From a bacterium (lineage in GTDB: Bacteria; UBP15; UBA6099), in assembly GCA_029564595.1 (NCBI GenBank), contig JAKQPS010000113.1, positions 248,001-312,000 of the forward strand: a stretch of DNA of 64,000 nt, given 5' to 3'. The notes beneath the pieces were generated by a model. It saw only the letters and a list, made by a program, of their open reading frames with translations. It was not told the origin of the DNA and ran no database searches. Positions 1-64,000 of this stretch are shown here, one piece after another; position 1 is the stretch's first letter, and every line of letters starts with the position of its first letter. Made by a program: the position numbers and the translations under genes.

Positions 1-104
1 TTAAAGGATTCGCCCCTCTTGCAAAAACCGGCTTGTTCGCCGAGATTATTGTCGGCGGCCGCGCGCGGGAAGGCGACGAGATATCGAAAATCGAAGACGA
101 ATAA
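1..104 (+). CDS. C-terminal end of a MOSC-domain protein (partial)
   Basis: The window opens inside a reading frame (codons start at position 3) that runs to a TAA at 102-104, leaving 33 readable residues. The segment GLFAEIIVGGRAREGDEI matches the pattern that closes MOSC domains (a G-[IVL]-[FY]-A-x-[VI] strand followed by G-G-x-x-x-x-G-D-x-[IV]). MOSC proteins carry sulfur for molybdenum cofactor or related sulfuration chemistry. A molybdopterin-related role would suit the two formate dehydrogenases in this window, but the catalytic cysteine lies outside it. Only the tail is visible, so the family call is an inference. Confidence 0.5.
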   Translation, partial: KGFAPLAKTGLFAEIIVGGRAREGDEISKIEDE

Positions 105-133
105 GATTAAGGTCTGATAATCGGAGAAAGATC

Positions 134-379
134 ATGCCCATATACGAATATGAATGCGGGAAATGCGGGAACAGGCACGAGCATCAGCATGCCGCGAACG
201 CGACGAGGGACGAAGCGCCGCCCTGCCCTTCCTGCGGCTCTCAGTCGTCGGAACGCGTTTTTTCTTCATTCTCTGTCGGAAAACAATCATCTCCCGGCTC
301 CGGCGCGACATGTTGCGGCGCGGCAAACCCGTCCGAAGCCGGATGCGGCGGCGGCTCATGCTGCGGGAAAGGACGGTAA
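134..379 (+). CDS. FmdB-type zinc-ribbon protein
   Basis: 81-residue protein starting at ATG 134 behind GGAGAAAG. The first 45 residues have the FmdB/putative regulatory zinc-ribbon pattern: MPIYEYECGKCG, then a second CxxC in PPCPSCGS, giving a four-cysteine zinc site. The tail is rich in Gly, Ser and Cys (CCGAANP, CGGGSCCGKGR) and could bind further metal. FmdB proteins are small and mostly uncharacterised; the name comes from a putative regulator of formamidase/amidase genes. It lies just ahead of an Fe-S scaffold and an Mrp ATPase, suggesting metal or cofactor handling. The family call is firm; the function is unknown. Confidence 0.85.
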   Translation: MPIYEYECGKCGNRHEHQHAANATRDEAPPCPSCGSQSSERVFSSFSVGKQSSPGSGATCCGAANPSEAGCGGGSCCGKGR

Positions 380-386
380 GACTGAT

Positions 387-845
387 ATGTCGTCTAGATG
401 CGTTAACGCGGATAAAACTCCCGAAGCGTTTTTCGTGTGGCTGAGAGACAGGTTTCCGGAGGCCGGCGGTTTCATCGACGTTTCGGCGCCGCCCGAAGAT
501 TCCAACATCGGGCCTCTGGACAACGCCGACGCGAACGGAACCATTCACGGAATATGCGGCGACACGATGGAGATATGGCTGAAGATTGAAAACGGGGTCG
601 TGACGGACGCCAGATACGCGACTAACGGTTGCTTCTCGTCGAGAGCCTGCGGGGCGGCGGCGACATATCTTGCCAAAGGCGAAAGAATCATAGACGCTCT
701 CGGCATATCCCCGCGCGACGTGATGAATCTGCTGGAACTGATTCCCGGCGTTGACATTCATTGTTCGATACTTGCGATATCAACCCTTTACAGGGCGATT
801 GCGGAATACATTCTAAAAGGCAATATCAGCGTGGAAATGAAATAG
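387..845 (+). CDS. NifU/IscU-like iron-sulfur cluster scaffold protein
   Basis: 152 residues from ATG 387, only 7 bases after fmdB. The three cysteines typical of U-type scaffolds are present: ICGDTM (like ACGDVM of IscU), NGCFSSRACGAAATYL (like FGCGSAIASSS) and DIHCSILA (like LHCSMLA). U-type proteins assemble [2Fe-2S] or [4Fe-4S] clusters and hand them to apo-proteins or carriers. The N-terminus is longer and the first cysteine region less IscU-like, resembling stand-alone NifU N-domain proteins of anaerobes. No IscS/NifS desulfurase is visible here. It precedes an Mrp-type Fe-S carrier, and both genes probably share a transcript. An upstream in-frame extension would overlap fmdB and is unlikely. 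Confidence 0.85.
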   Translation: MSSRCVNADKTPEAFFVWLRDRFPEAGGFIDVSAPPEDSNIGPLDNADANGTIHGICGDTMEIWLKIENGVVTDARYATNGCFSSRACGAAATYLAKGERIIDALGISPRDVMNLLELIPGVDIHCSILAISTLYRAIAEYILKGNISVEMK

Positions 846-890
846 CGATGAGCGCGGCAAGAGCGCAATCTCAACAGGAGGAAACACAAG

Positions 891-2153
891 ATGGGTTCTG
901 ACGGCAAATGCGGACACGGCGGCGGCGGATGTTCAAGTGGAAACGAGCATCAAGGCGGCGGTCGCGATGAAATGAATGAATTTCTGGACAACCAACTGCT
1001 CTCCAAGCGGATGTCGATGATTAAGAACAAAATCATCGTCATGAGCGGAAAAGGCGGCGTTGGAAAAAGCACGGTGGCGGCGAACATAGCGGTGGGTCTG
1101 GCCATGCGCGGGCTGCGCGTGGGGTTGCTGGATGTCGATATTCACGGGCCGAGCGTGCCGAGGCTTCTGGGGCTGGCGGATGCCCGCCCCGACCACGACG
1201 AGTTCGGGCTGAAACCTGTCGAATGCAAAGTCGGCGACGCCGTCCTCCGGGTGATGTCTATCGGCTTTCTCACATCGAACAGGGACGAAGCGATAATCTG
1301 GCGCGGCCCTATGAAAATGACCGCGATAAAACAGTTCCTGAAAGATGTCGCATGGGGCGAACTTGATTTCCTTGTCATCGACTCGCCTCCGGGAACGGGA
1401 GACGAACCGCTTTCGGTGTGCCAGTTGATTCCCGGCCTGACAGGCGCGGTAATCGTCACCACTCCCCAGAAACTGGCCATAGACGATGTGCGCAAATCCA
1501 TCGCTTTCTGCAACAGGTTGAACCTTAGGGTTCTTGGAGTCGTCGAAAACATGAGCGGCTTCGTTTGTCCGAAGTGCGGCGAAACGATAGACGTGTTCAA
1601 GAGCGGAGGCGGACAGGAAATGGCCTCCGACATGGGAGTTCCTTTCCTCGGCAAAGTTCCGCTGGACCCGGCGGTTGTCGCGGCTGGAGACGACGGGTCT
1701 CCGGTGGCGGCGTCTATAGCGGACGGGCCGACAGCCGCCGCATTCAGCCTTATGATTGAGCCGCTGTTGACATTAGTCAATAACGACGGCGAGCAAATTC
1801 AACAGAAAGAAGGGGCCGCGATGAGAATAGCGATACCGACCGCGCAGGGAAGTCTCTGCATGCACTTCGGCCATTGCGAAGTATTCACGATATTCGACGT
1901 CGAGGACAACAAAGTTGTGAAAACTCAGACGCTGACGCCTCCGGAGCATGAGCCGGGGGTGATTCCCAAATGGCTTAGCGAGCAGAAAGCGACTCACATC
2001 ATCGCCGGAGGGATGGGTTCGCGCGCGCAGGATTTGTTTAAACAGTACGGCATAGAAGTTGTGGTGGGCGCTCCGGCGCTGGCTCCTCAGAATGTCGTCG
2101 AGCAATACCTGTCAGGCTCGCTGCAATGCGGCGGCAACGTCTGCGACCACTGA
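891..2153 (+). CDS. Mrp/NBP35-type Fe-S carrier ATPase fused to a NifX-like domain
   Basis: 420 residues; ATG 891 sits behind a clear AGGAGG. Residues 1-30 are Gly/Cys/His-rich (CGHGGGGCSS). Residues about 45-300 form a P-loop ATPase of the Mrp/ApbC/Nbp35 family: deviant Walker A MSGKGGVGKSTVAANIA, DSPPGTGDEP switch, and the cluster-binding CxxC in FVCPKCGE. From about residue 311 (MRIAIPT) a second domain begins with the fold of NifX/NafY dinitrogenase-cofactor proteins (HFGHCEVFTIFD, AGGMGSRAQDLF) and ends CGGNVCDH. Mrp proteins bind and transfer [4Fe-4S] clusters. NifX-type domains bind metal-sulfur clusters; none of the nif structural genes is present, so the cargo is unknown. Last gene of the cluster, followed by a terminator. 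Confidence 0.88.
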   Translation: MGSDGKCGHGGGGCSSGNEHQGGGRDEMNEFLDNQLLSKRMSMIKNKIIVMSGKGGVGKSTVAANIAVGLAMRGLRVGLLDVDIHGPSVPRLLGLADARPDHDEFGLKPVECKVGDAVLRVMSIGFLTSNRDEAIIWRGPMKMTAIKQFLKDVAWGELDFLVIDSPPGTGDEPLSVCQLIPGLTGAVIVTTPQKLAIDDVRKSIAFCNRLNLRVLGVVENMSGFVCPKCGETIDVFKSGGGQEMASDMGVPFLGKVPLDPAVVAAGDDGSPVAASIADGPTAAAFSLMIEPLLTLVNNDGEQIQQKEGAAMRIAIPTAQGSLCMHFGHCEVFTIFDVEDNKVVKTQTLTPPEHEPGVIPKWLSEQKATHIIAGGMGSRAQDLFKQYGIEVVVGAPALAPQNVVEQYLSGSLQCGGNVCDH

Positions 2154-2285
2154 GAAAATGGAAAACTCTCTGTTTGCTTGTCGATATGGTGTTAGGGTTA
2201 ACTCTGGAACGGTTCTTGCCTTAGAACTGCAATGCGGATGCGTTACATCAGACTGACAGTTCGGTAATTTCAGCAAAGTTCTCAC

Positions 2286-2324
2286 AAGCCGCCTTGAAGG
2301 AACATTTCAAGGCGGCTTTTTGAG
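2286..2324 (+). terminator. Rho-independent terminator after the Mrp-NifX gene
   Basis: A 13-bp perfect stem (AAGCCGCCTTGAA at 2286-2298, complement at 2306-2318) with a 7-base loop is followed by TTTTTGAG. It lies 132 bases beyond the stop codon in a convergent interval. The rest of 2154-2439 holds no supported gene. Confidence 0.9.
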
Positions 2325-2439
2325 TCTTAATCAAAACAAAACCGCCACCCTTTCCGTTGCGCGAAAAACTATCGATAATCAACCCGATTTCACCGTTAGA
2401 TATGGCGAAACGGAAGCTATTTTCATAACGGGAAGCAAA

Positions 2440-3780
2440 TTATGATATGCCGTGTTTTTTCATTTTTCTCCAGAGGGTGGCGTAGCTGACGCCAAGCTCT
2501 CTGGCGGTTTCGGCTCTGTTGCCGGAGTTGCGTTCAAGAGCCATTTTGATGGTTTCGGCTTCTGCGGTCATTAGAGGGGCGTCCGCGGAGGGTTGCGGCG
2601 CGGCAACGCGCATTTGGGCGTGTTCGGCGGGAAGGTGCTCGATTTCTATCATGTTTCCGTGGCACAGCACGAAGGCGTGCTCGATTATGTTCTCCAATTC
2701 GCGCACGTTGCCGGGGAATGAATGTTTCATCAAAACGCTCATTACTTCTGGAGAAACGTCGCGGATGTTCTTTTCTCTTTTGAGATTAAAATGCTTGATG
2801 AAATGTTCGACGAGCAGCGGAATATCCTCGCGTCTTTCGCGCAGCGGGGGCAGCTCGATCCTGACCACGTTCAGCCGGTAGTATAGGTCTCTTCTGAAAG
2901 AGCCGTTCTCCACAAGTTCGGCGAGCGGGCGGTTTGACGCGGCGATTATTCTGACGTCGGCTTTCGTTGTGGACACGGAACCTAGAGGCTCATACTCTTT
3001 CTCCTGAATGACGCGCAGTAGTTTGACTTGAGCGGCCGGGGAAATGTCGCCTATTTCGTCGAGGAAAATCGCGCCGCCCTCCGCGAGCGCGAATCTGCCC
3101 GGCTTGTCGCGGACGGCGTCGGTGAATGCGCCCTTCACATATCCGAAAAGTTCGGACTCGAAAAGGTTGTCGGGCAGGACTCCGCAGTTGACAACGACAT
3201 ACGGTTTGTCTTTCCGGGGGCTTAGATTATGGATGGCGCGAGCGAAGAGTTCTTTGCCGGAACCGCTCGGCCCTTCTATCAGGACGGTGGCGTCGCTGTC
3301 AGCTATGTCCGGTAGGATGTTGAATATTTTATGTATATTTCTGTTCTTGCTTACGATGTCCTCGAAAGTGTATTTGCCGCCGATTTCCTTTTTGAGGGCT
3401 TCGATGGCGGAAAGGTCGCGGAAGGTTTCGACGCCGCCGATTTGTTGTCCGTCGTCGCCGACGAGCGCGGAAGCGCTGACGCTTATCGGAATTGAGGAGC
3501 CATCCTTGGAGATGATATTCAGAGGGCGGTCCACGACGTCGCGCTTCTCTCTTACGGCTTCGTCGATGGCGCACGCTTGCCGGCAGATGCTCGCCCTGAA
3601 TATCTCGTGACAGAATTTACCGATAGCCTCTTCTCTTGTGTAACCTGTTATTCTCTCTGCTGCCCGGTTGAAAGTGGTTATTCTTTTGTCGGCGTCGATG
3701 GTAAAAACGCCGTCGGCAATGCTGTCGAGGATAGTTCCGACAAATCCGCCGCATTCGTTTTCGCCAACGGAGAATTTCAA
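2440..3780 (-). CDS. PAS-domain sigma-54-dependent transcriptional activator
   Basis: 446 residues; TTG start at 3780 preceded by AAGGA. No receiver domain. A PAS domain (about 10-125) contains C57, C66 and C70 (CHEIFRASICRQAC), a cysteine pattern common in this regulator group that may bind metal or sense redox. The AAA+ domain follows: Walker A GPSGSGKE near 170, ESELFGY, the sigma-54 contact loop as GAFTDA (217-222) rather than GAFTGA, and Walker B GGAIFLDEIGD. A Fis-type helix-turn-helix ends the protein (NRAETARELGVSYATLWRKM). It would open sigma-54 promoters in response to an unknown cytoplasmic signal. No adjacent target or kinase is obvious. Confidence 0.92.
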   Translation of the reverse strand: MKFSVGENECGGFVGTILDSIADGVFTIDADKRITTFNRAAERITGYTREEAIGKFCHEIFRASICRQACAIDEAVREKRDVVDRPLNIISKDGSSIPISVSASALVGDDGQQIGGVETFRDLSAIEALKKEIGGKYTFEDIVSKNRNIHKIFNILPDIADSDATVLIEGPSGSGKELFARAIHNLSPRKDKPYVVVNCGVLPDNLFESELFGYVKGAFTDAVRDKPGRFALAEGGAIFLDEIGDISPAAQVKLLRVIQEKEYEPLGSVSTTKADVRIIAASNRPLAELVENGSFRRDLYYRLNVVRIELPPLRERREDIPLLVEHFIKHFNLKREKNIRDVSPEVMSVLMKHSFPGNVRELENIIEHAFVLCHGNMIEIEHLPAEHAQMRVAAPQPSADAPLMTAEAETIKMALERNSGNRAETARELGVSYATLWRKMKKHGIS

Positions 3781-3942
3781 TGCGATGTTCCTTCCATGTC
3801 CGTTTTGTAATGCCGCGCTGTCCGCGCTGTCGCTCGAACTAGCCGCGATTGCTTATTCAATTATATAATCGCGCCGGCGAAGGTTTCCATATATACGAAA
3901 ACAAGACCGCGACGGTCTAAGATAACCGAAGCCGTATCGGGC

Positions 3943-3982
3943 AAATAAAAAACGCAACCGGCATGTTAAACCGGCTGCGTTG
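3943..3982 (-). terminator. Rho-independent terminator of the RRM-protein gene
   Basis: On the minus strand a stem AACGCAGCCGG / CCGGTTGCGTT with a 9-base loop (3951-3981) is followed by TTTTTTATTT. It lies about 80 bases past the RRM gene's stop. The remaining bases of 3781-4064 show no gene. Confidence 0.85.
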
Positions 3983-4064
3983 ATACATCTGAATCATGTG
4001 CGAGACGCGAAGCGACCCGGAAAAGGAACCGGGGAGCGACGCGTCGAACTTCCGGATCGGTTTA

Positions 4065-4487
4065 TTACCAGCGTTTGCCGCCGCCGCCGTAACCGCCGCC
4101 GCCGCCGTAGTCGCCATCGCCGCCGCGACCGCCGCCACCGCCACGGCTTCCGCCGCCGCCGTAGCCACCGCGTCCGCCGCCGCCGCCGCCGCGATTTCCG
4201 CCGCCGCCGTAGCCGCCGCGTCCGCCGCCGCCTCTATCTTCTTTCGGTCGGGCGATATTAACTGTCAGCGCTCTGCCGTTGACTTCTTTCCCGTTCAACG
4301 CGCTGATCGCCGCGTTAGCTTCTTCGTCAGTGTTCATCTCGACGAATCCGAAACCCTTGCTTCTTCCGGTTTCCCTGTCGGTGATCACAGTCGCGCTCAA
4401 CACGGTCCCGTGCTGCGAGAACAACTTCTCGAGTTCATCGCTTTTCATTCCGTAATCCAGACTTCCTACAAACAGTTTCGTGCTCAA
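4065..4487 (-). CDS. RRM-type RNA-binding protein with glycine-rich RGG tail
   Basis: 140 residues; TTG start at 4487 with AAAGGAG 8 bases upstream. Residues 3-80 form one RNA recognition motif: RNP2 LFVGSLDY and RNP1 KGFGFVEM, with the usual spacing. Residues about 88-138 are almost entirely Gly with Arg, Tyr and Asn (repeats of GGYGGGG and RGG), a disordered nucleic-acid-binding tail. Such small proteins occur in cyanobacteria and many other bacteria, often cold-responsive, and are thought to act as RNA chaperones. It is monocistronic: its own terminator lies downstream, and a 237-base untranslated interval separates it from hisF. Target RNAs are unknown. Confidence 0.92.
   Translation of the reverse strand: MSTKLFVGSLDYGMKSDELEKLFSQHGTVLSATVITDRETGRSKGFGFVEMNTDEEANAAISALNGKEVNGRALTVNIARPKEDRGGGGRGGYGGGGNRGGGGGGRGGYGGGGSRGGGGGRGGDGDYGGGGGYGGGGKRW
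4076..4236 (-). repeat. GGC/GGN triplet-rich tract coding the glycine tail
   Basis: Long near-tandem runs of CCG/GCC triplets, coding for the Gly-rich tail on the minus strand. The low complexity creates large spurious open frames on the plus strand (Ala/Arg-rich) that should be ignored. Confidence 0.8.
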
Positions 4488-4724
4488 AACACACTCTCCT
4501 TTATTATCCTCCCCGCCGAGGCGGCGCGCATAAACGCGCCCTTCCAGTTCCGTTCAGGCATCCGGACTCGACAGTGTTGAGGTGAATTTACAATTTTTCG
4601 ACAAGCAGTTCCCATTCGCGACGGCGCGATTCATAAACTTGCGCCGGATATGATTATACGCTTTTTTTAAAGTAAACTCCATTATTAGAAAATAATTCTT
4701 TTTGGCTAATCCCGGCCAACGCGC

Positions 4725-5489
4725 TTATTTCCTAACAGGAATGCCATTTGAGGCAAGATGCTCTTTCATCTGCGCGACGCTGAATGTTCCGAAATGAGCT
4801 ATGGAAGCGACAAGAACGTGGCGCGCAAGCCCCTCGATGATTGCTTGAGAAAGGTGTTCGAGCTTGCCCGCGCCGCCCGATGCCGTAACCGGTATGCCTA
4901 CCGCCCCGGCGATGGCCTTGGTCATCGGAATGTCGTAACCGTTAAGAGTTCCATCCGCGTCCATGCTGGTCGGAAGCAAGGCCCCCGCGCCGAAATCCTC
5001 CATTTTCTTGGCCCATTCGACGGCGTCGATGCCGGTCGGCTTTGTTCCGGCGTTCACTACAACCTCGAATCCGGAAGGAACCGTTTTCGAGCTTTTCGTG
5101 TCGATTGCCACGACGATTTTTTCGCCGCCGAAAGCTGCCGCCGCTTCGCGTATCAGTTCGGGGTTCTTGACGGCGGCCGTATTAATGCCCACCTTTGCGA
5201 CGCCGATTTCGAGAAGAGCTTCGATGTCCGACGTCGAGCGAATTCCTCCGCCGACGGTGAGCGGGATTGAGCATCGTTCTAGAGTCCTTTTCACCGCGTC
5301 GCGTATGGTGTCTCTGTTTTCGACGGTGGCGGTGATGTCGAGAAAGACGAGTTCATCCGCGCCGGCAGCACTGTAAGCGGCCGCGCTTTCCGCGGGGTCG
5401 CCGACATCCTTCAACTCGACGAAATTAACTCCTTTCACCAGCTTGCCGTTCTTCACGTCAAGACAAGGGATTACATGCGTGTAGTTCAT
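4725..5489 (-). CDS. hisF: Imidazole glycerol phosphate synthase cyclase subunit HisF
   Basis: 254 residues, full family length; ATG 5489 behind AGGAGGATTCT. It makes imidazole-glycerol phosphate and AICAR from PRFAR with ammonia supplied by HisH. The (beta-alpha)8 barrel is complete: the first catalytic Asp in PCLDVKNG (D11), the second in VAIDTKS, phosphate loops TVGGGIRS and TASGGAG, and SMDADGT. HisH, HisA and the other his genes are not in the window, so the glutaminase partner must be encoded elsewhere. It stands alone on the minus strand, with the RRM gene 237 bases downstream and a divergent membrane protein upstream. Confidence 0.96.
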   Translation of the reverse strand: MNYTHVIPCLDVKNGKLVKGVNFVELKDVGDPAESAAAYSAAGADELVFLDITATVENRDTIRDAVKRTLERCSIPLTVGGGIRSTSDIEALLEIGVAKVGINTAAVKNPELIREAAAAFGGEKIVVAIDTKSSKTVPSGFEVVVNAGTKPTGIDAVEWAKKMEDFGAGALLPTSMDADGTLNGYDIPMTKAIAGAVGIPVTASGGAGKLEHLSQAIIEGLARHVLVASIAHFGTFSVAQMKEHLASNGIPVRK

Positions 5490-5623
5490 AGAATCCTCCT
5501 AATAGTAGAATCATAGCGGCTAAGCGGATATTATCTCATAAAACAATATTTTCGTCGCCTCCCCGCGGCTTATCATGTAAAATTGATTTCGTTATATATC
5601 GATAAGGGTTACATGGTGAACGC

Positions 5624-6922
5624 ATGGCTCGTGCCGGAATGGATAACGACATACCCGCCTCGGAAGGAACGGATTTTTCGCGCAACGACGGGATGTCGGA
5701 AGACCGCTTTGCGCGCGGTTTCATGAGGATTCTGATTCCGGCGTTTTTAGCGGTCGCCGTTTTGTATTCATTGATGATGCCAGCATGGTTGAATTCAGAC
5801 GAGCCTTTTCACTACAAATATATAAAAGTCATACAGACCGAGTTGAGGATACCATCCCACGAGGAGACATATCAGGCGGCGCATCCTCCGTTGTATTATG
5901 CCGCCGCCGCTGTTTGGGGGCTTCCGTTCAGGAGCGCGCACTCGGACGCGCAGAACCACTGGCTGAGGCTGATGTCGGTTGTCTTCGGAACGCTTACGGT
6001 CTTCATAATCTTCAGGACGGGCCGGGACGCTCTAGGCTCTCCGGTTCTCGGCGCGGGCATGGCGGCTTTCGCGGCTGCAAATCCAGCTTTCGTTGTGATG
6101 AACTCCGTCGTCAACAACGACACCGCCGCGATTCTGGCGTGTTCCGCGACGATTTACTTTATACTCATGATAAATCGGAACGGCGGAAGCATTTGGCGCG
6201 CGGCGGCTTGCGGAGCGGCTTCCGGCTTGTGCTGCCTTGTCAAAATCAACGCCAATCTGATACCGGTCTTCTTTCTTTTTTTCTATGCGCTTCATCCCGC
6301 AAACCGCGCCCGGAAAGTTTCCGCTATCTGTCTGGAAACCGCCGTTTATCTTCTTGTATTCGCGGCTTTGGCGTCAAGCTGGTTCGTGGCCGGGTATCTC
6401 AACCTCGGCGACAGAGTGTTTTTCAACCCCGTCAACGAAACCAGCCCAAACTATCTTCATATTCCCGGCAATTTGTTGTGGTTTGTCAAATCGCACGCGC
6501 TCAACTTCTGGATTCCTCAGGACTATCTGAGGGGATACCCGCAAAATCTGCCTTTCATGATGAAGCTTCTCTATTTTTCTCTTTCGGCGATATTCGTGGC
6601 GCTAGCGGTATTCGGTTTGGCGCGGACGGCTCGGGGCAAAAACGGGCTGGAAAGGCACGCGATGCTTTCGTTTTACGCGTGCGCCGCCGTGTATATTGCG
6701 CAGATGGCGGTTTACAACGCGCAGATGCCTGTGGCGCAGGCGAGGTACGCATATATAATCATCGCGCCGATTGCCGCAGTCGCCGCCGCGCCTGTTAAAA
6801 GCATTCTAGGCGACCGGTTCGGCGCTTTCGTGGTCGGCGGCGCCGCTGTGGGGTTCGCGCTGCATCTTGTGTGGTCGCTGGTTTATTTGCGCGCAATCGG
6901 GCCGATGCCGTTTTCGGTTTGA
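5624..6922 (+). CDS. Multi-pass membrane protein, probable GT39/ArnT-like glycosyltransferase
   Basis: 432 residues. After a polar N-terminus of about 35 residues there are roughly ten hydrophobic segments. The first loop has the ...LNSDEPFHYKYIK... pattern of C-type glycosyltransferases of the dolichyl/undecaprenyl-phosphate-mannose family, where an acidic residue after the first membrane span is catalytic, followed by AAHPPLYY. Such enzymes move a sugar from a polyprenyl-phosphate carrier to lipid, protein or glycan on the outer face of the inner membrane. The next gene encodes a GT2 enzyme of the type that makes polyprenyl-phosphate sugars, supporting this. Acceptor unknown. The start has only a weak ribosome-binding site. 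Confidence 0.72.
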   Translation: MARAGMDNDIPASEGTDFSRNDGMSEDRFARGFMRILIPAFLAVAVLYSLMMPAWLNSDEPFHYKYIKVIQTELRIPSHEETYQAAHPPLYYAAAAVWGLPFRSAHSDAQNHWLRLMSVVFGTLTVFIIFRTGRDALGSPVLGAGMAAFAAANPAFVVMNSVVNNDTAAILACSATIYFILMINRNGGSIWRAAACGAASGLCCLVKINANLIPVFFLFFYALHPANRARKVSAICLETAVYLLVFAALASSWFVAGYLNLGDRVFFNPVNETSPNYLHIPGNLLWFVKSHALNFWIPQDYLRGYPQNLPFMMKLLYFSLSAIFVALAVFGLARTARGKNGLERHAMLSFYACAAVYIAQMAVYNAQMPVAQARYAYIIIAPIAAVAAAPVKSILGDRFGAFVVGGAAVGFALHLVWSLVYLRAIGPMPFSV

Positions 6923-6971
6923 CGCTCCGCGTTCTTCTCGCCTTTTTGTTTATGGTTTATAATCCCGACTA

Positions 6972-7751
6972 ATGATAGAAAATAGTGTTTCACACGATCG
7001 ACCGCAGATAAGCGTTATATTTCCCGCGTACAACGAGGAAAAACGCATTCCGGAATCCCTTGAGAAGACAACGCGGTATCTGTCCGGCGCGGGCCGCGCG
7101 TTCGAGATAATCGTGGTGGACGACGGAAGCAGGGACGCCACTTCAGACGTTTCGCGCGCGCAACTTGAAATATCCGGCGCGGATTTCAGCATAATCCGCC
7201 TTGATGAAAACCGTGGCAAGGGATACGCGGTGAGAACAGGAATGCTGTCCGCGCGTGGCGATTACGTTTTTTTCTCCGATGCCGACCTTTCCACTCCCAT
7301 CGAGGAAATCGACCGACTACTTCCGCTGATTGAAAACGAATATGACATTGCGATCGGATCAAGGGCGCTGCGCGATTCCAAACTTGACAAAAGACAACCG
7401 ATATACCGCGAAACTTCGGGCAAGTTGTTCAACCTCGCGATGCAGGCCGCGCTTTTGCCCGGGATAAAAGATTCGCAGTGCGGTTTCAAGGGGTTCCGCG
7501 CGGAAGCCGCGCGAAGAATAGCCGAGATTCAAAAATTCGACAGGTTCTCGTTCGACGTGGAGATGCTCTGGATCGCCAGAAAACTCGGTTTCAAAATCAA
7601 AGAGGTTCCGGTGCGGTGGTCGAACAATCCTGACACGAGAGTGAGCTATTTGAAGGACGGCCTCGTAATGGTCGCCGACTTATTCAAAATACGTCTGGCG
7701 CACAGGAAAACGAACTTCGAACCCTGCCCGAAACAAGAGACAACCCGATAA
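6972..7751 (+). CDS. GT2 glycosyltransferase, polyprenyl-phosphate glucosyl/mannosyl transferase type
   Basis: 259 residues. GT-A fold with FPAYNEEKRIPESLE at the nucleotide site, VVDDGSRD, and the metal-binding FSDADLSTP; QCGFKGFRAEAA follows. The pattern fits dolichyl-phosphate beta-glucosyltransferase (Alg5-like) and bacterial homologues that charge undecaprenyl-phosphate with a hexose from a nucleotide sugar at the cytoplasmic face. It has no strong C-terminal membrane anchor. It lies 49 bases after a putative lipid-linked-sugar-dependent membrane glycosyltransferase, so the two likely form a donor/acceptor pair. No clear ribosome-binding site precedes ATG 6972. Confidence 0.88.
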   Translation: MIENSVSHDRPQISVIFPAYNEEKRIPESLEKTTRYLSGAGRAFEIIVVDDGSRDATSDVSRAQLEISGADFSIIRLDENRGKGYAVRTGMLSARGDYVFFSDADLSTPIEEIDRLLPLIENEYDIAIGSRALRDSKLDKRQPIYRETSGKLFNLAMQAALLPGIKDSQCGFKGFRAEAARRIAEIQKFDRFSFDVEMLWIARKLGFKIKEVPVRWSNNPDTRVSYLKDGLVMVADLFKIRLAHRKTNFEPCPKQETTR

Positions 7752-7764
7752 GAACCCGACCCGT

Positions 7765-10053
7765 TTACAGGAGCGGATGCTCAGACATCGCTTTTAGTCG
7801 TCTCCACCTTCGCTCGACTTCCGCCTCGAAGGATTTCAATTCATTTTCGAACGCTGGTTTGGCGAATTGTTTCGTCTTGCCCATCATCTTGAGCCAGTCC
7901 AACGCGGGAATGCGCTTGTTTTTCTCTTCGGGATCGTAAGTGAGAGTGGTCACGCCGTTTTCTATTTCATAAAGCGGGAAGAAGCAGCAGTCGACGCCAG
8001 CCTGAATAACCTCGCGGCATTTATTTTCGGGTATGCGCCAGTTGAGCGGACAAGCCGAGAATATTTTTCCGTAAACGAAGCCGTGTTCGCGGGCCATGTA
8101 CTGGGCTTTAGCGGCTTTGCGTGTAAGGTCAAGATGGTTGCACTCCGCGCCTGTAAAGACATAAGGAATGTGGCAGGCGTTCATAATCTGCACGGTGTCT
8201 TTGTGGTGAGTCTTCTTGCCGTGCTGAGCCGGGCCGACGTGGCTGGTAGTGGTCTCGTGTCCCAGAGGGGTGGAAAAAGACAACTGGTGTCCGGTATTCA
8301 TGTAGCCGCCGTTGTCGTATTCAAGGCAAATCATATTGTTGTTGCGCAGCGCGGAGCCGATGGTCGGCCCCATGCCGATGTCGTTGCCGCCGTCGCCTGT
8401 GACCATGATAAAAGTGATGTCGAGGTCGGAAGGCAGTTCGCCCCGCCGTTTTTTCTCGTGGTACATCTCGACTATTCCAGCGACTGTGGGCGCGCCGTTC
8501 TGGAAAAGGTTGTGGACGTAAGTCTGCCTGTGGGCGCTGTTGGGATATCCGGTTCCGATAATCATGCCGCAGCCGGTATGGAACAGAGTGACGACCGGGC
8601 CTTCGATGCCTCTCATAAAGAGGTTGAGGGAGGGGATGATGCCGCAGCCGGGGCAGGCTCCGTGTCCGGGGGCCAGCCGTTTCGGCATGCGGGTCAGTTC
8701 TCTTGAGTTGACCCCTTTAACCTGAAGCTTTCCGGTTTCAGGGTCGGGAGAGACGCTGATGATGCCGGGGGTGAGAGCCGCGATGTCCAGAGGGGGATCG
8801 ACGCGTTCTGGTTTGAATCCGGTCTCGCCCTCGAAAGCGCCGACATATTCATAGGGCTTGGCGACTTTTCCGGTCTGCGCCGTCTCCAACGCCTCGTTGA
8901 GCAGCTTCACGGCGTCGCTGATGTAGAACTCCAGACCGCCGAGGCCGTAAATGCGCGAGAAGATGAGAGATTTGTTTTCGGGATCGTCCTTGAGGGCGGC
9001 CTTAATCTCGATCGTCATCATGCCGCCCCATCCGCCGAACGTGTCCTGCCTGTCTGCGACGCATATCGCTTTGCAGTTTTTGAAGACAGCCTGAATCTCC
9101 CTAATCGGGAACGGGCGTATCACGTTGGCGGTGACAAGCCCGACTTTTTTGCCTTCGGCTCGAAGGACGTCTATGGCCGCGCGAGCGGTGCTGCTGGAAC
9201 TGTTCAACATGAACAGAGCTGCTTCAGCGTCTTCCATTCTGTAGGTGGTGACAAGCTCATATTTGCGTCCGCTTATCGCCGCGTATTCCTCGAATATTTT
9301 CGGTATCACATCGTACGCGCGAATCATCGCGTCGCTCTGCTGTTTTCTGTTGTTGATCAAGTCGTCGTTCATGTAAGGGCCGACGGTTATCGGGTTAGTC
9401 GGGTCGAGCAGGTCGTAGTCGGGTTTGAACGGGCCGATGAATTCGCGCACGGCTTCATCGTTCTTGAAAACGCGCACTCTGCGTTTCTGGTGGCTGGTAA
9501 AGAATCCGTCCTGCGAAACGATGACGGGCAGGCGCACATCGGGATGCTCGCCGACGCGGACGGCGCAGATGTTCATGTCGTAAACGGCCTGCGGGTCCGG
9601 AGCCATAAGAATAATCCAGCCGATATTGAGACAGGAAGCAAGGTCTGAATGATCTCCGCGGATGTTAAGCGGGCCGCTGACGGCGCGGTTCACAAGGTTC
9701 AGAACCATAGGCAGGCGGGTTCCGCTCTGAACGGGAAGTTGCTCAAGGGCAAAAAGAAGCCCCTGCGCGGAAGTGGCATTGAACACGCGGCCTCCGGCGG
9801 CGGCGGCTCCGAAACATATCCCGGCGGCTCCGTGCTCTCCGTCGCCCGGAACCATGTTTATGGTGTTGTAGCCGTTCGCTTTCAGGCGGTCCAACTCTTC
9901 GGGTATCTGAGTCGAAGGCGTGATGGGATAGTAGCCCATCACGTGGTAGTTTATCTGCGACGCGGCCGCGGCGGCCATCTCGTTGCCGCTGTCCACCACG
10001 CTTGTCTGTTCGTACTTTTCGGAAGCTTCGTTTTTCATCGCTCCAGAAGCCAT
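7765..10053 (-). CDS. 2-oxoacid (probably pyruvate):ferredoxin oxidoreductase, fused alpha-beta subunit
   Basis: 762 residues from ATG 10053, chosen because GGGAGG lies about 10 bases upstream; a TTG 18 bases earlier overlaps that site. The enzyme oxidises a 2-oxoacid to acyl-CoA and CO2, reducing ferredoxin. The alpha half (to about 400) has GNEMAAAAASQI, YPITPSTQIPEEL and SQDGFFTSH. The beta half (from about 450) binds thiamine diphosphate and one [4Fe-4S]: CPGCG, HTGCGM, GDGGNDIG and YDNGGYMNTG. Alpha and beta are usually separate PorA and PorB; here they are one chain. The gamma-delta subunit is encoded 68 bases upstream. Pyruvate is the most likely substrate, but other 2-oxoacids are not excluded. 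Confidence 0.9.
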   Translation of the reverse strand: MASGAMKNEASEKYEQTSVVDSGNEMAAAAASQINYHVMGYYPITPSTQIPEELDRLKANGYNTINMVPGDGEHGAAGICFGAAAAGGRVFNATSAQGLLFALEQLPVQSGTRLPMVLNLVNRAVSGPLNIRGDHSDLASCLNIGWIILMAPDPQAVYDMNICAVRVGEHPDVRLPVIVSQDGFFTSHQKRRVRVFKNDEAVREFIGPFKPDYDLLDPTNPITVGPYMNDDLINNRKQQSDAMIRAYDVIPKIFEEYAAISGRKYELVTTYRMEDAEAALFMLNSSSSTARAAIDVLRAEGKKVGLVTANVIRPFPIREIQAVFKNCKAICVADRQDTFGGWGGMMTIEIKAALKDDPENKSLIFSRIYGLGGLEFYISDAVKLLNEALETAQTGKVAKPYEYVGAFEGETGFKPERVDPPLDIAALTPGIISVSPDPETGKLQVKGVNSRELTRMPKRLAPGHGACPGCGIIPSLNLFMRGIEGPVVTLFHTGCGMIIGTGYPNSAHRQTYVHNLFQNGAPTVAGIVEMYHEKKRRGELPSDLDITFIMVTGDGGNDIGMGPTIGSALRNNNMICLEYDNGGYMNTGHQLSFSTPLGHETTTSHVGPAQHGKKTHHKDTVQIMNACHIPYVFTGAECNHLDLTRKAAKAQYMAREHGFVYGKIFSACPLNWRIPENKCREVIQAGVDCCFFPLYEIENGVTTLTYDPEEKNKRIPALDWLKMMGKTKQFAKPAFENELKSFEAEVERRWRRLKAMSEHPLL

Positions 10054-10121
10054 CGTTGTTATTCCTCCCAAATTATGTTCGCGCGCTCGGCGCGCTTAGG
10101 CGTTTCGCGCGGCGGCTCAAA

Positions 10122-11108
10122 TCACTCCGCCGCCTCTCTGGCTGACGTCAGAGCCTGCTTCGGACATACCTCTACGCAACGCAGGCACCCTTTGCAGTGC
10201 ATGTAATCAATGTGATCGAAGAACTGTCTTTCTTTCCCCTTTTCGTCGGTTTTGCGGGAGAAGATGATGCACTGATCCGGGCAAGCGGTGTCGCACTCGG
10301 CGCAGTTGATGCACTTCGATTCGTCCCAAACGGGTTTGAACCCTGTGCGGGAAGCGGTCAAATCGTTCAACACTGTGTTGCCGGGGTTGACGATGACGCC
10401 GCCGATGGGCGCGTTCTTCCATCCCAGTTTCGGCTGGAACTGCTTGAACTCCGAAATCGGATATTTATCGTCCGCCGGGACTTCATAGAGCGCCGCTTCT
10501 TCGTAGCCCCGTTTGAATCCTTTTATGTTAGGCTCGACAAGCGCCGGATACTTCTTTTCAAACATGCGTCTTATGCCCGCTTCGAGCGCGTCTTTGTCAA
10601 GAAACTCCACCGCTCTCGATATCGCGCCGATGATTACGGTGTTTATCCTTACTTTCTCTTCGACGGCGATCTTCATGGCGTCTATGCAGTACAGCGTGAC
10701 GCCGCCGGGTATTTTCAACAGGTCTCTGGTTTCTTCGGGGGATTTCGTGGTGTTTACCACTATCTGAGCGCCGGGCTTAATCCCGTTCATAATAGGCACG
10801 CTCTTGACCAGCACCGGAGCGAAAACGACCAGAAGATGAGGCTCTGTGACAGGGCTGTTGATGCGTATTTCCTTGTCGCTCTCGGCGAGCCTGATGTAGG
10901 CGCGGACGGGAGTGCCTTTCTTCTCCGAGCCGTAACTGGCGAAACTAATGCCGTTAAGGCCCATGTCCATAATGGCGGCGTCGGCCAGAATCTTGCCGGC
11001 AAGGTTGGCCCCCTGCCCTCCTATGCTCTCCATGCGGATTTCGTAATTGCCGAACTGGTTCTTTTTCGTGATGACTTCCTTAGCTGTGTCAGTAGTCAAG
11101 TCCACCAC
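10122..11108 (-). CDS. 2-oxoacid:ferredoxin oxidoreductase, fused gamma-delta subunit
   Basis: 328 residues; GTG start at 11108 (a second GTG directly follows, and the ribosome-binding site GAAGGGG is very close, so the start is uncertain by one codon). Residues about 20-200 are the gamma domain (IGGQGANLAGKILADAA, SYGSEKKGTPV). The C-terminal 80 residues carry the delta ferredoxin: CINCAECDTACPDQC and CKGCLRCVEVCP bind two [4Fe-4S] clusters that pass electrons from the thiamine site to external ferredoxin. It is first in the operon with the alpha-beta subunit. The four classical Por subunits are thus reduced to two polypeptides. Confidence 0.9.
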   Translation of the reverse strand: MVDLTTDTAKEVITKKNQFGNYEIRMESIGGQGANLAGKILADAAIMDMGLNGISFASYGSEKKGTPVRAYIRLAESDKEIRINSPVTEPHLLVVFAPVLVKSVPIMNGIKPGAQIVVNTTKSPEETRDLLKIPGGVTLYCIDAMKIAVEEKVRINTVIIGAISRAVEFLDKDALEAGIRRMFEKKYPALVEPNIKGFKRGYEEAALYEVPADDKYPISEFKQFQPKLGWKNAPIGGVIVNPGNTVLNDLTASRTGFKPVWDESKCINCAECDTACPDQCIIFSRKTDEKGKERQFFDHIDYMHCKGCLRCVEVCPKQALTSAREAAE

Positions 11109-11140
11109 CCCTTCGATGTTGAATGTTTCCGGAATAGAAC

Positions 11141-11159
11141 CGCGTCATTAAAAGACGCG
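11141..11159 (-). promoter_or_regulatory. Short inverted repeat upstream of the 2-oxoacid oxidoreductase operon
   Basis: CGCGTC and GACGCG (6 bp each, 7-base spacer) lie 33 bases upstream of the gamma-delta start, with a perfect TTGACA on the minus strand at 11187-11182 but only a poor -10. It could be an operator or a leader hairpin. Confidence 0.3.
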
Positions 11160-11272
11160 ATTCGCCCGGACGCCCTGCCTATGTCAATCATTTGAATATC
11201 ATAATGAAAAAAACGCGGTTTTACCACATCCGGGAGAAATATTCGAGCGCCTTCGACGCAAGTTGCGGAATT

Positions 11273-11767
11273 TCACTTGACTACAAAAAAAGCTTCTTGT
11301 TTGGCTTGGCAAATGGGGCATTTCTCAGGGAGAATTCCATCTGACACATACCCGCAGACATTGCACACGTAATATTCAGTTTCCCGTTCTTGAGCGAAAT
11401 GGTCGAGCATCTTCTTGTAAAGTGACGCGTGGAACTCCTCGGCGTCTCTCGAATATGTGAACGCGAGAGCGGCTATCGGGTTGTCCTCTTCGTGAGCGGT
11501 CTTTATGAACTCCGGGTACAACACCTCGCTTACGTTTTTCTCGCCCTCGAACGACGCTGTAAGGTTCGATTCGGTGTCCTTAAGTTCTTTCATATTCTTC
11601 AGGTGCTTCTTAGCGTGTATTAGCTCGGCCTCGGAAATCGCTCTGAAAAGTTTGGCTATCTGCGGATAACCCTCATCCATAGCTTTGTCCGCGTAAAGCC
11701 TCAGCCTGACAACAGCCTTCGCCTCTCCTGCGAAAGCGGCTTTGATGTTTTCCTCAGTTTTTGACAT
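11273..11767 (-). CDS. Rubrerythrin
   Basis: 164 residues; ATG 11767 behind GGAGGAAAATC. An N-terminal ferritin-like four-helix domain with diiron ligands (AFAGEAKAVVRLRLYADKA, EAELIHAKKHLKNM, SRDAEEFHASLY) is joined to a C-terminal rubredoxin-like domain with two CxxC pairs (YYVCNVCGYV, EKCPICQA). Rubrerythrin reduces hydrogen peroxide in the cytoplasm using electrons from rubredoxin or NADH-linked reductases. This is one of two rubrerythrins in the window; the other, at 46494-47066, lies in the oxygen-defence operon. Here the neighbours are a multihaem cytochrome upstream and the Por operon, whose first start lies about 160 bases to the left of this gene's stop. Confidence 0.95.
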   Translation of the reverse strand: MSKTEENIKAAFAGEAKAVVRLRLYADKAMDEGYPQIAKLFRAISEAELIHAKKHLKNMKELKDTESNLTASFEGEKNVSEVLYPEFIKTAHEEDNPIAALAFTYSRDAEEFHASLYKKMLDHFAQERETEYYVCNVCGYVSDGILPEKCPICQAKQEAFFVVK

Positions 11768-11786
11768 GCCTGATTTTCCTCCGTGT

Positions 11787-13175
11787 TCAGTCCAGTTTAA
11801 GCTCTGCGGCGGTCATAATAATCTTCGGAACGCGGGGAGCGGCGTCTCCGAAAAGAGCGTCCGCAACCGCTTGATCAAACGAGCGATAGTTCAACTCCGC
11901 GCGCACTGTCACCGGCTTTTTCGCATCGGCGGGAATGACGAACGCAAAGCTTTCGACGGCATACCCCTTCGGCGGGATGGTTTTATTGTAGGCGAAATGT
12001 GAAATCTTCCACGGTTTCAGAGTGGGCTGGCCGAAGTCGTCCACAGCAAGGCTGTTGAAGATGACGGCTTTAGAATCGATTGCGCCTTTTTCATCCACAG
12101 CGCCCGAGCGCCAGAAAATTTTTCCCGCCGCGTCTTCCGCCCTCACGTCCAGCCACATCTGCCTGAGTTCGGTAAGGCTGGTTGGGAGGTTGTGTCCCGC
12201 CGCGATATTCTCCACTTTCACATCAACAACAGTCAGTCCGGGGGAGCTGGTCGCCGCTGAGGACAGGCTCAGGCGAGCCGCCGCCTTCAATCTCTTTTCA
12301 GCAATCACGGCGTGTTTTTCAGAGCCGAGCAGACGGGACATAACGAAATTGCCGCCGACGAATTCATGCGTGTATATGTGGGGCCTCTCGTCCGCGATTT
12401 CGGAAGCGTATCCGGGATTGGGAACCCGCTTGAGAGTGGCAGCCACCTCGGGCAGATTGTCTATTGGGGCCATGTGGCAGTCCTGACATACTATGCCGTT
12501 GCGGGCGTACACCGAATGGCGCCATTCGTCGTATGTCCGCTCGATTGGAAATCCGGTCGAGCCGTGAAAAACGTTGTGGCAGTTGCCGCAGAACTCCGCG
12601 CTCGTGTGCAGTTGGGAATAAACGCTGTCGTGGAAAGAAGCCTCGGAGTCGCCGAACGGGCCGCGTTTGAGTTGTCCGGGGTCTATTGCCACCGCCATGT
12701 TGTGAGGTTCAAGCGCCCGCGTCTTCTGATAATGCGTCGAATCTATCGAGTGGCAATAGTCGCACTGTACGCCGTTGGCGGATATGTTGTCCAGTTTCTC
12801 CATATCCGCCGGAGCGACGAGCTTGTCGGTCATCATGCCGATCGGGGAATGGCATCCGATGCACTCGGTTCCGATGGCCCCGCCGGTTTCTTCGAATGCC
12901 ATTTTCCATTTCTTCTGCCAGACGGGGTCTTTGAACGAATTGGCGTGCATGGAGCCTTCCCACTGCTCATGAATGCCCTGATGGCACGCGCCGCACGTCT
13001 CCGGCCCTGTAAAATCGTTTACAGTGACCTGTCTGTCGCCGGTGATTTTTAAAAGGTTTGGAAAAAAACGATATTCGCTATTGTCGGAGCCGGCGGAGAT
13101 GTTAGCTCCCGCAAAAATGAGAGCCGCCGCGATTAACGCTGGAGCCGCCCAAATATACCTGCCGCGTTGTTTCAT
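11787..13175 (-). CDS. Exported five-haem cytochrome c (c554-like)
   Basis: 462 residues from ATG 13175 (GGGGG upstream; a TTG 24 bases earlier is less likely). Residues 1-30 are a signal peptide or anchor (basic start, hydrophobic 8-25). Five CxxCH haem motifs lie at 61-65 (CGACH), 105-109 (CIGCH), 138-142 (CDYCH), 196-200 (CGNCH) and 230-234 (CQDCH), with the ETCGACHQGIHEQWEGSMHA opening seen in cytochrome c554-type proteins. The last 200 residues lack haem motifs and look like a beta-rich domain. A periplasmic electron-transfer or reductase role is likely; the partner is unknown. It ends 20 bases before rubrerythrin, with which it may be co-transcribed. Confidence 0.88.
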   Translation of the reverse strand: MKQRGRYIWAAPALIAAALIFAGANISAGSDNSEYRFFPNLLKITGDRQVTVNDFTGPETCGACHQGIHEQWEGSMHANSFKDPVWQKKWKMAFEETGGAIGTECIGCHSPIGMMTDKLVAPADMEKLDNISANGVQCDYCHSIDSTHYQKTRALEPHNMAVAIDPGQLKRGPFGDSEASFHDSVYSQLHTSAEFCGNCHNVFHGSTGFPIERTYDEWRHSVYARNGIVCQDCHMAPIDNLPEVAATLKRVPNPGYASEIADERPHIYTHEFVGGNFVMSRLLGSEKHAVIAEKRLKAAARLSLSSAATSSPGLTVVDVKVENIAAGHNLPTSLTELRQMWLDVRAEDAAGKIFWRSGAVDEKGAIDSKAVIFNSLAVDDFGQPTLKPWKISHFAYNKTIPPKGYAVESFAFVIPADAKKPVTVRAELNYRSFDQAVADALFGDAAPRVPKIIMTAAELKLD

Positions 13176-13262
13176 GTCAGACACCCCCGATGTAAACAAA
13201 GATTAGGACGCGCATGTTCCCGGAACTGATGTCGAGGATGTCCGATAACCCCATTCGAGAGG

Positions 13263-14123
13263 TTATTTCCCTTCCTCGACAGGCATCAGCAGATTGCCGA
13301 CGCGGGTCATCAGATTGCCGACCTTGATGCCGTATTCGGCGGTTCCCCTGAAGGAAACAAGCTGTTGGCGGGTGGCGTCGAGAGCGCCCACTTCGCTCGA
13401 CAGGACTTTTAGGGCGGCGTCGAGGTCCTTGAAATCCATGCCTACGTAAGGCCGCCTCTTGGTTTTGCCTTTCGTCGCCTTGATGTCCCCTTCATCTATC
13501 CGGATGTGAACCGCAGGCTCTTCAAGATTGACAGTCCACTCGATAATCTTTTTGCGGGCGGTCTTCGTGAGCCTGTATATGTAATCGTCTCCGCCGCGCG
13601 ACATCTCCTGCAGCGCGAACGCCACCATGTACAACATCATGCGGACTTTAAGCAGCTTTTCCTCTTCTGTCTTGCACTTGTATTCGGGCATCAGCATCTT
13701 CATTTTCATCATCATCTTCATTAGGAAGGTCATGAGGATAATCAGGTGGGACATCCCGGATATCTTGGGGAGAATCATCTTGCCTGTGAAGAAACCGTTC
13801 ATATCCGCGCAATTCTTAAAAGTCATCGTGATGACGGGTTTGTCGTGCGTCCCCTGCTTGACCGAGACGGTCCCTTTCTCGAAAAGAACATACGCGGCGG
13901 GAATGTCGTTCTTCACCTTGAACTGAATCGCGCAGTTCCAGCCGGAAACCTTTTTCTGCAACGCCGCGTCGGAAGCAACTATTTCCTCGATGAGAGGAAG
14001 GGCGGCGGCAAGAAAAGTGACCGAACGCAAAGTCTCAGATTCCATAGGAACCGGAGGCTGCTTTTTCGCAGGCGCTCCCTCAGCGATTTCCTGTTCCACT
14101 ACATTATCATTATCTTCCGCCAT
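13263..14123 (-). CDS. SCP2-like domain protein of unknown function
   Basis: 286 residues from ATG 14123, behind GGAGG with 6-base spacing (an in-frame TTG 48 bases upstream is less likely). Residues about 75-140 (CAIQFKVKNDIPAAYVLFEK, then VSVKQG and PVITMTFK) follow the pattern of SCP2 sterol-carrier-like domains, which bind lipids. A Met-rich stretch follows (MTFLMKMMMKMKMLM, about 147-161), then a second region with HIRIDEGDIKATKGK that could be a repeat of the same fold. No signal peptide. The role is unknown; it lies upstream of the cytochrome gene on the same strand, 87 bases apart. Confidence 0.6.
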   Translation of the reverse strand: MAEDNDNVVEQEIAEGAPAKKQPPVPMESETLRSVTFLAAALPLIEEIVASDAALQKKVSGWNCAIQFKVKNDIPAAYVLFEKGTVSVKQGTHDKPVITMTFKNCADMNGFFTGKMILPKISGMSHLIILMTFLMKMMMKMKMLMPEYKCKTEEEKLLKVRMMLYMVAFALQEMSRGGDDYIYRLTKTARKKIIEWTVNLEEPAVHIRIDEGDIKATKGKTKRRPYVGMDFKDLDAALKVLSSEVGALDATRQQLVSFRGTAEYGIKVGNLMTRVGNLLMPVEEGK

Positions 14124-14343
14124 ATCACGCCTCCGATGCCTTTTTTGCGCGGAAGCTTGGAAAAATCGCATAGCTCTATTTCATCCATTCCCGCGCAAGA
14201 TGAAACAATACCATAAAACGCCGCGCCGAACAAGCGCAATGATTTGCGATAATGTAATTAAGTTATCTTTACAATCCGTTGCGCGGTTATTTGTATGTGC
14301 TTAATGATTTCAGCCAATTGCCATTAGTTAGAGAGTTGAATAG

Positions 14344-14365
14344 AATATTGTGGAAAAACAATATT
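14344..14365 (+). promoter_or_regulatory. Perfect inverted repeat before the 14384 gene
   Basis: AATATTGT (14344-14351) and ACAATATT (14358-14365) flank a 6-base spacer. It ends just before the ribosome-binding site CGGAGG, so it could be an operator or a leader hairpin limiting translation. Confidence 0.4.
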
Positions 14366-14383
14366 GATTTATCGGAGGACAAG

Positions 14384-15034
14384 ATGAAGAAACTGACGAT
14401 TGCGGTAATTGCTCTTATTGTTTTGCCCGCGCTATGCCTCGGCAAAGCTAGAGATGAAGACGAGTTCCGGTTCTATGACGATGTGAAATATGACGATATT
14501 AAAATAACCTCAGTCGCCCTGCTTCCGTTCAAGAACAGCGTTGGCAAGCAGACATCGCACGAAGTCGAGGACATGTTCGAAACCATGCGACTGTTCCTTC
14601 AGGCAAAGGGAATAAAAGTGATAGACGCGGCGGAGGAAGCTCGGAATCAGAAAATAGACATAGCTTTCGACGATCCGGACGCGGCCAAACTAGCGGCGAT
14701 TGGAAAATCTCTCGGAACCGACGCGGTTCTGAATGGAACGATTTACAAATTCCAGACTTCCAAAAAAGGCATAGCCACAGTGGGCATAACAGGCAACCTT
14801 GTATATGTATCGAACGAAGATTACATATACAGAGCAAAATTAGCTAGAGAAAAGAAGATAAATGCCACGAAAAAATGGATAACCGGCGTGGTAAGAGGCG
14901 AATCAAAACAGAATCGGATGAAAGCGCTGAAGGATTGCGCGGCTGACCTTCTTAACCCGGTTTATGAAAAATTGAGGATGGGGAAGTTGACATTAGAAGA
15001 GATAGAGAAGATAGGCTCTGAAAACGAGGAATGA
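14384..15034 (+). CDS. Exported protein of unknown function, GNA1162/CsgG-like pattern
   Basis: 216 residues; ATG 14384 behind CGGAGGACAAG. Residues 1-20 form a signal peptide (KKLTIAVIALIVLPALCLG); the cysteine is not in a proper lipobox. The mature part alternates strand and helix: VALLPFKNSVGK, a helix, GIKVIDAAEEA, then LGTDAVLNGTIYKF. This order recurs in periplasmic CsgG/GNA1162-type lipoproteins that gather at the outer membrane. A charged C-terminus follows. It stands alone between divergent and convergent neighbours. The resemblance is by pattern only; function unknown. Confidence 0.7.
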   Translation: MKKLTIAVIALIVLPALCLGKARDEDEFRFYDDVKYDDIKITSVALLPFKNSVGKQTSHEVEDMFETMRLFLQAKGIKVIDAAEEARNQKIDIAFDDPDAAKLAAIGKSLGTDAVLNGTIYKFQTSKKGIATVGITGNLVYVSNEDYIYRAKLAREKKINATKKWITGVVRGESKQNRMKALKDCAADLLNPVYEKLRMGKLTLEEIEKIGSENEE

Positions 15035-15145
15035 TGCCCGCCTATTGTTCTCTGCTTTTCATCCCGTATTTGTCGAAATAGCCGAAAAATTGGGGCGATT
15101 TTCTTAGTGGCGAACTGTTTCAACATCTTCGAAGCAAGTTAGGGG

Positions 15146-16759
15146 CTACGCGTTTATCGGATATTTCCCAAACTTCATCCCGGTTTCGAGCATGGCGCGG
15201 TAGTTGGCCGGGATGACATAGTTCGGGATGGAATTGGACGCCGAAAGCCCCCAACCGCCTCCGGGCGCGAGTTCGCGGATTTTTCGTTTCACCATCGCCT
15301 CTGTTTCCTCAGCCGTCCCGCGCGTAAGCGTATACTCAAGGTCGATGTTGCCGAATATGCAGAACTTGTCGCCGTGCTTCCTTTTTACTTCCACTATGTC
15401 CATAGCCAGCGGCTCAATCGGATGAATGGCGGTTATACCGCAGTCGGCGAGGTCGTCAAACACATTAGTGAGCTTGCCGTCGGAGTGATATATGAAGTGC
15501 AGGCCGGCCCCGCGAACTATCTCGCCAATGCGCTTGTACCACGGAAAAACATACTTTCGCAGAGTGGCAGGCGACACCAACGTTCCGCCGCCGTGCGCTA
15601 TGTCGTCCGACATGAACACCGCCCCCAGCTTGGGAACCTTCACCATCCGCCTCACTATCTCCACGTATGCTGCTCCGACAATCTCAAACAGCGCTTCGGG
15701 GACTTTCGGGTTGTCGTAGAGCGCGTATGAAAAATTCTGAAGTCCCATAGCCTGAGAAGCGTTGCCTAACACGGCCGCAGGCGACAGCATGCCGATGATT
15801 TTCATCTTTTCCGGCAACAGGTCGGCTACCTCCTTGAAGGAGGAGAAATCAACTTCCGAGGCGCTGGGCCATGGAAAATTTTCCACATCCTCAATGGTTT
15901 TGATGATGCCTTCGCTTTCGGTTATCCATTGTGAATCGTCGTCGCGTTCGGGGTCTCCGCCAGAGGCCGAGCGCATGATTCGCGGCGCAAAAAACGGCGC
16001 AACCACCGGAGCATAGTCGTATCCGGCGCGGATGAAGAATTCAATTTCATCCGCCGCCGAGTTAATCTCGCGGCCTAAAAACCACTCCTGCACCGGCAAC
16101 GCGACTTCAGCTTCGAAAAATGGAACACGGTCGGCCTCCTCCCTATCGAGAGCAATCTTCAGCCGCGAGAAATCAGGGTCAAGCCTCGCTCCTCCCAGCC
16201 ACCCTTCAATTTTTAACGGCTCAGGCTTTTTGTACGCGCCAGTCCCCGCAAATTCCTCTATTCTGTCTATAATGGAATTGAGTATCGGAAAATTCCCTTC
16301 TATGCGCAACGGTTTATTTGCAGGCTCTGTTCCGCTCATTCTCACAATCAAATCAAACACAAACTTCACAAGCGGGAACCTCGTCTTTTCCCCAAGCGTG
16401 TCCCCCACTTTCAGAGTCGCCCCGCCGTACTCGTTCGTTATGAACGATATCTTTATAGCATGAACGCCTTTGGTGAGCTTTTCTCCCTTCACCCTGACGA
16501 CAAGATTCGAATTGCCGTCGAATGAGTACACCCCTTCTTCGGCTTTGTCGGCGACGCGTATCACCCTGCCGCCAAGCTCCAGTTCGATGCTCTCCGCCGG
16601 ACGCCTTTTGCCGTCTACCTCAAGCGAGATATCCCTCATGCCGCTGATACGCACAGGCGTCATCCTGTTTTTGAACCTGAACTCGAAGCCGTCGTCAGTG
16701 TTCCGCAGACTGCCCTGCTCGTAAACCTTGTTCACAAGTATGCCGGGTATAAAAACCAT
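15146..16759 (-). CDS. UroD-family (corrinoid methyltransferase-like) protein with N-terminal beta domain
   Basis: 537 residues; ATG 16759, weak ribosome-binding site. Residues about 170-537 belong to the uroporphyrinogen decarboxylase/MtaA-CmuA superfamily: FIRAGYDYAPVV, SDDIAHGGGTLVSP, FIYHSDGKLTNVFDDL, HPIEPLAMDI and IFGNIDLEYTLTRGT. The H-S-D-G and G-N-I-D positions suit the methyltransferase branch better than true UroD. Residues 1-125 are a separate beta-rich domain (RISGMRDISLEVDG, YSFDGNSNLVVRV, KGVHAIKISF). It resembles the small beta subunit of C-glycoside deglycosidases (DgpB/DUF6379 type), judged from memory of that pattern. Substrate unknown; no corrinoid protein gene lies adjacent. 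Confidence 0.8.
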   Translation of the reverse strand: MVFIPGILVNKVYEQGSLRNTDDGFEFRFKNRMTPVRISGMRDISLEVDGKRRPAESIELELGGRVIRVADKAEEGVYSFDGNSNLVVRVKGEKLTKGVHAIKISFITNEYGGATLKVGDTLGEKTRFPLVKFVFDLIVRMSGTEPANKPLRIEGNFPILNSIIDRIEEFAGTGAYKKPEPLKIEGWLGGARLDPDFSRLKIALDREEADRVPFFEAEVALPVQEWFLGREINSAADEIEFFIRAGYDYAPVVAPFFAPRIMRSASGGDPERDDDSQWITESEGIIKTIEDVENFPWPSASEVDFSSFKEVADLLPEKMKIIGMLSPAAVLGNASQAMGLQNFSYALYDNPKVPEALFEIVGAAYVEIVRRMVKVPKLGAVFMSDDIAHGGGTLVSPATLRKYVFPWYKRIGEIVRGAGLHFIYHSDGKLTNVFDDLADCGITAIHPIEPLAMDIVEVKRKHGDKFCIFGNIDLEYTLTRGTAEETEAMVKRKIRELAPGGGWGLSASNSIPNYVIPANYRAMLETGMKFGKYPINA

Positions 16760-16821
16760 TGAGGCTCACATCCAATCTTTCACGGCGTCCTTCGCCTGAA
16801 TTTACAATATCAAAATATGAT

Positions 16822-16980
16822 ATGGCTTCAATTAATCTTGAGCTTCCTAAAACCGCGCTAGTTGCTTTAAGGTTGCATGAATGTCAATTGCACGAACATT
16901 TTACCAGAAAAGTCTCGCAAAATGTCGAATTGCAGAAGAACACGATTACTCAAGAAGCTGTTTCTAGACTACATTGGTAA
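16822..16980 (+). CDS. Possible small protein, antitoxin-like N-terminus (doubtful)
   Basis: 52 codons from ATG 16822 without a clear ribosome-binding site. MASINLELPKTALVALRL resembles the opening of UPF0175-type antitoxins, and the rest could be a diverged or broken remnant, since the family's usual C-terminal half is missing. No toxin partner is visible. It may simply be chance. Confidence 0.25.
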   Translation: MASINLELPKTALVALRLHECQLHEHFTRKVSQNVELQKNTITQEAVSRLHW

Positions 16981-17253
16981 AAACGTGGGCTGTTCGATGT
17001 TATTAATAAAAGAAATAAAGGATAGGAAGTAGTGAGGAAATAATGATATTCGTTGAACAGAATTTCGAGGCACATCAATAATCAAGCTTTTATCAATAAG
17101 AATTTTTTAGATATTCTGACAGCATTGCGCTTAATGCCATCGATATTTTAAGATTAATAACGATATTTGACTAAATATTTATATATTGAAAATTATTTCA
17201 TTGTAAGCATTGGAAATTGCTGATTTATAAGAATCATATCAAATATCGAGAGC
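16981..17253. other. AT-rich intergenic stretch before groESL
   Basis: About 270 bases clearly richer in A and T than the flanking genes. No gene, tRNA or convincing repeat was seen; it ends at the groESL promoter. Confidence 0.5.
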
Positions 17254-17281
17254 TTGACTTTTTTTTGAATTGATATAGAAT
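17254..17281 (+). promoter_or_regulatory. Sigma-70-type promoter of groESL
   Basis: TTGACT (17254-17259) and TAGAAT (17276-17281) are separated by 16 bases. Transcription would begin inside the adjoining CIRCE element, the normal arrangement for HrcA repression. Confidence 0.75.
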
Positions 17282-17282
17282 A

Positions 17283-17309
17283 TTAGCGCTTGCACAGATA
17301 GAGTGCTAA
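17283..17309 (+). promoter_or_regulatory. CIRCE operator (HrcA-binding) of groESL
   Basis: TTAGCGCTT, 9 bases, GAGTGCTAA. The right half-site is perfect; the left has two changes from the consensus TTAGCACTC. HrcA binding here would repress groESL until heat or misfolded protein titrates GroEL. No hrcA gene lies in the window. Confidence 0.9.
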
Positions 17310-17351
17310 ATAAATTGACGCTCAGTGGCAGCGGAAAGGAGGAAGAAGAAT

Positions 17352-17648
17352 ATGAGAATAGAGCCATTGGGAGATCGCGTGGTTCTGAAGCGCCTCGATG
17401 TGACCGAGGAGAAGACAGCAGGAGGGATCGTGCTGCCTGACACGGCGAAGGAGAAACCGCAAGAGGCGGAAGTGGTGGCAGTCGGACCGGGAAAGCGGGA
17501 TGAGGACGGGAAGAGAATAGCCCTCGACCTGAAAGTCGGAGACGTCGTCATCATGCAAAAATGGGGCGGCACCGAATTCAAGCTTGACGGCAAGGAATAC
17601 ATCATCGTCAGCGAAGACGACGTTCTGGCAAAAGTAAAGAAAAAATAA
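17352..17648 (+). CDS. groES: Co-chaperonin GroES
   Basis: 98 residues, normal length, from ATG 17352 behind AAAGGAGG; an upstream in-frame start at 17325 would overlap that site. [16 protein letters not shown], the mobile loop [19 protein letters not shown] and the C-terminal [13 protein letters not shown] are canonical. Seven subunits cap the GroEL ring. First gene of the groES-groEL operon under a CIRCE-controlled promoter; groEL begins 26 bases later. Confidence 0.98.
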
Positions 17649-17668
17649 CCGCTAGCAAAGGAGCGTGA

Positions 17669-19300
<1,632 letters not shown>

Positions 19301-19329
19301 TCCGTTCCGGCAGTAAATAGTTCTCACGA

Positions 19330-19363
19330 AGAGCCTCTCCTTGCAGGGAGGCTCTTTTTTTTT
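19330..19363 (+). terminator. Rho-independent terminator of groESL
   Basis: Stem AGAGCCTC/GAGGCT region with loop TTGCA, followed by a run of nine T (from about 19354). It lies 30 bases beyond the groEL stop. Confidence 0.9.
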
Positions 19364-19426
19364 GCCGTGATGCGGTGTTTTCCTTCGGTCGCCGATATCA
19401 GCGGGATGCGGCTCCTTGAACCGATA

Positions 19427-19457
19427 TTGATTTATAAGTCGCACGTTGTCATATAAT
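19427..19457 (+). promoter_or_regulatory. Possible promoter for the MASE3 kinase gene
   Basis: A perfect TATAAT (19452-19457) with TTGATT 19 bases upstream (19427-19432). The long spacer weakens the call. Transcription from here would leave the kinase start at 19513 with a leader of about 50 bases and disfavours the ATG at 19462. Confidence 0.4.
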
Positions 19458-19512
19458 ATCCATGTTCGCGCAGGCGCGAGGATGCAGGCGCGAGAATCGA
19501 GAAGGATATCTG

Positions 19513-21432
19513 ATGAGCGGCGAAGTCAAAAAAAGAATCTCGTTCGGCAAGATTGAGTTGGGGGCTTTGGCTGCCGTTTTCGCCTTGCTCGCGTTTTTTT
19601 ATCCTAGAAATTTTCTGCTATTTCATTGCCTTGCCGAGATTTTTTCCATCGTCGTGGCGTGCATGATTTTTGTCATAGGATGGAACTCAAGGAAGTTCCA
19701 CTCGAATGGTTATTTCCTCTTTATTGGCATGGCGTTTCTATTTGTGGGCGTCGTCGATTTTTTGCACACTGTTTCATACAAGGGAATGAATGTGTTTGCG
19801 GGGACAAGTTCCGACCTTGCGACGCAGTTATGGATTGTTGCAAGATATTTTTACGCGGTCTCTATGCTCGCCGCGCCGTTGTTTCTGACAAAAAAGTTCA
19901 GGCTGGAGATCGCCCTGCCCTTGTACGCTGGAATAACGGGAATTGTTCTTCTTTCTATCTTCAGTTGGAGAGTTTTCCCCGTCTGCTTCGTTGACGGAGC
20001 CGGATTAACCGCTTTCAAAGTCGCGAGCGAGTATGCGATATGCGCGATTCTCGCGGCGGCGATTCTGTTTCTTAAATCGAAGAAAGAAAATTTCGAGCCG
20101 GGAGTATTCAGGCTGCTTGCGGCGTCGATGGCGGTTTCCATCGTTTCAGAGTTGGCGTTCACGCTGTATATAGATGTTTATGGAGCTTTGAACGCTGCGG
20201 GGCATCTGCTCAAGATTCTTTCTTTCTATATTTTTTATAAAGCTGTCGTGGTAGTAGGTTTGCAACGGCCGCGCGAACTGCTCTTCAGGAATCTGAGCGA
20301 GAGCGAAAAGAGGTTGAGGAAAAGCGAGAAGAAATACCGCGATCTGGTGGAAGGGATAAATGAGGGAGTGTGGGCGATAGACGAGAATGCGAACACAGTT
20401 TTCGTTAACCGCGCGATGGCTGAAATGCTTGGTTGTTCGCCAGAAGAAATGATGGGAAGACATTTGTTTTCATTCATTGACGAGAGGGATGTCGAGAAGG
20501 CGAGAACCGATCTTGAGAATAGGAAAGCGGGGCTAAGCGAAAAACACGAGTTTGAGTTCATCCGGAAGGACGGCTCAAGGCTGATTGCCCATGTGACTGC
20601 GGCTCCGGCGATGGATGACGCTGGAAATTACAGAGGAGCCGTAGCCGCGGTGATGGACATCTCGGAGAAAAAACGCATTGAGCGCGATTTGTTGCAAGCG
20701 AAGGAAATCGCGGAAACCGCCAGCAAGTCGAAAAGCGAATTTCTAGCGAACATGAGCCACGAGCTTCGAACCCCTCTTAACGCGATAATCGGTTTTTCTG
20801 AGTTCATGCTGAAGGCGGACTCGGAAGGCTTGAGCAAGAATCACGTTGAATACTTGGAGAGGATATATTCCGCCGGGCAACATCTTCTTTCGCTGATTAA
20901 CGACATACTCGATTTGTCGCGCATCGAGGCGGGTAAAATGGAGTTGTTCGCGGAAAGCATAGACCTTCCGGGAACGCTCGGATATTGCATGACGATGTTC
21001 AGGGAGAAGGCAAGCAATCATCGCATCAAGATGAGCCTCGCGACGGAGGAGGCTCCTGAAATCATCCGCGCCGACCTGCGAAAGTTCAAACAGATAGTCA
21101 TCAATCTTCTATCTAACGCGTTGAAGTTCACTCCCGACGGAGGCGAAGTTCAGGTGGCGGCCTATACGAAAAGCGGTTCGGTTTTGATATCCGTGAGAGA
21201 CAGCGGAATCGGTTTCAAACCGGAAGACATGGAAAGGATATTCGCTCCTTTCGAGAGAGCCGGAGAGAACGCAAACAAGAATATTGAAGGAACCGGACTG
21301 GGGTTGTCGATGGTGAAGAGGCTTGTGGAGTTGCACGGCGGCAGAGTATGGGCGGAGAGCGCTCCCGGAGAGGGCAGCGTTTTTTATTTCACTTTGCCTA
21401 TCGAACAGCGCCACCCGGCGGGCAACTCATGA
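19513..21432 (+). CDS. Membrane sensor histidine kinase with MASE3-like and PAS domains
   Basis: 639 residues from ATG 19513 (AGAAGGATATCTG upstream). Residues about 13-245 form seven or more membrane spans of the MASE3 sensory type (FLLFHCLAEIFSIVVACMIF, DFLHTVSYKGM). A PAS domain follows (about 275-395; WAIDENANTVFVNRAMAEML, HVTAAPAMDDAG). HisKA contains the phosphorylated His416 (SHELRTPLNAIIGFSE); the ATPase has NLLSNALKFTPDGG and GTGLGLSMVKRLVELHGG. It autophosphorylates in response to an unknown membrane or PAS-bound signal. The stop overlaps the ATG of the lone receiver (ATGA), and an NtrC-type regulator follows, so the three probably form one signalling unit. Confidence 0.93.
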   Translation: MSGEVKKRISFGKIELGALAAVFALLAFFYPRNFLLFHCLAEIFSIVVACMIFVIGWNSRKFHSNGYFLFIGMAFLFVGVVDFLHTVSYKGMNVFAGTSSDLATQLWIVARYFYAVSMLAAPLFLTKKFRLEIALPLYAGITGIVLLSIFSWRVFPVCFVDGAGLTAFKVASEYAICAILAAAILFLKSKKENFEPGVFRLLAASMAVSIVSELAFTLYIDVYGALNAAGHLLKILSFYIFYKAVVVVGLQRPRELLFRNLSESEKRLRKSEKKYRDLVEGINEGVWAIDENANTVFVNRAMAEMLGCSPEEMMGRHLFSFIDERDVEKARTDLENRKAGLSEKHEFEFIRKDGSRLIAHVTAAPAMDDAGNYRGAVAAVMDISEKKRIERDLLQAKEIAETASKSKSEFLANMSHELRTPLNAIIGFSEFMLKADSEGLSKNHVEYLERIYSAGQHLLSLINDILDLSRIEAGKMELFAESIDLPGTLGYCMTMFREKASNHRIKMSLATEEAPEIIRADLRKFKQIVINLLSNALKFTPDGGEVQVAAYTKSGSVLISVRDSGIGFKPEDMERIFAPFERAGENANKNIEGTGLGLSMVKRLVELHGGRVWAESAPGEGSVFYFTLPIEQRHPAGNS

Positions 21433-21794
21433 AGAAAAAAGCGCTAATAGTGGACGACAACGAGGCGAACCTGATTCTCGCGCGCGACATATTGAGGCTT
21501 GTCGGATTTGACACTCTCGAAGCAAAGGACGCTGAGTCAGGAATTGAAACGGCGGCAAGGGAGATGCCTGATTTCATACTTATGGACATAAGGCTTCCCG
21601 GAATGAGCGGATTGGAAGCTACCGCGATATTGAAATCCAGACCCGAAACTGCCGCTATCCCCGTGGTGGCGATATCGGCGTCGGTTTTCGGAGAGGATCG
21701 TCAGAAGGCTGTATCGGCGGGGTGCGAAGGTTTTTTAGAGAAGCCTTTCAAGTTCGAGGAATTTAAAGCGATAGCAAGCAAATTTTTAGATTGA
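21429..21794 (+). CDS. Single-domain response regulator (receiver only)
   Basis: 121 residues, start ATG 21429 overlapping the kinase stop by four bases, a sign of translational coupling. It is a CheY-like receiver: acidic pair DD in LIVDDNEAN, phospho-acceptor D53 in FILMDIRLPG, and K in FLEKPFK. No output domain. In kinase pairs of this type the receiver acts as a phosphate sink or relay, or binds a partner protein. It likely receives phosphate from the MASE3 kinase encoded just upstream. Confidence 0.93.
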   Translation: MKKKALIVDDNEANLILARDILRLVGFDTLEAKDAESGIETAAREMPDFILMDIRLPGMSGLEATAILKSRPETAAIPVVAISASVFGEDRQKAVSAGCEGFLEKPFKFEEFKAIASKFLD

Positions 21795-21858
21795 ACGCGG
21801 CACAAGTCAATAATCGCAGCCCCGTTTTCCGTTCGAGGGCGTGTCTGTCGGAGTCAAA

Positions 21859-21869
21859 TGATATATAAT
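21859..21869 (+). promoter_or_regulatory. Possible extended -10 promoter for the NtrC-type regulator
   Basis: TGATATATAAT lies about 40 bases upstream of the start at 21911, with a TATAAT at 21864-21869. No good -35 element was found. Confidence 0.3.
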
Positions 21870-21910
21870 GGACGCGTTCGGCAAAAGATATAGGCGGATA
21901 TTTGAACAAG

Positions 21911-23263
21911 ATGGATAAGGTTTTAATCATAGACGACGACCCTTCGGCTTTGAGGCTGATTGAGGTGTATCTCAAGAAGTGGGGATACCGCGTCTCTGAA
22001 ATGTCAGACGGAAACGAAGCGACGCCGGAAGCCGTGGCCGCGATAGCTCCCGACGTGATTCTCCTAGACATGATGCTGCCGGGGAAATCCGGCGAAGAGG
22101 TGCTCGGCGAGTTGCGGCCGGTTTTTCCTGACACTCCGATAATAATGATAACCTCATTCGGCTCCATCGAGACGGCGGTGAGGACGATGAAAGTTGGCGC
22201 GTATGATTTCATGACTAAGCCTATCGACCCGACGCGCCTTGAAATAATGGTGGGGAACGCGGCGAAAGCGTCGAGGATGGCGAGAAAACTGATGGAGTTC
22301 GACGCGGCGCACGCGGCCAGAAGCAGGCACGGCGATATTATCGGCTCCAGCGACGCGATGCAGAAGATATACGAGATGATAGACGCGCTTGCGGACAGCG
22401 ACGCTCCGGCTCTGATAACGGGCGAAACAGGAACGGGCAAGGAGATGGTGGCGTGCGCGATACATGAGAAGAGCGCGCGGGCGGAAAAGATGTTCGTGCC
22501 GGTGAACTGCGGCGCTCTTCCTGAAGGGATAATCGAGAGCGAATTGTTCGGTCACGTTAGAGGCGCTTTCACAGGGGCGGTGAGAGACAAGAAGGGGCGT
22601 TTCGAAATGGCGAACGGCGGGACGATTTTTCTCGACGAAGTGGGCGACCTGCCGACCGCCACTCAGGTGAAGCTTCTCAGGGTTCTTCAAGAGGGGACTT
22701 TCGAGAAAGTAGGCGGCGAGGAGACGGTGAAGTGCGACGCCAGAGTGATAAGCGCCACCAATAGGGACCTGAAAAGCATGATGGCGCAGGGCAAGTTCCG
22801 GGAAGACCTTTTTTATAGGATATGCGTGGCCCCTCTTGAGATGCCGCCATTGCGAGAGCGCCGTACTGACATTCCGAAGCTGGCTGAACATTTCCTTATA
22901 TTGCTGTCAGGCAACAGGGCTGCCGTCGCAAAGCTGTCGAAGGCGGCGATGGACGCGCTCCTCGATTACGAATGGCCGGGCAATGTCAGGCAGTTCAGGA
23001 ACGCGCTTGAGTTCGCTCTTCTGAAATGCAGGGATGAGAACGTGATAGAGCCGAGACACCTTCCACCTGAAATATGTCAAAGCCGTAACGCTGGCGAAAA
23101 ACTCAAGCCCGGCAGAAAACCCTCGCTCAATGAGATTGAGGCGAGAGACGCTCTAAGACGCGCGGGAGGAAACAAAGCAAAAGCCGCCCGGATGTTGCGC
23201 GTAGGCCGCGCCACTCTTTACAGATTCCTCAGAGACAACAACATGGATCCCGATTCCTTCTGA
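21911..23263 (+). CDS. NtrC-family sigma-54-dependent response regulator
   Basis: 450 residues from ATG 21911; an in-frame TTG at 21902 is an alternative and ribosome-binding evidence (AGGCGG) does not decide. Receiver at 1-120 with phospho-acceptor D53 (ILLDMMLPG) and K in MTKPID. The AAA+ domain has GETGTGKE, GAFTGA (canonical sigma-54 loop), GGTIFLDEVGD and arginine-finger region FREDLFYRICV. A Fis-type HTH ends the protein (AGGNKAKAARMLRVGRATLYRFL). Phosphorylation, probably from the upstream MASE3 kinase, would allow activation of sigma-54 promoters. It is one of two sigma-54 activators here; no strong -24/-12 promoter was recognised nearby. Confidence 0.93.
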   Translation: MDKVLIIDDDPSALRLIEVYLKKWGYRVSEMSDGNEATPEAVAAIAPDVILLDMMLPGKSGEEVLGELRPVFPDTPIIMITSFGSIETAVRTMKVGAYDFMTKPIDPTRLEIMVGNAAKASRMARKLMEFDAAHAARSRHGDIIGSSDAMQKIYEMIDALADSDAPALITGETGTGKEMVACAIHEKSARAEKMFVPVNCGALPEGIIESELFGHVRGAFTGAVRDKKGRFEMANGGTIFLDEVGDLPTATQVKLLRVLQEGTFEKVGGEETVKCDARVISATNRDLKSMMAQGKFREDLFYRICVAPLEMPPLRERRTDIPKLAEHFLILLSGNRAAVAKLSKAAMDALLDYEWPGNVRQFRNALEFALLKCRDENVIEPRHLPPEICQSRNAGEKLKPGRKPSLNEIEARDALRRAGGNKAKAARMLRVGRATLYRFLRDNNMDPDSF

Positions 23264-23430
23264 ATATTTTTCACCGCGAACGGTATTTGACAATTCGTTA
23301 ATCTACAGAGTTTTTAAATTTCCTCTAAGACAGCGTTATTCATCAAAAACAATATGGAATATTCGTGCTGAATGACGTTGATAAGAAGAATTAAATCAAA
23401 GCGCCCACTAACTATTTGGCAAAAAGCATA

Positions 23431-23456
23431 ATGCGCAAAGTGAAAAGTTTTGCGCA
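23431..23456 (-). terminator. Probable terminator of the cysteine-type FDH operon
   Basis: A 9-bp stem (ATGCGCAAA/TTTGCGCAT) with an 8-base loop; on the minus strand it is followed by TTATGCTTTTTG. It lies about 55 bases beyond the fdhA stop, in the convergent interval 23264-23511, which holds nothing else. Confidence 0.6.
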
Positions 23457-23511
23457 TGGCGCGCTTGGCAGCGGGTAGAATCATCTAATAACATGTATAA
23501 CTGTAACAGCT

Positions 23512-26226
23512 TCAATACTTGAGCATTTTCGCTGATTCGGAGCGGGGCGAAACGCGCGCGGCGCACACCTTGAGTTCGGGTATCTTGGCTATCGGATCGA
23601 GCGCGGAGTTTGTGAGCGCGTTGGCCGCCGCCTCGGCGAAATGGAAAGGTATGAAGATAGAGCCTGCGGGAACCGCGTCCGAAATGGCCGCCGCGATGCT
23701 TATCGCGCCTCGTCTTGATGTCACGTCGCAAAATTGTCCATCGGCGATACTAAGGTTTTCGGCGTCTGCGGGATTAATCTGGAAAAAAGCCTGCGGCACA
23801 TGCTCGTCGAGGGGCCGGGAGCGCCGGGTCATCGTCCCGGTGTGATAGTGATAAAGTATGCGTCCTGTGATGAGAGTCATCGGGTAATCGGCGTCGGGAA
23901 CCTCGTCGGGGCCGGAGAATTCGACCGACGCAAACTTGCCTTTTCCGCGAGTGAACGCGCCTGTGTGAAGTATGGGAGTTCCGGGATGCGACTTAGACGG
24001 ACAAGGCCAATGCACGGCCTCTCTATCGATGCGCTCATAGTCCACCCCGCCGTAGCTGGGCGTAAGAGACGCTATCTCCTCCATTATCCGCTCCGGGCTT
24101 TCATAGTCCATTCTATAGCCGAACCGCATCGCCAACTCGCCGATGATGCGCCAGTCCTGTTTGCTATCGCCGGGAGCCGCCACCGCCGCTCTTACTCGTT
24201 GAACGCGCCGCTCCGTGTTGGTGAAAGTTCCATCCTTCTCGGCAAAGCAGACGGCTGGAAGAACAACGTCCGCCAGTTTTGCGGTCTCTGTGAGAAATAT
24301 GTCCTGAACGATAAGCAAGTCCAATTTTTCCAAAGCTTTGCGCACATGGCCGGTGTCGGGGTCGGACACCATCGGGTTTTCGCCCATGATGTACATCGCT
24401 TTAATATCGCCTTTTATTGCGGCGCGCATCATTTCTGTGGCGGTCAGCCCGGCGGATTCAGGAAGTTCCGCTTTCCATGCGGCGGAGAACTTTTTCCTCG
24501 CGTCGGGATTGGAAACCTGCTGATATCCGGAAAAGACGTTGGGCAGAGCGCCCATGTCGCAGCTTCCCTGCACGTTGTTCTGGCCTCTGAGAGGATTGAC
24601 GCCTGTTCCGGGCTTGCCGATGTTGCCGGTCAGCATCGCAAGATTCGCGACGGACATGACGTTGTTCGTGCCGGAAGTGTGCTGCGTTATGCCCATTGAG
24701 TAAAGGATGGCGGCTTTTTCGGCTGTGGCGTAAACGCGAGCCGCGGCGCGCAGGTCGCCCGCCGGGATGCCAGTGATATTTTCCACATATTCCGGCGTGT
24801 ATTTCTTGACCGCCGCTTTCATTTCTTCAAAGCCTTCGGTGCGGGTCTCGATAAACGAGGCGTCCTGCAGCCCCTCGCTGATGATTACGTTGATGAATCC
24901 GTTTATCCAAGCGACATCCGAGCCGGATTTCTGGCGCAGGTGGATTTCCGCGATATCGCAAAGCTGGATGCGGCGAGGTTCTATGACAATAATCTTCGCG
25001 CCGCGCCTTGCCGCCTTTTTCACTTGAAGCGCGATTATCGGGTGCGTCTCGGTGGTGTTCGACCCGGTTATGAGTATGACGTCCGCCTGCGAGATGTCCG
25101 CGATGGTGTTGGTCATGGCTCCGCTGCCGAAGGATATCGCCAGCCCCGCGACTGTTGACGCGTGGCAGAGTCTCGCGCAGTGGTCCACATTGTTAGTGCC
25201 TATGACGGCGCGCATGAACTTCTGGAAAACATAGTTCTCTTCGTTCGTGCATCTTGCGGAAGCAAGCCCGGCTATCGAATCCGCGCCGCTCTCTCCTTGA
25301 ATGTCGCACAATCTTCTCGCCGCGAAATCCAAAGCCTTCTTCCATGTCGCTGGTTTCAATTCGCCGTCTTCTCTGACTAGAGGAACTGTCAAACGTTCGG
25401 GGCTATGGATGAAGCCGTAACCGAATCTTCCTTTCGAACATAGAGCGACGCCGTTCACGGGCGCGGAGGGATTGGATGTGACTTTCACAACTTTGCCGTC
25501 TTTGACGTTCAGGTCCAACTGGCAGCCGCAACCGCAATATGGGCAGGTGGTGGTTACTTTGTTGAGTTCCCACTCCCGCGCGACGCCCGCCGCGTCTCTT
25601 TCTCTCAAGGCCCCGGTAGGGCACGCCGCGACGCAGTTTCCGCAGAAGACGCATCCGGAATCCTTCATGTTTCTGTTCAATGGCGTTGAAATCATTGTAG
25701 CGAAGCCGCGATGGGCGAAATCGATTATGAAATCGCCTTGAATCTCCGCGCACGCGTTCACGCACCGTCCGCACAGGATGCATTTATTGTAGTCTCTCAC
25801 ATAGAACGGGTTGTCTCGGTGTTCGGGATAGTTGTAAATCGCGCCGCCTTTGAACCGCGTGTCCGAAACGCCGTATTCGTAGCAGTATTTCTGAAGCAGA
25901 CATTTGCCTGCCATATCGCAGGTCATACAGTCTTTGGGGTGAGCGGAAAGAAGCAGTTCAAGAACCATTTTTCTGGCTCGGACGACCCGCTCGGTTCCCG
26001 TCGAGACTTTCATGTCGGGGGAGACTTTGACCGCGCATGACGGCATAAGGGCGCGCTGGCCCTCAACCTCGACCACGCACAGCCTGCATGCGCCTGTCGG
26101 TTGAAGATATTCCGCGTGGCAAAGATGGGGAATGTCCACGCCGTTCGCTTGCGCGGCTTCGAGGATAGTCATGCCATCCCTTGCCGCCGCTTCCCGTCCA
26201 TCTATGAAGAAATTGATTTCATTCAT
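23512..26226 (-). CDS. Formate dehydrogenase catalytic subunit, cysteine type
   Basis: 904 residues; ATG 26226 behind GGAGGCAAAGGG. It interconverts formate and CO2 at a Mo/W bis-pyranopterin centre. Order: [2Fe-2S] domain (CHAEYLQPTGACRLC...SC), NuoG-like His/Cys cluster (HPKDCMTCDMAGKC), two [4Fe-4S] (CILCGRCVNAC, CVFCGNCVAACP), the cofactor-side [4Fe-4S] (CPYCGCGCQ...CSKGR), then the catalytic domain. The metal ligand is C354 in DHCARLCHAS, where the paralogue at 30914-33640 has selenocysteine. Last gene of an operon with NuoE- and NuoF-like subunits, giving a soluble NAD-linked, possibly electron-bifurcating, formate dehydrogenase. Confidence 0.92.
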   Translation of the reverse strand: MNEINFFIDGREAAARDGMTILEAAQANGVDIPHLCHAEYLQPTGACRLCVVEVEGQRALMPSCAVKVSPDMKVSTGTERVVRARKMVLELLLSAHPKDCMTCDMAGKCLLQKYCYEYGVSDTRFKGGAIYNYPEHRDNPFYVRDYNKCILCGRCVNACAEIQGDFIIDFAHRGFATMISTPLNRNMKDSGCVFCGNCVAACPTGALRERDAAGVAREWELNKVTTTCPYCGCGCQLDLNVKDGKVVKVTSNPSAPVNGVALCSKGRFGYGFIHSPERLTVPLVREDGELKPATWKKALDFAARRLCDIQGESGADSIAGLASARCTNEENYVFQKFMRAVIGTNNVDHCARLCHASTVAGLAISFGSGAMTNTIADISQADVILITGSNTTETHPIIALQVKKAARRGAKIIVIEPRRIQLCDIAEIHLRQKSGSDVAWINGFINVIISEGLQDASFIETRTEGFEEMKAAVKKYTPEYVENITGIPAGDLRAAARVYATAEKAAILYSMGITQHTSGTNNVMSVANLAMLTGNIGKPGTGVNPLRGQNNVQGSCDMGALPNVFSGYQQVSNPDARKKFSAAWKAELPESAGLTATEMMRAAIKGDIKAMYIMGENPMVSDPDTGHVRKALEKLDLLIVQDIFLTETAKLADVVLPAVCFAEKDGTFTNTERRVQRVRAAVAAPGDSKQDWRIIGELAMRFGYRMDYESPERIMEEIASLTPSYGGVDYERIDREAVHWPCPSKSHPGTPILHTGAFTRGKGKFASVEFSGPDEVPDADYPMTLITGRILYHYHTGTMTRRSRPLDEHVPQAFFQINPADAENLSIADGQFCDVTSRRGAISIAAAISDAVPAGSIFIPFHFAEAAANALTNSALDPIAKIPELKVCAARVSPRSESAKMLKY

Positions 26227-26241
26227 CCCTTTGCCTCCGCT

Positions 26242-28092
26242 TCAGGACAGCTCGATGGCGTCAAACGGGCACACCGTATGGCACATCCCGCATTTGACGC
26301 ATTTCGCCTGATCAATTTTGTGGATTTCCTTTTTTTGCCCGGATATCGCGTTTGCAGGGCAAGACTCGGCGCACTTGTGGCACTTCTTGCATTTGTCTTC
26401 CGCCACCGTGTAAGTGAGAAGAGCCTTGCATTTGAGAGACGGGCATTTTTTCTGCTCGATGTGCGCCAGATATTCGTCCCTGAAATATTTCAGGGTGGTT
26501 ATCACCGGGTTGGGAGCGGTCTGCCCCAGCCCGCACAGCGAAGTGTCCTTCACTATGTCAGCCGTCTCTTCGAGCAGCGCCAAGTCTTCCATCGTTCCCT
26601 TGCCGTCGGTGATTCTCTCCAGCAGTTCCAGCATTCTCTTTGTTCCCATTCTGCAGGGAACGCATTTTCCGCAAGATTCGGACTGAGTGAACGTCATAAA
26701 ATATTTGGCGATATCGACGACGCAAGTGGACTCGTCCATGATAATCAGACCGCCGCTGCCCATAATCGCGCCGACTTTCGCAAGCGAATCGTAATCTATC
26801 GGGAGGTCCAAGAACTGTTCCGGGATGCAGCCGCCCGACGGCCCGCCTGTGAGAGCCGCCTTGAATTTTTTCCCGTTCGGGATGCCGCCGCCGACTTCGA
26901 ATATTATTTCCCTTAAAGTCATCCCCATCGGAGCTTCCACCAGCCCGGTGTTCCTTATCATCCCGGCGAGAGCAAACACCTTCGTGCCTTTGCTCTTTTC
27001 AGTTCCCATCGACGCGTACCAATCTGAGCCGTTCTCAATAATGGCGGCGACGTTGGCGAGAGTTTCCACATTGTTGATGCAGGTCGGATGTCCCCAAAGC
27101 CCGGACTGGATGGGGAACGGCGGGCGCACTCTGGGAGTCCCGCGTTTGCCTTCGATAGAGGCCATTAGAGCCGTCTCCTCGCCGCAAACGAAAGCCCCGG
27201 CTCCCTCTTTGATGTGAAGATCAAATGAGAAATTCGTCCCCAATATGTTGCGTCCCAGCAATCCAAGCTCTTCCATCTGCCGGAGTGCGATATTCAGATG
27301 AGCGATGGCGATGGGGTACTCTGCGCGAACATAGATATAACCTTCGTCGGCCCCTATCGCATAAGCGCCGATGAGCATGCCTTCGAGAACGGCGTGCGGG
27401 TCGCCCTCCAGCACAGCGCGGTCCATAAAAGCTCCGGGGTCGCCTTCGTCGGCGTTGCAAACAAGAAACTTCTTATCGCTCTTCTCTTTGTTGGCGAATC
27501 TCCATTTTAGCCCGGTTGGGAAACCAGCCCCGCCCCTGCCCCTCAGCCCGGATTTGAATATCTCCTCAACCACTTCCTCAGGTTTCATCGTCTCGAGCGC
27601 TTTCGAGAAAGCCGTGTACCCGCCCCTGCATATATAGTCGTCAATCTCTCTCGGATCGACCACGCCGCAATTCTTCAGAACCAACCGTTTCTGGTGGCTG
27701 TAGAAAGGAATTTCTTTTTCCTTGACGATTTTCTCCTGAGTCGCAGGATCCGCGAACAGCAGCCGTTCCACCGTTCTGCCGTTCACTACAGTTTCTTCAA
27801 CAATCTCCGCGGCGTCTTCCGGTTTCAGGTTTCCATAAAAAATATTGCCCGGCTCGACGACCGCCACCGGAGACATTGAACAAAAGCCGTGACAGCCGGT
27901 CTCGATGACTTTGAATTTTTTCTCCAGACCGCGTTTTTTCAGTTCGGCCTTGAGCGACTCGGAGAAAGCGTCGGCGCCCTTTGCGCGGCAGCCCGTCATA
28001 CACACCCTGATAGCGATCGCTTCGGAGTCTCGCTCCTTGTTCAACTTTTCGCGGTATTTGGCGATATCCTTGAATGTTTTAAAACGCGCCAT
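26242..28092 (-). CDS. NuoF/HydB-like NADH-binding flavoprotein subunit
   Basis: 616 residues. The N-terminal 110 residues are a thioredoxin-like [2Fe-2S] domain (RVCMTGCRAKGA, TGCHGFCSM). The central NuoF core binds FMN and NAD(H) (GLRGRGGAGFPTGLKW, NADEGDPGAFMDR, GAGAFVCGEETALM). Then comes the N3-type [4Fe-4S] (ESCGKCVPCRMGT...LCGLGQ), and the C-terminal 60 residues add two ferredoxin clusters (CKKCHKCAESCPANA, CVKCGMCHTVCPFDA). This is the architecture of HydB/HndC/HylB subunits in electron-bifurcating hydrogenases and formate dehydrogenases. It sits between the NuoE-like gene (4-base gap) and fdhA (15-base gap). NADH reaction is near certain; bifurcation is an inference. Confidence 0.93.
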   Translation of the reverse strand: MARFKTFKDIAKYREKLNKERDSEAIAIRVCMTGCRAKGADAFSESLKAELKKRGLEKKFKVIETGCHGFCSMSPVAVVEPGNIFYGNLKPEDAAEIVEETVVNGRTVERLLFADPATQEKIVKEKEIPFYSHQKRLVLKNCGVVDPREIDDYICRGGYTAFSKALETMKPEEVVEEIFKSGLRGRGGAGFPTGLKWRFANKEKSDKKFLVCNADEGDPGAFMDRAVLEGDPHAVLEGMLIGAYAIGADEGYIYVRAEYPIAIAHLNIALRQMEELGLLGRNILGTNFSFDLHIKEGAGAFVCGEETALMASIEGKRGTPRVRPPFPIQSGLWGHPTCINNVETLANVAAIIENGSDWYASMGTEKSKGTKVFALAGMIRNTGLVEAPMGMTLREIIFEVGGGIPNGKKFKAALTGGPSGGCIPEQFLDLPIDYDSLAKVGAIMGSGGLIIMDESTCVVDIAKYFMTFTQSESCGKCVPCRMGTKRMLELLERITDGKGTMEDLALLEETADIVKDTSLCGLGQTAPNPVITTLKYFRDEYLAHIEQKKCPSLKCKALLTYTVAEDKCKKCHKCAESCPANAISGQKKEIHKIDQAKCVKCGMCHTVCPFDAIELS

Positions 28093-28096
28093 GATA

Positions 28097-28588
28097 TTAT
28101 TCCTCCGGGTCGGGCGTCCCTGCGTCCGCGCCGCCGCCGATATATTTTTTCAATATCTTTCCCACCGTCTTCGGCGTCTGCTCGCCGTAATAATCCTTGT
28201 CTATCATTATGGCTGGAGCGAGAAAACAAGTGCCGAGGCAGGCCACTGTTTCAAGTTGGAAGTTCAGGTCTTCAGTCGGGTTTCCCGCCTTAACGCCCAG
28301 TTTTTCTTCGAGAGCCTGCAATGCCGCCCCGGCGCCGCGCACATGGCAGGCAGTGCCGACGCACACTTTAATCGTATGCTTGCCCCTCGGAGACAAATAA
28401 AACTGCGAATAGAAAGTCGCCACTCCGAAAACCCGGCTGAACGGGATTCCGAGTCCCTTTGAGACTTGTTCAAGAGTTTCCCCGGACAGGTATCCCATTT
28501 CGGCCTGCGCTTTCTGAAGAGCAGGGATAAGAGAACCGGGCTTTCCCCGGTATCGTTCGATAATTTCCGTCAATGCGCTTGTAGACAT
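28097..28588 (-). CDS. NuoE/HydC-like [2Fe-2S] subunit
   Basis: 163 residues from ATG 28588, behind AAAGGAG; an in-frame start 21 bases upstream overlaps the ribosome-binding site. Helical N-terminus (IPALQKAQAEMGYLS, VFGVATFYSQFYL) followed by a thioredoxin-like fold with four ligand cysteines (CVGTACHVRG and CLGTCFLAP). NuoE-type subunits pass electrons between the flavin subunit and the Fe-S chain. First gene of the NuoE-NuoF-FdhA operon; the 232-base gap upstream contains a minus-strand TATAAT (28678-28683) without a good -35. Confidence 0.95.
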   Translation of the reverse strand: MSTSALTEIIERYRGKPGSLIPALQKAQAEMGYLSGETLEQVSKGLGIPFSRVFGVATFYSQFYLSPRGKHTIKVCVGTACHVRGAGAALQALEEKLGVKAGNPTEDLNFQLETVACLGTCFLAPAIMIDKDYYGEQTPKTVGKILKKYIGGGADAGTPDPEE

Positions 28589-28820
28589 GATGTCGGCTCC
28601 TTTCGGCAAACGCGCGCGTCCGCCCCTTCAGCCGGGACTGCGCGCTGAAATCCACGCGCGTGAAATATCAAACATGGATTATATATCGATTGTTCACAGC
28701 GCTCACCCGGTTGAAACTTAATTCATTGCTTAATAATAGCGGAATTCCTTCTCCGCTTATCTAATGAGTATGATTTTATATCAAAAATACCGATATAGGA
28801 ACAGGGAAAACAAAGGATAA

Positions 28821-29204
28821 TTATCTATCGTTTTTAACATTCAGTTTTTCCACAGCGGTGAACACTTCTTCCGGTGTAAAAGGCTTGGGAATGAAATCGT
28901 CCGCTCCTAGTTTCATCGCCTCTACGGCTGTGTTTACGGTCGAATACCCGGTTATCACCACAACCGCGCAATCAGGATATCCTTTCTTTACACACTTTAC
29001 AAGCTCCAGTCCCGGCATGCCGGGCATCTTCAGATCAGTCAAAATCACGTCGTATTTTTCCGATCTGAGAACTCTCAGCGCCTCGTCGCCGGAAGATACG
29101 GTGGATATTTCATAGCGGTCGCTTTTCTCGCTGAATATATCTATGCAACTTTGCCGAACGACAATTTCATCGTCAACAATCAGCATTTTAATTTTTTTAG
29201 GCAT
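28821..29204 (-). CDS. Single-domain response regulator of the selenoprotein FDH operon
   Basis: 127 residues; ATG 29204 overlaps the kinase stop by eight bases, with GGAAGGGG upstream. CheY-like receiver with DD at 11-12, phospho-acceptor D57 (VILTDLKMPG), T in VVITGYS and K in FIPKPFTPEE. No output domain. Translational coupling to the haem-motif histidine kinase marks it as the kinase's direct partner. It could relay phosphate to the receiver protein encoded at the head of the operon (35644-36261) or to a distant regulator. Confidence 0.92.
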   Translation of the reverse strand: MPKKIKMLIVDDEIVVRQSCIDIFSEKSDRYEISTVSSGDEALRVLRSEKYDVILTDLKMPGMPGLELVKCVKKGYPDCAVVVITGYSTVNTAVEAMKLGADDFIPKPFTPEEVFTAVEKLNVKNDR

Positions 29205-30930
29205 TTGCAACCCCTTCCACAGGCAGTTTTACACAGAATGTCGACCCTTGTCCGACAACGCTTTTTACGGTGATATCGCCGTTGTGCCGCTTTACTATTC
29301 CAAAACAGATTGAAAGGCCCAACCCTGTGCCTTCAGTCGGTCCTTTCGTGGTGAAAAAAGGATCGAACAGTCGCTCCAGATTTTCGGCTGGAACTCCGCA
29401 TCCGGTGTCGGATAAAGAGACCTCCACAAAACTTCGGGGCGGAGCGACTTTCGATTCCACAACCGACAATCGCGATTCCACGCTCACTGTTCCTATTCCC
29501 TTCATCGCGTCTGCGGAATTAATAAGGAGATTCATAAACACCTGATGCATCTGTCCCCGGTCGACGTTCAATTCAGGCAAATCAGGCGCGAGGTCTTTTA
29601 ATATTTTTATGTTGTGAAAAGACTCCTGATTTTCCACAAGCGAAATCGCGCGGAGAATCACATCGTTGATTTTCGTCTGTGACTTTTCCGGAGTGGACTG
29701 CCGCGAAAATTCGAGAAGTCCCGCCACTATGTTGCGGCATCTTTTAGTTTCGTCAACCACGACGCTAAGCCACTTCTTTTCCTTTTCGCCTTCGACTCTT
29801 TCAAGAAGGAGCGAACTGTAGCTAAGGACGGCGGTGAGAGGATTGTTTATCTCGTGCGCTATCCCGGCGGAAAGTTGTCCCAGAGAAGCCAGCTTGACCG
29901 ACCTGACCAGCTTCATGTGCGTCTCGTCGTTAATGCGAGAGTAGATGTCCTCGAAGGTCGAGCCTGACTCCGGGTCTCTTCCCACGTATCCGGGGGCAAT
30001 GGGGCTTCTTTTAGAAATTGAATCTCCGTTCACTATTTCAGGAGCGACGGTGTCATAAGTCAGAAAACTCCTGTATCCGGATTCTTTCCTGAGCTTCTCG
30101 GCCATTCGGTTGAACGAACGAGAAAGTCTTCCGAATTCGTCGCTGGCGTACACAGGCACGCGCGTGTTGTAATTCCCTGCCGACACGTCTCTAACTCCTC
30201 CTAGCAGCGCCGTCATAGGACGTATCAGAAAGTAATACAGCATCGCCGCCAATGCGGTCATTATCGCGATGAAAGATGAGACTCCGAGGATAATCAGATG
30301 CCTTTTGATTCCAGCGATTTTATTATCCACGTCGGACAACGACATTGTGATATCGAAAAGGCCGAGAACTTTTTTGTCTCTCGGATGGTGGTCATGGCAC
30401 ATGAGGTAGCAACCTTCCTCATTGTAAATGGCCTGTGTGAGGCTAACAACCCGCCCTTCTCCGGATTTGGATTTGGAAATTCTCGCCCTGTCAGAAATTT
30501 CTATGTCTTCCAGCGGGGCGCCTCCCGCATGGCACACCGCGCACTGTTCGGCGTCTATGTCTATCGCGTCGCCAATCTCTCCGGAAACAGTGGATTTGCT
30601 GATCACGCCTCTTTTATCGAAAATTCTTATCGTCTCGATTTCATCGGATTGCTTGGCAATGTAGTCTATAGTCTCCTGAACTTTCTCTTTCGTGTTTTCG
30701 AGCATGTAGTTGCGAGTCGAGTATTTTACCGTTCCTGCTATGTTGTCGGCCCCGATAAGCACCTCGTCTATCAGTTGCTTCTCCTGCATGCTTATGTTGT
30801 AATACGTGCCTATCCCGATCAGCGCGGTAAGCGCGGCGCCGATAAAAATAAACAGTTTGAAGCCGAAGCTGCTGAAGTAAGGTTTCAGAGCGACAAATCT
30901 GTTTCGATATTTTTCAGCCTTTTTCAACAC
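29197..30930 (-). CDS. Sensor histidine kinase with periplasmic haem-c motifs
   Basis: 577 residues; GTG start at 30930, overlapping the end of fdhA by 17 bases. TM1 about 24-43, a periplasmic domain 44-210, TM2 about 211-236, HAMP 237-290, HisKA with His359 (GIAHEINNPLTAVLSY) and ATPase (NLLINSADAMKG, GTGLGLSICFGIVKRH). The periplasmic domain has a classical c-haem motif CAVCH (130-134) and a second CYLMCHDHH (174-182), a CxxxCH variant. It would therefore carry one or two covalent haems on the outer face and sense redox state or a gas or small ligand. Its position between a selenoprotein FDH and a receiver implies control of formate metabolism. Confidence 0.9.
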   Translation of the reverse strand: MLKKAEKYRNRFVALKPYFSSFGFKLFIFIGAALTALIGIGTYYNISMQEKQLIDEVLIGADNIAGTVKYSTRNYMLENTKEKVQETIDYIAKQSDEIETIRIFDKRGVISKSTVSGEIGDAIDIDAEQCAVCHAGGAPLEDIEISDRARISKSKSGEGRVVSLTQAIYNEEGCYLMCHDHHPRDKKVLGLFDITMSLSDVDNKIAGIKRHLIILGVSSFIAIMTALAAMLYYFLIRPMTALLGGVRDVSAGNYNTRVPVYASDEFGRLSRSFNRMAEKLRKESGYRSFLTYDTVAPEIVNGDSISKRSPIAPGYVGRDPESGSTFEDIYSRINDETHMKLVRSVKLASLGQLSAGIAHEINNPLTAVLSYSSLLLERVEGEKEKKWLSVVVDETKRCRNIVAGLLEFSRQSTPEKSQTKINDVILRAISLVENQESFHNIKILKDLAPDLPELNVDRGQMHQVFMNLLINSADAMKGIGTVSVESRLSVVESKVAPPRSFVEVSLSDTGCGVPAENLERLFDPFFTTKGPTEGTGLGLSICFGIVKRHNGDITVKSVVGQGSTFCVKLPVEGVANA

Positions 30931-33640
30931 GGACGGCGCAAACCTTCAATTCGGGAATTTTCGCCACAGGGTCGAGCGCGTCATTCGTAAGTCTGTTAAC
31001 CGGAGCCTCGCTGAAATGAAACGTCGTGAAAACAACCCCTTTTTCCACCATCCCTGACACGCGCGCGCGCAAACTGATTTCCCCTCTTCTGGAGGATACT
31101 TTCACCATATCGCCGTCCGACACTCCTAGACGTTCCGCGTCGGATGGATTAATCTCAAGTATTGCTTCTGGGGCGAGAATTTCGAGACTGGGACATTTGC
31201 GAGTCATCGTCCCCGTGTGGTAGTGATACTGAATGCGTCCGGTTGTCAGAATTATCGGGTATTTTTCATCCGTCAATTCCGCCGCCGGTTTGTAAGGAAT
31301 GGCGGTCATCAGACCTTTGCCGCGCTTGAAGCCTTCCGCGTGAAGGAACTCAGTGCCGGGATGATCGATGTCCGGACACGGCCACTGTATGCCGCCTTTC
31401 TCAAGACGGGAGTAACTTATACCGGCGTACGAGGGAACAACTCGTCTGATTTCGTTGAATATCTGCTCCGGAGACGCATAGTCCGCGGAGAATCCCATAA
31501 GCTGAAACAGGCGCTGGATTATTCTCCAATCAGGGTAACAGCTTCCGAGAGGCTGAACCGCCGCCCTAACGCGCTGCGCTCTGCGCTCGGTGTTTGTGAA
31601 AGTCCCGTCCTTTTCCGCCCAACTCGCGCCCGGAAGAACCACATCCGCTCTTGCGGCTGTTTCAGTCAGGAAAATATCCTGAACCACAAGGAAGTCGACT
31701 TTGTCCAACGCTTCCTCGATGTGGGTGATATTCGCGTCAGATAGCGCCGGGTTCTCGCCCATCACGTAAAGCGCTCGAATCTCCCCTTTCAAAATCGCCG
31801 GCATCATCTCTGTGACGGTTAATCCGGGTTTCGACGGCAGCGAATCGACGCCCCAGACGGCAGCGATTTTTCGCCTTGCCGAATCGTCCGCGACGCTCGC
31901 GTATCCCGGAAGCGAGCTTGGCAAAGCGCCCATGTCGCAAGCGCCTTGCACGTTGTTCTGTCCTCTTAACGGATTGACGCCTGTGCCGCGCCTGCCGACG
32001 TTGCCTGTGAGCATCGCCAGATTCGCCACCGATTTCACGGCGTCAGTTCCTGTGACATGCTGCGTTATTCCCATGGCGTATAAAAAAGTCGTTTTATCGG
32101 ATTTTCCTATCAGTTCGGCCACCGCAATCAGATCGGACGCCGGAATCCCCGTTATGCTCTCAACCAGTTCGGGAGTGTAACTTTCCACTTCTTGTGCCAG
32201 TTCTTCGAACCCTTCGCATCTTTCGTCGATATATTCTTTATTATGAAGATTGTTCTTGATAATCCAATGCATTATGCCGTTGAGCCAAGCGACATCCGTG
32301 CCGGGTTTCTGGCGAAGCCAGTAGTTCGCCTGTTCGACCAAATCTATGCGCCTCGGATCAGCCACCACGAGACGGGCGTCCCCCCGCTCTACCGCTCTCT
32401 TAATTCTCTGCGCGATTATGGGATGGTTCTCCGTTGTGTTGGTTCCCGTGATAACAATAACATCGGCCTCCTCGATTTCAGCAATCGAGTTGGTCATCGC
32501 GCCGCTTCCGAAGACTGTGGCCAGACCGGCCACGGTGGAAGCGTGTCAAAGCCGGGCGCAGTGATCGACGTTGTTCGAGCCGATCGCCTGCCTTATGAAC
32601 CTCTGAAAAAGATAGTTTTCCTCATTAGTGCATCTTGCGCTCGAAAGCCCCGCGATGGAATCCGGGCCGTGTTCCGCGATAGAGCGCCTGAATTCCCTCG
32701 CCACCCTCGTCAGGGCTTTCGTCCACGTCGTTTCTTCGAGTTCTCCCTTTTCATTCCTTATCAGCGGCTTGCTGAGGCGCTCCCCGCTATGTATGAACGC
32801 ATACCCGAATCTGCCCTTCGAGCACAGTCTTCCTTTGTTGACTCCCGTCGCGTCGTCAGTCGTCACCCCGACCACTTTGCCGTTTACAACGTTCAGTTCC
32901 AGCGAGCAACCGACTCCGCAGTACGCGCATGTCGTAGCCGTCTTTTCCGTTTCCCACGGCTTGCCCTTGCCGCCCCCCATGCGCTCTTCGATAGCGTTCA
33001 CCGGACATACTCTCATGCACTCTCCGCATGAGACGCAGCGCGAAGGGCTTTCAGGGTCGGCGAGAGCGGGCTGAATCGACGCCAGCGCCCCCGGACCCGC
33101 CATCGTTATCGCTCCGAGTCCCCTTATCTCCTTGCAGACTTTCACGCACCTTCCGCACAACACGCACCGCCTCGGATGATAGTCGAGTATCGGAGTCGAA
33201 AATTCCTTCCACGGATACTCCTCCGTCTTGATGCTGTAACTCCCGAAATCGTTCGGGGCGAGGTCGTACTCGTATGCGATATCCTGAAGCTCGCAATCGC
33301 CGTTTTTAGGACACGGCGAACAGTTCAACGGGTGATGCGCCAAGATCATCCTTATGACCTCGCGCCTCAGGTTAAAAAGCCTCTCCGAACGAGTCGCCAC
33401 TCTCATGCCGTCCAGAGCCTGAGTGTTGCAGGCGGTAGCCGGCCTGTCGACGCCTTCGACCTCCACCACGCACACCCTGCATGAGCCTATCGGGCTTAGA
33501 GCTTCGTGATAACAGAGCGTCGGGATTCTTACTCCCACCGCCCTTGCCGCTTCGAGTATGGTCGCCCCTTCCGGCGCTAATACCGTCTTCCCGTCGATCT
33601 CCAGTCGCACTTTCTTTTTCGTTTCGATGATTGTGGTCAT
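30914..33640 (-). CDS. Formate dehydrogenase catalytic subunit, selenocysteine type (TGA-decoded selenoprotein)
   Basis: 908 residues read through TGA 32546-32548 as selenocysteine 365. ATG 33640 behind GAGGAATAAAACA. Domains match the cysteine paralogue: [2Fe-2S] (CYHEALSPIGSCRVC...AC), His/Cys cluster (HHPLNCSPCPKNGDC), two [4Fe-4S] (CVLCGRCVKVC, CVSCGECMRVCP), CAYCGVGC...CSKGR, then the molybdopterin domain. The context VDHCARL-U-HASTVAGLA aligns with the paralogue's C354, and the frame continues as normal FDH sequence after the TGA. A SECIS hairpin follows. Sec ligates Mo or W and raises the turnover of FDHs. Conventional ORF calling gives two false genes, 32546-33640 and 30914-32533. The selA, selB and selC genes must lie elsewhere. 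Confidence 0.95.
32517..32533 (-). promoter_or_regulatory. Bacterial SECIS hairpin for selenocysteine insertion
   Basis: On the mRNA strand a perfect 6-bp stem GTGGCC/GGCCAC encloses the loop GGTCT. The loop begins 18 nucleotides after the UGA, the same loop sequence and distance as in Escherichia coli fdhF, where SelB binds. The cysteine paralogue lacks this loop at the same place. Confidence 0.92.
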
Positions 33641-33644
33641 TGTT

Positions 33645-35609
33645 TTATTCCTCTGTGGCGAACAACGCGATTCTGTAACAACGCAGGCATCTCTCCGCCT
33701 CTCTTATAGCTTCGTCGGGCTTTAATCCGCGCTCGATTTCGACAAAGTCCGAAGTCCTCTCGCGCGCCGGTCTCATTTCCAGCCGGCAACGCGCCTTGTT
33801 TCCAAGCCTGTTCACCGGCGCTTGCGGCAGGGACATCGTTTTGAGCAATCTGAACATCCTTTCCGCTTCGGGCATGCTCATCTTCTCTCCGCGCATCCTC
33901 TGATCCATACAATGGGCGACTCTCAATCCGTGTCCCATGGCGTCAATCAGAGCGGCGGGGCCGCTCACGCAGTCTCCTCCCGCGAACACCCTGTCCCTGC
34001 CCGTCATCATCGTGTTGTCGTCCACGGCGATAGTTCCCCACTTCGTGGTCTCTATTCCGCTTCCGTCGGACAGGAAAGAAAAGTCGGAGGATTGCCCTAT
34101 CGCCGGTATCACGATGTCGCACTCTATGAAAAAATCCGAGCCTTTGACTTCTACAGGCCGGCGACGGCCCGAAGCGTCGGGTTCCCCCAAGTCCATCTTC
34201 ACGCAGGTTATCCCCTTCACTTTGCCGGCCTCGGCGTCGATTCTTACCGGGTGCGTAAGAAATAGGAACTCCACGCCCTCTTCCATCGCGCCTTCTATTT
34301 CCTCGTGGTCCGCCGGCATTTCTTTCTGAGTGCGCCTGTACACCACGCTTACTTTTGAATATCCGAGCCGCACGGCGCTTCTCGCGCAGTCCATCGCAAC
34401 GTTGCCGCCTCCCACAACCACGACTCTGGTTCCTTCGGGAGGCTTGAACTCTCCGATGTGATGCAGAAGATTGAGGTCGCGCAGAAAAGTCACTCCCGCC
34501 ACATACCCTTCCGAATTAGCGTCTTCTCCCTCCATTCCCACGCTTTTGCTGCCGTGCGCTCCGACGGAGATCAGGACGCTGTCGTATTCCGTCTCAAGTT
34601 GGCTGAGAGACAAATCCCTTCCCAGCCGCTTGCCGTAATGAAACTTCACTCCGATTTCGGATATCCGCCTGACTTCCGAACTGATAACGTCGCGAGGCAG
34701 CCTGTAGTCGGGAATCCCCACCGCGCTCATACCGCCCGGCTCCCGCAGGTCTTCGAATATATGGACTTCATGCCCCTTGCGCTTGAGATAAAAAGCGGCG
34801 GTAAGCCCGCAAGGCCCGGCTCCTATAATCGCCGCTTTCTTTCCGCTTGCGGACGGAATTTCTTCCAGCGGCTTGGACCTTGCCGAGACGTAAGACACTA
34901 TCTGATCATTGACGAATCTTTTCAGGTGTTTGATTGAAATCGCCTCGTCAAGCTCTTCGCGGCGGCAGACGAATTCGCAAGGCCTGACGCAGACTCGCCC
35001 GCAGACTCCCGCGAGCGGATTTTTCCTGCCGATTATCGCAAGGCTTTCATAGTAGTTCCCGCTTCTGATTGCGTCCACATATTCCGGAATATCCAGATGA
35101 GCCGGGCAGGCTTCAATGCAGGGAGCGGTTGCCATCGCCCTGTAGTTTCCTCGCTTCACAGGCGCGCGTCCCGCGACCGCCTCCTCAAAAGCTTCAGGCG
35201 CCAGTTCCATCATCTTGAGCAAAGCAGTCATGGATGTGTGGCCCAGTTCGCACATGGAGGCGTCCCGGATGACCGCCGCCATGGACCGTATGGCGTCAAT
35301 GTCCTCGCGCCGCCCGTGCCCGTCCGCCAACGCGGCCAGCTTCTCGGCCACTACTTTCGTGCCCACTCTGCACGGAGTGCAGTATCCGCAACTTTCCTCC
35401 TGCGCTTTTTCGACGTACGCCCTAGCCATGTCCACGACGGGCGCGTCGCGATCAAAAAGAAAAAAGCCGTCCCATCCCATGAATGCCAGAATGTCGTTGC
35501 CGCTCTCGAATTCCTTCAATCCTTTGAACGCTTCCGGAATCGCCGACTTCTTAAGTCCCCGGTTGTCCGTCACATCGTCCCGCCAACTGCCTAAGATAAC
35601 TTTCGCCAT
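33645..35609 (-). CDS. Electron-transfer subunit: NuoF C-terminal Fe-S domain fused to a GltD-like NADPH flavoprotein
   Basis: 654 residues; ATG 35609 with GGAGAATCTTG upstream. Residues about 65-150 match only the C-terminal [4Fe-4S] part of NuoF (ESCGYCTPCRVGT...CELGHTS); the FMN/NAD domain is absent. From about 160 it is like glutamate synthase small chain/NfnB: Fe-S domain (CIEACPAHLDIPEYV, GVCGRVCVRPCEFVC), FAD site (IIGAGPCGLTAAFYL), pyridine-nucleotide site (VVVVGGGNVAMDCARSA) and C-terminal AGGDCVSGPAALIDAM. It should link the selenoprotein FDH (4-base gap downstream) to NADPH or NADH, as in NADP-dependent FDHs of acetogens. The cofactor is inferred. Confidence 0.85.
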   Translation of the reverse strand: MAKVILGSWRDDVTDNRGLKKSAIPEAFKGLKEFESGNDILAFMGWDGFFLFDRDAPVVDMARAYVEKAQEESCGYCTPCRVGTKVVAEKLAALADGHGRREDIDAIRSMAAVIRDASMCELGHTSMTALLKMMELAPEAFEEAVAGRAPVKRGNYRAMATAPCIEACPAHLDIPEYVDAIRSGNYYESLAIIGRKNPLAGVCGRVCVRPCEFVCRREELDEAISIKHLKRFVNDQIVSYVSARSKPLEEIPSASGKKAAIIGAGPCGLTAAFYLKRKGHEVHIFEDLREPGGMSAVGIPDYRLPRDVISSEVRRISEIGVKFHYGKRLGRDLSLSQLETEYDSVLISVGAHGSKSVGMEGEDANSEGYVAGVTFLRDLNLLHHIGEFKPPEGTRVVVVGGGNVAMDCARSAVRLGYSKVSVVYRRTQKEMPADHEEIEGAMEEGVEFLFLTHPVRIDAEAGKVKGITCVKMDLGEPDASGRRRPVEVKGSDFFIECDIVIPAIGQSSDFSFLSDGSGIETTKWGTIAVDDNTMMTGRDRVFAGGDCVSGPAALIDAMGHGLRVAHCMDQRMRGEKMSMPEAERMFRLLKTMSLPQAPVNRLGNKARCRLEMRPARERTSDFVEIERGLKPDEAIREAERCLRCYRIALFATEE

Positions 35610-35643
35610 ATCGCAAGATTCTCCATTGCCTTCTTCTTGATAG

Positions 35644-36261
35644 TCACCAGATTTCCGATTCTAATCTCCGGGCCATCGTCATCATCTGTTTATCCGTGAG
35701 CTTTCCGACGTTTTCCTCAATCCATTTCACATCTCCGGTCGCTATCGCCGTTTTCGCTTCGGAACTGATGTCGTAATCTTTCAGAGCCTCCGAGCCTTCC
35801 ATGTACAGCCGGTCAAAAAAGTCCGGGTCGTCGGATGTCCTGTCCAGAATCTCCAGCACGAGGGTCTCGCGCATTGATTTCTTCGGATCCTTCGCTCCGA
35901 TTGCCTGAGACACCGCGTTCCTAAGTTCTTCGGGAGTGAATGGTTTAGGGATATAGTCGTAGGCGCCGAGTTTCATAAATTCTCTTGCGGTGTCCATAGA
36001 TGGATAGCCCGTTATTACGATAACCGTTAATCGGGGATTTGTTTTTCTGATCCGTCTTACGACTTCGACGCCGTTCAGTTCAGGCATCATAATGTCTGTT
36101 ATGAAAAGATCGATGCCTCCCGCCGAAGCAATATCTATGCATTCCGCGGGCGATGTGCTTGTGATTATCTCAAGTCCGGTTTCCTCCAGTATTTCCCTGC
36201 ATGTGTTAAGAATCACTTCCTCATCGTCAAGCACAAGCGCTTTTTTTGCTGTCTCTTCCAT
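35644..36261 (-). CDS. Response regulator with a small helical C-terminal domain
   Basis: 205 residues from ATG 36261 (AGGAGG with 7-base spacing; an in-frame ATG 30 bases upstream is less likely). Receiver 1-125: LDDEE, phospho-acceptor D56 (LFITDIMMPE), T in VIVITGYPS and K in YIPKPFTPEE. Residues about 135-205 (DPDFFDRLYMEGSEALKDY, then SSEAKTAIATGD and NVGKLT) are not a DNA-binding domain. They look like the small helical domain of LigA-type dioxygenase subunits or nitrile-hydratase-leader-like proteins. First gene of the selenoprotein FDH operon, 34 bases ahead of the NuoF/GltD fusion. Probably a partner of the operon's kinase, with an output by protein binding. Confidence 0.85.
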   Translation of the reverse strand: MEETAKKALVLDDEEVILNTCREILEETGLEIITSTSPAECIDIASAGGIDLFITDIMMPELNGVEVVRRIRKTNPRLTVIVITGYPSMDTAREFMKLGAYDYIPKPFTPEELRNAVSQAIGAKDPKKSMRETLVLEILDRTSDDPDFFDRLYMEGSEALKDYDISSEAKTAIATGDVKWIEENVGKLTDKQMMTMARRLESEIW

Positions 36262-36695
36262 GATGCTTTCCTCCTGTTTTTGATAAATCATCGATGTTAT
36301 TCAATTAACACATAAACAGGAAACGCGTTGATTGGCGATAATCACACATCTCGCGCGTTCCCGCATCCCGGACACGCTTAATTAACGCATTGCCGGGTTT
36401 CTTCTCTGTTGTTCACCGCGATCGATTGAGTTCTATTTCGTTTTTTGCTTTTTTAGTTCGACCGCAGCAGCGCCACTTCACCTGTTCGCAATCATATCAA
36501 AGGCATCATTGAAGTGTCAAGAACGCGTTTTTCGCGACTTTTAACACCCTTTTCGCATCTATAGCTCTAGCCTATATCCGCTTGTATAATGTTGTTGATA
36601 TATTATGGCAATTGTAATCTGATTATTGATCGCACATCATGTCGGCGATTAGAATCAACATTGAATGAGAGTTGATAGGAAAAGAGCGGGATAAA
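36262..36695. other. Divergent intergenic region between the FDH operon and a GT2 gene
   Basis: Over 430 bases without a supported gene. It must hold the promoter of the selenoprotein FDH operon (minus) and of the GT2 gene (plus). A plus-strand TATAAT lies at 36585-36590 without a convincing -35, and no clear sigma-54 -24/-12 site was found on either strand. Confidence 0.5.
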
Positions 36696-37430
36696 ATGTC
36701 AAAACGCGTAGTCGTGATGCCTGCGTTGAATGCTGAAAAAACTCTCGCGGCGACATATTCACTGATCCCAATGGATTGCGTTGACGAAGTGATTCTTGTC
36801 GACGACGGCAGCGTTGACGCCACTGTGGATATCGCCAAACGGCTCGGCATTCATGTGGTGGCTCATCCGCATAACGCCGGTTACGGGGCCAACCAGAAGA
36901 CGTGCTATATGGAAGCTCTGCGCAGGGACGCCGATGTGGTGATAATGCTCCATCCGGACGGACAGCACGATCCCGCGTTGATTCCCAGCATGATTGAAGC
37001 GATTGAAAACGGGAGCGGAGACTTAGTTCTTGCGTCTCGTTTTCTCCCTCCGGGAGGCGCCCTCGTGGGCGGCATGCCTTTTTACAAATTCTTCTTCAAC
37101 AGGCTTCTCACATTGGTCGAGAATATCGCCCTCGGACTCCGCATGTCGGAGTATCACACCGGATATCGCGCTTATTCCAGAAAACTCCTTGAAACGATTC
37201 CTTTTCTCCGCAACTCCAACGATTTCGTTTGCGACCAGCAAATTGTTTTTCAGACTGTCAGCTTTGGTTTCAATATCTGCGAATTGCCTATTCAGACCAG
37301 ATATCTTGATGGGGCTTCTTCAATCGGATTCAGTCGGAGCGTCGTTTACGGCCTGATGACTCTTTGCTATGCTTTTTCATATCTGCTTTTCCGTTCGGGG
37401 CTTTTTAAAAGCCGCTTGTTCAAAAAATAA
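36696..37430 (+). CDS. GT2 family glycosyltransferase
   Basis: 244 residues from ATG 36696 (AAGAGCGGG upstream; the in-frame TTG at 36672 is less likely). GT-A fold: VVMPALNAEKTLAATY, ILVDDGSVD, NAGYGANQKT and the metal-binding MLHPDGQHDP, then HTGYRAYSRKLL. A hydrophobic C-terminus (VVYGLMTLCYAFSYLLF) may touch the membrane. The pattern fits polyprenyl-phosphate hexosyltransferases or related enzymes using a nucleotide sugar. It precedes a GT39-like membrane protein by 73 bases, repeating the arrangement at 5624-7751. Sugar and acceptor unknown. Confidence 0.88.
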   Translation: MSKRVVVMPALNAEKTLAATYSLIPMDCVDEVILVDDGSVDATVDIAKRLGIHVVAHPHNAGYGANQKTCYMEALRRDADVVIMLHPDGQHDPALIPSMIEAIENGSGDLVLASRFLPPGGALVGGMPFYKFFFNRLLTLVENIALGLRMSEYHTGYRAYSRKLLETIPFLRNSNDFVCDQQIVFQTVSFGFNICELPIQTRYLDGASSIGFSRSVVYGLMTLCYAFSYLLFRSGLFKSRLFKK

Positions 37431-37503
37431 TGCTCTGATATTTCGAGGAAACCGATTGCCGCGATTCGATTGGCATCAATAGAGAGCGAGCGCCGGTAAA
37501 AAC

Positions 37504-39288
37504 ATGAAGCGTCAAAAAACTGATAGCGCGAAGCTGACTTTTGATTCAGCCGCTTTGAAAATGTCCGAGAAGAATGCTGCCGACAAGTTAACCTATAAAG
37601 CAATGAACCGACCGGGAAATATCTGCATGGCGGCCGCTGCCGCAATCGTCATAATTCATTTTCTAATTCTCGCTTCCTTCTTCAAGCCCGCCGCTTCTGG
37701 ACTGGATTCTCACGGCTATATCAAACAAAGCCGTCTGATAGCCGATACAGGCAGGAACTTCGAAGTCGCGGAGTCAAGAGCGCAATTCACGGGATATACA
37801 TGGAGGCCGAGCGTAGAAAAAGGCAGATACGACAATCTTTGGCCGTCAGGATTCCCCGCCATATTGGCAGCTACGCGTATTGTTTTCGGCGCTAAAGCCG
37901 TATATTGGGTCAATCCGATAATGGCGGCGCTGGCGCTCGCCGCTTTCTTTCTTTTCTGCCGTGAACGGATAGGGCCGCGCTGGTCGCTCGCCGCTCTGGT
38001 TTTATTTGCGATTAACCCGGTCTTCAACCAGCATATCCACTACAACTATTCGCACATTGCCGTGCTGTTTTTTCTGATGATATCCTTGGCGCTCGCCGCT
38101 CGAGGCCTGCGCGCTGAACGATCCGCGCTTCTTTTATTAGCTGCCGGATTATCTGCAGGTTGCATACCTTCCATAAGGATGATTGAAAGCATTTTTGTGC
38201 CGGCAATATTTCTCTACATTGTAATAAAGAGCGATTCGCATAAGTGGCGCCGCGCTGCGGCTTTCGCCTCCGGAGCCGCTTTGCCCATCATTGCTTTCTG
38301 CGTTTGGAATCAAATCGCCTACGGAGCGTTTTGGAAAACCGGCTATTCGTTGTTCTACGATGATATCTCAAGCATGTTCAGCTTCAAATATCTCGCTCTT
38401 TATTCGTTGGGATACATTCAGAAATTGTTAGGCGAAGGTTTTGGATTCGCATTTGCTCCGGGCGTTCTCGGAATAGTATTTCTTTGCGCGCGGCGGGCAA
38501 CATGGAAAGAAGGTGTTTTGTGCGCCTCGATTGTTCTGCCTCTGATGTTTTTACAGATTTCTTACATGTTTCACCCCGCGCCTGAAATGATGAGATTCTT
38601 TATTCCAGCTTTTCCCTTATTATCGTTTGCAAGCGTGTGGCTGTTGAAGGAACTGACATCGGGGAAAAGAAAGCAGGGAATCGCCCTCGCCGCGGCTCTG
38701 ATTGTTTTATCCGCTATATGGGGGCTTCCCCAAGCGAAGTATTCTCTCAACACGCTAAAATTCAGGCAGAACGCGTTGTCCGGCATCGCTGAAATGATAG
38801 AGGAGAATGTTCCGCGAGGCTCGGTCGTTATAGCCGACGAAGTTGTCGCTCAGCATCTTGACGCGCTCGGTTACTGGAAAGTGGCGGACGCCAACCTTTT
38901 GGCTGAAGACAGGCAGCGTCTGTACGGACGGACAACTCCGCAGAACAGAGTCTCGGCCTTCGAGAAAGACGCTCTCGATTGGGCGGGAGAGAGCGGCCGG
39001 GTTTTCTGGGTTGGAAAAGAGAACGCCGAAAGAACCTTCTCTCCTTATCTGAACTCAACCCGCATGTCGCCGAAAGCGGAAATCATTGTGGAAGACAACC
39101 CATACTTGAGAGAAAGCGATTTCGCGATAAGGGCGCGGAACCGGAAATCCCCGAACAGCCCTCCGATTCTCAAAAGAGGTTGCGGCAACTTCGACATGGG
39201 CGCGCTCGGAAGATTTGAACTGATGTTTGCCGCGCTTCTCGATGGCTCTCCGTTTGTTCTGTACGAATTAGAGCCGGTTACAGAATAA
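37504..39288 (+). CDS. Multi-pass membrane protein, probable GT39-family glycosyltransferase
   Basis: 594 residues, ATG 37504. About ten membrane spans between residues 40 and 410; the N-terminal 38 residues are polar. The first periplasmic loop has FKPAASGLDSHGYIKQSRLI, where the Asp after span 1 would be the catalytic acid of dolichyl/undecaprenyl-phosphate-sugar transferases (GT-C fold), followed by WRPSVEKGRYDNLWPSGFPA. A soluble C-terminal part of about 150 residues follows. It likely transfers a sugar from a lipid carrier made by the upstream GT2 enzyme. No characterised relative was identified. Confidence 0.75.
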   Translation: MKRQKTDSAKLTFDSAALKMSEKNAADKLTYKAMNRPGNICMAAAAAIVIIHFLILASFFKPAASGLDSHGYIKQSRLIADTGRNFEVAESRAQFTGYTWRPSVEKGRYDNLWPSGFPAILAATRIVFGAKAVYWVNPIMAALALAAFFLFCRERIGPRWSLAALVLFAINPVFNQHIHYNYSHIAVLFFLMISLALAARGLRAERSALLLLAAGLSAGCIPSIRMIESIFVPAIFLYIVIKSDSHKWRRAAAFASGAALPIIAFCVWNQIAYGAFWKTGYSLFYDDISSMFSFKYLALYSLGYIQKLLGEGFGFAFAPGVLGIVFLCARRATWKEGVLCASIVLPLMFLQISYMFHPAPEMMRFFIPAFPLLSFASVWLLKELTSGKRKQGIALAAALIVLSAIWGLPQAKYSLNTLKFRQNALSGIAEMIEENVPRGSVVIADEVVAQHLDALGYWKVADANLLAEDRQRLYGRTTPQNRVSAFEKDALDWAGESGRVFWVGKENAERTFSPYLNSTRMSPKAEIIVEDNPYLRESDFAIRARNRKSPNSPPILKRGCGNFDMGALGRFELMFAALLDGSPFVLYELEPVTE

Positions 39289-39337
39289 ATGTATAAACCT
39301 GAAAAACTGTTTGAAATTGTTTTCGCCTTCGGTGATT

Positions 39338-40237
39338 CTATTTGCCTTCAATTATTGCCCCGGTCTTTGGGTCGAATGTCATCGCTTGAAAGTATTCAGG
39401 CATGACAATCCTAGCGCCGGGCGACACCGCTTTGACTTCGCTGAAGAAACTATCTATATCAACGCCCGACATCAGGTTGTTGCCGAATTTGAAAGGCTGA
39501 AAAAAATCGTCGTAATGATGAGGGATTATGTAATCCGGTTGAAGCCGGCTGTTGAGCCGGGCAATATAGTTCGGAGTGTCCTGCCTGCCTGCGAGGCAAG
39601 TGAAAAGCGCGTTGACTTTTCCGACTTTCGCTGTTTCATCGTCTATGAGGTCGGCGCTTCCGATGTGATAAAGCTTGAGAGCGCCGATTTCGATGAGCAG
39701 TCCGTAGACGCCGCCTGCGCGGTAGTGCGATGCGCGCATCGGCTGCTTCGGCCTTCCTGATATCTGGCCGGGAAACGGAATCCTTCCGAGCACGGCTTTT
39801 CCGTGAACTCCGGGCACAAAAGTGACTTTGAAAGGCCCGCACATAATGGGAATGAAAGTCTCCACCACTTTGACTTTTTCATCCGGCACGCCCGCGCCCA
39901 GACAAACGGACGCGGTGGATGGAGAGCCTAGGACAAGCGCGCGGGTCTTCATCGCAACCTCCGGAACATCCAGCAGGTGGTCGTAATGGCTGTGGCCGAC
40001 GAGTATATAATCCGCCTCAGGGAAAACCTCCGCGCAAAGCTGTTCGTTGCATTTGAGCGGCATCGCGACCATTCCCGCCATCCGGGGCCGGGTTACGAAT
40101 GGGTCTATCAGAAGAGTGGTTCCTTTGTGTTTCAACCTGAAACCGGCGCACCCGGTCCACTCGATGCTGACAGCGTCTTTTAGTTCCGAGAGTTCCGCCG
40201 ATTTGATTTTATACTGCTCCGGGATTCCGTATGCCAT
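39338..40237 (-). CDS. Metallo-beta-lactamase-fold hydrolase (UlaG-like)
   Basis: 299 residues, ATG 40237 behind GGAGAGGCG. It has the HxHxDH metal motif as VGHSHYDHLL, with IDPFVTRP before it, PGVHGKAV, YHIGSADLIDD and the late histidines of PHHYDDFF, all typical of the UlaG/UPF0173 branch of the superfamily. These cytoplasmic enzymes use Zn or Mn to open lactones or cleave phosphodiesters; the substrate is not predictable. It is separated by 79 bases from the HAD phosphatase upstream on the same strand and converges with the membrane glycosyltransferase. Confidence 0.88.
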   Translation of the reverse strand: MAYGIPEQYKIKSAELSELKDAVSIEWTGCAGFRLKHKGTTLLIDPFVTRPRMAGMVAMPLKCNEQLCAEVFPEADYILVGHSHYDHLLDVPEVAMKTRALVLGSPSTASVCLGAGVPDEKVKVVETFIPIMCGPFKVTFVPGVHGKAVLGRIPFPGQISGRPKQPMRASHYRAGGVYGLLIEIGALKLYHIGSADLIDDETAKVGKVNALFTCLAGRQDTPNYIARLNSRLQPDYIIPHHYDDFFQPFKFGNNLMSGVDIDSFFSEVKAVSPGARIVMPEYFQAMTFDPKTGAIIEGK

Positions 40238-40316
40238 ATCGCCTCTCCTATCCGCCGCAAAAAAAAACGCAAAGCAAAATCATACCCGCAAAACGCGATA
40301 AATCAATAAAAAGCGA

Positions 40317-41012
40317 TTATTTCCAATGTTCCGGCCTGAAATCCGGAGGGAGCACTGTATGGAATTTTTTGACGCGCCAGTTTCGCAGAAAGGCGACCCT
40401 GCGCAGATTAGGATCGGGATTGGTGGGCATCGGATGCCCCACTTTTTCCATCAGAGGCAGGTCTGAACTGCTGTCCGAATAGAAATAACAGTCCTTAAGA
40501 TCGAATCCGTGTTCCTGAACGTATTCGCGGGCGAGAATCAGTTTGCCTTCCTCGTAACAGAAAGGTTTATCCGCAGTGGCTACCATCAGCCCGTCTTTAT
40601 AGTGAAAATTCGTGGCGATCGACTTGTTGACTCCGAGATAGTCGCCGAGCACGTCAATCAAAGGCTGGAGGCTGGCAGTCAGCAGCACCACGTGATTGCC
40701 CCGCTTCTTGTGCCATACAATTTCTTTGTAAGCCAACCTGTATATGTTGTGCCGCATGTGCTTATCGAAACAATTTTGCGCGATTTCGTCGATTTCCGCT
40801 TTTGAACGACCCTCAAACTGCGACAATCCCTTTTCCATCAGATTGTCGTAGTCGACCGCGCCCGTCTTAGAATCGATCAACGCTTTCAACATGTCCCAAA
40901 TGTAACGCGGGGATGTCGTTTCGCCTTTGCCGAGAAACATCAGCTTGGCCAGCATCACTCCGGATGAGCCTTTTAGAATCGTGTCGTCAACGTCGAAAAA
41001 TGCGACCGCCAT
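40317..41012 (-). CDS. HAD-superfamily phosphatase, subfamily IB (SerB/PSPase-like)
   Basis: 231 residues. HAD motif I is FFDVDDTIL (nucleophile D7, acid D9), motif II LLTAS, and motif III/IV lies in YSDSSSDLPLM. The helical cap between motifs I and II fits the PSPase/HAD-IB group, which hydrolyses small phosphomonoesters, including phosphoserine and some lipid-related phosphates. The C-terminus ends VLPPDFRPEHWK. It lies just downstream of the oxygen-defence gene run (53-base gap) and could be its distal member. Substrate unknown. Confidence 0.88.
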   Translation of the reverse strand: MAVAFFDVDDTILKGSSGVMLAKLMFLGKGETTSPRYIWDMLKALIDSKTGAVDYDNLMEKGLSQFEGRSKAEIDEIAQNCFDKHMRHNIYRLAYKEIVWHKKRGNHVVLLTASLQPLIDVLGDYLGVNKSIATNFHYKDGLMVATADKPFCYEEGKLILAREYVQEHGFDLKDCYFYSDSSSDLPLMEKVGHPMPTNPDPNLRRVAFLRNWRVKKFHTVLPPDFRPEHWK

Positions 41013-41065
41013 GTGTCCGCCCCGCCCGCCGTTTTTCCAAATATCCGCCCCGCTGCTCCGGGAGC

Positions 41066-42202
41066 CTACTTAATATACCCTTCTTCTCGCAGTTCGTCCA
41101 GAACATATTTCGTTCTGTTGAACGTGTTGAATATCACCATAGACGTGATGGTGGCCGAGGTCACAGCGTCCGCTTTGGGGTCGAACAGCAACGGCCTTTC
41201 TATCTGTCTTCCGGCGACGCGTTGCCTGAATATCTCGGCGTCGGATTCGTCCCACGGCTTGTTTCCAAGCTTAGACAGGTAGACCGGCTCGAACCCGATG
41301 AACTTTCCCTTTTCGTCGAAACTGTACACAAAAAAGACGTTATGGCAGTCGTTGCACGGAATTCTTCTGGCGATGACGCGCGCGAATACTTTTCCGGATG
41401 TGGAAGAAGCGATGAATATTTCGCCGTTAACCGGCAGCGCGATCTTTTCAAGCTCCGATATCGAACCCGCCGGAGAAAAGGCCTTCTCCACCTTTAACTG
41501 TAGTTCCTCATCCGTCACAGGAAGTTTCAAATCGGCCTTCTCGTCCGCTTTTTTTATTTCTCTCGCTTTCGCCGCAAGCGCCGTCAAGTCGGCAATGAGC
41601 GCCGCGCGGGTAGATTCGTACAGCTTCTTTTCGTCGCGCATCAGCCCCAGATGCGTGTCGACGACCGTCAGACCGCCTGCGCCGTCCGGTCTGGCAAAAA
41701 TCAAAAACGGCGTGCGAGGGTCTCCGGCCATCGCGTGAACCTCGAAATTCTCGTCCGGAAACAACGGGAACTGCACAACTTTCTCCCGCCTGAATGCCGC
41801 AAGCTCATTGACGTTGTTGCCCGCGCCCACCGCTATCATCTTCACCCTTCCCCGCAAATCAGCGTCCGATTCGATCATGTCGTACAACTTGTTCATATAA
41901 GGAGCCATGCCGTGGCAGCTTACGCAATACACGCTGATTATCTCAACCAGCAGCAAATCCGCCTTGATGTCCGTCAATCTGAAAGGCTCTTCGCTTTTAG
42001 GAAGGCCGAGGTAGTTCAGAGTCGCCTCGTCTCCGGGGGTTGGAAGACTGAAGTTCCACAGCGCGTTTCCGGGCCCCGGAAGACCGCCGGTTTTATCCTC
42101 GCGCCAATCCTGTCCCATTATGCTGGGAATCGCCATTGCCGCCGCAACGATCGCGACGACTGTCGCCGCCAAAAAATATTTCGCCGTTTTCGATTTCTTC
42201 AT
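41066..42202 (-). CDS. Exported thioredoxin-like protein with C-terminal FMN-binding-type domain and CxxCH motifs
   Basis: 378 residues from ATG 42202, behind AAGGAGG. Residues 8-30 form a signal peptide or anchor. The thioredoxin-like domain (about 60-215) has CVSCH at 93-97, both a redox CxxC and a haem-c motif. The C-terminal part has CNDCH (283-287) and ends with DAVTSATITS (345-354), which mirrors the SGATxTS motif where FMN is covalently bound in RnfG/NqrC and FMN-binding domains. It would work in the periplasm, perhaps receiving electrons from the thioredoxin reductase or glutaredoxin encoded just upstream through a membrane partner. Haem attachment is not certain. Confidence 0.75.
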   Translation of the reverse strand: MKKSKTAKYFLAATVVAIVAAAMAIPSIMGQDWREDKTGGLPGPGNALWNFSLPTPGDEATLNYLGLPKSEEPFRLTDIKADLLLVEIISVYCVSCHGMAPYMNKLYDMIESDADLRGRVKMIAVGAGNNVNELAAFRREKVVQFPLFPDENFEVHAMAGDPRTPFLIFARPDGAGGLTVVDTHLGLMRDEKKLYESTRAALIADLTALAAKAREIKKADEKADLKLPVTDEELQLKVEKAFSPAGSISELEKIALPVNGEIFIASSTSGKVFARVIARRIPCNDCHNVFFVYSFDEKGKFIGFEPVYLSKLGNKPWDESDAEIFRQRVAGRQIERPLLFDPKADAVTSATITSMVIFNTFNRTKYVLDELREEGYIK

Positions 42203-42231
42203 ATTGATGCCTCCTTGAAAATGGTAAATGT

Positions 42232-43185
42232 TCAACCGCCCGATCTGATTACATATCGATATGCGGAAAGCGCCGCTTTGGCTCCCTCTCCCGCCGCAAC
42301 GATTATTTGTTTTTCGGGAACCGTCGTAACATCGCCGGCCGCAAAGATGCCGGGAACGTCCGTGCGGCATGCGCAATCGACGATAATTTCTCCCAATTCA
42401 TTCATAGGAACAACGCCTCTTGCGAAATCTACGGCCGGGGTCGAGCCGATCTCCACGAACACGCCGCTCACGCTCAATTCGCGGGCGACTAGCGTCGCTT
42501 TATCTTCTATCTCGATGCCCTTCAGCATCTTTTCGCCGAACACTCGTTTTACGGACGCGTTAACTATCGGCTCTATGTTCGGCATTTTCTTGATTTTTTC
42601 AAGATAGACTTCGTCAGCTCTCAACGCCGGGCCGATTTCGATAATATAAACCTTCGGACATATCTTCTGAAGCTGAATAGCGGCCATCAAACCTGAGTTG
42701 CCCCCGCCGACCACCGCCACATCCATCCCGGCGAACATCGGGCCGTCGCACGTCGCGCAGAACATCACTCCCCGGCCCGCATAGTCGTCTTCTCCGGGAA
42801 CTCCCATTCTGCGAGGCTTCCTCCCAGACGCTATGATAACCGACTTGCCTGAGATGATTGCGCCGTCTTCCAACGCGACTTCAAAAACTTGGCCGGTTTT
42901 AAGCGACGCCGCCCGGCCGTATTCGCGCTTAATTCCGAACGAAGTCACGTGAGCCTCGAATTTTTCGACAAGCTCCGCGCCCGATATGTGCGTGTATCCT
43001 AGATAGTTCTCAACTTCCGATGAGTATGCCGCTTGCCCGCCAAGCTCGTCGCCGAGCACTATCGCGCTCATATTCTTTCTAACCGCGTAAATTGCCGCCG
43101 TCATGCCGGCAGGCCCGCAGCCAATTATGACTACGTCATAAACTTCTTTTGCTGTTTCGTTCTCGGGGTTCATCGCGGCATCCAT
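42232..43185 (-). CDS. Thioredoxin reductase-like flavoprotein
   Basis: 317 residues from ATG 43185; an upstream TTG overlaps the preceding stop and a second ATG lies at 43173, so the start is uncertain. FAD site VVIIGCGPAGMTAAIYA, the redox-active disulfide CATCDG, NAD(P) site VAVVGGGNSGLMAAIQL, and VPGIFAAGDVTT at the C-terminus. The enzyme passes electrons from NAD(P)H through FAD and the CxxC to thioredoxin or a glutaredoxin-like protein. Its gene follows a small glutaredoxin, the likely partner, by 8 bases, and precedes an exported thioredoxin-fold protein. Confidence 0.92.
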   Translation of the reverse strand: MDAAMNPENETAKEVYDVVIIGCGPAGMTAAIYAVRKNMSAIVLGDELGGQAAYSSEVENYLGYTHISGAELVEKFEAHVTSFGIKREYGRAASLKTGQVFEVALEDGAIISGKSVIIASGRKPRRMGVPGEDDYAGRGVMFCATCDGPMFAGMDVAVVGGGNSGLMAAIQLQKICPKVYIIEIGPALRADEVYLEKIKKMPNIEPIVNASVKRVFGEKMLKGIEIEDKATLVARELSVSGVFVEIGSTPAVDFARGVVPMNELGEIIVDCACRTDVPGIFAAGDVTTVPEKQIIVAAGEGAKAALSAYRYVIRSGG

Positions 43186-43193
43186 TCGCCGTC

Positions 43194-43427
43194 TCAAAGC
43201 CCTAAGGCGTTATCGATGTCGGCCTTCTCGAAACCCGCGATGACACGTCCGTCGATATCCAACACGGGCACTCCCATCTGGCCTGACTTCTCGACCATTT
43301 CCTTCCTCTTGTCGGCGTCCACGGCGACATCGTAGTCCGTGTACGCGACGCCCTTTTCGTCTAGATATTTCTTCAAGCTCTTGCAGTGCGGACACGTGGA
43401 TGTGGAATAGAGCAGCACATTAGCCAT
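43194..43427 (-). CDS. Glutaredoxin-like protein (NrdH/GrxC type)
   Basis: 77 residues from ATG 43427, behind GAGGCGACAA; an in-frame upstream start is ignored. Redox site CPHC in YSTSTCPHCKSLKKYL, cis-proline in GVPVLDIDG, and GFEKADID at the end. The protein is of the short glutaredoxin/NrdH family used by anaerobes as substrates of thioredoxin reductase, whose gene follows directly. It may serve protein disulfides or peroxide-removing enzymes in the surrounding operon. Confidence 0.93.
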   Translation of the reverse strand: MANVLLYSTSTCPHCKSLKKYLDEKGVAYTDYDVAVDADKRKEMVEKSGQMGVPVLDIDGRVIAGFEKADIDNALGL

Positions 43428-43474
43428 TTGTCGCCTCGCCTCTTCGCGCCCGCCTTCGCGGCGCTGATATAAAC

Positions 43475-43966
43475 TCACTCGTTCGTGAACATCCCGTTAT
43501 CTTGAAAATAATTATAGTAATCCTGAATGTAGTTAGCGTGACCCAACTCCCATTCCGCCAGCATGGCGTAAAGGCGCTTCTCCATCTGATTGGCGGCTTT
43601 TCCGCTCAGTTCGAGGTACATGGCGCGGCCTTTGTTTTCCATTTCTATGGCGCGTTCGAGGGCCTCGGTTTCCGTGGCCGTAACAGCGATGTCCTTAGCC
43701 AAGCTCCGGGACGCTTCGACGAATATAGCTTTGAAGTCCTTTTCGGGGCTGATGGTTATTTCATCCGGCCATTCGCCGCCCGCCGACAATCTGTCGTGCA
43801 ACCCGGACAGGTAATCGACGTGCTTCTTTTCATCTTCGACAAGCATTTCGAACAACGCTCTCGTTGCGGGATTTAGCGCCCGTTCCGCTGCCATCCGGTA
43901 GTAATCCATGCCCTCTTTCTCGAAAAAAACGACCTCTATCAATGCTTGGATGCCTGCGTCGTCCAT
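43475..43966 (-). CDS. Ferritin-like/rubrerythrin-type diiron protein without rubredoxin domain
   Basis: 163 residues; ATG 43966 behind GGGAGGAAACA. Four-helix ferritin-like fold with diiron ligands in IEVVFFEKEGMDYYRMAAE, LVEDEKKHVDYL, ALERAIEMENKGRAMYLE and MLAEWELGHANYI. No CxxC, so it lacks the rubredoxin module of classical rubrerythrins. Related proteins bind iron or reduce peroxide. It lies inside the oxygen-defence operon between the NADH-dependent reductase and the glutaredoxin, supporting such a role. Confidence 0.88.
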   Translation of the reverse strand: MDDAGIQALIEVVFFEKEGMDYYRMAAERALNPATRALFEMLVEDEKKHVDYLSGLHDRLSAGGEWPDEITISPEKDFKAIFVEASRSLAKDIAVTATETEALERAIEMENKGRAMYLELSGKAANQMEKRLYAMLAEWELGHANYIQDYYNYFQDNGMFTNE

Positions 43967-43993
43967 TGTTTCCTCCCGCTGTTTGCGGCGCTG

Positions 43994-44938
43994 TCACTGA
44001 TTCAACAGTTCCGCTATTTTTGCGCCCGCGTATTCTCCTTGCTTCATCGCGTTCATGTACGGCGAACCGTATTGCTGTTTTTCAGCCCCTTCGACGGATG
44101 TTTCCGCGCAGTCTCCCGCCGCGAAAGCCGTCTCAGTCGATGTTCTTAGTTCCGAGTCGACGACGATGCCGCGCGCGGTCTTTATAGCCGAGCCTTCGAG
44201 GAATCTCAAATCCGGAGACGCGCCGATTGTGGCAATCGCAAGTCCGGTATGTATCACCGCGCCGCATTTTGTGACCACTCTCTCCAGCCTGCTTTCTGAT
44301 CCTTCAAACCTTTCCACTTCGTCGTCCAGTTCAACATTGACCCCGTTCTTGATCATCGAGTCGCAGCGGTTCTCCGCCTGATCAGGCTTCAGCGCGGGCG
44401 CTCCCACTTTGTCCTTGCCGCCTCGGACGAGCAAAGAGACGCTCGCGCCTCTCTTGCACAAAGCTTCCGCCGCTTCGACGCCCAGAATGCCGGCTCCAGC
44501 CACGACTATCCTTGATTGTCCCTCCGCCCTGCGAAGTATATCCTCCGCGTCAGCCAGCGTTCGCAGAGTGACAACCCCGTCCAACTCGGAACCGGGCCAT
44601 CTGGGCTTGTTGGCGACCGCTCCGCTTGCAAAAAGCAGATAGTTGTAATTCAATGCGCTTCCGCCGCGCAACATTGCGACTCGCGCTTCAGCGTCAACTC
44701 GCTCGATCCGCCCGAACAAAAGCGAAACCGCGTTCCTCGAATAAAAGTCCGGCTTTAGAAAAATGTCGTCCTTCTTGATTTCGCCGGACATGAATCCGAG
44801 AGAAAGCTTCGGTCTCGGATAGAAGGGAAAAGGCTCGTCCGTGACCATGAGAATGGACGCATTCGGCGCGCCCTTCCGAATAGTTTCGGCAGCCTTTCGC
44901 CCCGCCGCTCCGTTGCCGATTATCAACACATCTGCCAT
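43994..44938 (-). CDS. FAD-dependent NADH:rubredoxin oxidoreductase-like protein
   Basis: 314 residues from ATG 44938 (GAAGGTCGCG upstream). Two nucleotide sites: FAD at VLIIGNGAAGRKAAETI and NAD at IVVAGAGILGVEAAEALC, plus the FAD-closing TAFAAGDCAE. It belongs to the pyridine nucleotide-disulfide family without a redox disulfide, in the group of NADH:rubredoxin, nitrite reductase and NADH oxidase flavoproteins. The rubredoxin gene ends 56 bases upstream, which makes rubredoxin the natural electron acceptor, feeding flavodiiron protein and rubrerythrin. Confidence 0.88.
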   Translation of the reverse strand: MADVLIIGNGAAGRKAAETIRKGAPNASILMVTDEPFPFYPRPKLSLGFMSGEIKKDDIFLKPDFYSRNAVSLLFGRIERVDAEARVAMLRGGSALNYNYLLFASGAVANKPRWPGSELDGVVTLRTLADAEDILRRAEGQSRIVVAGAGILGVEAAEALCKRGASVSLLVRGGKDKVGAPALKPDQAENRCDSMIKNGVNVELDDEVERFEGSESRLERVVTKCGAVIHTGLAIATIGASPDLRFLEGSAIKTARGIVVDSELRTSTETAFAAGDCAETSVEGAEKQQYGSPYMNAMKQGEYAGAKIAELLNQ

Positions 44939-44994
44939 CGCGACCTTCTTTCTCCAATGAAAACTCGAAAACAAAACGCGTTTTACCGCTCGCG

Positions 44995-45153
44995 TCACAC
45001 TTTCTCGAACATATCTTTGCCGACTCCGCAGTCCGGGCATACCCAGTCATCCGGGATGTCTTCAAAAGCCGTTCCGGCGGCGACGCCGTTGTCGGGGTCT
45101 CCGACGGCGGGATCGTAGATGTAACCGCAGGCGGTGCATTCGTATTTCGACAT
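44995..45153 (-). CDS. Rubredoxin
   Basis: 52 residues from ATG 45153 (GGAGG at a 7-base distance; earlier in-frame starts overlap it). Two iron-ligating pairs, [10 protein letters not shown] and CPDCGVGKD, with [19 protein letters not shown] in between, are fully canonical. It is a one-electron carrier with a single Fe(Cys)4 site. It lies between the flavodiiron protein and its probable NADH-dependent reductase. Confidence 0.98.
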
Positions 45154-45188
45154 TTTCATTCCTCCATTATCACGGAACATAGTTCCGG

Positions 45189-46379
45189 TTATTTGTAAGA
45201 TTCAACTTTGTCGGCAAGCTCCGCGCCTAGCTTGCGGCATTCCTCAAGCGTCGCGGCGTCGGGCTTGTAAACGCATGTCAGAGGCTCGCGGACTCTCGCT
45301 ATCCCGGTCTTTTCAAGCTCTTCGTCAACCTGTTTGGCTCCGCCGCCTGCCCATCCATGCGACCCGAACGCGGCTCCGATCTTATTTGTCGGTTTAAGAC
45401 CTCTCAAGTATGCGCAGAACGCCGCGCAGGTCGGAAGTATGTTGTTGTTTAGCGTCGGAGAGCCGACAGCCAGCGCGCCCGCGTCCAAAACCTCTGTCAT
45501 AATCTCGGTTAAATCGTTCACGCTCAGTTTAATCAGCCTTGCGTCCACGCCCGGCCTCGTCGCGCCTTCCAATATCGCCTTTGCCATCTGTTCCGTGCTC
45601 ATCCACATTGTGTCGTATATAACCAGAACTTTCGGTGTCGGCTTGCAGTCCGCCCAATCCTTGTACGAGGCGACAAAATCCGCAATGTGTTTCCTTAGAA
45701 TCAGGCCGTGCGCCGGGGCCACCATGTCGATGTCGAGCTGCTCGACCGCAGGAAGCGTCTTCTTCACCACCTTGCCGAGGTGCATGATTATGTTCGCATA
45801 ATATTTCTTTGCCTCGCGCATAAGTTCGTCGTAAGGAACTTCGTCGTCGAAACAGCCCGATGAGGCGAAGTGCTGTCCGAAAATATCCATCGAAAAAAGA
45901 AGCTTGTCCGAAGGGCTGTATGTGACCATCGAGTCTGGCCAATGCGCCATCGGGGTGGCCACGAACGAAAGCGTCCGCGAGCCGATATTCAGAGTGTCAC
46001 CCGTTTTTACGACGTTGATTTTCCAGTCGGAACCGCCGTAGTATCTTTCCAGCCCGGATTTCCCCGCCGCAGTGGCTATTATCGTCGCGCCGGGCGCGGC
46101 CGCCATCACATGCGGGGTCGAACTGGAGTGATCCGGCTCCGTGTGGTTCGATATCAGATAGTCTATCTTCGCGGGGTCAACAATCTTCGCTATGTTTTCA
46201 AGCAGACGCGACGAAAATCTATTTTTGACCGTATCGACGAGGGTTATCTTCTCGTCGACTATCAGGTACGCGTTATATGTGGAGCCTCTCGAAGTGGTAT
46301 AGCCGTGAAAGTCGCGCACATTCCAGTCTTTGACCCCAACGGTATATATATTTTTTTTAATCTCAATAGGATTGCCCAT
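45189..46379 (-). CDS. Flavodiiron protein, class A (rubredoxin:oxygen/NO oxidoreductase)
   Basis: 396 residues from ATG 46379 (GGGGGG upstream). The metallo-beta-lactamase-like domain holds the diiron site: [10 protein letters not shown] (HxExDH), [15 protein letters not shown] and APAHGLI. The flavodoxin domain binds FMN ([41 protein letters not shown]). It reduces O2 to water, or NO to N2O, with electrons from rubredoxin. No extra C-terminal rubredoxin domain, which is supplied in trans by the gene 35 bases downstream. A GC-rich hairpin lies between it and the upstream rubrerythrin. Confidence 0.96.
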
Positions 46380-46430
46380 TAGAATCCCCCCGGATGTCTT
46401 CAAAACAAACCGCTCGAAAAATCCACGAAA

Positions 46431-46456
46431 CGCCCGCGCCTCAAGCGGCGCGGGCG
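46431..46456 (-). terminator. GC-rich hairpin between rubrerythrin and flavodiiron genes
   Basis: A perfect 10-bp stem (CGCCCGCGCC/GGCGCGGGCG) with a 6-base loop. On the minus strand it is followed by TTTCGTGGATTTTT, so it may be a partial terminator or a stabilising hairpin that lets dfx-rbr be expressed more than the downstream genes. Confidence 0.55.
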
Positions 46457-46493
46457 CGTTTCATCGTTGCAAAACTTCGCGGACACTTTTTGC

Positions 46494-47066
46494 TCAGAAC
46501 TTCTCGCATAGCAACTGGAAATAAGGCTGTTCATGCTTGCAGGCGGGACATATCTTGGGCGCGTCCGCGCCTTTGTGAACGTATCCGCAGTTCCTGCATG
46601 TCCATGTGGTCGCTTTTGCTTTCTTGAAAACCGACTTTTCCTTCACAACCTTGAGAAGGTCGAGATACCTTTTTTCATGATGCTTTTCGGCAACGGAGAC
46701 CGCGTCGAAAGTAGCGGCAACATCCTTGAAGCCTTCTTTGCGGGCCACTTTCGCGAACATCGGATAAAGCACGCTGTGTTCGTGTTTCTCGCCCATAGCC
46801 GCATGCAGCAGATTGTCGGCGGTCGTTCCCATGTCCCCGGCGGGATACATGGCGGTTATCTCCACGTCTCCGCCTTCAAGGTGCTTGTAGAACCTTTTCG
46901 CGTGTTCCTTCTCCTGATTGGCGGTCTCTTCGAAGATCGCCATAATCTGCTGATAGCCTTCATTGCGCGCGACTGACGCGAAATAGGTGTACCTGTTTCT
47001 CGCCTGCGACTCGCCGGCGAACGCCGCCAGCAGATTCTTTTCCGTTTCGCTTCCCTTAAGCTTCAT
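46494..47066 (-). CDS. Rubrerythrin (second copy)
   Basis: 190 residues, ATG 47066 behind AGGAGGATTGT. Diiron ligands in AAFAGESQARNRYTYFA, TANQEKEHAKRFY, GEKHEHSVLYPMFA and AVAEKHHEKRYLDL-type helices (here VSVAEKHHEKRY); the C-terminal rubredoxin domain has CRNCGYVHKG and CPACKHEQPYF. It reduces hydrogen peroxide with rubredoxin-derived electrons. It follows the classical rubrerythrin pattern more closely than the copy at 11273-11767. Second gene after desulfoferrodoxin, 73 bases apart. Confidence 0.96.
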   Translation of the reverse strand: MKLKGSETEKNLLAAFAGESQARNRYTYFASVARNEGYQQIMAIFEETANQEKEHAKRFYKHLEGGDVEITAMYPAGDMGTTADNLLHAAMGEKHEHSVLYPMFAKVARKEGFKDVAATFDAVSVAEKHHEKRYLDLLKVVKEKSVFKKAKATTWTCRNCGYVHKGADAPKICPACKHEQPYFQLLCEKF

Positions 47067-47139
47067 ACAATCCTCCTATGGATGTTAATTTTGCTCATGC
47101 GTCTGCCCGGCATTCCGCGCGGACAGCGTTCTTCGATAA

Positions 47140-47517
47140 CTATGCTTTCCAGAGACCGTGCAGGTTGCAATACTCGCGTACCGACACTTCCCCGTCCGCC
47201 TTGAAGCAAATCTCCGCCTCCGGAGCCATGCCGGGTTCGAGGAACACTCTGCACGTCCTGCCGCCGGAAATAACCTGTATCCATTCAATCCAGTGTTTCT
47301 CCTCCATCGGATGCGGAACCGACCCGACTTTGACCACGTAACCGTCGGCTGTCTTTTCGGCGACTGGCACGTGCTTCTCCTTCGACGCGTCCACTGTGTT
47401 CTCGGCAAACAGGATCATTTCCTTGCCACAACATTCGAGAGAGCCTTTGCCCCCATGTAGAACTTCCACGATATTGCCGCACATCTCGCACTTGTAAACC
47501 TGAAATCTTTCAGCCAT
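47140..47517 (-). CDS. dfx: Desulfoferrodoxin (superoxide reductase)
   Basis: 125 residues, ATG 47517. The N-terminal desulforedoxin-like domain has iron ligands CEMCG and LECCGK; the C-terminal superoxide-reductase centre has H in [18 protein letters not shown] and CNLHGLW, making the Fe(His4Cys) site. It reduces superoxide to hydrogen peroxide without releasing O2, and the rubrerythrin encoded next removes the peroxide. First gene of the oxygen-defence run, with a promoter directly upstream. Confidence 0.97.
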
Positions 47518-47549
47518 TTCTTTGCTCCCTTCACTGATTATATTGTCTT

Positions 47550-47578
47550 ATTATATTCAGACGTCGCCCGGTTTTCAA
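47550..47578 (-). promoter_or_regulatory. Sigma-70-type promoter of the oxygen-defence operon
   Basis: On the minus strand TTGAAA (47578-47573) and a perfect TATAAT (47555-47550) are separated by 17 bases. Transcription would start about 25 bases before the desulfoferrodoxin ATG. No clear PerR box was recognised. Confidence 0.7.
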
Positions 47579-47602
47579 TCGCCGAACGCGCCATTCACTG
47601 CT

Positions 47603-48160
47603 TTAATGCTTCGTGTTCGTTCTTGATTCAATCATGTCTTTCATCATCTTGCGCGCCCTGAATATCCTCGATTTTACCGTCCCTATCGGCAAATCAAGGA
47701 TTTTCGCCACTTCTTCATACAAATATCCTTCAAAATGAAATAACGAAAAAGGCATCCTGAATGAGTCGGGCAGAGAATACAACATCCTCTCTATCCCATT
47801 ATCTATATGAGTTTCCATGAAAACTTTTTCGGGGTTTTCAGCATAATGAACCGCGTTCTCCGCCACGGCGTGATATATGATATTCTCGCATTCGCCGTCC
47901 GAAAAATCGCATTCCATTTTCCTCTTGTTCTTATTCACGTTGTTTATGTGGGTGTTAATCATTATCCGACTCATCCATGCTTTGAAATTGGTTCCCAGTT
48001 CGAATTTGTCCCAATAGTTGAAACCCTTCAACAGCGTTTCCTGATACAGGTCTTCGGCGTCTTGTGTGTTTCGGGTCAGGCTGATTGCCTGCGACCATAA
48101 TCTGGTTCTTTCCCGCTCCACGTATTCTGTGAATTCCATGTATTCTTCCGCGCCGTTCAT
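47603..48160 (-). CDS. ECF-type RNA polymerase sigma factor
   Basis: 185 residues, ATG 48160 behind AGAGGTGG. Sigma region 2 (DAEDLYQETLLKGFNYWDKF, NFKAWMSRIMINTHINN) and region 4 (SFRMPFSLFHFEGYLYEEVA, then IGTVKSRIFRARKMM) make up the whole protein, the layout of extracytoplasmic-function sigma factors. No region 3 and no C-terminal extension. A typical anti-sigma factor is not adjacent; the only companion is a 66-residue protein encoded 21 bases upstream. It lies near the oxygen-defence operon, but a link is not shown. Confidence 0.95.
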   Translation of the reverse strand: MNGAEEYMEFTEYVERERTRLWSQAISLTRNTQDAEDLYQETLLKGFNYWDKFELGTNFKAWMSRIMINTHINNVNKNKRKMECDFSDGECENIIYHAVAENAVHYAENPEKVFMETHIDNGIERMLYSLPDSFRMPFSLFHFEGYLYEEVAKILDLPIGTVKSRIFRARKMMKDMIESRTNTKH

Positions 48161-48181
48161 TTCGCCACCTCTCTGTTTAAT

Positions 48182-48382
48182 TCATTCCCATTTGTTTTTG
48201 TCTTTGTGTTTCAAAATTTCCTCTTCCGCCATTTTCTTTATTTTGTACGCGCTATCCCTAACTACTCCGTACAAAACTCCACAACTGTCGTCGTTCCTAT
48301 CCTCATCGCCCTGTTCGGCGACTTGGAACATCTCTTTTGTGACTTCGAGAACTTTTTTTAAGTTTTCGTTGAATGCTTTCAA
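48182..48382 (-). CDS. Small hypothetical protein co-encoded with the ECF sigma factor
   Basis: 66 residues; TTG start at 48382 with GAGGAC upstream. Predicted mostly helical and highly charged (MKAFNENLKKVLEVTKEMF ... KMAEEEILKHKDKNKWE), with a central acidic part EQGDEDRNDDSCG. No signal peptide, membrane span or recognised domain. It ends 21 bases before the sigma factor and could regulate it, for example as a small anti-sigma or partner. This is inferred only from position. Confidence 0.6.
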   Translation of the reverse strand: MKAFNENLKKVLEVTKEMFQVAEQGDEDRNDDSCGVLYGVVRDSAYKIKKMAEEEILKHKDKNKWE

Positions 48383-48817
48383 ATTGATGTCCTCGATATT
48401 TCCAAGTATTTGTGATTATTCTGTGTTTTTTCCTCATCGGTTCGACATCCCGCTCCTTTATTAAGCAAACACTTAGCCAGATTGATGTCGATAGCCGCAA
48501 TATTCGCAAATATCATTTGAAACAGGCGATATTTATTTTTCAATCGACATTGTCGAGATGTTCGTCAACTGTAACTCGTATTTGTATTTCGATACATATT
48601 TCAGCGGTAAAATTACTCTCATCGATTGAAAGGATATGCAAAACATCTTTTAACAAGACTAATTTATTCATTTTGAATCTAATTCGAAGTGTTTCATATC
48701 CAATTTGAGACAGTATCGTATTTTGATACAGAATCGATGCTTTTTTCATCGGAAATTTTGCGCATTTCGAAATTGATGATTATTGATATGATATCGCGGT
48801 TAATGTAACATCTTTTC
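48383..48817. other. AT-rich intergenic region with one doubtful minus-strand ORF
   Basis: Over 430 bases clearly lower in GC than the flanking genes. A 69-codon frame on the minus strand (48540-48749, MKKASILYQNTILSQIGYET...) has no clear ribosome-binding site and no recognised relative. Promoters for the sigma-factor pair (minus) and the membrane protein (plus) should lie here, but none could be fixed. Confidence 0.4.
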
Positions 48818-50596
48818 ATGTCTGAAAATAAAGAGATGGCGCAAACCGGGTTTAGCTTAGAAAGAAGTTCCGTCCGACCTGCGGCAAAATATGCGATACT
48901 GTTGATAATTCTTTGCATTGCGGTACTCATTCGTTTTTGGCATCTAGGCATTCTGCCGAACGGGCTTCAGGTCGACGAGGCGTCGATTGCGTTCAATGCG
49001 TATCTTGTGGCTGAAACAGGGCGAGACGAGGCCGGGCAGCAATGGCCGCTCTACCCCCGCTCATCGTGGAACCCGAAACATCCTGTTTATTTCTATCCGG
49101 TCTTGCTATCTGTCAAAGCTTTCGGTCTTAACGAAACAGCCGCCCGGATTCCATCCGTTATTTTCGGCCTAGCCGCGATTTTCCTAGTTTACTTTCTTGC
49201 AATCGCGTTGACGGGCGATTGGCGCACAGGCGCGGTCGCCGCGTTTCTTCTTGCCGTATCGCCATGGCACTCCCATTTCAGCAGGGTCGGATTCGAAGCG
49301 GTTTCCCTGCCCGCCCTGCTCTGCGCCGCTCTGCTTTTAGCGCTTAAAGGCGCGAAGTCAGGGAAAGGTTTGGCGCTCATCGCGGGAGCTTTGTTTTTGG
49401 GACTGACATTCTATGCGTATCCGGTTTCGCTTGCGTTCTGTCCTCTGCTTGCAGCCGGTTTCGCGCTGATATATCGTAAAGAACTTCGACGGATCATTAT
49501 TCCATCCGTTGCCGCGCTTGCGTTGCTGACGGCGATGTATGTGCCGGCCGCGACAGTCTCTTTCAAGAAAACGGGCATGGACGATTATTTTAACGATGTC
49601 TCTATCACAGGCCTGCGATTCGAGCGGAACGTAACTGAGCATTTCTCGGTCGGCGGAAAAGAGCCGGAAGGCTTCAAAGCGTGGGTGGCCCAAGTCCCCG
49701 CCGCGCGCGCGGCTTACGGGTTCGTCACCAACTATATCGGGTATATGTCCCCGAATTTTTTTGTGATTCGGGGCGACACGACTTCCGGTGTGCACGGCCC
49801 GGCGTCGGGAGGCCAGATGCTGGCGGTTTCATACGCCCTTTTCATCGCGGGGCTGGCGGCGATTATCGCGCGTCTGCGCCGGGATAAATCCGCGCGCCTG
49901 ATCCTCTGGTGGATATTGATATTCCCTGTCGCCGCGAGCTTGACAGACTGGGGACGCCAGCACGCCATCCGCTCCATAACGGCGCTGCCAGTCATCGAAA
50001 TCGCAGCCGCAATCGGGCTTGTTTCTTTGGCGACGCTATTGTCAAAAAGAACAAGCTTTTCATTCGCGGCGGTCGCCGCCGCCGCTTTGATTGCCGTGTC
50101 CGCCGACGCCTCGTCTCATTTCCATTCATATTTCACTGAATACCCCGCCGAATCCGCCGCTCCTTTCAAATACGGATTCAGGGAAGGCTTCGAGTTCGTA
50201 AATGAGCGCCGGAACGACTATAAGTCCGTTATCGTTGCCGACTTGATTCCATATATTTATTCATACATATTCTTTTATAATCCGCCGGCGTCGAACCTGA
50301 TTGTCAGAAACGCCGCAACCGGCGCGCTGGATATTCAAGCCACCTACCGCAACATCGGATTCAACGTTTGCGACGTCAGATTCTGCATTGAAACCGCGCC
50401 CGTCCCGGCTCTGGTCATGGGCAGACCTCAACAGTTGCCGGACGGCATCTACAAAATGAGGTATTCGGAAGGCTGGTTCGCGCTCGAACAGATTCGCATG
50501 ATTAGTTTTCCAGACGCGATATCCACGTTAAAAATATCGGAAGTGTCTCATATGACGCCGGAAGATGTTTTTAGGGCAAGCGAAAAAAATAACTAG
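48818..50596 (+). CDS. Multi-pass membrane protein, probable GT39-family glycosyltransferase
   Basis: 592 residues, ATG 48818 without a clear ribosome-binding site (an ATG at 48836 is an alternative). About eleven membrane spans. After span 1 comes LPNGLQVDEASIAFNAYLVA with the acidic pair DE expected for the catalytic acid of GT-C polyprenyl-phosphate-sugar transferases, followed by GRDEAGQQWPLYP. A C-terminal soluble part follows the last span. It is the third such protein in the window. An extended-SDR sugar-nucleotide enzyme follows 23 bases later, supporting a glycan role. Sugar and acceptor unknown. Confidence 0.78.
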   Translation: MSENKEMAQTGFSLERSSVRPAAKYAILLIILCIAVLIRFWHLGILPNGLQVDEASIAFNAYLVAETGRDEAGQQWPLYPRSSWNPKHPVYFYPVLLSVKAFGLNETAARIPSVIFGLAAIFLVYFLAIALTGDWRTGAVAAFLLAVSPWHSHFSRVGFEAVSLPALLCAALLLALKGAKSGKGLALIAGALFLGLTFYAYPVSLAFCPLLAAGFALIYRKELRRIIIPSVAALALLTAMYVPAATVSFKKTGMDDYFNDVSITGLRFERNVTEHFSVGGKEPEGFKAWVAQVPAARAAYGFVTNYIGYMSPNFFVIRGDTTSGVHGPASGGQMLAVSYALFIAGLAAIIARLRRDKSARLILWWILIFPVAASLTDWGRQHAIRSITALPVIEIAAAIGLVSLATLLSKRTSFSFAAVAAAALIAVSADASSHFHSYFTEYPAESAAPFKYGFREGFEFVNERRNDYKSVIVADLIPYIYSYIFFYNPPASNLIVRNAATGALDIQATYRNIGFNVCDVRFCIETAPVPALVMGRPQQLPDGIYKMRYSEGWFALEQIRMISFPDAISTLKISEVSHMTPEDVFRASEKNN

Positions 50597-50619
50597 AACA
50601 AAGAAGAGGAATCGCCGCG

Positions 50620-51582
50620 ATGTCCGACGAGAGAAAAAAGAAGGTTTTGCTGACAGGAGGCGCGGGAGGTCTTGGAGCGGTGTTCACGCCAAGGTTCGCC
50701 GCCGCCGGATTGAGCGTCAGGATGTTCGATCTGCCGACGCCCGTGAATGTCAAAACGTTCCGCTCGGTCCCGCCCGGTGTCGAGCTTTTCTGGGGCGACA
50801 TTGCCGACCCGGCATCCGTTCGGGAGGCTGTCAGAGGGATGGACGAGGTTTTTCACCTCGCCGGCATCGTGCCGCCGCTGACGGAGACGAACCGAGAGTT
50901 GTGCATGAAGGTGAACGTGGAAGGAACCCGCAATATTCTTGCGGCCGCGGAAGAGGAATCGCGCGAGACCGGACGCCCTCTGCCGGTGAGATTTTCATCG
51001 TCGGCGACAGTGCATGGAATCACTGTGAACGAGCAGCCGCCCGTCTCGGCAAATCACCCTCTAAGCGCCACCAGCAATTACACCGAATCAAAAATCGCGG
51101 CGGAAATACTTGTGAAAAATTACAGTGGCCCGTGGACGATTTACAGGTTCACCGCCACGTTGTACCTAATCGTCAGAAAAGGCGATTTTTCGCGCATGAA
51201 GATGATACCGGCGGACACGCGCGTCGAGGCCGCTCACCTGTACGATGTCTGCGACGCGCTGATTAACAGCGTCGGCAATCCGGCGGCGGACAACAAAACA
51301 TTCATCCTCGGCGGCGGCGAATCCTGCCGCATGCTTTACCGGGACCAGATAAAAAAAATGTTCGATATGTTCGGATTTCCGGAGCCTGACTGGAAAAAGT
51401 TCTCGACGGAGCCGTTCGCGCTCGACTGGTATGACACTGCGGAGGCTCAGGCGGTCTTGAACTACCAGAGCCGTTCATTTGACGACTACGTGGATGATTT
51501 CAGGCGCGCGCTCGGCTGGAAATACTACGCCATCAGATATCTCGCCGCCCCACCCATGCGACTCCTCCGCATCCGCCTGTGA
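50620..51582 (+). CDS. NAD-dependent epimerase/dehydratase (extended SDR)
   Basis: 320 residues; ATG 50620 behind AGAGGAATCG. The dinucleotide site is LLTGGAGGLGAVF, VFHLAGIVPP marks the end of the NAD domain, SSSATVHG carries the catalytic Ser region, and NYTESKIAAE the YxxxK pair. Enzymes of this group interconvert or oxidise nucleotide sugars or related carbohydrates. Given the membrane glycosyltransferase upstream, a sugar-nucleotide substrate is likely, but the exact reaction cannot be read from sequence. The end of the protein is basic (RLLRIRL). Confidence 0.9.
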   Translation: MSDERKKKVLLTGGAGGLGAVFTPRFAAAGLSVRMFDLPTPVNVKTFRSVPPGVELFWGDIADPASVREAVRGMDEVFHLAGIVPPLTETNRELCMKVNVEGTRNILAAAEEESRETGRPLPVRFSSSATVHGITVNEQPPVSANHPLSATSNYTESKIAAEILVKNYSGPWTIYRFTATLYLIVRKGDFSRMKMIPADTRVEAAHLYDVCDALINSVGNPAADNKTFILGGGESCRMLYRDQIKKMFDMFGFPEPDWKKFSTEPFALDWYDTAEAQAVLNYQSRSFDDYVDDFRRALGWKYYAIRYLAAPPMRLLRIRL

Positions 51583-51736
51583 CAAATTCGCGCGCCAATC
51601 ACGCGAACGCCGCTCATTCACAAGACTTCACTTTCACTATTTCAATGACATATACATGGTCGGAAACACTAGTCATAAATAGCATATCAGAGACTATTGT
51701 GATAATAAGTAATTAGTTCAAAGTCCGAAATTCCTA

Positions 51737-52696
51737 CTATGGACAATATCCATCTATTCTATCGATTCTCTTTATTGTAGGAAAAAAACAATAACCTCGT
51801 TTATCCGCTTCCAAAACAAAACGCACTTGATATGGCATAGAATGTAATTGGATATCTTTATCACAAAAATAACTTGTTTGAAACCAAGAACTTTCACAGC
51901 CATAATTATATCCTTGTCCAGCTCCAGCTGGCTGAGCTACGAACGTGAACATTATATCCATCGGCGGTTCTGACTCACACATTGAATGTACTGGAGCGAA
52001 AACAAGATACTTAAAATTCTCTTCCCAATTAAAAAGTTCCTTGAATAATCTTTCTGTCAGAGAAATCTTTTCAACAGGGCCATCCTCTTCGCCGCAACAC
52101 CCAGAAACTTGAAAATATACCAGAGGATAATTGTCTGTCATGTTTAATATCATATTAGCGGTTAATTGAGCGCTTTTGTCTTCACTGACCCACTCACTGG
52201 CTAAAGATGAAGAATAAGTTGCATTAGCAAATAACTCGCTCAAAATACTTTTGTCTCTTGATTTGAGTGCGGCTAAAGTTTTTAATGCAATATGCTCCAA
52301 TTTCATATTTGAAGAATAAATTTCAAAATTCTCTGTTTTTCCTTGCATTACATCATCAATAAAGGATATCACTATTTCTCTTTCTTTTGCTTGATGAGAT
52401 TCTTCATTCCTTGACCGGCCAAACCACTTGCAGTCATGTAAAAATTTTAGCTCCGGTGATTTGAGCATAGTTCCAGTCTCGGCAAATAGCGCATTTTTAT
52501 AAAGGCGAAGCCAATCTTTATCAAGATGCCATTTGTCTCGACCATAACGAGCTTCAGTCAACCAGCGATCTAATTCATAACAACGAGAAATATCCTTCTC
52601 CATATCGGCAATACATGTCGCAGTAAATGAAAGAATAATTACACTCATGAAAAACAATCTTGATATATATTGTTTGATATTTTGTGAGAAGTTCAT
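51737..52696 (-). CDS. Exported cysteine-containing protein of unknown function
   Basis: 319 residues from ATG 52696; an ATG 12 bases upstream is possible. Residues 1-31 are a signal peptide (basic start, FFMSVIILSFTATCIAD). The mature protein has about ten cysteines, including SGCCGEEDG, and is rich in aromatic residues. No known domain was recognised. The gene and its surroundings (51583-52850) are visibly richer in A/T than the neighbours, with different codon choice, suggesting recent acquisition. It is monocistronic and converges with the epimerase gene. Confidence 0.75.
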   Translation of the reverse strand: MNFSQNIKQYISRLFFMSVIILSFTATCIADMEKDISRCYELDRWLTEARYGRDKWHLDKDWLRLYKNALFAETGTMLKSPELKFLHDCKWFGRSRNEESHQAKEREIVISFIDDVMQGKTENFEIYSSNMKLEHIALKTLAALKSRDKSILSELFANATYSSSLASEWVSEDKSAQLTANMILNMTDNYPLVYFQVSGCCGEEDGPVEKISLTERLFKELFNWEENFKYLVFAPVHSMCESEPPMDIMFTFVAQPAGAGQGYNYGCESSWFQTSYFCDKDIQLHSMPYQVRFVLEADKRGYCFFPTIKRIDRIDGYCP

Positions 52697-53223
52697 GCCA
52701 ATCGACATTCCCCATATCAAATTTATTTTGGCTCTTCGCAGCCCGCAATCTCTCGATTTTCGTCCCCCATGATTTCCGGAATGCAAGAAAGCCGATTGTC
52801 TATCACATATTATACTCCAATCCTGGAACCAGCACTCAAACATGATAAATCAATTGTAAACAAGGCGCAATTATCCTCCAAAGCTTCCCTTGATGCGCTG
52901 TTTTATGCTGTACAGCAGCGCAATCGGTTGATTCTTAACAGGATGCGCTCAAGAGAGGCATTCTTTGAAAGCTATCCTGCAAAAGAGAGGAATCTGGCGT
53001 CGTCTATTCTGTGTCTCTTTCAATTAACAATCCAAAGTTGGCGAAGGTGCGCACGGGGGGGAGCTAGCGCGGTTTGGGACAATTCGCGGGCGTTTTGCGG
53101 ATATTATATGGAAAGCGGACGCGGCCCGGTTTTTCCGCATTGCCGCGTTTCGGGCGGCGTGTTGTTTTTTTGTCGTTTTGATTATAATAAGTCCAAAGTC
53201 TTGCCGGTAAATCCGCGCGGCGC
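52697..53223. other. Intergenic region upstream of the GAF/HD-GYP gene
   Basis: About 530 bases. An open frame on the plus strand (52769-53275) has no ribosome-binding site and implausible composition and overlaps the next gene, so no gene is called. A GGGGGG tract lies near 53055, and a promoter candidate lies at the right end. Confidence 0.5.
53162..53189 (+). promoter_or_regulatory. Possible promoter of the GAF/HD-GYP gene
   Basis: A perfect TATAAT (53184-53189) with a weak TTGTTT 16 bases upstream (53162-53167); the leader would be about 28 bases. Confidence 0.45.
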
Positions 53224-54840
53224 ATGGAGGATATGGTGTCCGACCTTTTGCTTCAACAGAAGAACGACCTGCTGAAACAGCTTATTTCGGTGATGAACAC
53301 CACCATCAAGCTGGACAATATCCTGAGATATATCCTTGATTTGATTAACATGGTGACAACCGCCGAAGCCAGCGTCATCATGACCAAAGAAGTTCTCGAA
53401 GGGGAGAACCTGACAGTGAAGGCGGTGGCGGGCGAGTTGAAAAAGACGCTTGTCGGCAAGGAATGGCCGATGAGCAAGGGGCTGATTTCCGAGGCGTACA
53501 CTACCGCAAAGGAAAAGATTGTCAACAAGCCGTCCGCCGAGCCGGGCTATTCGCCTGACATCAACACATTCCTGAACATCACGGTAAGCACGGCGATGGT
53601 GATCCCCCTCAACTCCGACGGGCGCATGGTCGGAGCTTTAGAGGTAATCAACAAAAAAAGCGGACTGACGTTCCAGCCGGAAGATATGGAACTGGCGATG
53701 GTGCTGGCCGAACAGGCGGCGGCGCTTCTGGGCCAAGCGGCGGCGGTGAAAAGCACGGAAGCGCGCATTCAGCGTTTCAACGCTTTGCTCGGAGTGGCAA
53801 AAGAAATCGCGCAACTCGATGACCTGCATTCTCTTCTTTTGAGAATCATGAGCGCGGCGAAAAAAGTCATGCGCGCCGAGGCCAGTTCGCTCTTTCTAGT
53901 GGATGAAAAAACAAACGAGTTGTACATAGAGAACGCGCAGGGCGACGTGGGAGAGCAGATAAGCCAGATACGGCTGCCGATCGGTCGCGGGGTGGCAGGC
54001 TGGGTCGCCCAAAAGGGCAAACCCGATCTTGTGCCGGACGCATATCAGGATTCTCGCTTCAACCCGGAGTTCGACAAGAAGACCGGTTTCAGAACGAAGT
54101 CAATAGTTTGCGTGCCGCTGGAATTCAAAGGCAGGACGACTGGCGTCATACAAATCATCAACTCGATGGATAAAGAGGCGTTCGAGGAAGAAGACGTCGA
54201 TTACATGGTGGCGCTTGCGGGACAGGCGGCTGTCGCCATAGAGAACTCCCGGCTTCTGAAAGAAAACAAGGAACTCTTCCTAAACGTCGTTATGTCGCTG
54301 GTCAAGCTTATAGATTCAAGGTACAAATATTTCGCCGGACATTCGGTGAGAGTCGCCACGTACGCGTCGCTCACCGCGCGCATGATGGGGCTTACGGGGG
54401 ACACTGTGGAGAGAGTGCAGATATCGGCGTTTCTGCACGATATCGGCAGATTGCAAATACCCGAACGCGTGTTGCTTAAGCCCGGCCCTCTGGCTCCCGA
54501 AGAAATCAAGGTTGTCAGGATGCAACCTTTGATAGGCGCAAAATTCGTGCAAGGCATCAAACAACTGGGTTACGCGGTTGAAGCGATTCTCGGCCACATG
54601 GAGCACTACAACGGACAGGGATATCCGCGCGGACTCAAAGGCGAAGACATTCCTCTGTTCGGAAGGATAATAGGGCTTTGCAACGCGTTCGACGCGATGT
54701 GTTCCGAACGACCCTACCGTCAGCCGATGGAGATGAACGCGGCGAGAGGCAAAATATCCACTATGGCGGGAAGCCAGTTCGACCCCAACGTGGTGAAAGC
54801 TTTCATCGCGGTTTATGACAAAGGCCTTATCAAACGATAG
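53224..54840 (+). CDS. Two-GAF-domain HD-GYP protein
   Basis: 538 residues. ATG 53224 has no good ribosome-binding site; GGAGG inside the first codons would suit a start at 53233 or 53236. A helical N-terminus, then GAF domain 1 (about 20-165) and GAF domain 2 (about 185-345; SSLFLVDEKTNELYIE, LPIGRGVAGWVAQKGK). The HD-GYP domain (about 355-538) has HD at 405-406 (LHDIGRLQIPERVL) and the GYP segment GHMEHYNGQGYPRGL, differing from the usual HHExxDGxGYP at one His and the Asp. It probably hydrolyses cyclic di-GMP, or another cyclic dinucleotide, under control of ligands bound by the GAF domains. No partner gene nearby. Confidence 0.9.
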   Translation: MEDMVSDLLLQQKNDLLKQLISVMNTTIKLDNILRYILDLINMVTTAEASVIMTKEVLEGENLTVKAVAGELKKTLVGKEWPMSKGLISEAYTTAKEKIVNKPSAEPGYSPDINTFLNITVSTAMVIPLNSDGRMVGALEVINKKSGLTFQPEDMELAMVLAEQAAALLGQAAAVKSTEARIQRFNALLGVAKEIAQLDDLHSLLLRIMSAAKKVMRAEASSLFLVDEKTNELYIENAQGDVGEQISQIRLPIGRGVAGWVAQKGKPDLVPDAYQDSRFNPEFDKKTGFRTKSIVCVPLEFKGRTTGVIQIINSMDKEAFEEEDVDYMVALAGQAAVAIENSRLLKENKELFLNVVMSLVKLIDSRYKYFAGHSVRVATYASLTARMMGLTGDTVERVQISAFLHDIGRLQIPERVLLKPGPLAPEEIKVVRMQPLIGAKFVQGIKQLGYAVEAILGHMEHYNGQGYPRGLKGEDIPLFGRIIGLCNAFDAMCSERPYRQPMEMNAARGKISTMAGSQFDPNVVKAFIAVYDKGLIKR

Positions 54841-55052
54841 CCTCTGCGTCCCCTGCCCGCTCTTTCATCTATTTGCTATAGCGCCTTTCGATTATCATGT
54901 TTGACGTTAAGTTGCGATTCAAGACGCTTGCCAATGCTTTTTGCCATCTACGATAAGGGGAGCCGCGGTTTTTCTTCGAGCATAAATAATTTGAAATTAA
55001 TATTTATTTCTGATATGTTTTTTAAACGCGAGTGAATATTAAGGAGGATATT

Positions 55053-55511
55053 ATGGCCGACGCTAGAAATTTCAGAAAATATCTCGAAGAGCTTTCTGGA
55101 AATAATTATCTAAAGAAAAAAGTAAAAGCTCTCGAGAAAAAGAACGAAACGCTCGAAAAAGAAATGAAGGAATTGAAAGACCTTCTTAAACAAATCAAAA
55201 CCAACATTCCCAAAGCTCTTCCCAAGCAAAAAGGGAGAAAACCTCGTCCGATGATAAGAATCATCGAGGACGAACTGGCGAAACAAAAAGACGGAAAGAT
55301 GAAAGTCACCGACATCGTAAAGATGTTGAAGAGGAAGAATATAAAGTCAAAGACGCAGAATCTGTATTCGTCCGTGGCCGCATCGCTGGCGAACAGCCCG
55401 AAGTTCGAGAAAATCGGAAAGGGCGAATATCGTCTAAAATCAAAAGCTTCGGCTGCTCCCGCCAAGAAAAAAGTCGTTAAGAAAGCGACGAAAGGCAAAT
55501 CCAAGTCATAA
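55053..55511 (+). CDS. HARE-HTH domain basic protein, possible nucleoid factor
   Basis: 152 residues from ATG 55053, behind AAGGAGG. Residues about 20-50 form a Lys/Glu-rich coiled coil (LKKKVKALEKK, ETLEKEMKELKDLL). Residues 66-130 match the winged-helix HARE-HTH pattern (IRIIEDELAK, KVTDIVKMLKRK, SKTQNLYSSVAASLAN, FEKIGKGEYRLK). The tail is Lys/Ala-rich (APAKKKVVKKATKGKSKS), as in histone H1-like bacterial proteins. HARE-HTH domains occur in eukaryotic chromatin proteins and bacterial DNA-associated enzymes. A DNA-packaging or chromatin-like role is inferred. Monocistronic, with its own terminator. Confidence 0.75.
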   Translation: MADARNFRKYLEELSGNNYLKKKVKALEKKNETLEKEMKELKDLLKQIKTNIPKALPKQKGRKPRPMIRIIEDELAKQKDGKMKVTDIVKMLKRKNIKSKTQNLYSSVAASLANSPKFEKIGKGEYRLKSKASAAPAKKKVVKKATKGKSKS

Positions 55512-55559
55512 TCAATGAGACCGGCCCATCTGGGCGGCCCCGTAGTGTGTTGAGATTTC

Positions 55560-55596
55560 ACAAGCCTTCCCCTGAAAAGGAAGGCTTGTTTATATT
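55560..55596 (+). terminator. Rho-independent terminator after the HARE-HTH gene
   Basis: An 11-bp perfect stem ACAAGCCTTCC/GGAAGGCTTGT with an 8-base loop (55560-55589), followed by TTATATT. A second GC-rich inverted repeat, GGCCCATCTGGGCGGCC, precedes it at about 55532. Confidence 0.75.
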
Positions 55597-55648
55597 AGAA
55601 TACTCTTCGATGATCTGGACTCTGTCGGACAGTCAACACGGCGAAGAC

Positions 55649-56545
55649 ATGAAGACGCATATTTCAAGAATGTCCATACTAATAGCGACGGCGTTAATTA
55701 TCGCCTGCATTCCGGCGAAAGCCGAGGCCTTAGTATGCAACGGGTCGAGCGCGTTGTGCGACAGGCGCTATGACGAGGCAGTATTCGCAGGCGCTCACAA
55801 TGCTATGTCCAGCGCGGAGGCAGGATGGATTCTTCCCAATCATTATGTGGGAATAGAAAAACAGCTTGATTTCGGCGTAAGAGCGTTGAATCTGGACATA
55901 TACGTATACTCAGGAGAAGTATATATGTGTCATTCCGACTGCGCGTTCGGAAGAAGGCCTTTAAAAGACGCGCTGTCTGCGGTTAAAAGATTCATGGAGA
56001 ATAATAAGGGGGAAATAATTACAATCAACTTTCAGGACGAGACGCGTGGCGAAATGGATGTGGCATCCGTGTTCGAGGAGGCAGGACTGTCGGAATACGC
56101 GAGCGAACATAAAAGAGGAGAGAGTTGGCCGACGCTTCACGAAATGATAGACTCCGGCAAGCGTCTCGTCGTCTTCGGCAATAGCGGATACTCTCGCGCC
56201 CCGTGGTTTCTTGTCGAGAGCGAACACGCATGGGCTTCGCCTTATTATGCTGAAACTATCAAGCAATTTGAGTGCGGAAACGCAGTGGAAGACCGTCAGG
56301 TATATATACTTTCTCATTTTCTGACCGCGCCGTACGCGATGCCGCCCCTAGCCGCCAAAGCAAACAAGAAAGATATTATTGTCGGGCGCGCCGCGAGATG
56401 CTGGAAAGAAACAGGGAGACGTCCCAACATTATTCTATTCGACTTCGCGACCGTCGGAGATGTTGTGGAAGCTGTTTCGATGTTAAATGAAATGCGCGAC
56501 CCGTCAGACCGCCGCCCAATATCGCGACAGGAGACACGGGAATGA
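55649..56545 (+). CDS. Exported PLC-like phosphodiesterase
   Basis: 298 residues from ATG 55649 (in-frame starts further up overlap the terminator). Residues 1-27 are a signal peptide (ILIATALIIACIPAKAEA). The (beta/alpha)8 PLC-like fold is marked by the first catalytic His in FAGAHNAMSS (H50), LDIYV (D83) and the second His in MCHSDC (H95), then FMENNKGEIITINFQDE. The pattern fits the eukaryote-like PI-PLC X-domain family found in secreted bacterial proteins. It would cleave a phosphodiester outside the cytoplasm; phosphatidylinositol is not established. Its stop overlaps the EamA transporter start (ATGA). Confidence 0.8.
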   Translation: MKTHISRMSILIATALIIACIPAKAEALVCNGSSALCDRRYDEAVFAGAHNAMSSAEAGWILPNHYVGIEKQLDFGVRALNLDIYVYSGEVYMCHSDCAFGRRPLKDALSAVKRFMENNKGEIITINFQDETRGEMDVASVFEEAGLSEYASEHKRGESWPTLHEMIDSGKRLVVFGNSGYSRAPWFLVESEHAWASPYYAETIKQFECGNAVEDRQVYILSHFLTAPYAMPPLAAKANKKDIIVGRAARCWKETGRRPNIILFDFATVGDVVEAVSMLNEMRDPSDRRPISRQETRE

Positions 56546-57420
56546 AAAAAGCGCCGCCCGCTCTAGCCGGAGGGCTTCTTCTGCTCGGAGTGTTTTTCTG
56601 GGGCGTCACGTTCCCGGTGGTCAAAGAGGCGATGCGGACGCTCGATGTGTTTTCATTTCTTGCGTTCAGGTTTTTCGCCGCCGGGGTTCTTCTGTTCGCG
56701 ATGTATTATAAGAAAATCGTAAGATGCTCGAAAGCCACAATTATTAAAGGAATCGGAATAGGAGCGCTGCTTGCGCTTTCTTTTGCCGCGCAGACGCTGG
56801 GAATAAAATACACAACCGTTTCCAACGCGGCATTCATAACTGGACTGTACATAATAGTCGTTCCCGCGGTCGTGGCGATATTGGACAAGAGAGCGCCCGG
56901 AGGCGCTCAGACGCTTTCGGTTATTATGGCGTTGGCCGGACTGACAATTCTGACATTCACGCTTCCGTTTTCACTCAACGCGGGAGACTGGTGGACTCTG
57001 CTCTGCGCGTTCACGTTCGGGCTGCACGTTGTCTCCATGGGACGAATGATGGGAGACGTGGACGCGGAAGCGTTTTCTGCGATACAGGCAATGACTGTGG
57101 CGATTCTATGCGGAGTCGCCGGGATTTTTTCCACAGGCGGGCTGGATTTTGCCGCGGGGGCCGCGTCGTGGAAAGCGATTCTGTTCTGTGCCGTTCTGGG
57201 AAGCGCGTTTACTTTCACGGTGCAGGCGCGCTACCAGCGGAGCATTTCCGAGATCAGCGCGGCGGTGATATTCTCCGCCGAGCCGCTGTTCGCGGCGATA
57301 GTCGCAAATTTCTATCCGGGAATCAACGAGCCTCTCACAGCGCGGACGCTGATAGGAGGACTTCTGATTTGCGCGGCAATGGCGGTGTCAGGCGCAAAAA
57401 CGGCAAAAACCCCAAAATAG
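56542..57420 (+). CDS. EamA/DMT-family transporter
   Basis: 292 residues with ten predicted membrane helices in two EamA repeats, each about 140 residues (FWGVTFPVVKEAMRTLDVF opens the first). Signature segments NAAFITGLYIIVVPAVVAIL and GSAFTFTVQARYQRSISEISAA are typical. Members of the drug/metabolite transporter superfamily move amino acids, nucleosides or other small molecules across the inner membrane. The four-base overlap with the phosphodiesterase gene suggests linked expression, perhaps to take up or export its product. Substrate unknown. Confidence 0.92.
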   Translation: MKKAPPALAGGLLLLGVFFWGVTFPVVKEAMRTLDVFSFLAFRFFAAGVLLFAMYYKKIVRCSKATIIKGIGIGALLALSFAAQTLGIKYTTVSNAAFITGLYIIVVPAVVAILDKRAPGGAQTLSVIMALAGLTILTFTLPFSLNAGDWWTLLCAFTFGLHVVSMGRMMGDVDAEAFSAIQAMTVAILCGVAGIFSTGGLDFAAGAASWKAILFCAVLGSAFTFTVQARYQRSISEISAAVIFSAEPLFAAIVANFYPGINEPLTARTLIGGLLICAAMAVSGAKTAKTPK

Positions 57421-57611
57421 CTATCTTTTTGTTACCGAGACATAATTTTTAATATGGATTCAAAACTCGCGAATTTGTCCTGTCACTATGTTGCGCTTTT
57501 GATGAGTGAAATTATGTGCTAAAATCCAATGCGCGACGAAGATTATACATCGGACATCATCGCAGCGTCTGAGAATGAAAAATAACACAACAATAATGGA
57601 GGATAGATGCA

Positions 57612-58373
57612 ATGAGAATGCCTTTGATAGCAGGGAACTGGAAGATGAACGGAGACGTGGCGGGAGTTGAAAAGTTTGCGGACGAATTCGAGATTTCGCA
57701 GGATATCATAGAAAAGCGTCAGATGGCAATCTGCCCGCCCTTGACGCTGATGAGCGCGTGGAGAGCGGCCGCCGAAAGCAAACCGCACATCAAGCTCGGA
57801 GCGCAGAACGCGCACTGGAAGTCGAGCGGCGCGTACACCGGCGAAGTGTCTCCCGGAATGCTAAAGGAAGCCGGTTGCTGGTGCTGCATCGTCGGCCATT
57901 CGGAGAGGCGGCAGTATTTCGGAGAGAACGACGCGGATGTGAACAAGAAGATGAACGCGCTTCTTGACGCGGGATTGGTTCCGATCGTGTGCGTTGGAGA
58001 GACGCTGGAAGAGCGCGAGGCCGGGAAGATGGAACAGGTTATAACGACGCAGGTTTCAGGCAGCGTTCTAGCTTCCGCCGACAGAGGCGATCTGTCCGTG
58101 ATAGTGGTAGCATACGAACCCGTGTGGGCAATCGGGACAGGGAAAACAGCCACCTCCGATCAGGCGCAGGAAGTCTGCGGACTTATCAGAAAACTGCTGT
58201 CGGACAAGCTTGGCGCGGCTTCTGCGGACGCCATAAGAATTCTGTACGGCGGAAGCGTGAAACCTGACAACATGTCGGAACTCATGTCGAAGCCGGACAT
58301 CGACGGAGGTCTTGTCGGCGGGGCAAGCCTTAAAGCGTCTGACTTCATGGGCATAGTAGGATATAAAGAGTAA
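57612..58373 (+). CDS. tpiA: Triosephosphate isomerase
   Basis: 253 residues, normal length; ATG 57612 behind GGAGG. Interconverts dihydroxyacetone phosphate and glyceraldehyde 3-phosphate. Catalytic residues are in place: N9/K11 in GNWKMN, H96 in VGHSERR and E169 in AYEPVWAIGTG, with phosphate loops YGGSVKP and VGGASL. Other glycolytic genes are not nearby; the next gene, rodA, begins about 50 bases later on the same strand. Confidence 0.98.
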   Translation: MRMPLIAGNWKMNGDVAGVEKFADEFEISQDIIEKRQMAICPPLTLMSAWRAAAESKPHIKLGAQNAHWKSSGAYTGEVSPGMLKEAGCWCCIVGHSERRQYFGENDADVNKKMNALLDAGLVPIVCVGETLEEREAGKMEQVITTQVSGSVLASADRGDLSVIVVAYEPVWAIGTGKTATSDQAQEVCGLIRKLLSDKLGAASADAIRILYGGSVKPDNMSELMSKPDIDGGLVGGASLKASDFMGIVGYKE

Positions 58374-58424
58374 GCTGGCGCGCGCGACGGAAATTGCAAC
58401 GGAACAGAAAACGCGGAACTAGCT

Positions 58425-59534
58425 ATGCTGCCGAGGGGTTTTTTAAAAAATCTGGACGCGGGGCTGATCGGCTCCTCCGGGCTGTTGGCTCTGATAGGTC
58501 TGGCGTCTCTGTATTCTTTGGGCCGCCAAGACCCTTCGGGTTGGATGTCGCAATTTTCCTTCAATCAGGCGATGTGGCTTGTCGCCGCCGTCATCCTCGG
58601 CATAGCATGCTGGACTCTCAACTACCGCTTGTGGGACAGGTTTTCGTGGGCTTTGTATATAGTGAATATAGCGTTGCTGGTCGGGCTGCTCATTGCGGGA
58701 ATGACGATCAAGGGCGAGGCCACGATGCGCACCCTCGGCGCTGGCAGCATCCAGCCTTCAGAGCTTGCGAAAGTCCTCTTCATCGTCACTTTCGCCGGAT
58801 ACCTCGCAAGATACCGCGAAGAGATGGACAAACTTCTTTTCCTCAGTCTCGCCGCAGCTCAGTTCATACTGCCGTTCATTCTCATAATGCTTCAGCCGGA
58901 CCTCGGAACAGCGATAGTGTTCATAATTGTTTTCTTCGCGATGCTTTATGTGAGCGGCGTCGACTGGCTGACTGTTTTCGTGAGCATGGTGGCGCTTGTT
59001 TCCGCGGGACTCGCGGCCTCTCCTTTCGCGCTTAAAGAGTATCAGTTCAAACGGTTGATATCGTTCATAAACCCAGACGCGGACCCTCTCGGCTCCGGCT
59101 ACCAGCTTGTTCAGTCTAAGATAGCGATAGGTTCGGGAGGACTGTGGGGAACGGGATTGCTGGACAGTCCGCAATCCGGGCTGGGCTTTCTGCCGGCGTC
59201 TCACACGGATTTCATATTCTCGTCGATTTGCGAGCAAGCGGGATTCATAGGGGGGGCAGCAGTCATTCTGCTTTTCGCGTGGTTCCTTTTCAGAGTGGTC
59301 CGCATAGCGTCTCAATCCGAAGACCTTTTCGCGGTGTACATCGCCGCCGGAATCTTCGCGATGATCGCCGGTCAGGCAATTATCAACATCGCCATGACAA
59401 TGGGCTTGTGCCCGATAACCGGATTGCCATTGCCATTTGTCAGCTATGGCGGAAGCTCGATGCTTGTGAACGCCGTAGCAGTGGGGCTGCTTCTTAACAT
59501 CTCAATCAGGCGGAGAAAAATAATGTTCGGCTGA
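58425..59534 (+). CDS. rodA: Peptidoglycan polymerase RodA (SEDS family)
   Basis: 369 residues, ATG 58425. Ten membrane helices with SEDS signatures: LGAGSIQPSELAKVLFI, LQPDLGTAIVF (containing the conserved catalytic Asp), SGYQLVQSKIAIGSGGLWG, LPASHTDFIFSSICEQAG and GLPLPFVSYGGSSML. RodA polymerises glycan strands for side-wall growth with a class B penicillin-binding protein. The length and sequence fit RodA better than FtsW. The mreBCD and mrdA genes are not in the window. Confidence 0.95.
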   Translation: MLPRGFLKNLDAGLIGSSGLLALIGLASLYSLGRQDPSGWMSQFSFNQAMWLVAAVILGIACWTLNYRLWDRFSWALYIVNIALLVGLLIAGMTIKGEATMRTLGAGSIQPSELAKVLFIVTFAGYLARYREEMDKLLFLSLAAAQFILPFILIMLQPDLGTAIVFIIVFFAMLYVSGVDWLTVFVSMVALVSAGLAASPFALKEYQFKRLISFINPDADPLGSGYQLVQSKIAIGSGGLWGTGLLDSPQSGLGFLPASHTDFIFSSICEQAGFIGGAAVILLFAWFLFRVVRIASQSEDLFAVYIAAGIFAMIAGQAIINIAMTMGLCPITGLPLPFVSYGGSSMLVNAVAVGLLLNISIRRRKIMFG

Positions 59535-59572
59535 CGGCGTTATCAGAGCGCCGTCGCTGAGGGAGATAAGAA

Positions 59573-60325
59573 ATGTCGAAAGATGAAAATCTCGCTGTTC
59601 TCGTGTTGGCGGCCGGCAAGGGAAAACGCATGAAGTCAGACATCGCAAAGGTGTTGCACGAGGTCGCGGGCAGACCGATGTTGTCTTACGTTCTGGACAG
59701 GGCGTCGGAACTTGGAGCCGCGCGCGTAATTGTCGTCGTCGGGCATAAAAAGGAAACCGTCATTTCCATGCTTCCTTCAGGAGTGAGCCACGCCGTTCAA
59801 GAACCGCAGCTTGGAACCGGTCATGCAGTGATGTGCGCGGAGGGCCTGTTCAGAGACGCTCAGGGCGACATCTTAATCCTTTATGGAGACGTCCCGCTGA
59901 TAACGACCCGCACAATCCGTTCGCTTTGGGAAAATCATAGAGAATCGGAGAATTCCGGAACGATACTAACCGCGATTCTAGCCGAGCCTGCGGGTTACGG
60001 CAGGATTGTCAGAAACGAATCGGGCGGAGTAGACGCAATAGTCGAGCACAAGGACGCCGGGCCGCAAGAACTCGCCATAAAAGAGATAAACACCGGAATA
60101 TGCTGTTTTAAAGTTGCCGATCTTCTATCAGTGCTAACGGAAATAAAAGACGACAACGCGCAGGGCGAGTATTACATCACTGACGCAGTGGGTCTGATGA
60201 GGAGCCGCGGGATGCGTGTCGGAGCGGTCGTGGCGTCGAACCCGGCTGAGACGGAAGGCATAAACACGGAAGAACAGAGAGCCGCGGCGGAGCTTGTCAT
60301 GATAAATCGCCTCGGCGGCAATTGA
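59573..60325 (+). CDS. GlmU-type N-acetylglucosamine-1-phosphate uridylyltransferase, pyrophosphorylase domain only
   Basis: 250 residues; ATG 59573 behind GGGAGATAAG. VLAAGKGKRMKSDIAKVLHE is the nucleotidyltransferase signature, QEPQLGTGHAVMCAE and YGDVPL bind UTP and metal, and GYGRIVRNESG and VEHKDA bind the sugar. Full-length GlmU has a second, left-handed beta-helix acetyltransferase domain; here the protein ends after the first domain. It should make UDP-GlcNAc or a related UDP-sugar for cell-wall synthesis, which fits the rodA neighbour. The acetyltransferase may be a separate gene, or the substrate may differ. Confidence 0.85.
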   Translation: MSKDENLAVLVLAAGKGKRMKSDIAKVLHEVAGRPMLSYVLDRASELGAARVIVVVGHKKETVISMLPSGVSHAVQEPQLGTGHAVMCAEGLFRDAQGDILILYGDVPLITTRTIRSLWENHRESENSGTILTAILAEPAGYGRIVRNESGGVDAIVEHKDAGPQELAIKEINTGICCFKVADLLSVLTEIKDDNAQGEYYITDAVGLMRSRGMRVGAVVASNPAETEGINTEEQRAAAELVMINRLGGN

Positions 60326-60371
60326 ATATTATTGCTTTTGCTTTGGAAATCACTTTTGCAGCTTCAGTGCG

Positions 60372-61178
60372 TCAAACGCGCGAGCGGCGCGGGCGGACAG
60401 CTCCGGAAAGTAGAAACACCGCGGCTCCAAGCAAAACGATGGAAGATCCGCTCGATATGTTCAGATAGTAGCTGGCGAAGAGACCGCCGATGACAGTGAA
60501 GAAAGTGTAAACCATCGAAGCGGCGATTACTGCGCGGTAATCATTGAACCACATTCTTGCCGTCGCGGCTGGCAAAACCAGCAGCGCGCTGATAAGCACT
60601 ATGCCTATGACTTTCATGCTCATCACCACAGTGACGGCTATCGCGCCGAGAAGCGCGTAGCGGAGAGCGTCCATAGGGAGCTTGAGCGCGCGCCCGTATT
60701 CTTCGTCGAAACACATTACAATAAACTCTTTGAAGAACAAAGCGACGACGCCGAGCACGACCGCGCCCATAGCCGCCACCGCGATGATGTCGCCTGAAGT
60801 CACAGCGAGAATGTTGCCGAATAAATAGCCGAATAAATCCACTGTGTATTGTTTTTTTAAGCCGATTAAGAGAGCGCCCATAGCCATCGCGACGGAGAAC
60901 ATGATGCCGATAGCGGTGTCTTCGGAAACTTTCCTCGACTGGCTGACCCTCGCCACTATCAGGGCGGCGGCGAATGAAAAAACGACCGCGACGCCGACGG
61001 GATTCGCGCCGATGAAGCTGCCAAGCGCCGCCCCGCCAAAAGCGGTGTGGGATATGCCCACCCCTATAAAACCGAGATTGCGGTTCACCACGAAGAAAGA
61101 AATCACCGGACAAACCAAACTGACCAGAGCGCCGACTATGAGAGCCCGCTGCATGAATGTGTATTCGAATATTTCCAT
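60372..61178 (-). CDS. Metal ABC transporter permease (ZnuB-like)
   Basis: 268 residues; ATG 61178, one base after the ATPase stop. About eight membrane helices in the ABC-3 family pattern (FMQRALIVGALVSLVCPVIS, NLGFIGVGISHTAFGGAALG, GIMFSVAMAMGALLIGLKKQ). It forms the channel for Zn(2+) or Mn(2+) in the inner membrane. Last gene of a znuA-znuC-znuB operon transcribed leftward, converging with the GlmU-type gene. Confidence 0.92.
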   Translation of the reverse strand: MEIFEYTFMQRALIVGALVSLVCPVISFFVVNRNLGFIGVGISHTAFGGAALGSFIGANPVGVAVVFSFAAALIVARVSQSRKVSEDTAIGIMFSVAMAMGALLIGLKKQYTVDLFGYLFGNILAVTSGDIIAVAAMGAVVLGVVALFFKEFIVMCFDEEYGRALKLPMDALRYALLGAIAVTVVMSMKVIGIVLISALLVLPAATARMWFNDYRAVIAASMVYTFFTVIGGLFASYYLNISSGSSIVLLGAAVFLLSGAVRPRRSRV

Positions 61179-61179
61179 A

Positions 61180-61971
61180 TCAGTCCGCGGCCTCGGAGTC
61201 TTCCCGTTCGCGCCGGACGACCCGGTGCGGGATGTCCCCGTGCAGGAATATCTCTTTGTGTTCTCCTATGAAACCCTCCGTCACCGGGCATGTCAGCCTT
61301 TCAGGCTTGTCGTGAACCACCACATTCACGTTCACGCAGGCGACTTGGTTGCAAACGCGGGGTATCACGCCCATATCATGGGTTACTATCATTATAGTAA
61401 GGCCTAAATCATCCCTGAGCCTTTCTATCAAAGCGTAGAACGAGTCCTGAGAATGAGCGTCCATGCCGGCCGCAGGCTCGTCGAGCAGAAGAAGCTCCGG
61501 CTTGGCGGCGAGCGCGCGGGCTATGAAAACGCGCTGCCTCTGTCCGCCGCTCAATTCGGAGATGTGGCGCGAGCGCAGATCGCCCACCTCCATGATTTCA
61601 GCGGCCTCCGCCGCAGCCGCGCGCTCGCTCGCCCCCGCCCTCTTCATCATCCCAAGCTCGCCGTACATCCCCATTAGTATCACATCGATGACTTTTATCG
61701 GGAAGCGCCAGTTGGCCGAGGCATGCTGCGGCATATATCCTATGCCCTTGCCATTGGCGGAGCGTCTGAAATCAAACTGAATCTGTCCTTCCGCAGGTTT
61801 TATCAGACCTGCTATTAGTTTCAAAAGAGTGGACTTTCCGCCCCCGTTCGGGCCGACCATTCCAAACACCTGTCCGCGCTCGACTTCCATGCTGACTCCG
61901 GCAATAGCCGGAGCCGCCGCTCCGTCGTATGAAAACAAAATCCCTTTTGCCTTTACGATCGCGTCAGACAA
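61180..61971 (-). CDS. Metal ABC transporter ATP-binding protein (ZnuC-like)
   Basis: 263 residues; TTG start at 61971, six bases downstream of the znuA stop with GAGGTAGAG ahead. Walker A MVGPNGGGKSTLLKL, Q-loop YMPQHA, signature ELSGGQRQRVFIARAL, Walker B LLLLDEPAAGMD and H-switch VTHDMG. It energises the ABC-3 permease encoded just downstream. A 40-residue C-terminal extension with charged residues (VVRREREDSEAAD) is slightly longer than usual. Confidence 0.93.
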   Translation of the reverse strand: MSDAIVKAKGILFSYDGAAAPAIAGVSMEVERGQVFGMVGPNGGGKSTLLKLIAGLIKPAEGQIQFDFRRSANGKGIGYMPQHASANWRFPIKVIDVILMGMYGELGMMKRAGASERAAAAEAAEIMEVGDLRSRHISELSGGQRQRVFIARALAAKPELLLLDEPAAGMDAHSQDSFYALIERLRDDLGLTIMIVTHDMGVIPRVCNQVACVNVNVVVHDKPERLTCPVTEGFIGEHKEIFLHGDIPHRVVRREREDSEAAD

Positions 61972-61976
61972 TAACT

Positions 61977-62939
61977 CTACCTCAACGCTTTCCTCATCTC
62001 GCCCAAGTTGTATCTCATGAGTTTCAGATAGCTGTCCCTGCCGGGGACGCCGGGGCCTCCGAGGGGATCGAGTATCGCTACTTTAATTCCGGCTTCCTTC
62101 GCTATAATATTGGCTGTTTTCGAGTTCAACTGAGGCTCGGCAAAAATCGCTTTCGCTTTCGACGCTCTGGCTTTGTCAACGATTCTGGCCAACTGCTCCG
62201 GCGCAGGCTCCTTGCCCGGAAATTCCTGTATCACCCCGGCCTGCTCCAGCTCGTAATCCTTCGCCACGTAGTCCCAAGCGGAATGGAAGGCTATGAATTT
62301 TCTTCCAGCCAACGCTTTGGAGTGCACTGTCAATTCGCCGTCAAGCTTCTTCAGTTCAAGGATATAATCATCGGCTTTCTCCGAAAAATAACCGGAGTTC
62401 TCAGGGGCCTTCTCGATCAGAGCGTTCCTGATCACGCTCACGACTATCATCGCTCTCCTCGGACTAAGCCAGTAGTGCGGGTTCGCCTCCATTTTATCTT
62501 CGTGTTCGCCTTCATGCCCGCTCTCGTCTTCATGTCCGTGTTCGTGAGCTTCTCCTATGATAGGTTTAACATGGTCGGAAAACTGAATCCTTTTAACATC
62601 CTTGTTCTGAACTGAAGAGAGCATTTTATCAGCCCAGAACTCGAACCCGAATCCCACCAGAGCCACAATGTCGGCGTCGCTCAAAACCTTCATGTCCGCC
62701 GGAAGAGGCTCGAACGTGTGAGGCGACTGTCCCGGTTGAACGAGGAACTTAACGTCAACATGCTCGCCGCCCACCTGACTTATTATGTCCGCAAGAGGAA
62801 ATATCGATGTCACGACGACGATGCGGTCGTTTTCAGGTTCGACTTCTTTCGACGGTTTCTTCGAGCATCCCGAAGCCGCTATTATCATAACAGCCGCCGC
62901 TATCGCAGCCGCGGCGTTCATTCCCTGTTTTCTCCGCAT
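61977..62939 (-). CDS. Zinc-type ABC transporter substrate-binding lipoprotein (ZnuA-like)
   Basis: 320 residues from ATG 62939, behind GGGAGGCTGCG. Lipoprotein signal with lipobox IAASGCSK near residue 25. The cluster A-I metal-binding fold has SIFPLADII, the ligand His in GQSPHTFEP, a flexible His/Glu-rich loop (HEHGHEDESGHEGEHEDK) and further His in NPHYWLSP and FIAFHSAWDY. The His-rich loop is typical of ZnuA rather than MntA/SitA and points to Zn(2+) as cargo. It captures metal in the periplasm for ZnuBC. Confidence 0.92.
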   Translation of the reverse strand: MRRKQGMNAAAAIAAAVMIIAASGCSKKPSKEVEPENDRIVVVTSIFPLADIISQVGGEHVDVKFLVQPGQSPHTFEPLPADMKVLSDADIVALVGFGFEFWADKMLSSVQNKDVKRIQFSDHVKPIIGEAHEHGHEDESGHEGEHEDKMEANPHYWLSPRRAMIVVSVIRNALIEKAPENSGYFSEKADDYILELKKLDGELTVHSKALAGRKFIAFHSAWDYVAKDYELEQAGVIQEFPGKEPAPEQLARIVDKARASKAKAIFAEPQLNSKTANIIAKEAGIKVAILDPLGGPGVPGRDSYLKLMRYNLGEMRKALR

Positions 62940-63055
62940 GACGCAGCCTCCCGAATTCAATTTCTAAATAGATTCTATAGCGCGCCGCAACGAACGACAA
63001 CCGGGTTGGCTCCGTCCGGATGCCATGAATCCCCGCTAATAATTCCTGAAGCGAC

Positions 63056-63478
63056 TCAACCGAGGTTATTCATTATCTTATGGATTATCTCGTCTTTTTC
63101 CGCGCCGCTCATTTCGACCTGCTTGAATTCCATCGAAACGCCGTCGTTCTCATATCTCGGAATCACATGAAAATGCGAGTGCATAACCCGTTGTCCGGCA
63201 GCGACTCCCAAATTGTTTATGAAGTTGATCCCATCGCAACCGAAAGCGTTCTTCGCCGCGGAGGCGACTTTGCTCATCAGCTTCGAGCAGTCCGCCAACT
63301 CCTCCGTGGTCATCTCCAGCAAATCCCGCCTATGCTCCTTTGTTAATATGAGAGCGTGCCCCTTGGTGGCCGGAAAGGCGTCCAACATCGCAACGCATGT
63401 GTCATTCTCCGCGATAAAACGCACAGGGATTTCGCCCGAAATTATTTTGCAGAATATACAATCAGGATACTTTGCCAT
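63056..63478 (-). CDS. HIT-family nucleotide hydrolase
   Basis: 140 residues; ATG 63478 behind GGAGAACGG. Histidine triad HSHFHVIP carries the nucleophilic His. N-terminal zinc pair CIFC in YPDCIFCKIISGEIP, and GHALILTKEHR. Enzymes of this Hint/HIT branch cleave phosphoramidates and adenosine-5'-monophosphoryl conjugates in the cytoplasm. Monocistronic; upstream lies 110 bases of non-coding DNA, then the nitroreductase gene. Confidence 0.95.
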   Translation of the reverse strand: MAKYPDCIFCKIISGEIPVRFIAENDTCVAMLDAFPATKGHALILTKEHRRDLLEMTTEELADCSKLMSKVASAAKNAFGCDGINFINNLGVAAGQRVMHSHFHVIPRYENDGVSMEFKQVEMSGAEKDEIIHKIMNNLG

Positions 63479-63588
63479 GTCCGTTCTCCACGTTATTTTG
63501 TCAGCCGTTCGCGGCGGACATTTTCTGAGTAAATAATATCACAGTGTCGGAATACTGAAAACAGTTTGATTTTGCCGTTGATGTCTAT

Positions 63589-64000
63589 TCAGACAATCTC
63601 GACGCCTTTTTTCCTCGGCTTTGAAGGCAGTTTCATCTGCATTGGGAAATCGCCGTGGATATCGCGTTTTGTAGGATAGCCGACGGAAATAAGAGCGACT
63701 ATGCGCGAGCGGCTCGGCGCGTCAATAATCCTTGCCGCCCTGCCCTCATGGAAATCAGGCATGATGTTCAGAGCCAACCCCAACTCGGCGGCCATGAGAG
63801 AAATGTGAGAAATCGCGATCGGCACGTCAATCATAAAATAAGGCTGTTCTTTGCCTCGCGCGCGTTGAGAGCCGTCGTCAGCAATCGCCGCTATTACAAC
63901 TCCCGCTTCCGGGAAAGGCGTCTGAAGCCCCCTCTCATTGTGCGCGCACGACTCCAGCCTCCACAGATTCTCCTTGCAGCGAATTATCACGAATCGCCAT
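63589..64000 (-). CDS. Nitroreductase-family flavoprotein (5' end beyond the window)
   Basis: The reading frame continues through the right edge; the visible 136 residues start WRFVIIRCKENLWRLES, matching the QPWRF(V) FMN-contact segment of nitroreductases, so the true start lies outside. ALNIMPDFHEG and IVALISVGYPTK are typical of the C-terminal half (VALISVGYP closing strand). NAD(P)H-dependent FMN enzymes of this family reduce nitro compounds, quinones or other acceptors, and some belong to cofactor pathways. The short GTG at 63990 is not the real start. Confidence 0.82.
   Translation of the reverse strand, partial: WRFVIIRCKENLWRLESCAHNERGLQTPFPEAGVVIAAIADDGSQRARGKEQPYFMIDVPIAISHISLMAAELGLALNIMPDFHEGRAARIIDAPSRSRIVALISVGYPTKRDIHGDFPMQMKLPSKPRKKGVEIV

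Follow-up and report, generated by a model that had tools for sequence, protein, structure and literature searches.

The minus-strand interval 33640-30914 of the window (the whole 64,000-nucleotide stretch that was analysed) is, with a probability of about 0.97, a single intact selenocysteine formate dehydrogenase (FDH) gene, fdhA(Sec), whose in-frame TGA is read as selenocysteine (Sec) through SelB and a SECIS hairpin. In the ORF listing it appears as exactly two collinear ORFs that share a frame, one of 364 aa at 32546-33640 that the TGA terminates and one of 539 aa at 30914-32533 that starts at an internal GTG. Translated with the TGA as U, the frame has 908 codons; codon 365 is the U of the motif VDHCARL-U-HASTVAGLA, and codon 909 is an ordinary TGA terminator. 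The read-through protein scores 869.6 bits against the NCBIfam model TIGR01591 (Fdh-alpha), which has a cut-off of 666.25; the match takes in the entire profile (1-672 of 672) and spans residues 236-905 with no shift. It can be aligned end to end with solved FDH alpha chains, the best being 9wxb and 6tg9, and its domains are, in order, Fer2_4, NADH-G_4Fe-4S_3, Fer4, Molybdop_Fe4S4, Molybdopterin and Molydop_binding. Formate oxidation or CO2 reduction is the activity predicted from the family. The original prediction had proposed one FDH gene hidden as two ORFs, and both ORFs were recovered, with the TIGR01591 match continuous across the TGA. Its claim that automatic gene calling splits the gene holds for the mechanical ORFs.

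Table 1. Features of the fdhA(Sec) neighbourhood, in minus-strand order
Feature	Position	Strand	Description or basis
Response-regulator receiver protein, 215 aa, start of gene run	35644..36291	minus	
FGltD: NuoF C-terminal Fe-S domain fused to GltD/NfnB-like FAD-NAD(P)H domain	33645..35609	minus	
fdhA(Sec)	30914..33640	minus	Formate dehydrogenase alpha subunit; NuoG-like [2Fe-2S]/4Fe-4S N-terminal part and molybdopterin catalytic part
In-frame TGA, codon 365, read as selenocysteine	32546..32548	minus	Molybdenum/tungsten ligand position; aligned with E. coli FdhF codon 140
bSECIS element, TGA and stem-loop, GGUCU apical loop	32504..32548	minus	E. coli fdhF register; covariation in Sec homologues only
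Sensor histidine kinase (HAMP-HisKA-HATPase)	29197..30930	minus	CAVCH and CYLMCH heme-c-like motifs
Stand-alone response regulator, 129 aa	28821..29210	minus	
NuoE-like [2Fe-2S] thioredoxin-fold subunit	28097..28609	minus	
NuoF-like FMN/NAD subunit with extra ferredoxin domains	26242..28092	minus	
fdhA(Cys), CARL-C-HASTVAGLA	23512..26226	minus	Cys at Sec position; 54% identical to fdhA(Sec)

Alignment with fdhF of Escherichia coli K-12, which encodes formate dehydrogenase H, sets the TGA against the TGA at codon 140 of that gene, within equivalent motifs (CARV-U-HGPSVAGL in E. coli, CARL-U-HASTVAGLA here), and the Sec ligand is followed by His in FdhA(Sec) as in the Sec140-His141 pair of E. 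coli. Full-length homologues from the genome collection carry either TGA or a Cys codon in the codon-365 column, the exception being one distant Ser paralogue, and most of the fetched homologues, with many phyla represented, have TGA. The Sec140 alignment and the TGA/Cys homologues confirm that the TGA falls, as claimed, exactly at the metal-ligand position. A search of E. coli DNA with the locus gave no nucleotide-level match, and FdhA(Sec) differs from the E. coli enzyme in having about 230 additional residues at its N-terminus, which form a NuoG-like Fe-S part. Locus L044 of genome G006, an FDH-like NuoG-type paralogue adjoined by nuoE and nuoF, has Ser at the Sec/Cys position (NVSSSARM-S-TSPN), a site that probably has no metal ligand. 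The same-genus metagenome-assembled genome (MAG) G001 has additional FDH homologues that carry an in-frame TGA: L043 (G001:C630:8039-10717), 47% identical to fdhA(Sec), and L045 (G001:C286).

The RNA downstream of the codon folds, as had been proposed, into a 6-bp stem with a GGUCU loop at the distance of the E. coli fdhF SECIS (folding z = -2.7). Counted from the U of the UGA, the stem pairs nt 16-21 with nt 27-32 and the 5-nt loop occupies nt 22-26; the register is identical to that of E. coli fdhF, with which it shares U17 and the loop sequence, and the stem sequence is different. Rfam at the gathering score found no match within the 64-kb window, and in a permissive scan SECIS_3 matched 32493-32551 of the minus strand at E = 3.9e-7 and 37.1 bits, below its gathering score of 63. 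The two strands of the window together contain 2115 TGA triplets, and this is the only one after which a complete 6-bp stem follows in the same register with G23 and U24; from the all-position rate (25/127,912) about 0.4 would be expected. Taken by itself the hairpin is therefore modest evidence, and what counts is its position at the predicted TGA.

Pair 18:30 of the hairpin, in which both bases are third codon positions, is paired in 74 of 74 distinct TGA-bearing homologues by five combinations (GC 50, CG 9, AT 7, TA 5, GT 3), and pair 21:27 is likewise paired in all 74, by four pair types; the shuffle means are 46 and 60, and none of 2000 shuffles reaches 74 for either pair, statistics that ignore the relatedness of the homologues. 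The contrast between the Sec and Cys classes is independent of relatedness: among 31 Cys homologues the same pairs form in only 48% (18:30) and 55% (21:27), and the loop at nt 22-26, which is GGUCU in nearly all Sec homologues, is variable. Compensatory changes preserve the stem in the Sec homologues, and the Cys class shows no such covariation.

The host genome, a MAG of 203 contigs (97% complete, 1.2% contamination), encodes the machinery that such a codon needs. Contig C79 carries selC (tRNA-Sec, C79:49198-49290, 66.7 bits and above the cut-off, also called tRNA-SeC with anticodon tca by ARAGORN), selA (C79:61012-62352, 514.7 bits) and selD (L018, C79:62480-63400 of G000, 359.3 bits), and contig C92 carries selB as a 663-aa frame (346.6 bits); all three protein genes score over their curated cut-offs. 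The window itself lies on another contig, C131, which in a MAG of many contigs counts somewhat against the case. The expectation that the host decodes UGA as Sec with selABCD located elsewhere has been answered by finding all four genes. The host selD is a selenoprotein gene itself, with an in-frame TGA in GCAG-U-AAK at the usual Sec position, and the FdhD maturation protein is also encoded. In the other MAGs of the genus, selB is over the cut-off in three of three and selC was found in one of three; one MAG of the same family has both. The search for selC found none in G003, a same-genus MAG that is 92% complete, and this too is a point against.

Could the TGA be a genuine stop? The gene would then be a nonsense-mutated pseudogene, or would give two separate proteins, translation ending at the TGA and starting anew at the downstream GTG, and the two ORFs of mechanical calling agree with that. 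Against this stand the exact coincidence of the TGA with the Sec/Cys site of homologues from many phyla, the covarying SECIS limited to TGA-bearing homologues, the complete sel machinery and purifying selection on the codons that follow: in three comparisons among MAGs of the genus, synonymous to nonsynonymous changes after the TGA stand at 59:12, 57:13 and 69:10, and change before the TGA is also dominated by synonymous substitutions. A genuine stop is therefore highly improbable. An error for TGC or TGT, which would leave an ordinary Cys enzyme, draws some plausibility from the fact that only MAG data underlie the sequence and that a Cys paralogue lies 5 kb away. The TGA is nevertheless present at this codon in three MAGs of the genus; G001 and G003 have it together with a 45-nt SECIS stretch identical to that of fdhA(Sec), and the record MWCD01000004, probably the same genome as G003, has the TGA as well. 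The hairpin bases, moreover, fit the Sec class and not the Cys class, and an error is extremely improbable. TGA in three genus MAGs and mostly synonymous change on both sides make error or decay unlikely, and the sequencing error named in the original prediction as what would overturn it does not fit the TGA seen in the genus MAGs and in homologues from many phyla. Genome-wide reassignment of UGA to another residue such as Trp or Gly is compatible with an in-frame TGA taken by itself, but the homologous residue is Cys or TGA and never Trp or Gly (Ser in one far paralogue), fdhA(Sec) itself ends at the TGA of codon 909, and tRNA-Sec and selB are present; the odds of this reading are vanishingly small.

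Decoding of fdhA(Sec) as a selenoprotein gene would follow the E. coli model. SelB-dependent Sec insertion is established for E. coli fdhF, and by analogy SelB carrying Sec-tRNA(Sec) would bind the hairpin just 3' of the UGA at codon 365 and insert selenocysteine. The Sec would then ligate the Mo or W of the bis-PGD cofactor in a soluble alpha subunit, from which electrons may exit through the NuoG-like Fe-S N-terminal part; FGltD, encoded immediately upstream, probably hands them on to NAD(P). Gene structure, SECIS and the sel genes are seen directly in the sequence; SelB decoding at this codon, metal ligation and the choice of partner, for which FGltD is the likely candidate, are suggested by family knowledge and gene order.

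Of 75 Sec-using bacteria, 67 have FdhA, the most widespread of the bacterial selenoproteins, and conversion of Sec to Cys is well described for its family (PMC1794560). A Sec FdhA, the commonest bacterial selenoprotein, is thus a real but ordinary finding. What surrounds the gene is less so: the paralogue pair and the complex I link described below are more interesting than the TGA. The minus-strand run comprises, in order, a response regulator, FGltD, fdhA(Sec), a histidine kinase, a second response regulator, nuoE, nuoF and fdhA(Cys), so that Sec and Cys FDH paralogues share one genome neighbourhood. The FGltD stop lies 4 bp ahead of the fdhA(Sec) start codon, and the start of the histidine kinase overlaps the fdhA(Sec) end. 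The sensor part of this kinase has CxxCH and CxxxCH motifs, and among the loci examined such a kinase directly beside an FDH occurs only in this genus.

A quick maximum-likelihood FDH tree, built with column 365 left out, places the two paralogues in different clades. The clade of fdhA(Sec) (SH-aLRT 97) contains L047, L048, L049, L052 and L065, all five with FGltD directly upstream; fdhA(Cys) is placed with less support (91), beside a Cys gene from the same order with nuoF upstream of it. Sec, Cys and Ser labels switch at least 13 times on the tree. A recent duplication of fdhA(Sec) as the source of fdhA(Cys) was considered and rejected on the clades, and different clades with different partners indicate that the two FDHs are old separate lineages brought together. 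The arrangement of fdhA(Cys), with nuoE-nuoF just upstream, matches that of NAD-dependent FDHs of the FdhA-NuoE-NuoF type (FdsABG / HylABC), whereas fdhA(Sec) is adjoined by FGltD and not by NuoEF.

In four members of the Sec clade, from Thermodesulfobacteriota, 'Deltaproteobacteria' and Methylomirabilis MAGs (L047, L048, L049, L065), the FGltD-FdhA pair, alike in two-gene order, Sec site and clade, sits between nuoABCD and nuoH onward; the nuo genes of L049 were confirmed by Pfam. L052 is a 4-kb contig on which nothing is visible beyond the pair. The position of the pair in place of NuoEFG suggests a formate-oxidising complex I. The host genome differs from these operons in that NuoD (PF00346) and NuoH (PF00146) found no match in it, so the FGltD-FdhA(Sec) pair here is without complex I; loss of these genes through MAG incompleteness is unlikely at 97% completeness. 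At L050, nuoABCD lies beside a Sec FDH with no FGltD.

A second parallel is the StnABC transhydrogenase of Sporomusa, in which StnC combines GltD with a NuoG/FdhF-like domain whose FdhF part is inactive (PMC10482914). FGltD matches the GltD part of StnC (PDB 8oh5 chain C) and FdhA the NuoG/FdhF part, but the parts that StnC joins in one chain are two genes here, and the FDH site has Sec and is intact. From the resemblance of FGltD to the GltD part, coupling of formate oxidation or CO2 reduction to NADP(H) would be expected as a putative function. A bolder proposal takes FGltD and Sec FdhA, perhaps with the nearby NuoE/NuoF, as a formate-driven relative of the Stn-type bifurcating transhydrogenase, with a live FDH site where that of StnC is dead, the module having come from a formate-oxidising complex I and the heme-motif two-component system choosing between the Sec and Cys enzymes; as a whole this is a long shot.

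Are the two FDHs selenium-dependent alternatives, switched by the intervening two-component genes? Both genes run in the same direction with a histidine kinase, a response regulator and nuoEF between them, in the window and in the genus record L075. Sec and Cys FDHs are found in one neighbourhood in Acetobacterium woodii (fdhF1/fdhF2) and Treponema primitia (fdhFcys/fdhFsec), selenium regulation of the pair being known in T. primitia and proposed in A. woodii (PMC6288185). In A. woodii the two copies share 80% identity and work in a single HDCR complex (PMC6288185), in contrast to the 54% identity, different clades and different neighbours of the present copies, each with its own partner (FGltD for Sec, NuoEF for Cys), which may belong to two different complexes and not be interchangeable subunits. 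A selenium switch is accordingly a doubtful addition, though one with some chance of being right.

With fdhA(Sec) read as one selenoprotein gene, the gene model is corrected from two fragments to one 908-residue selenoenzyme, and an uncultured genus can be taken to decode UGA as Sec. Of wider value is the neighbourhood, where a Sec/Cys FDH pair occurs with different partner modules and, through related sequences, Sec FDHs are linked to complex I operons.
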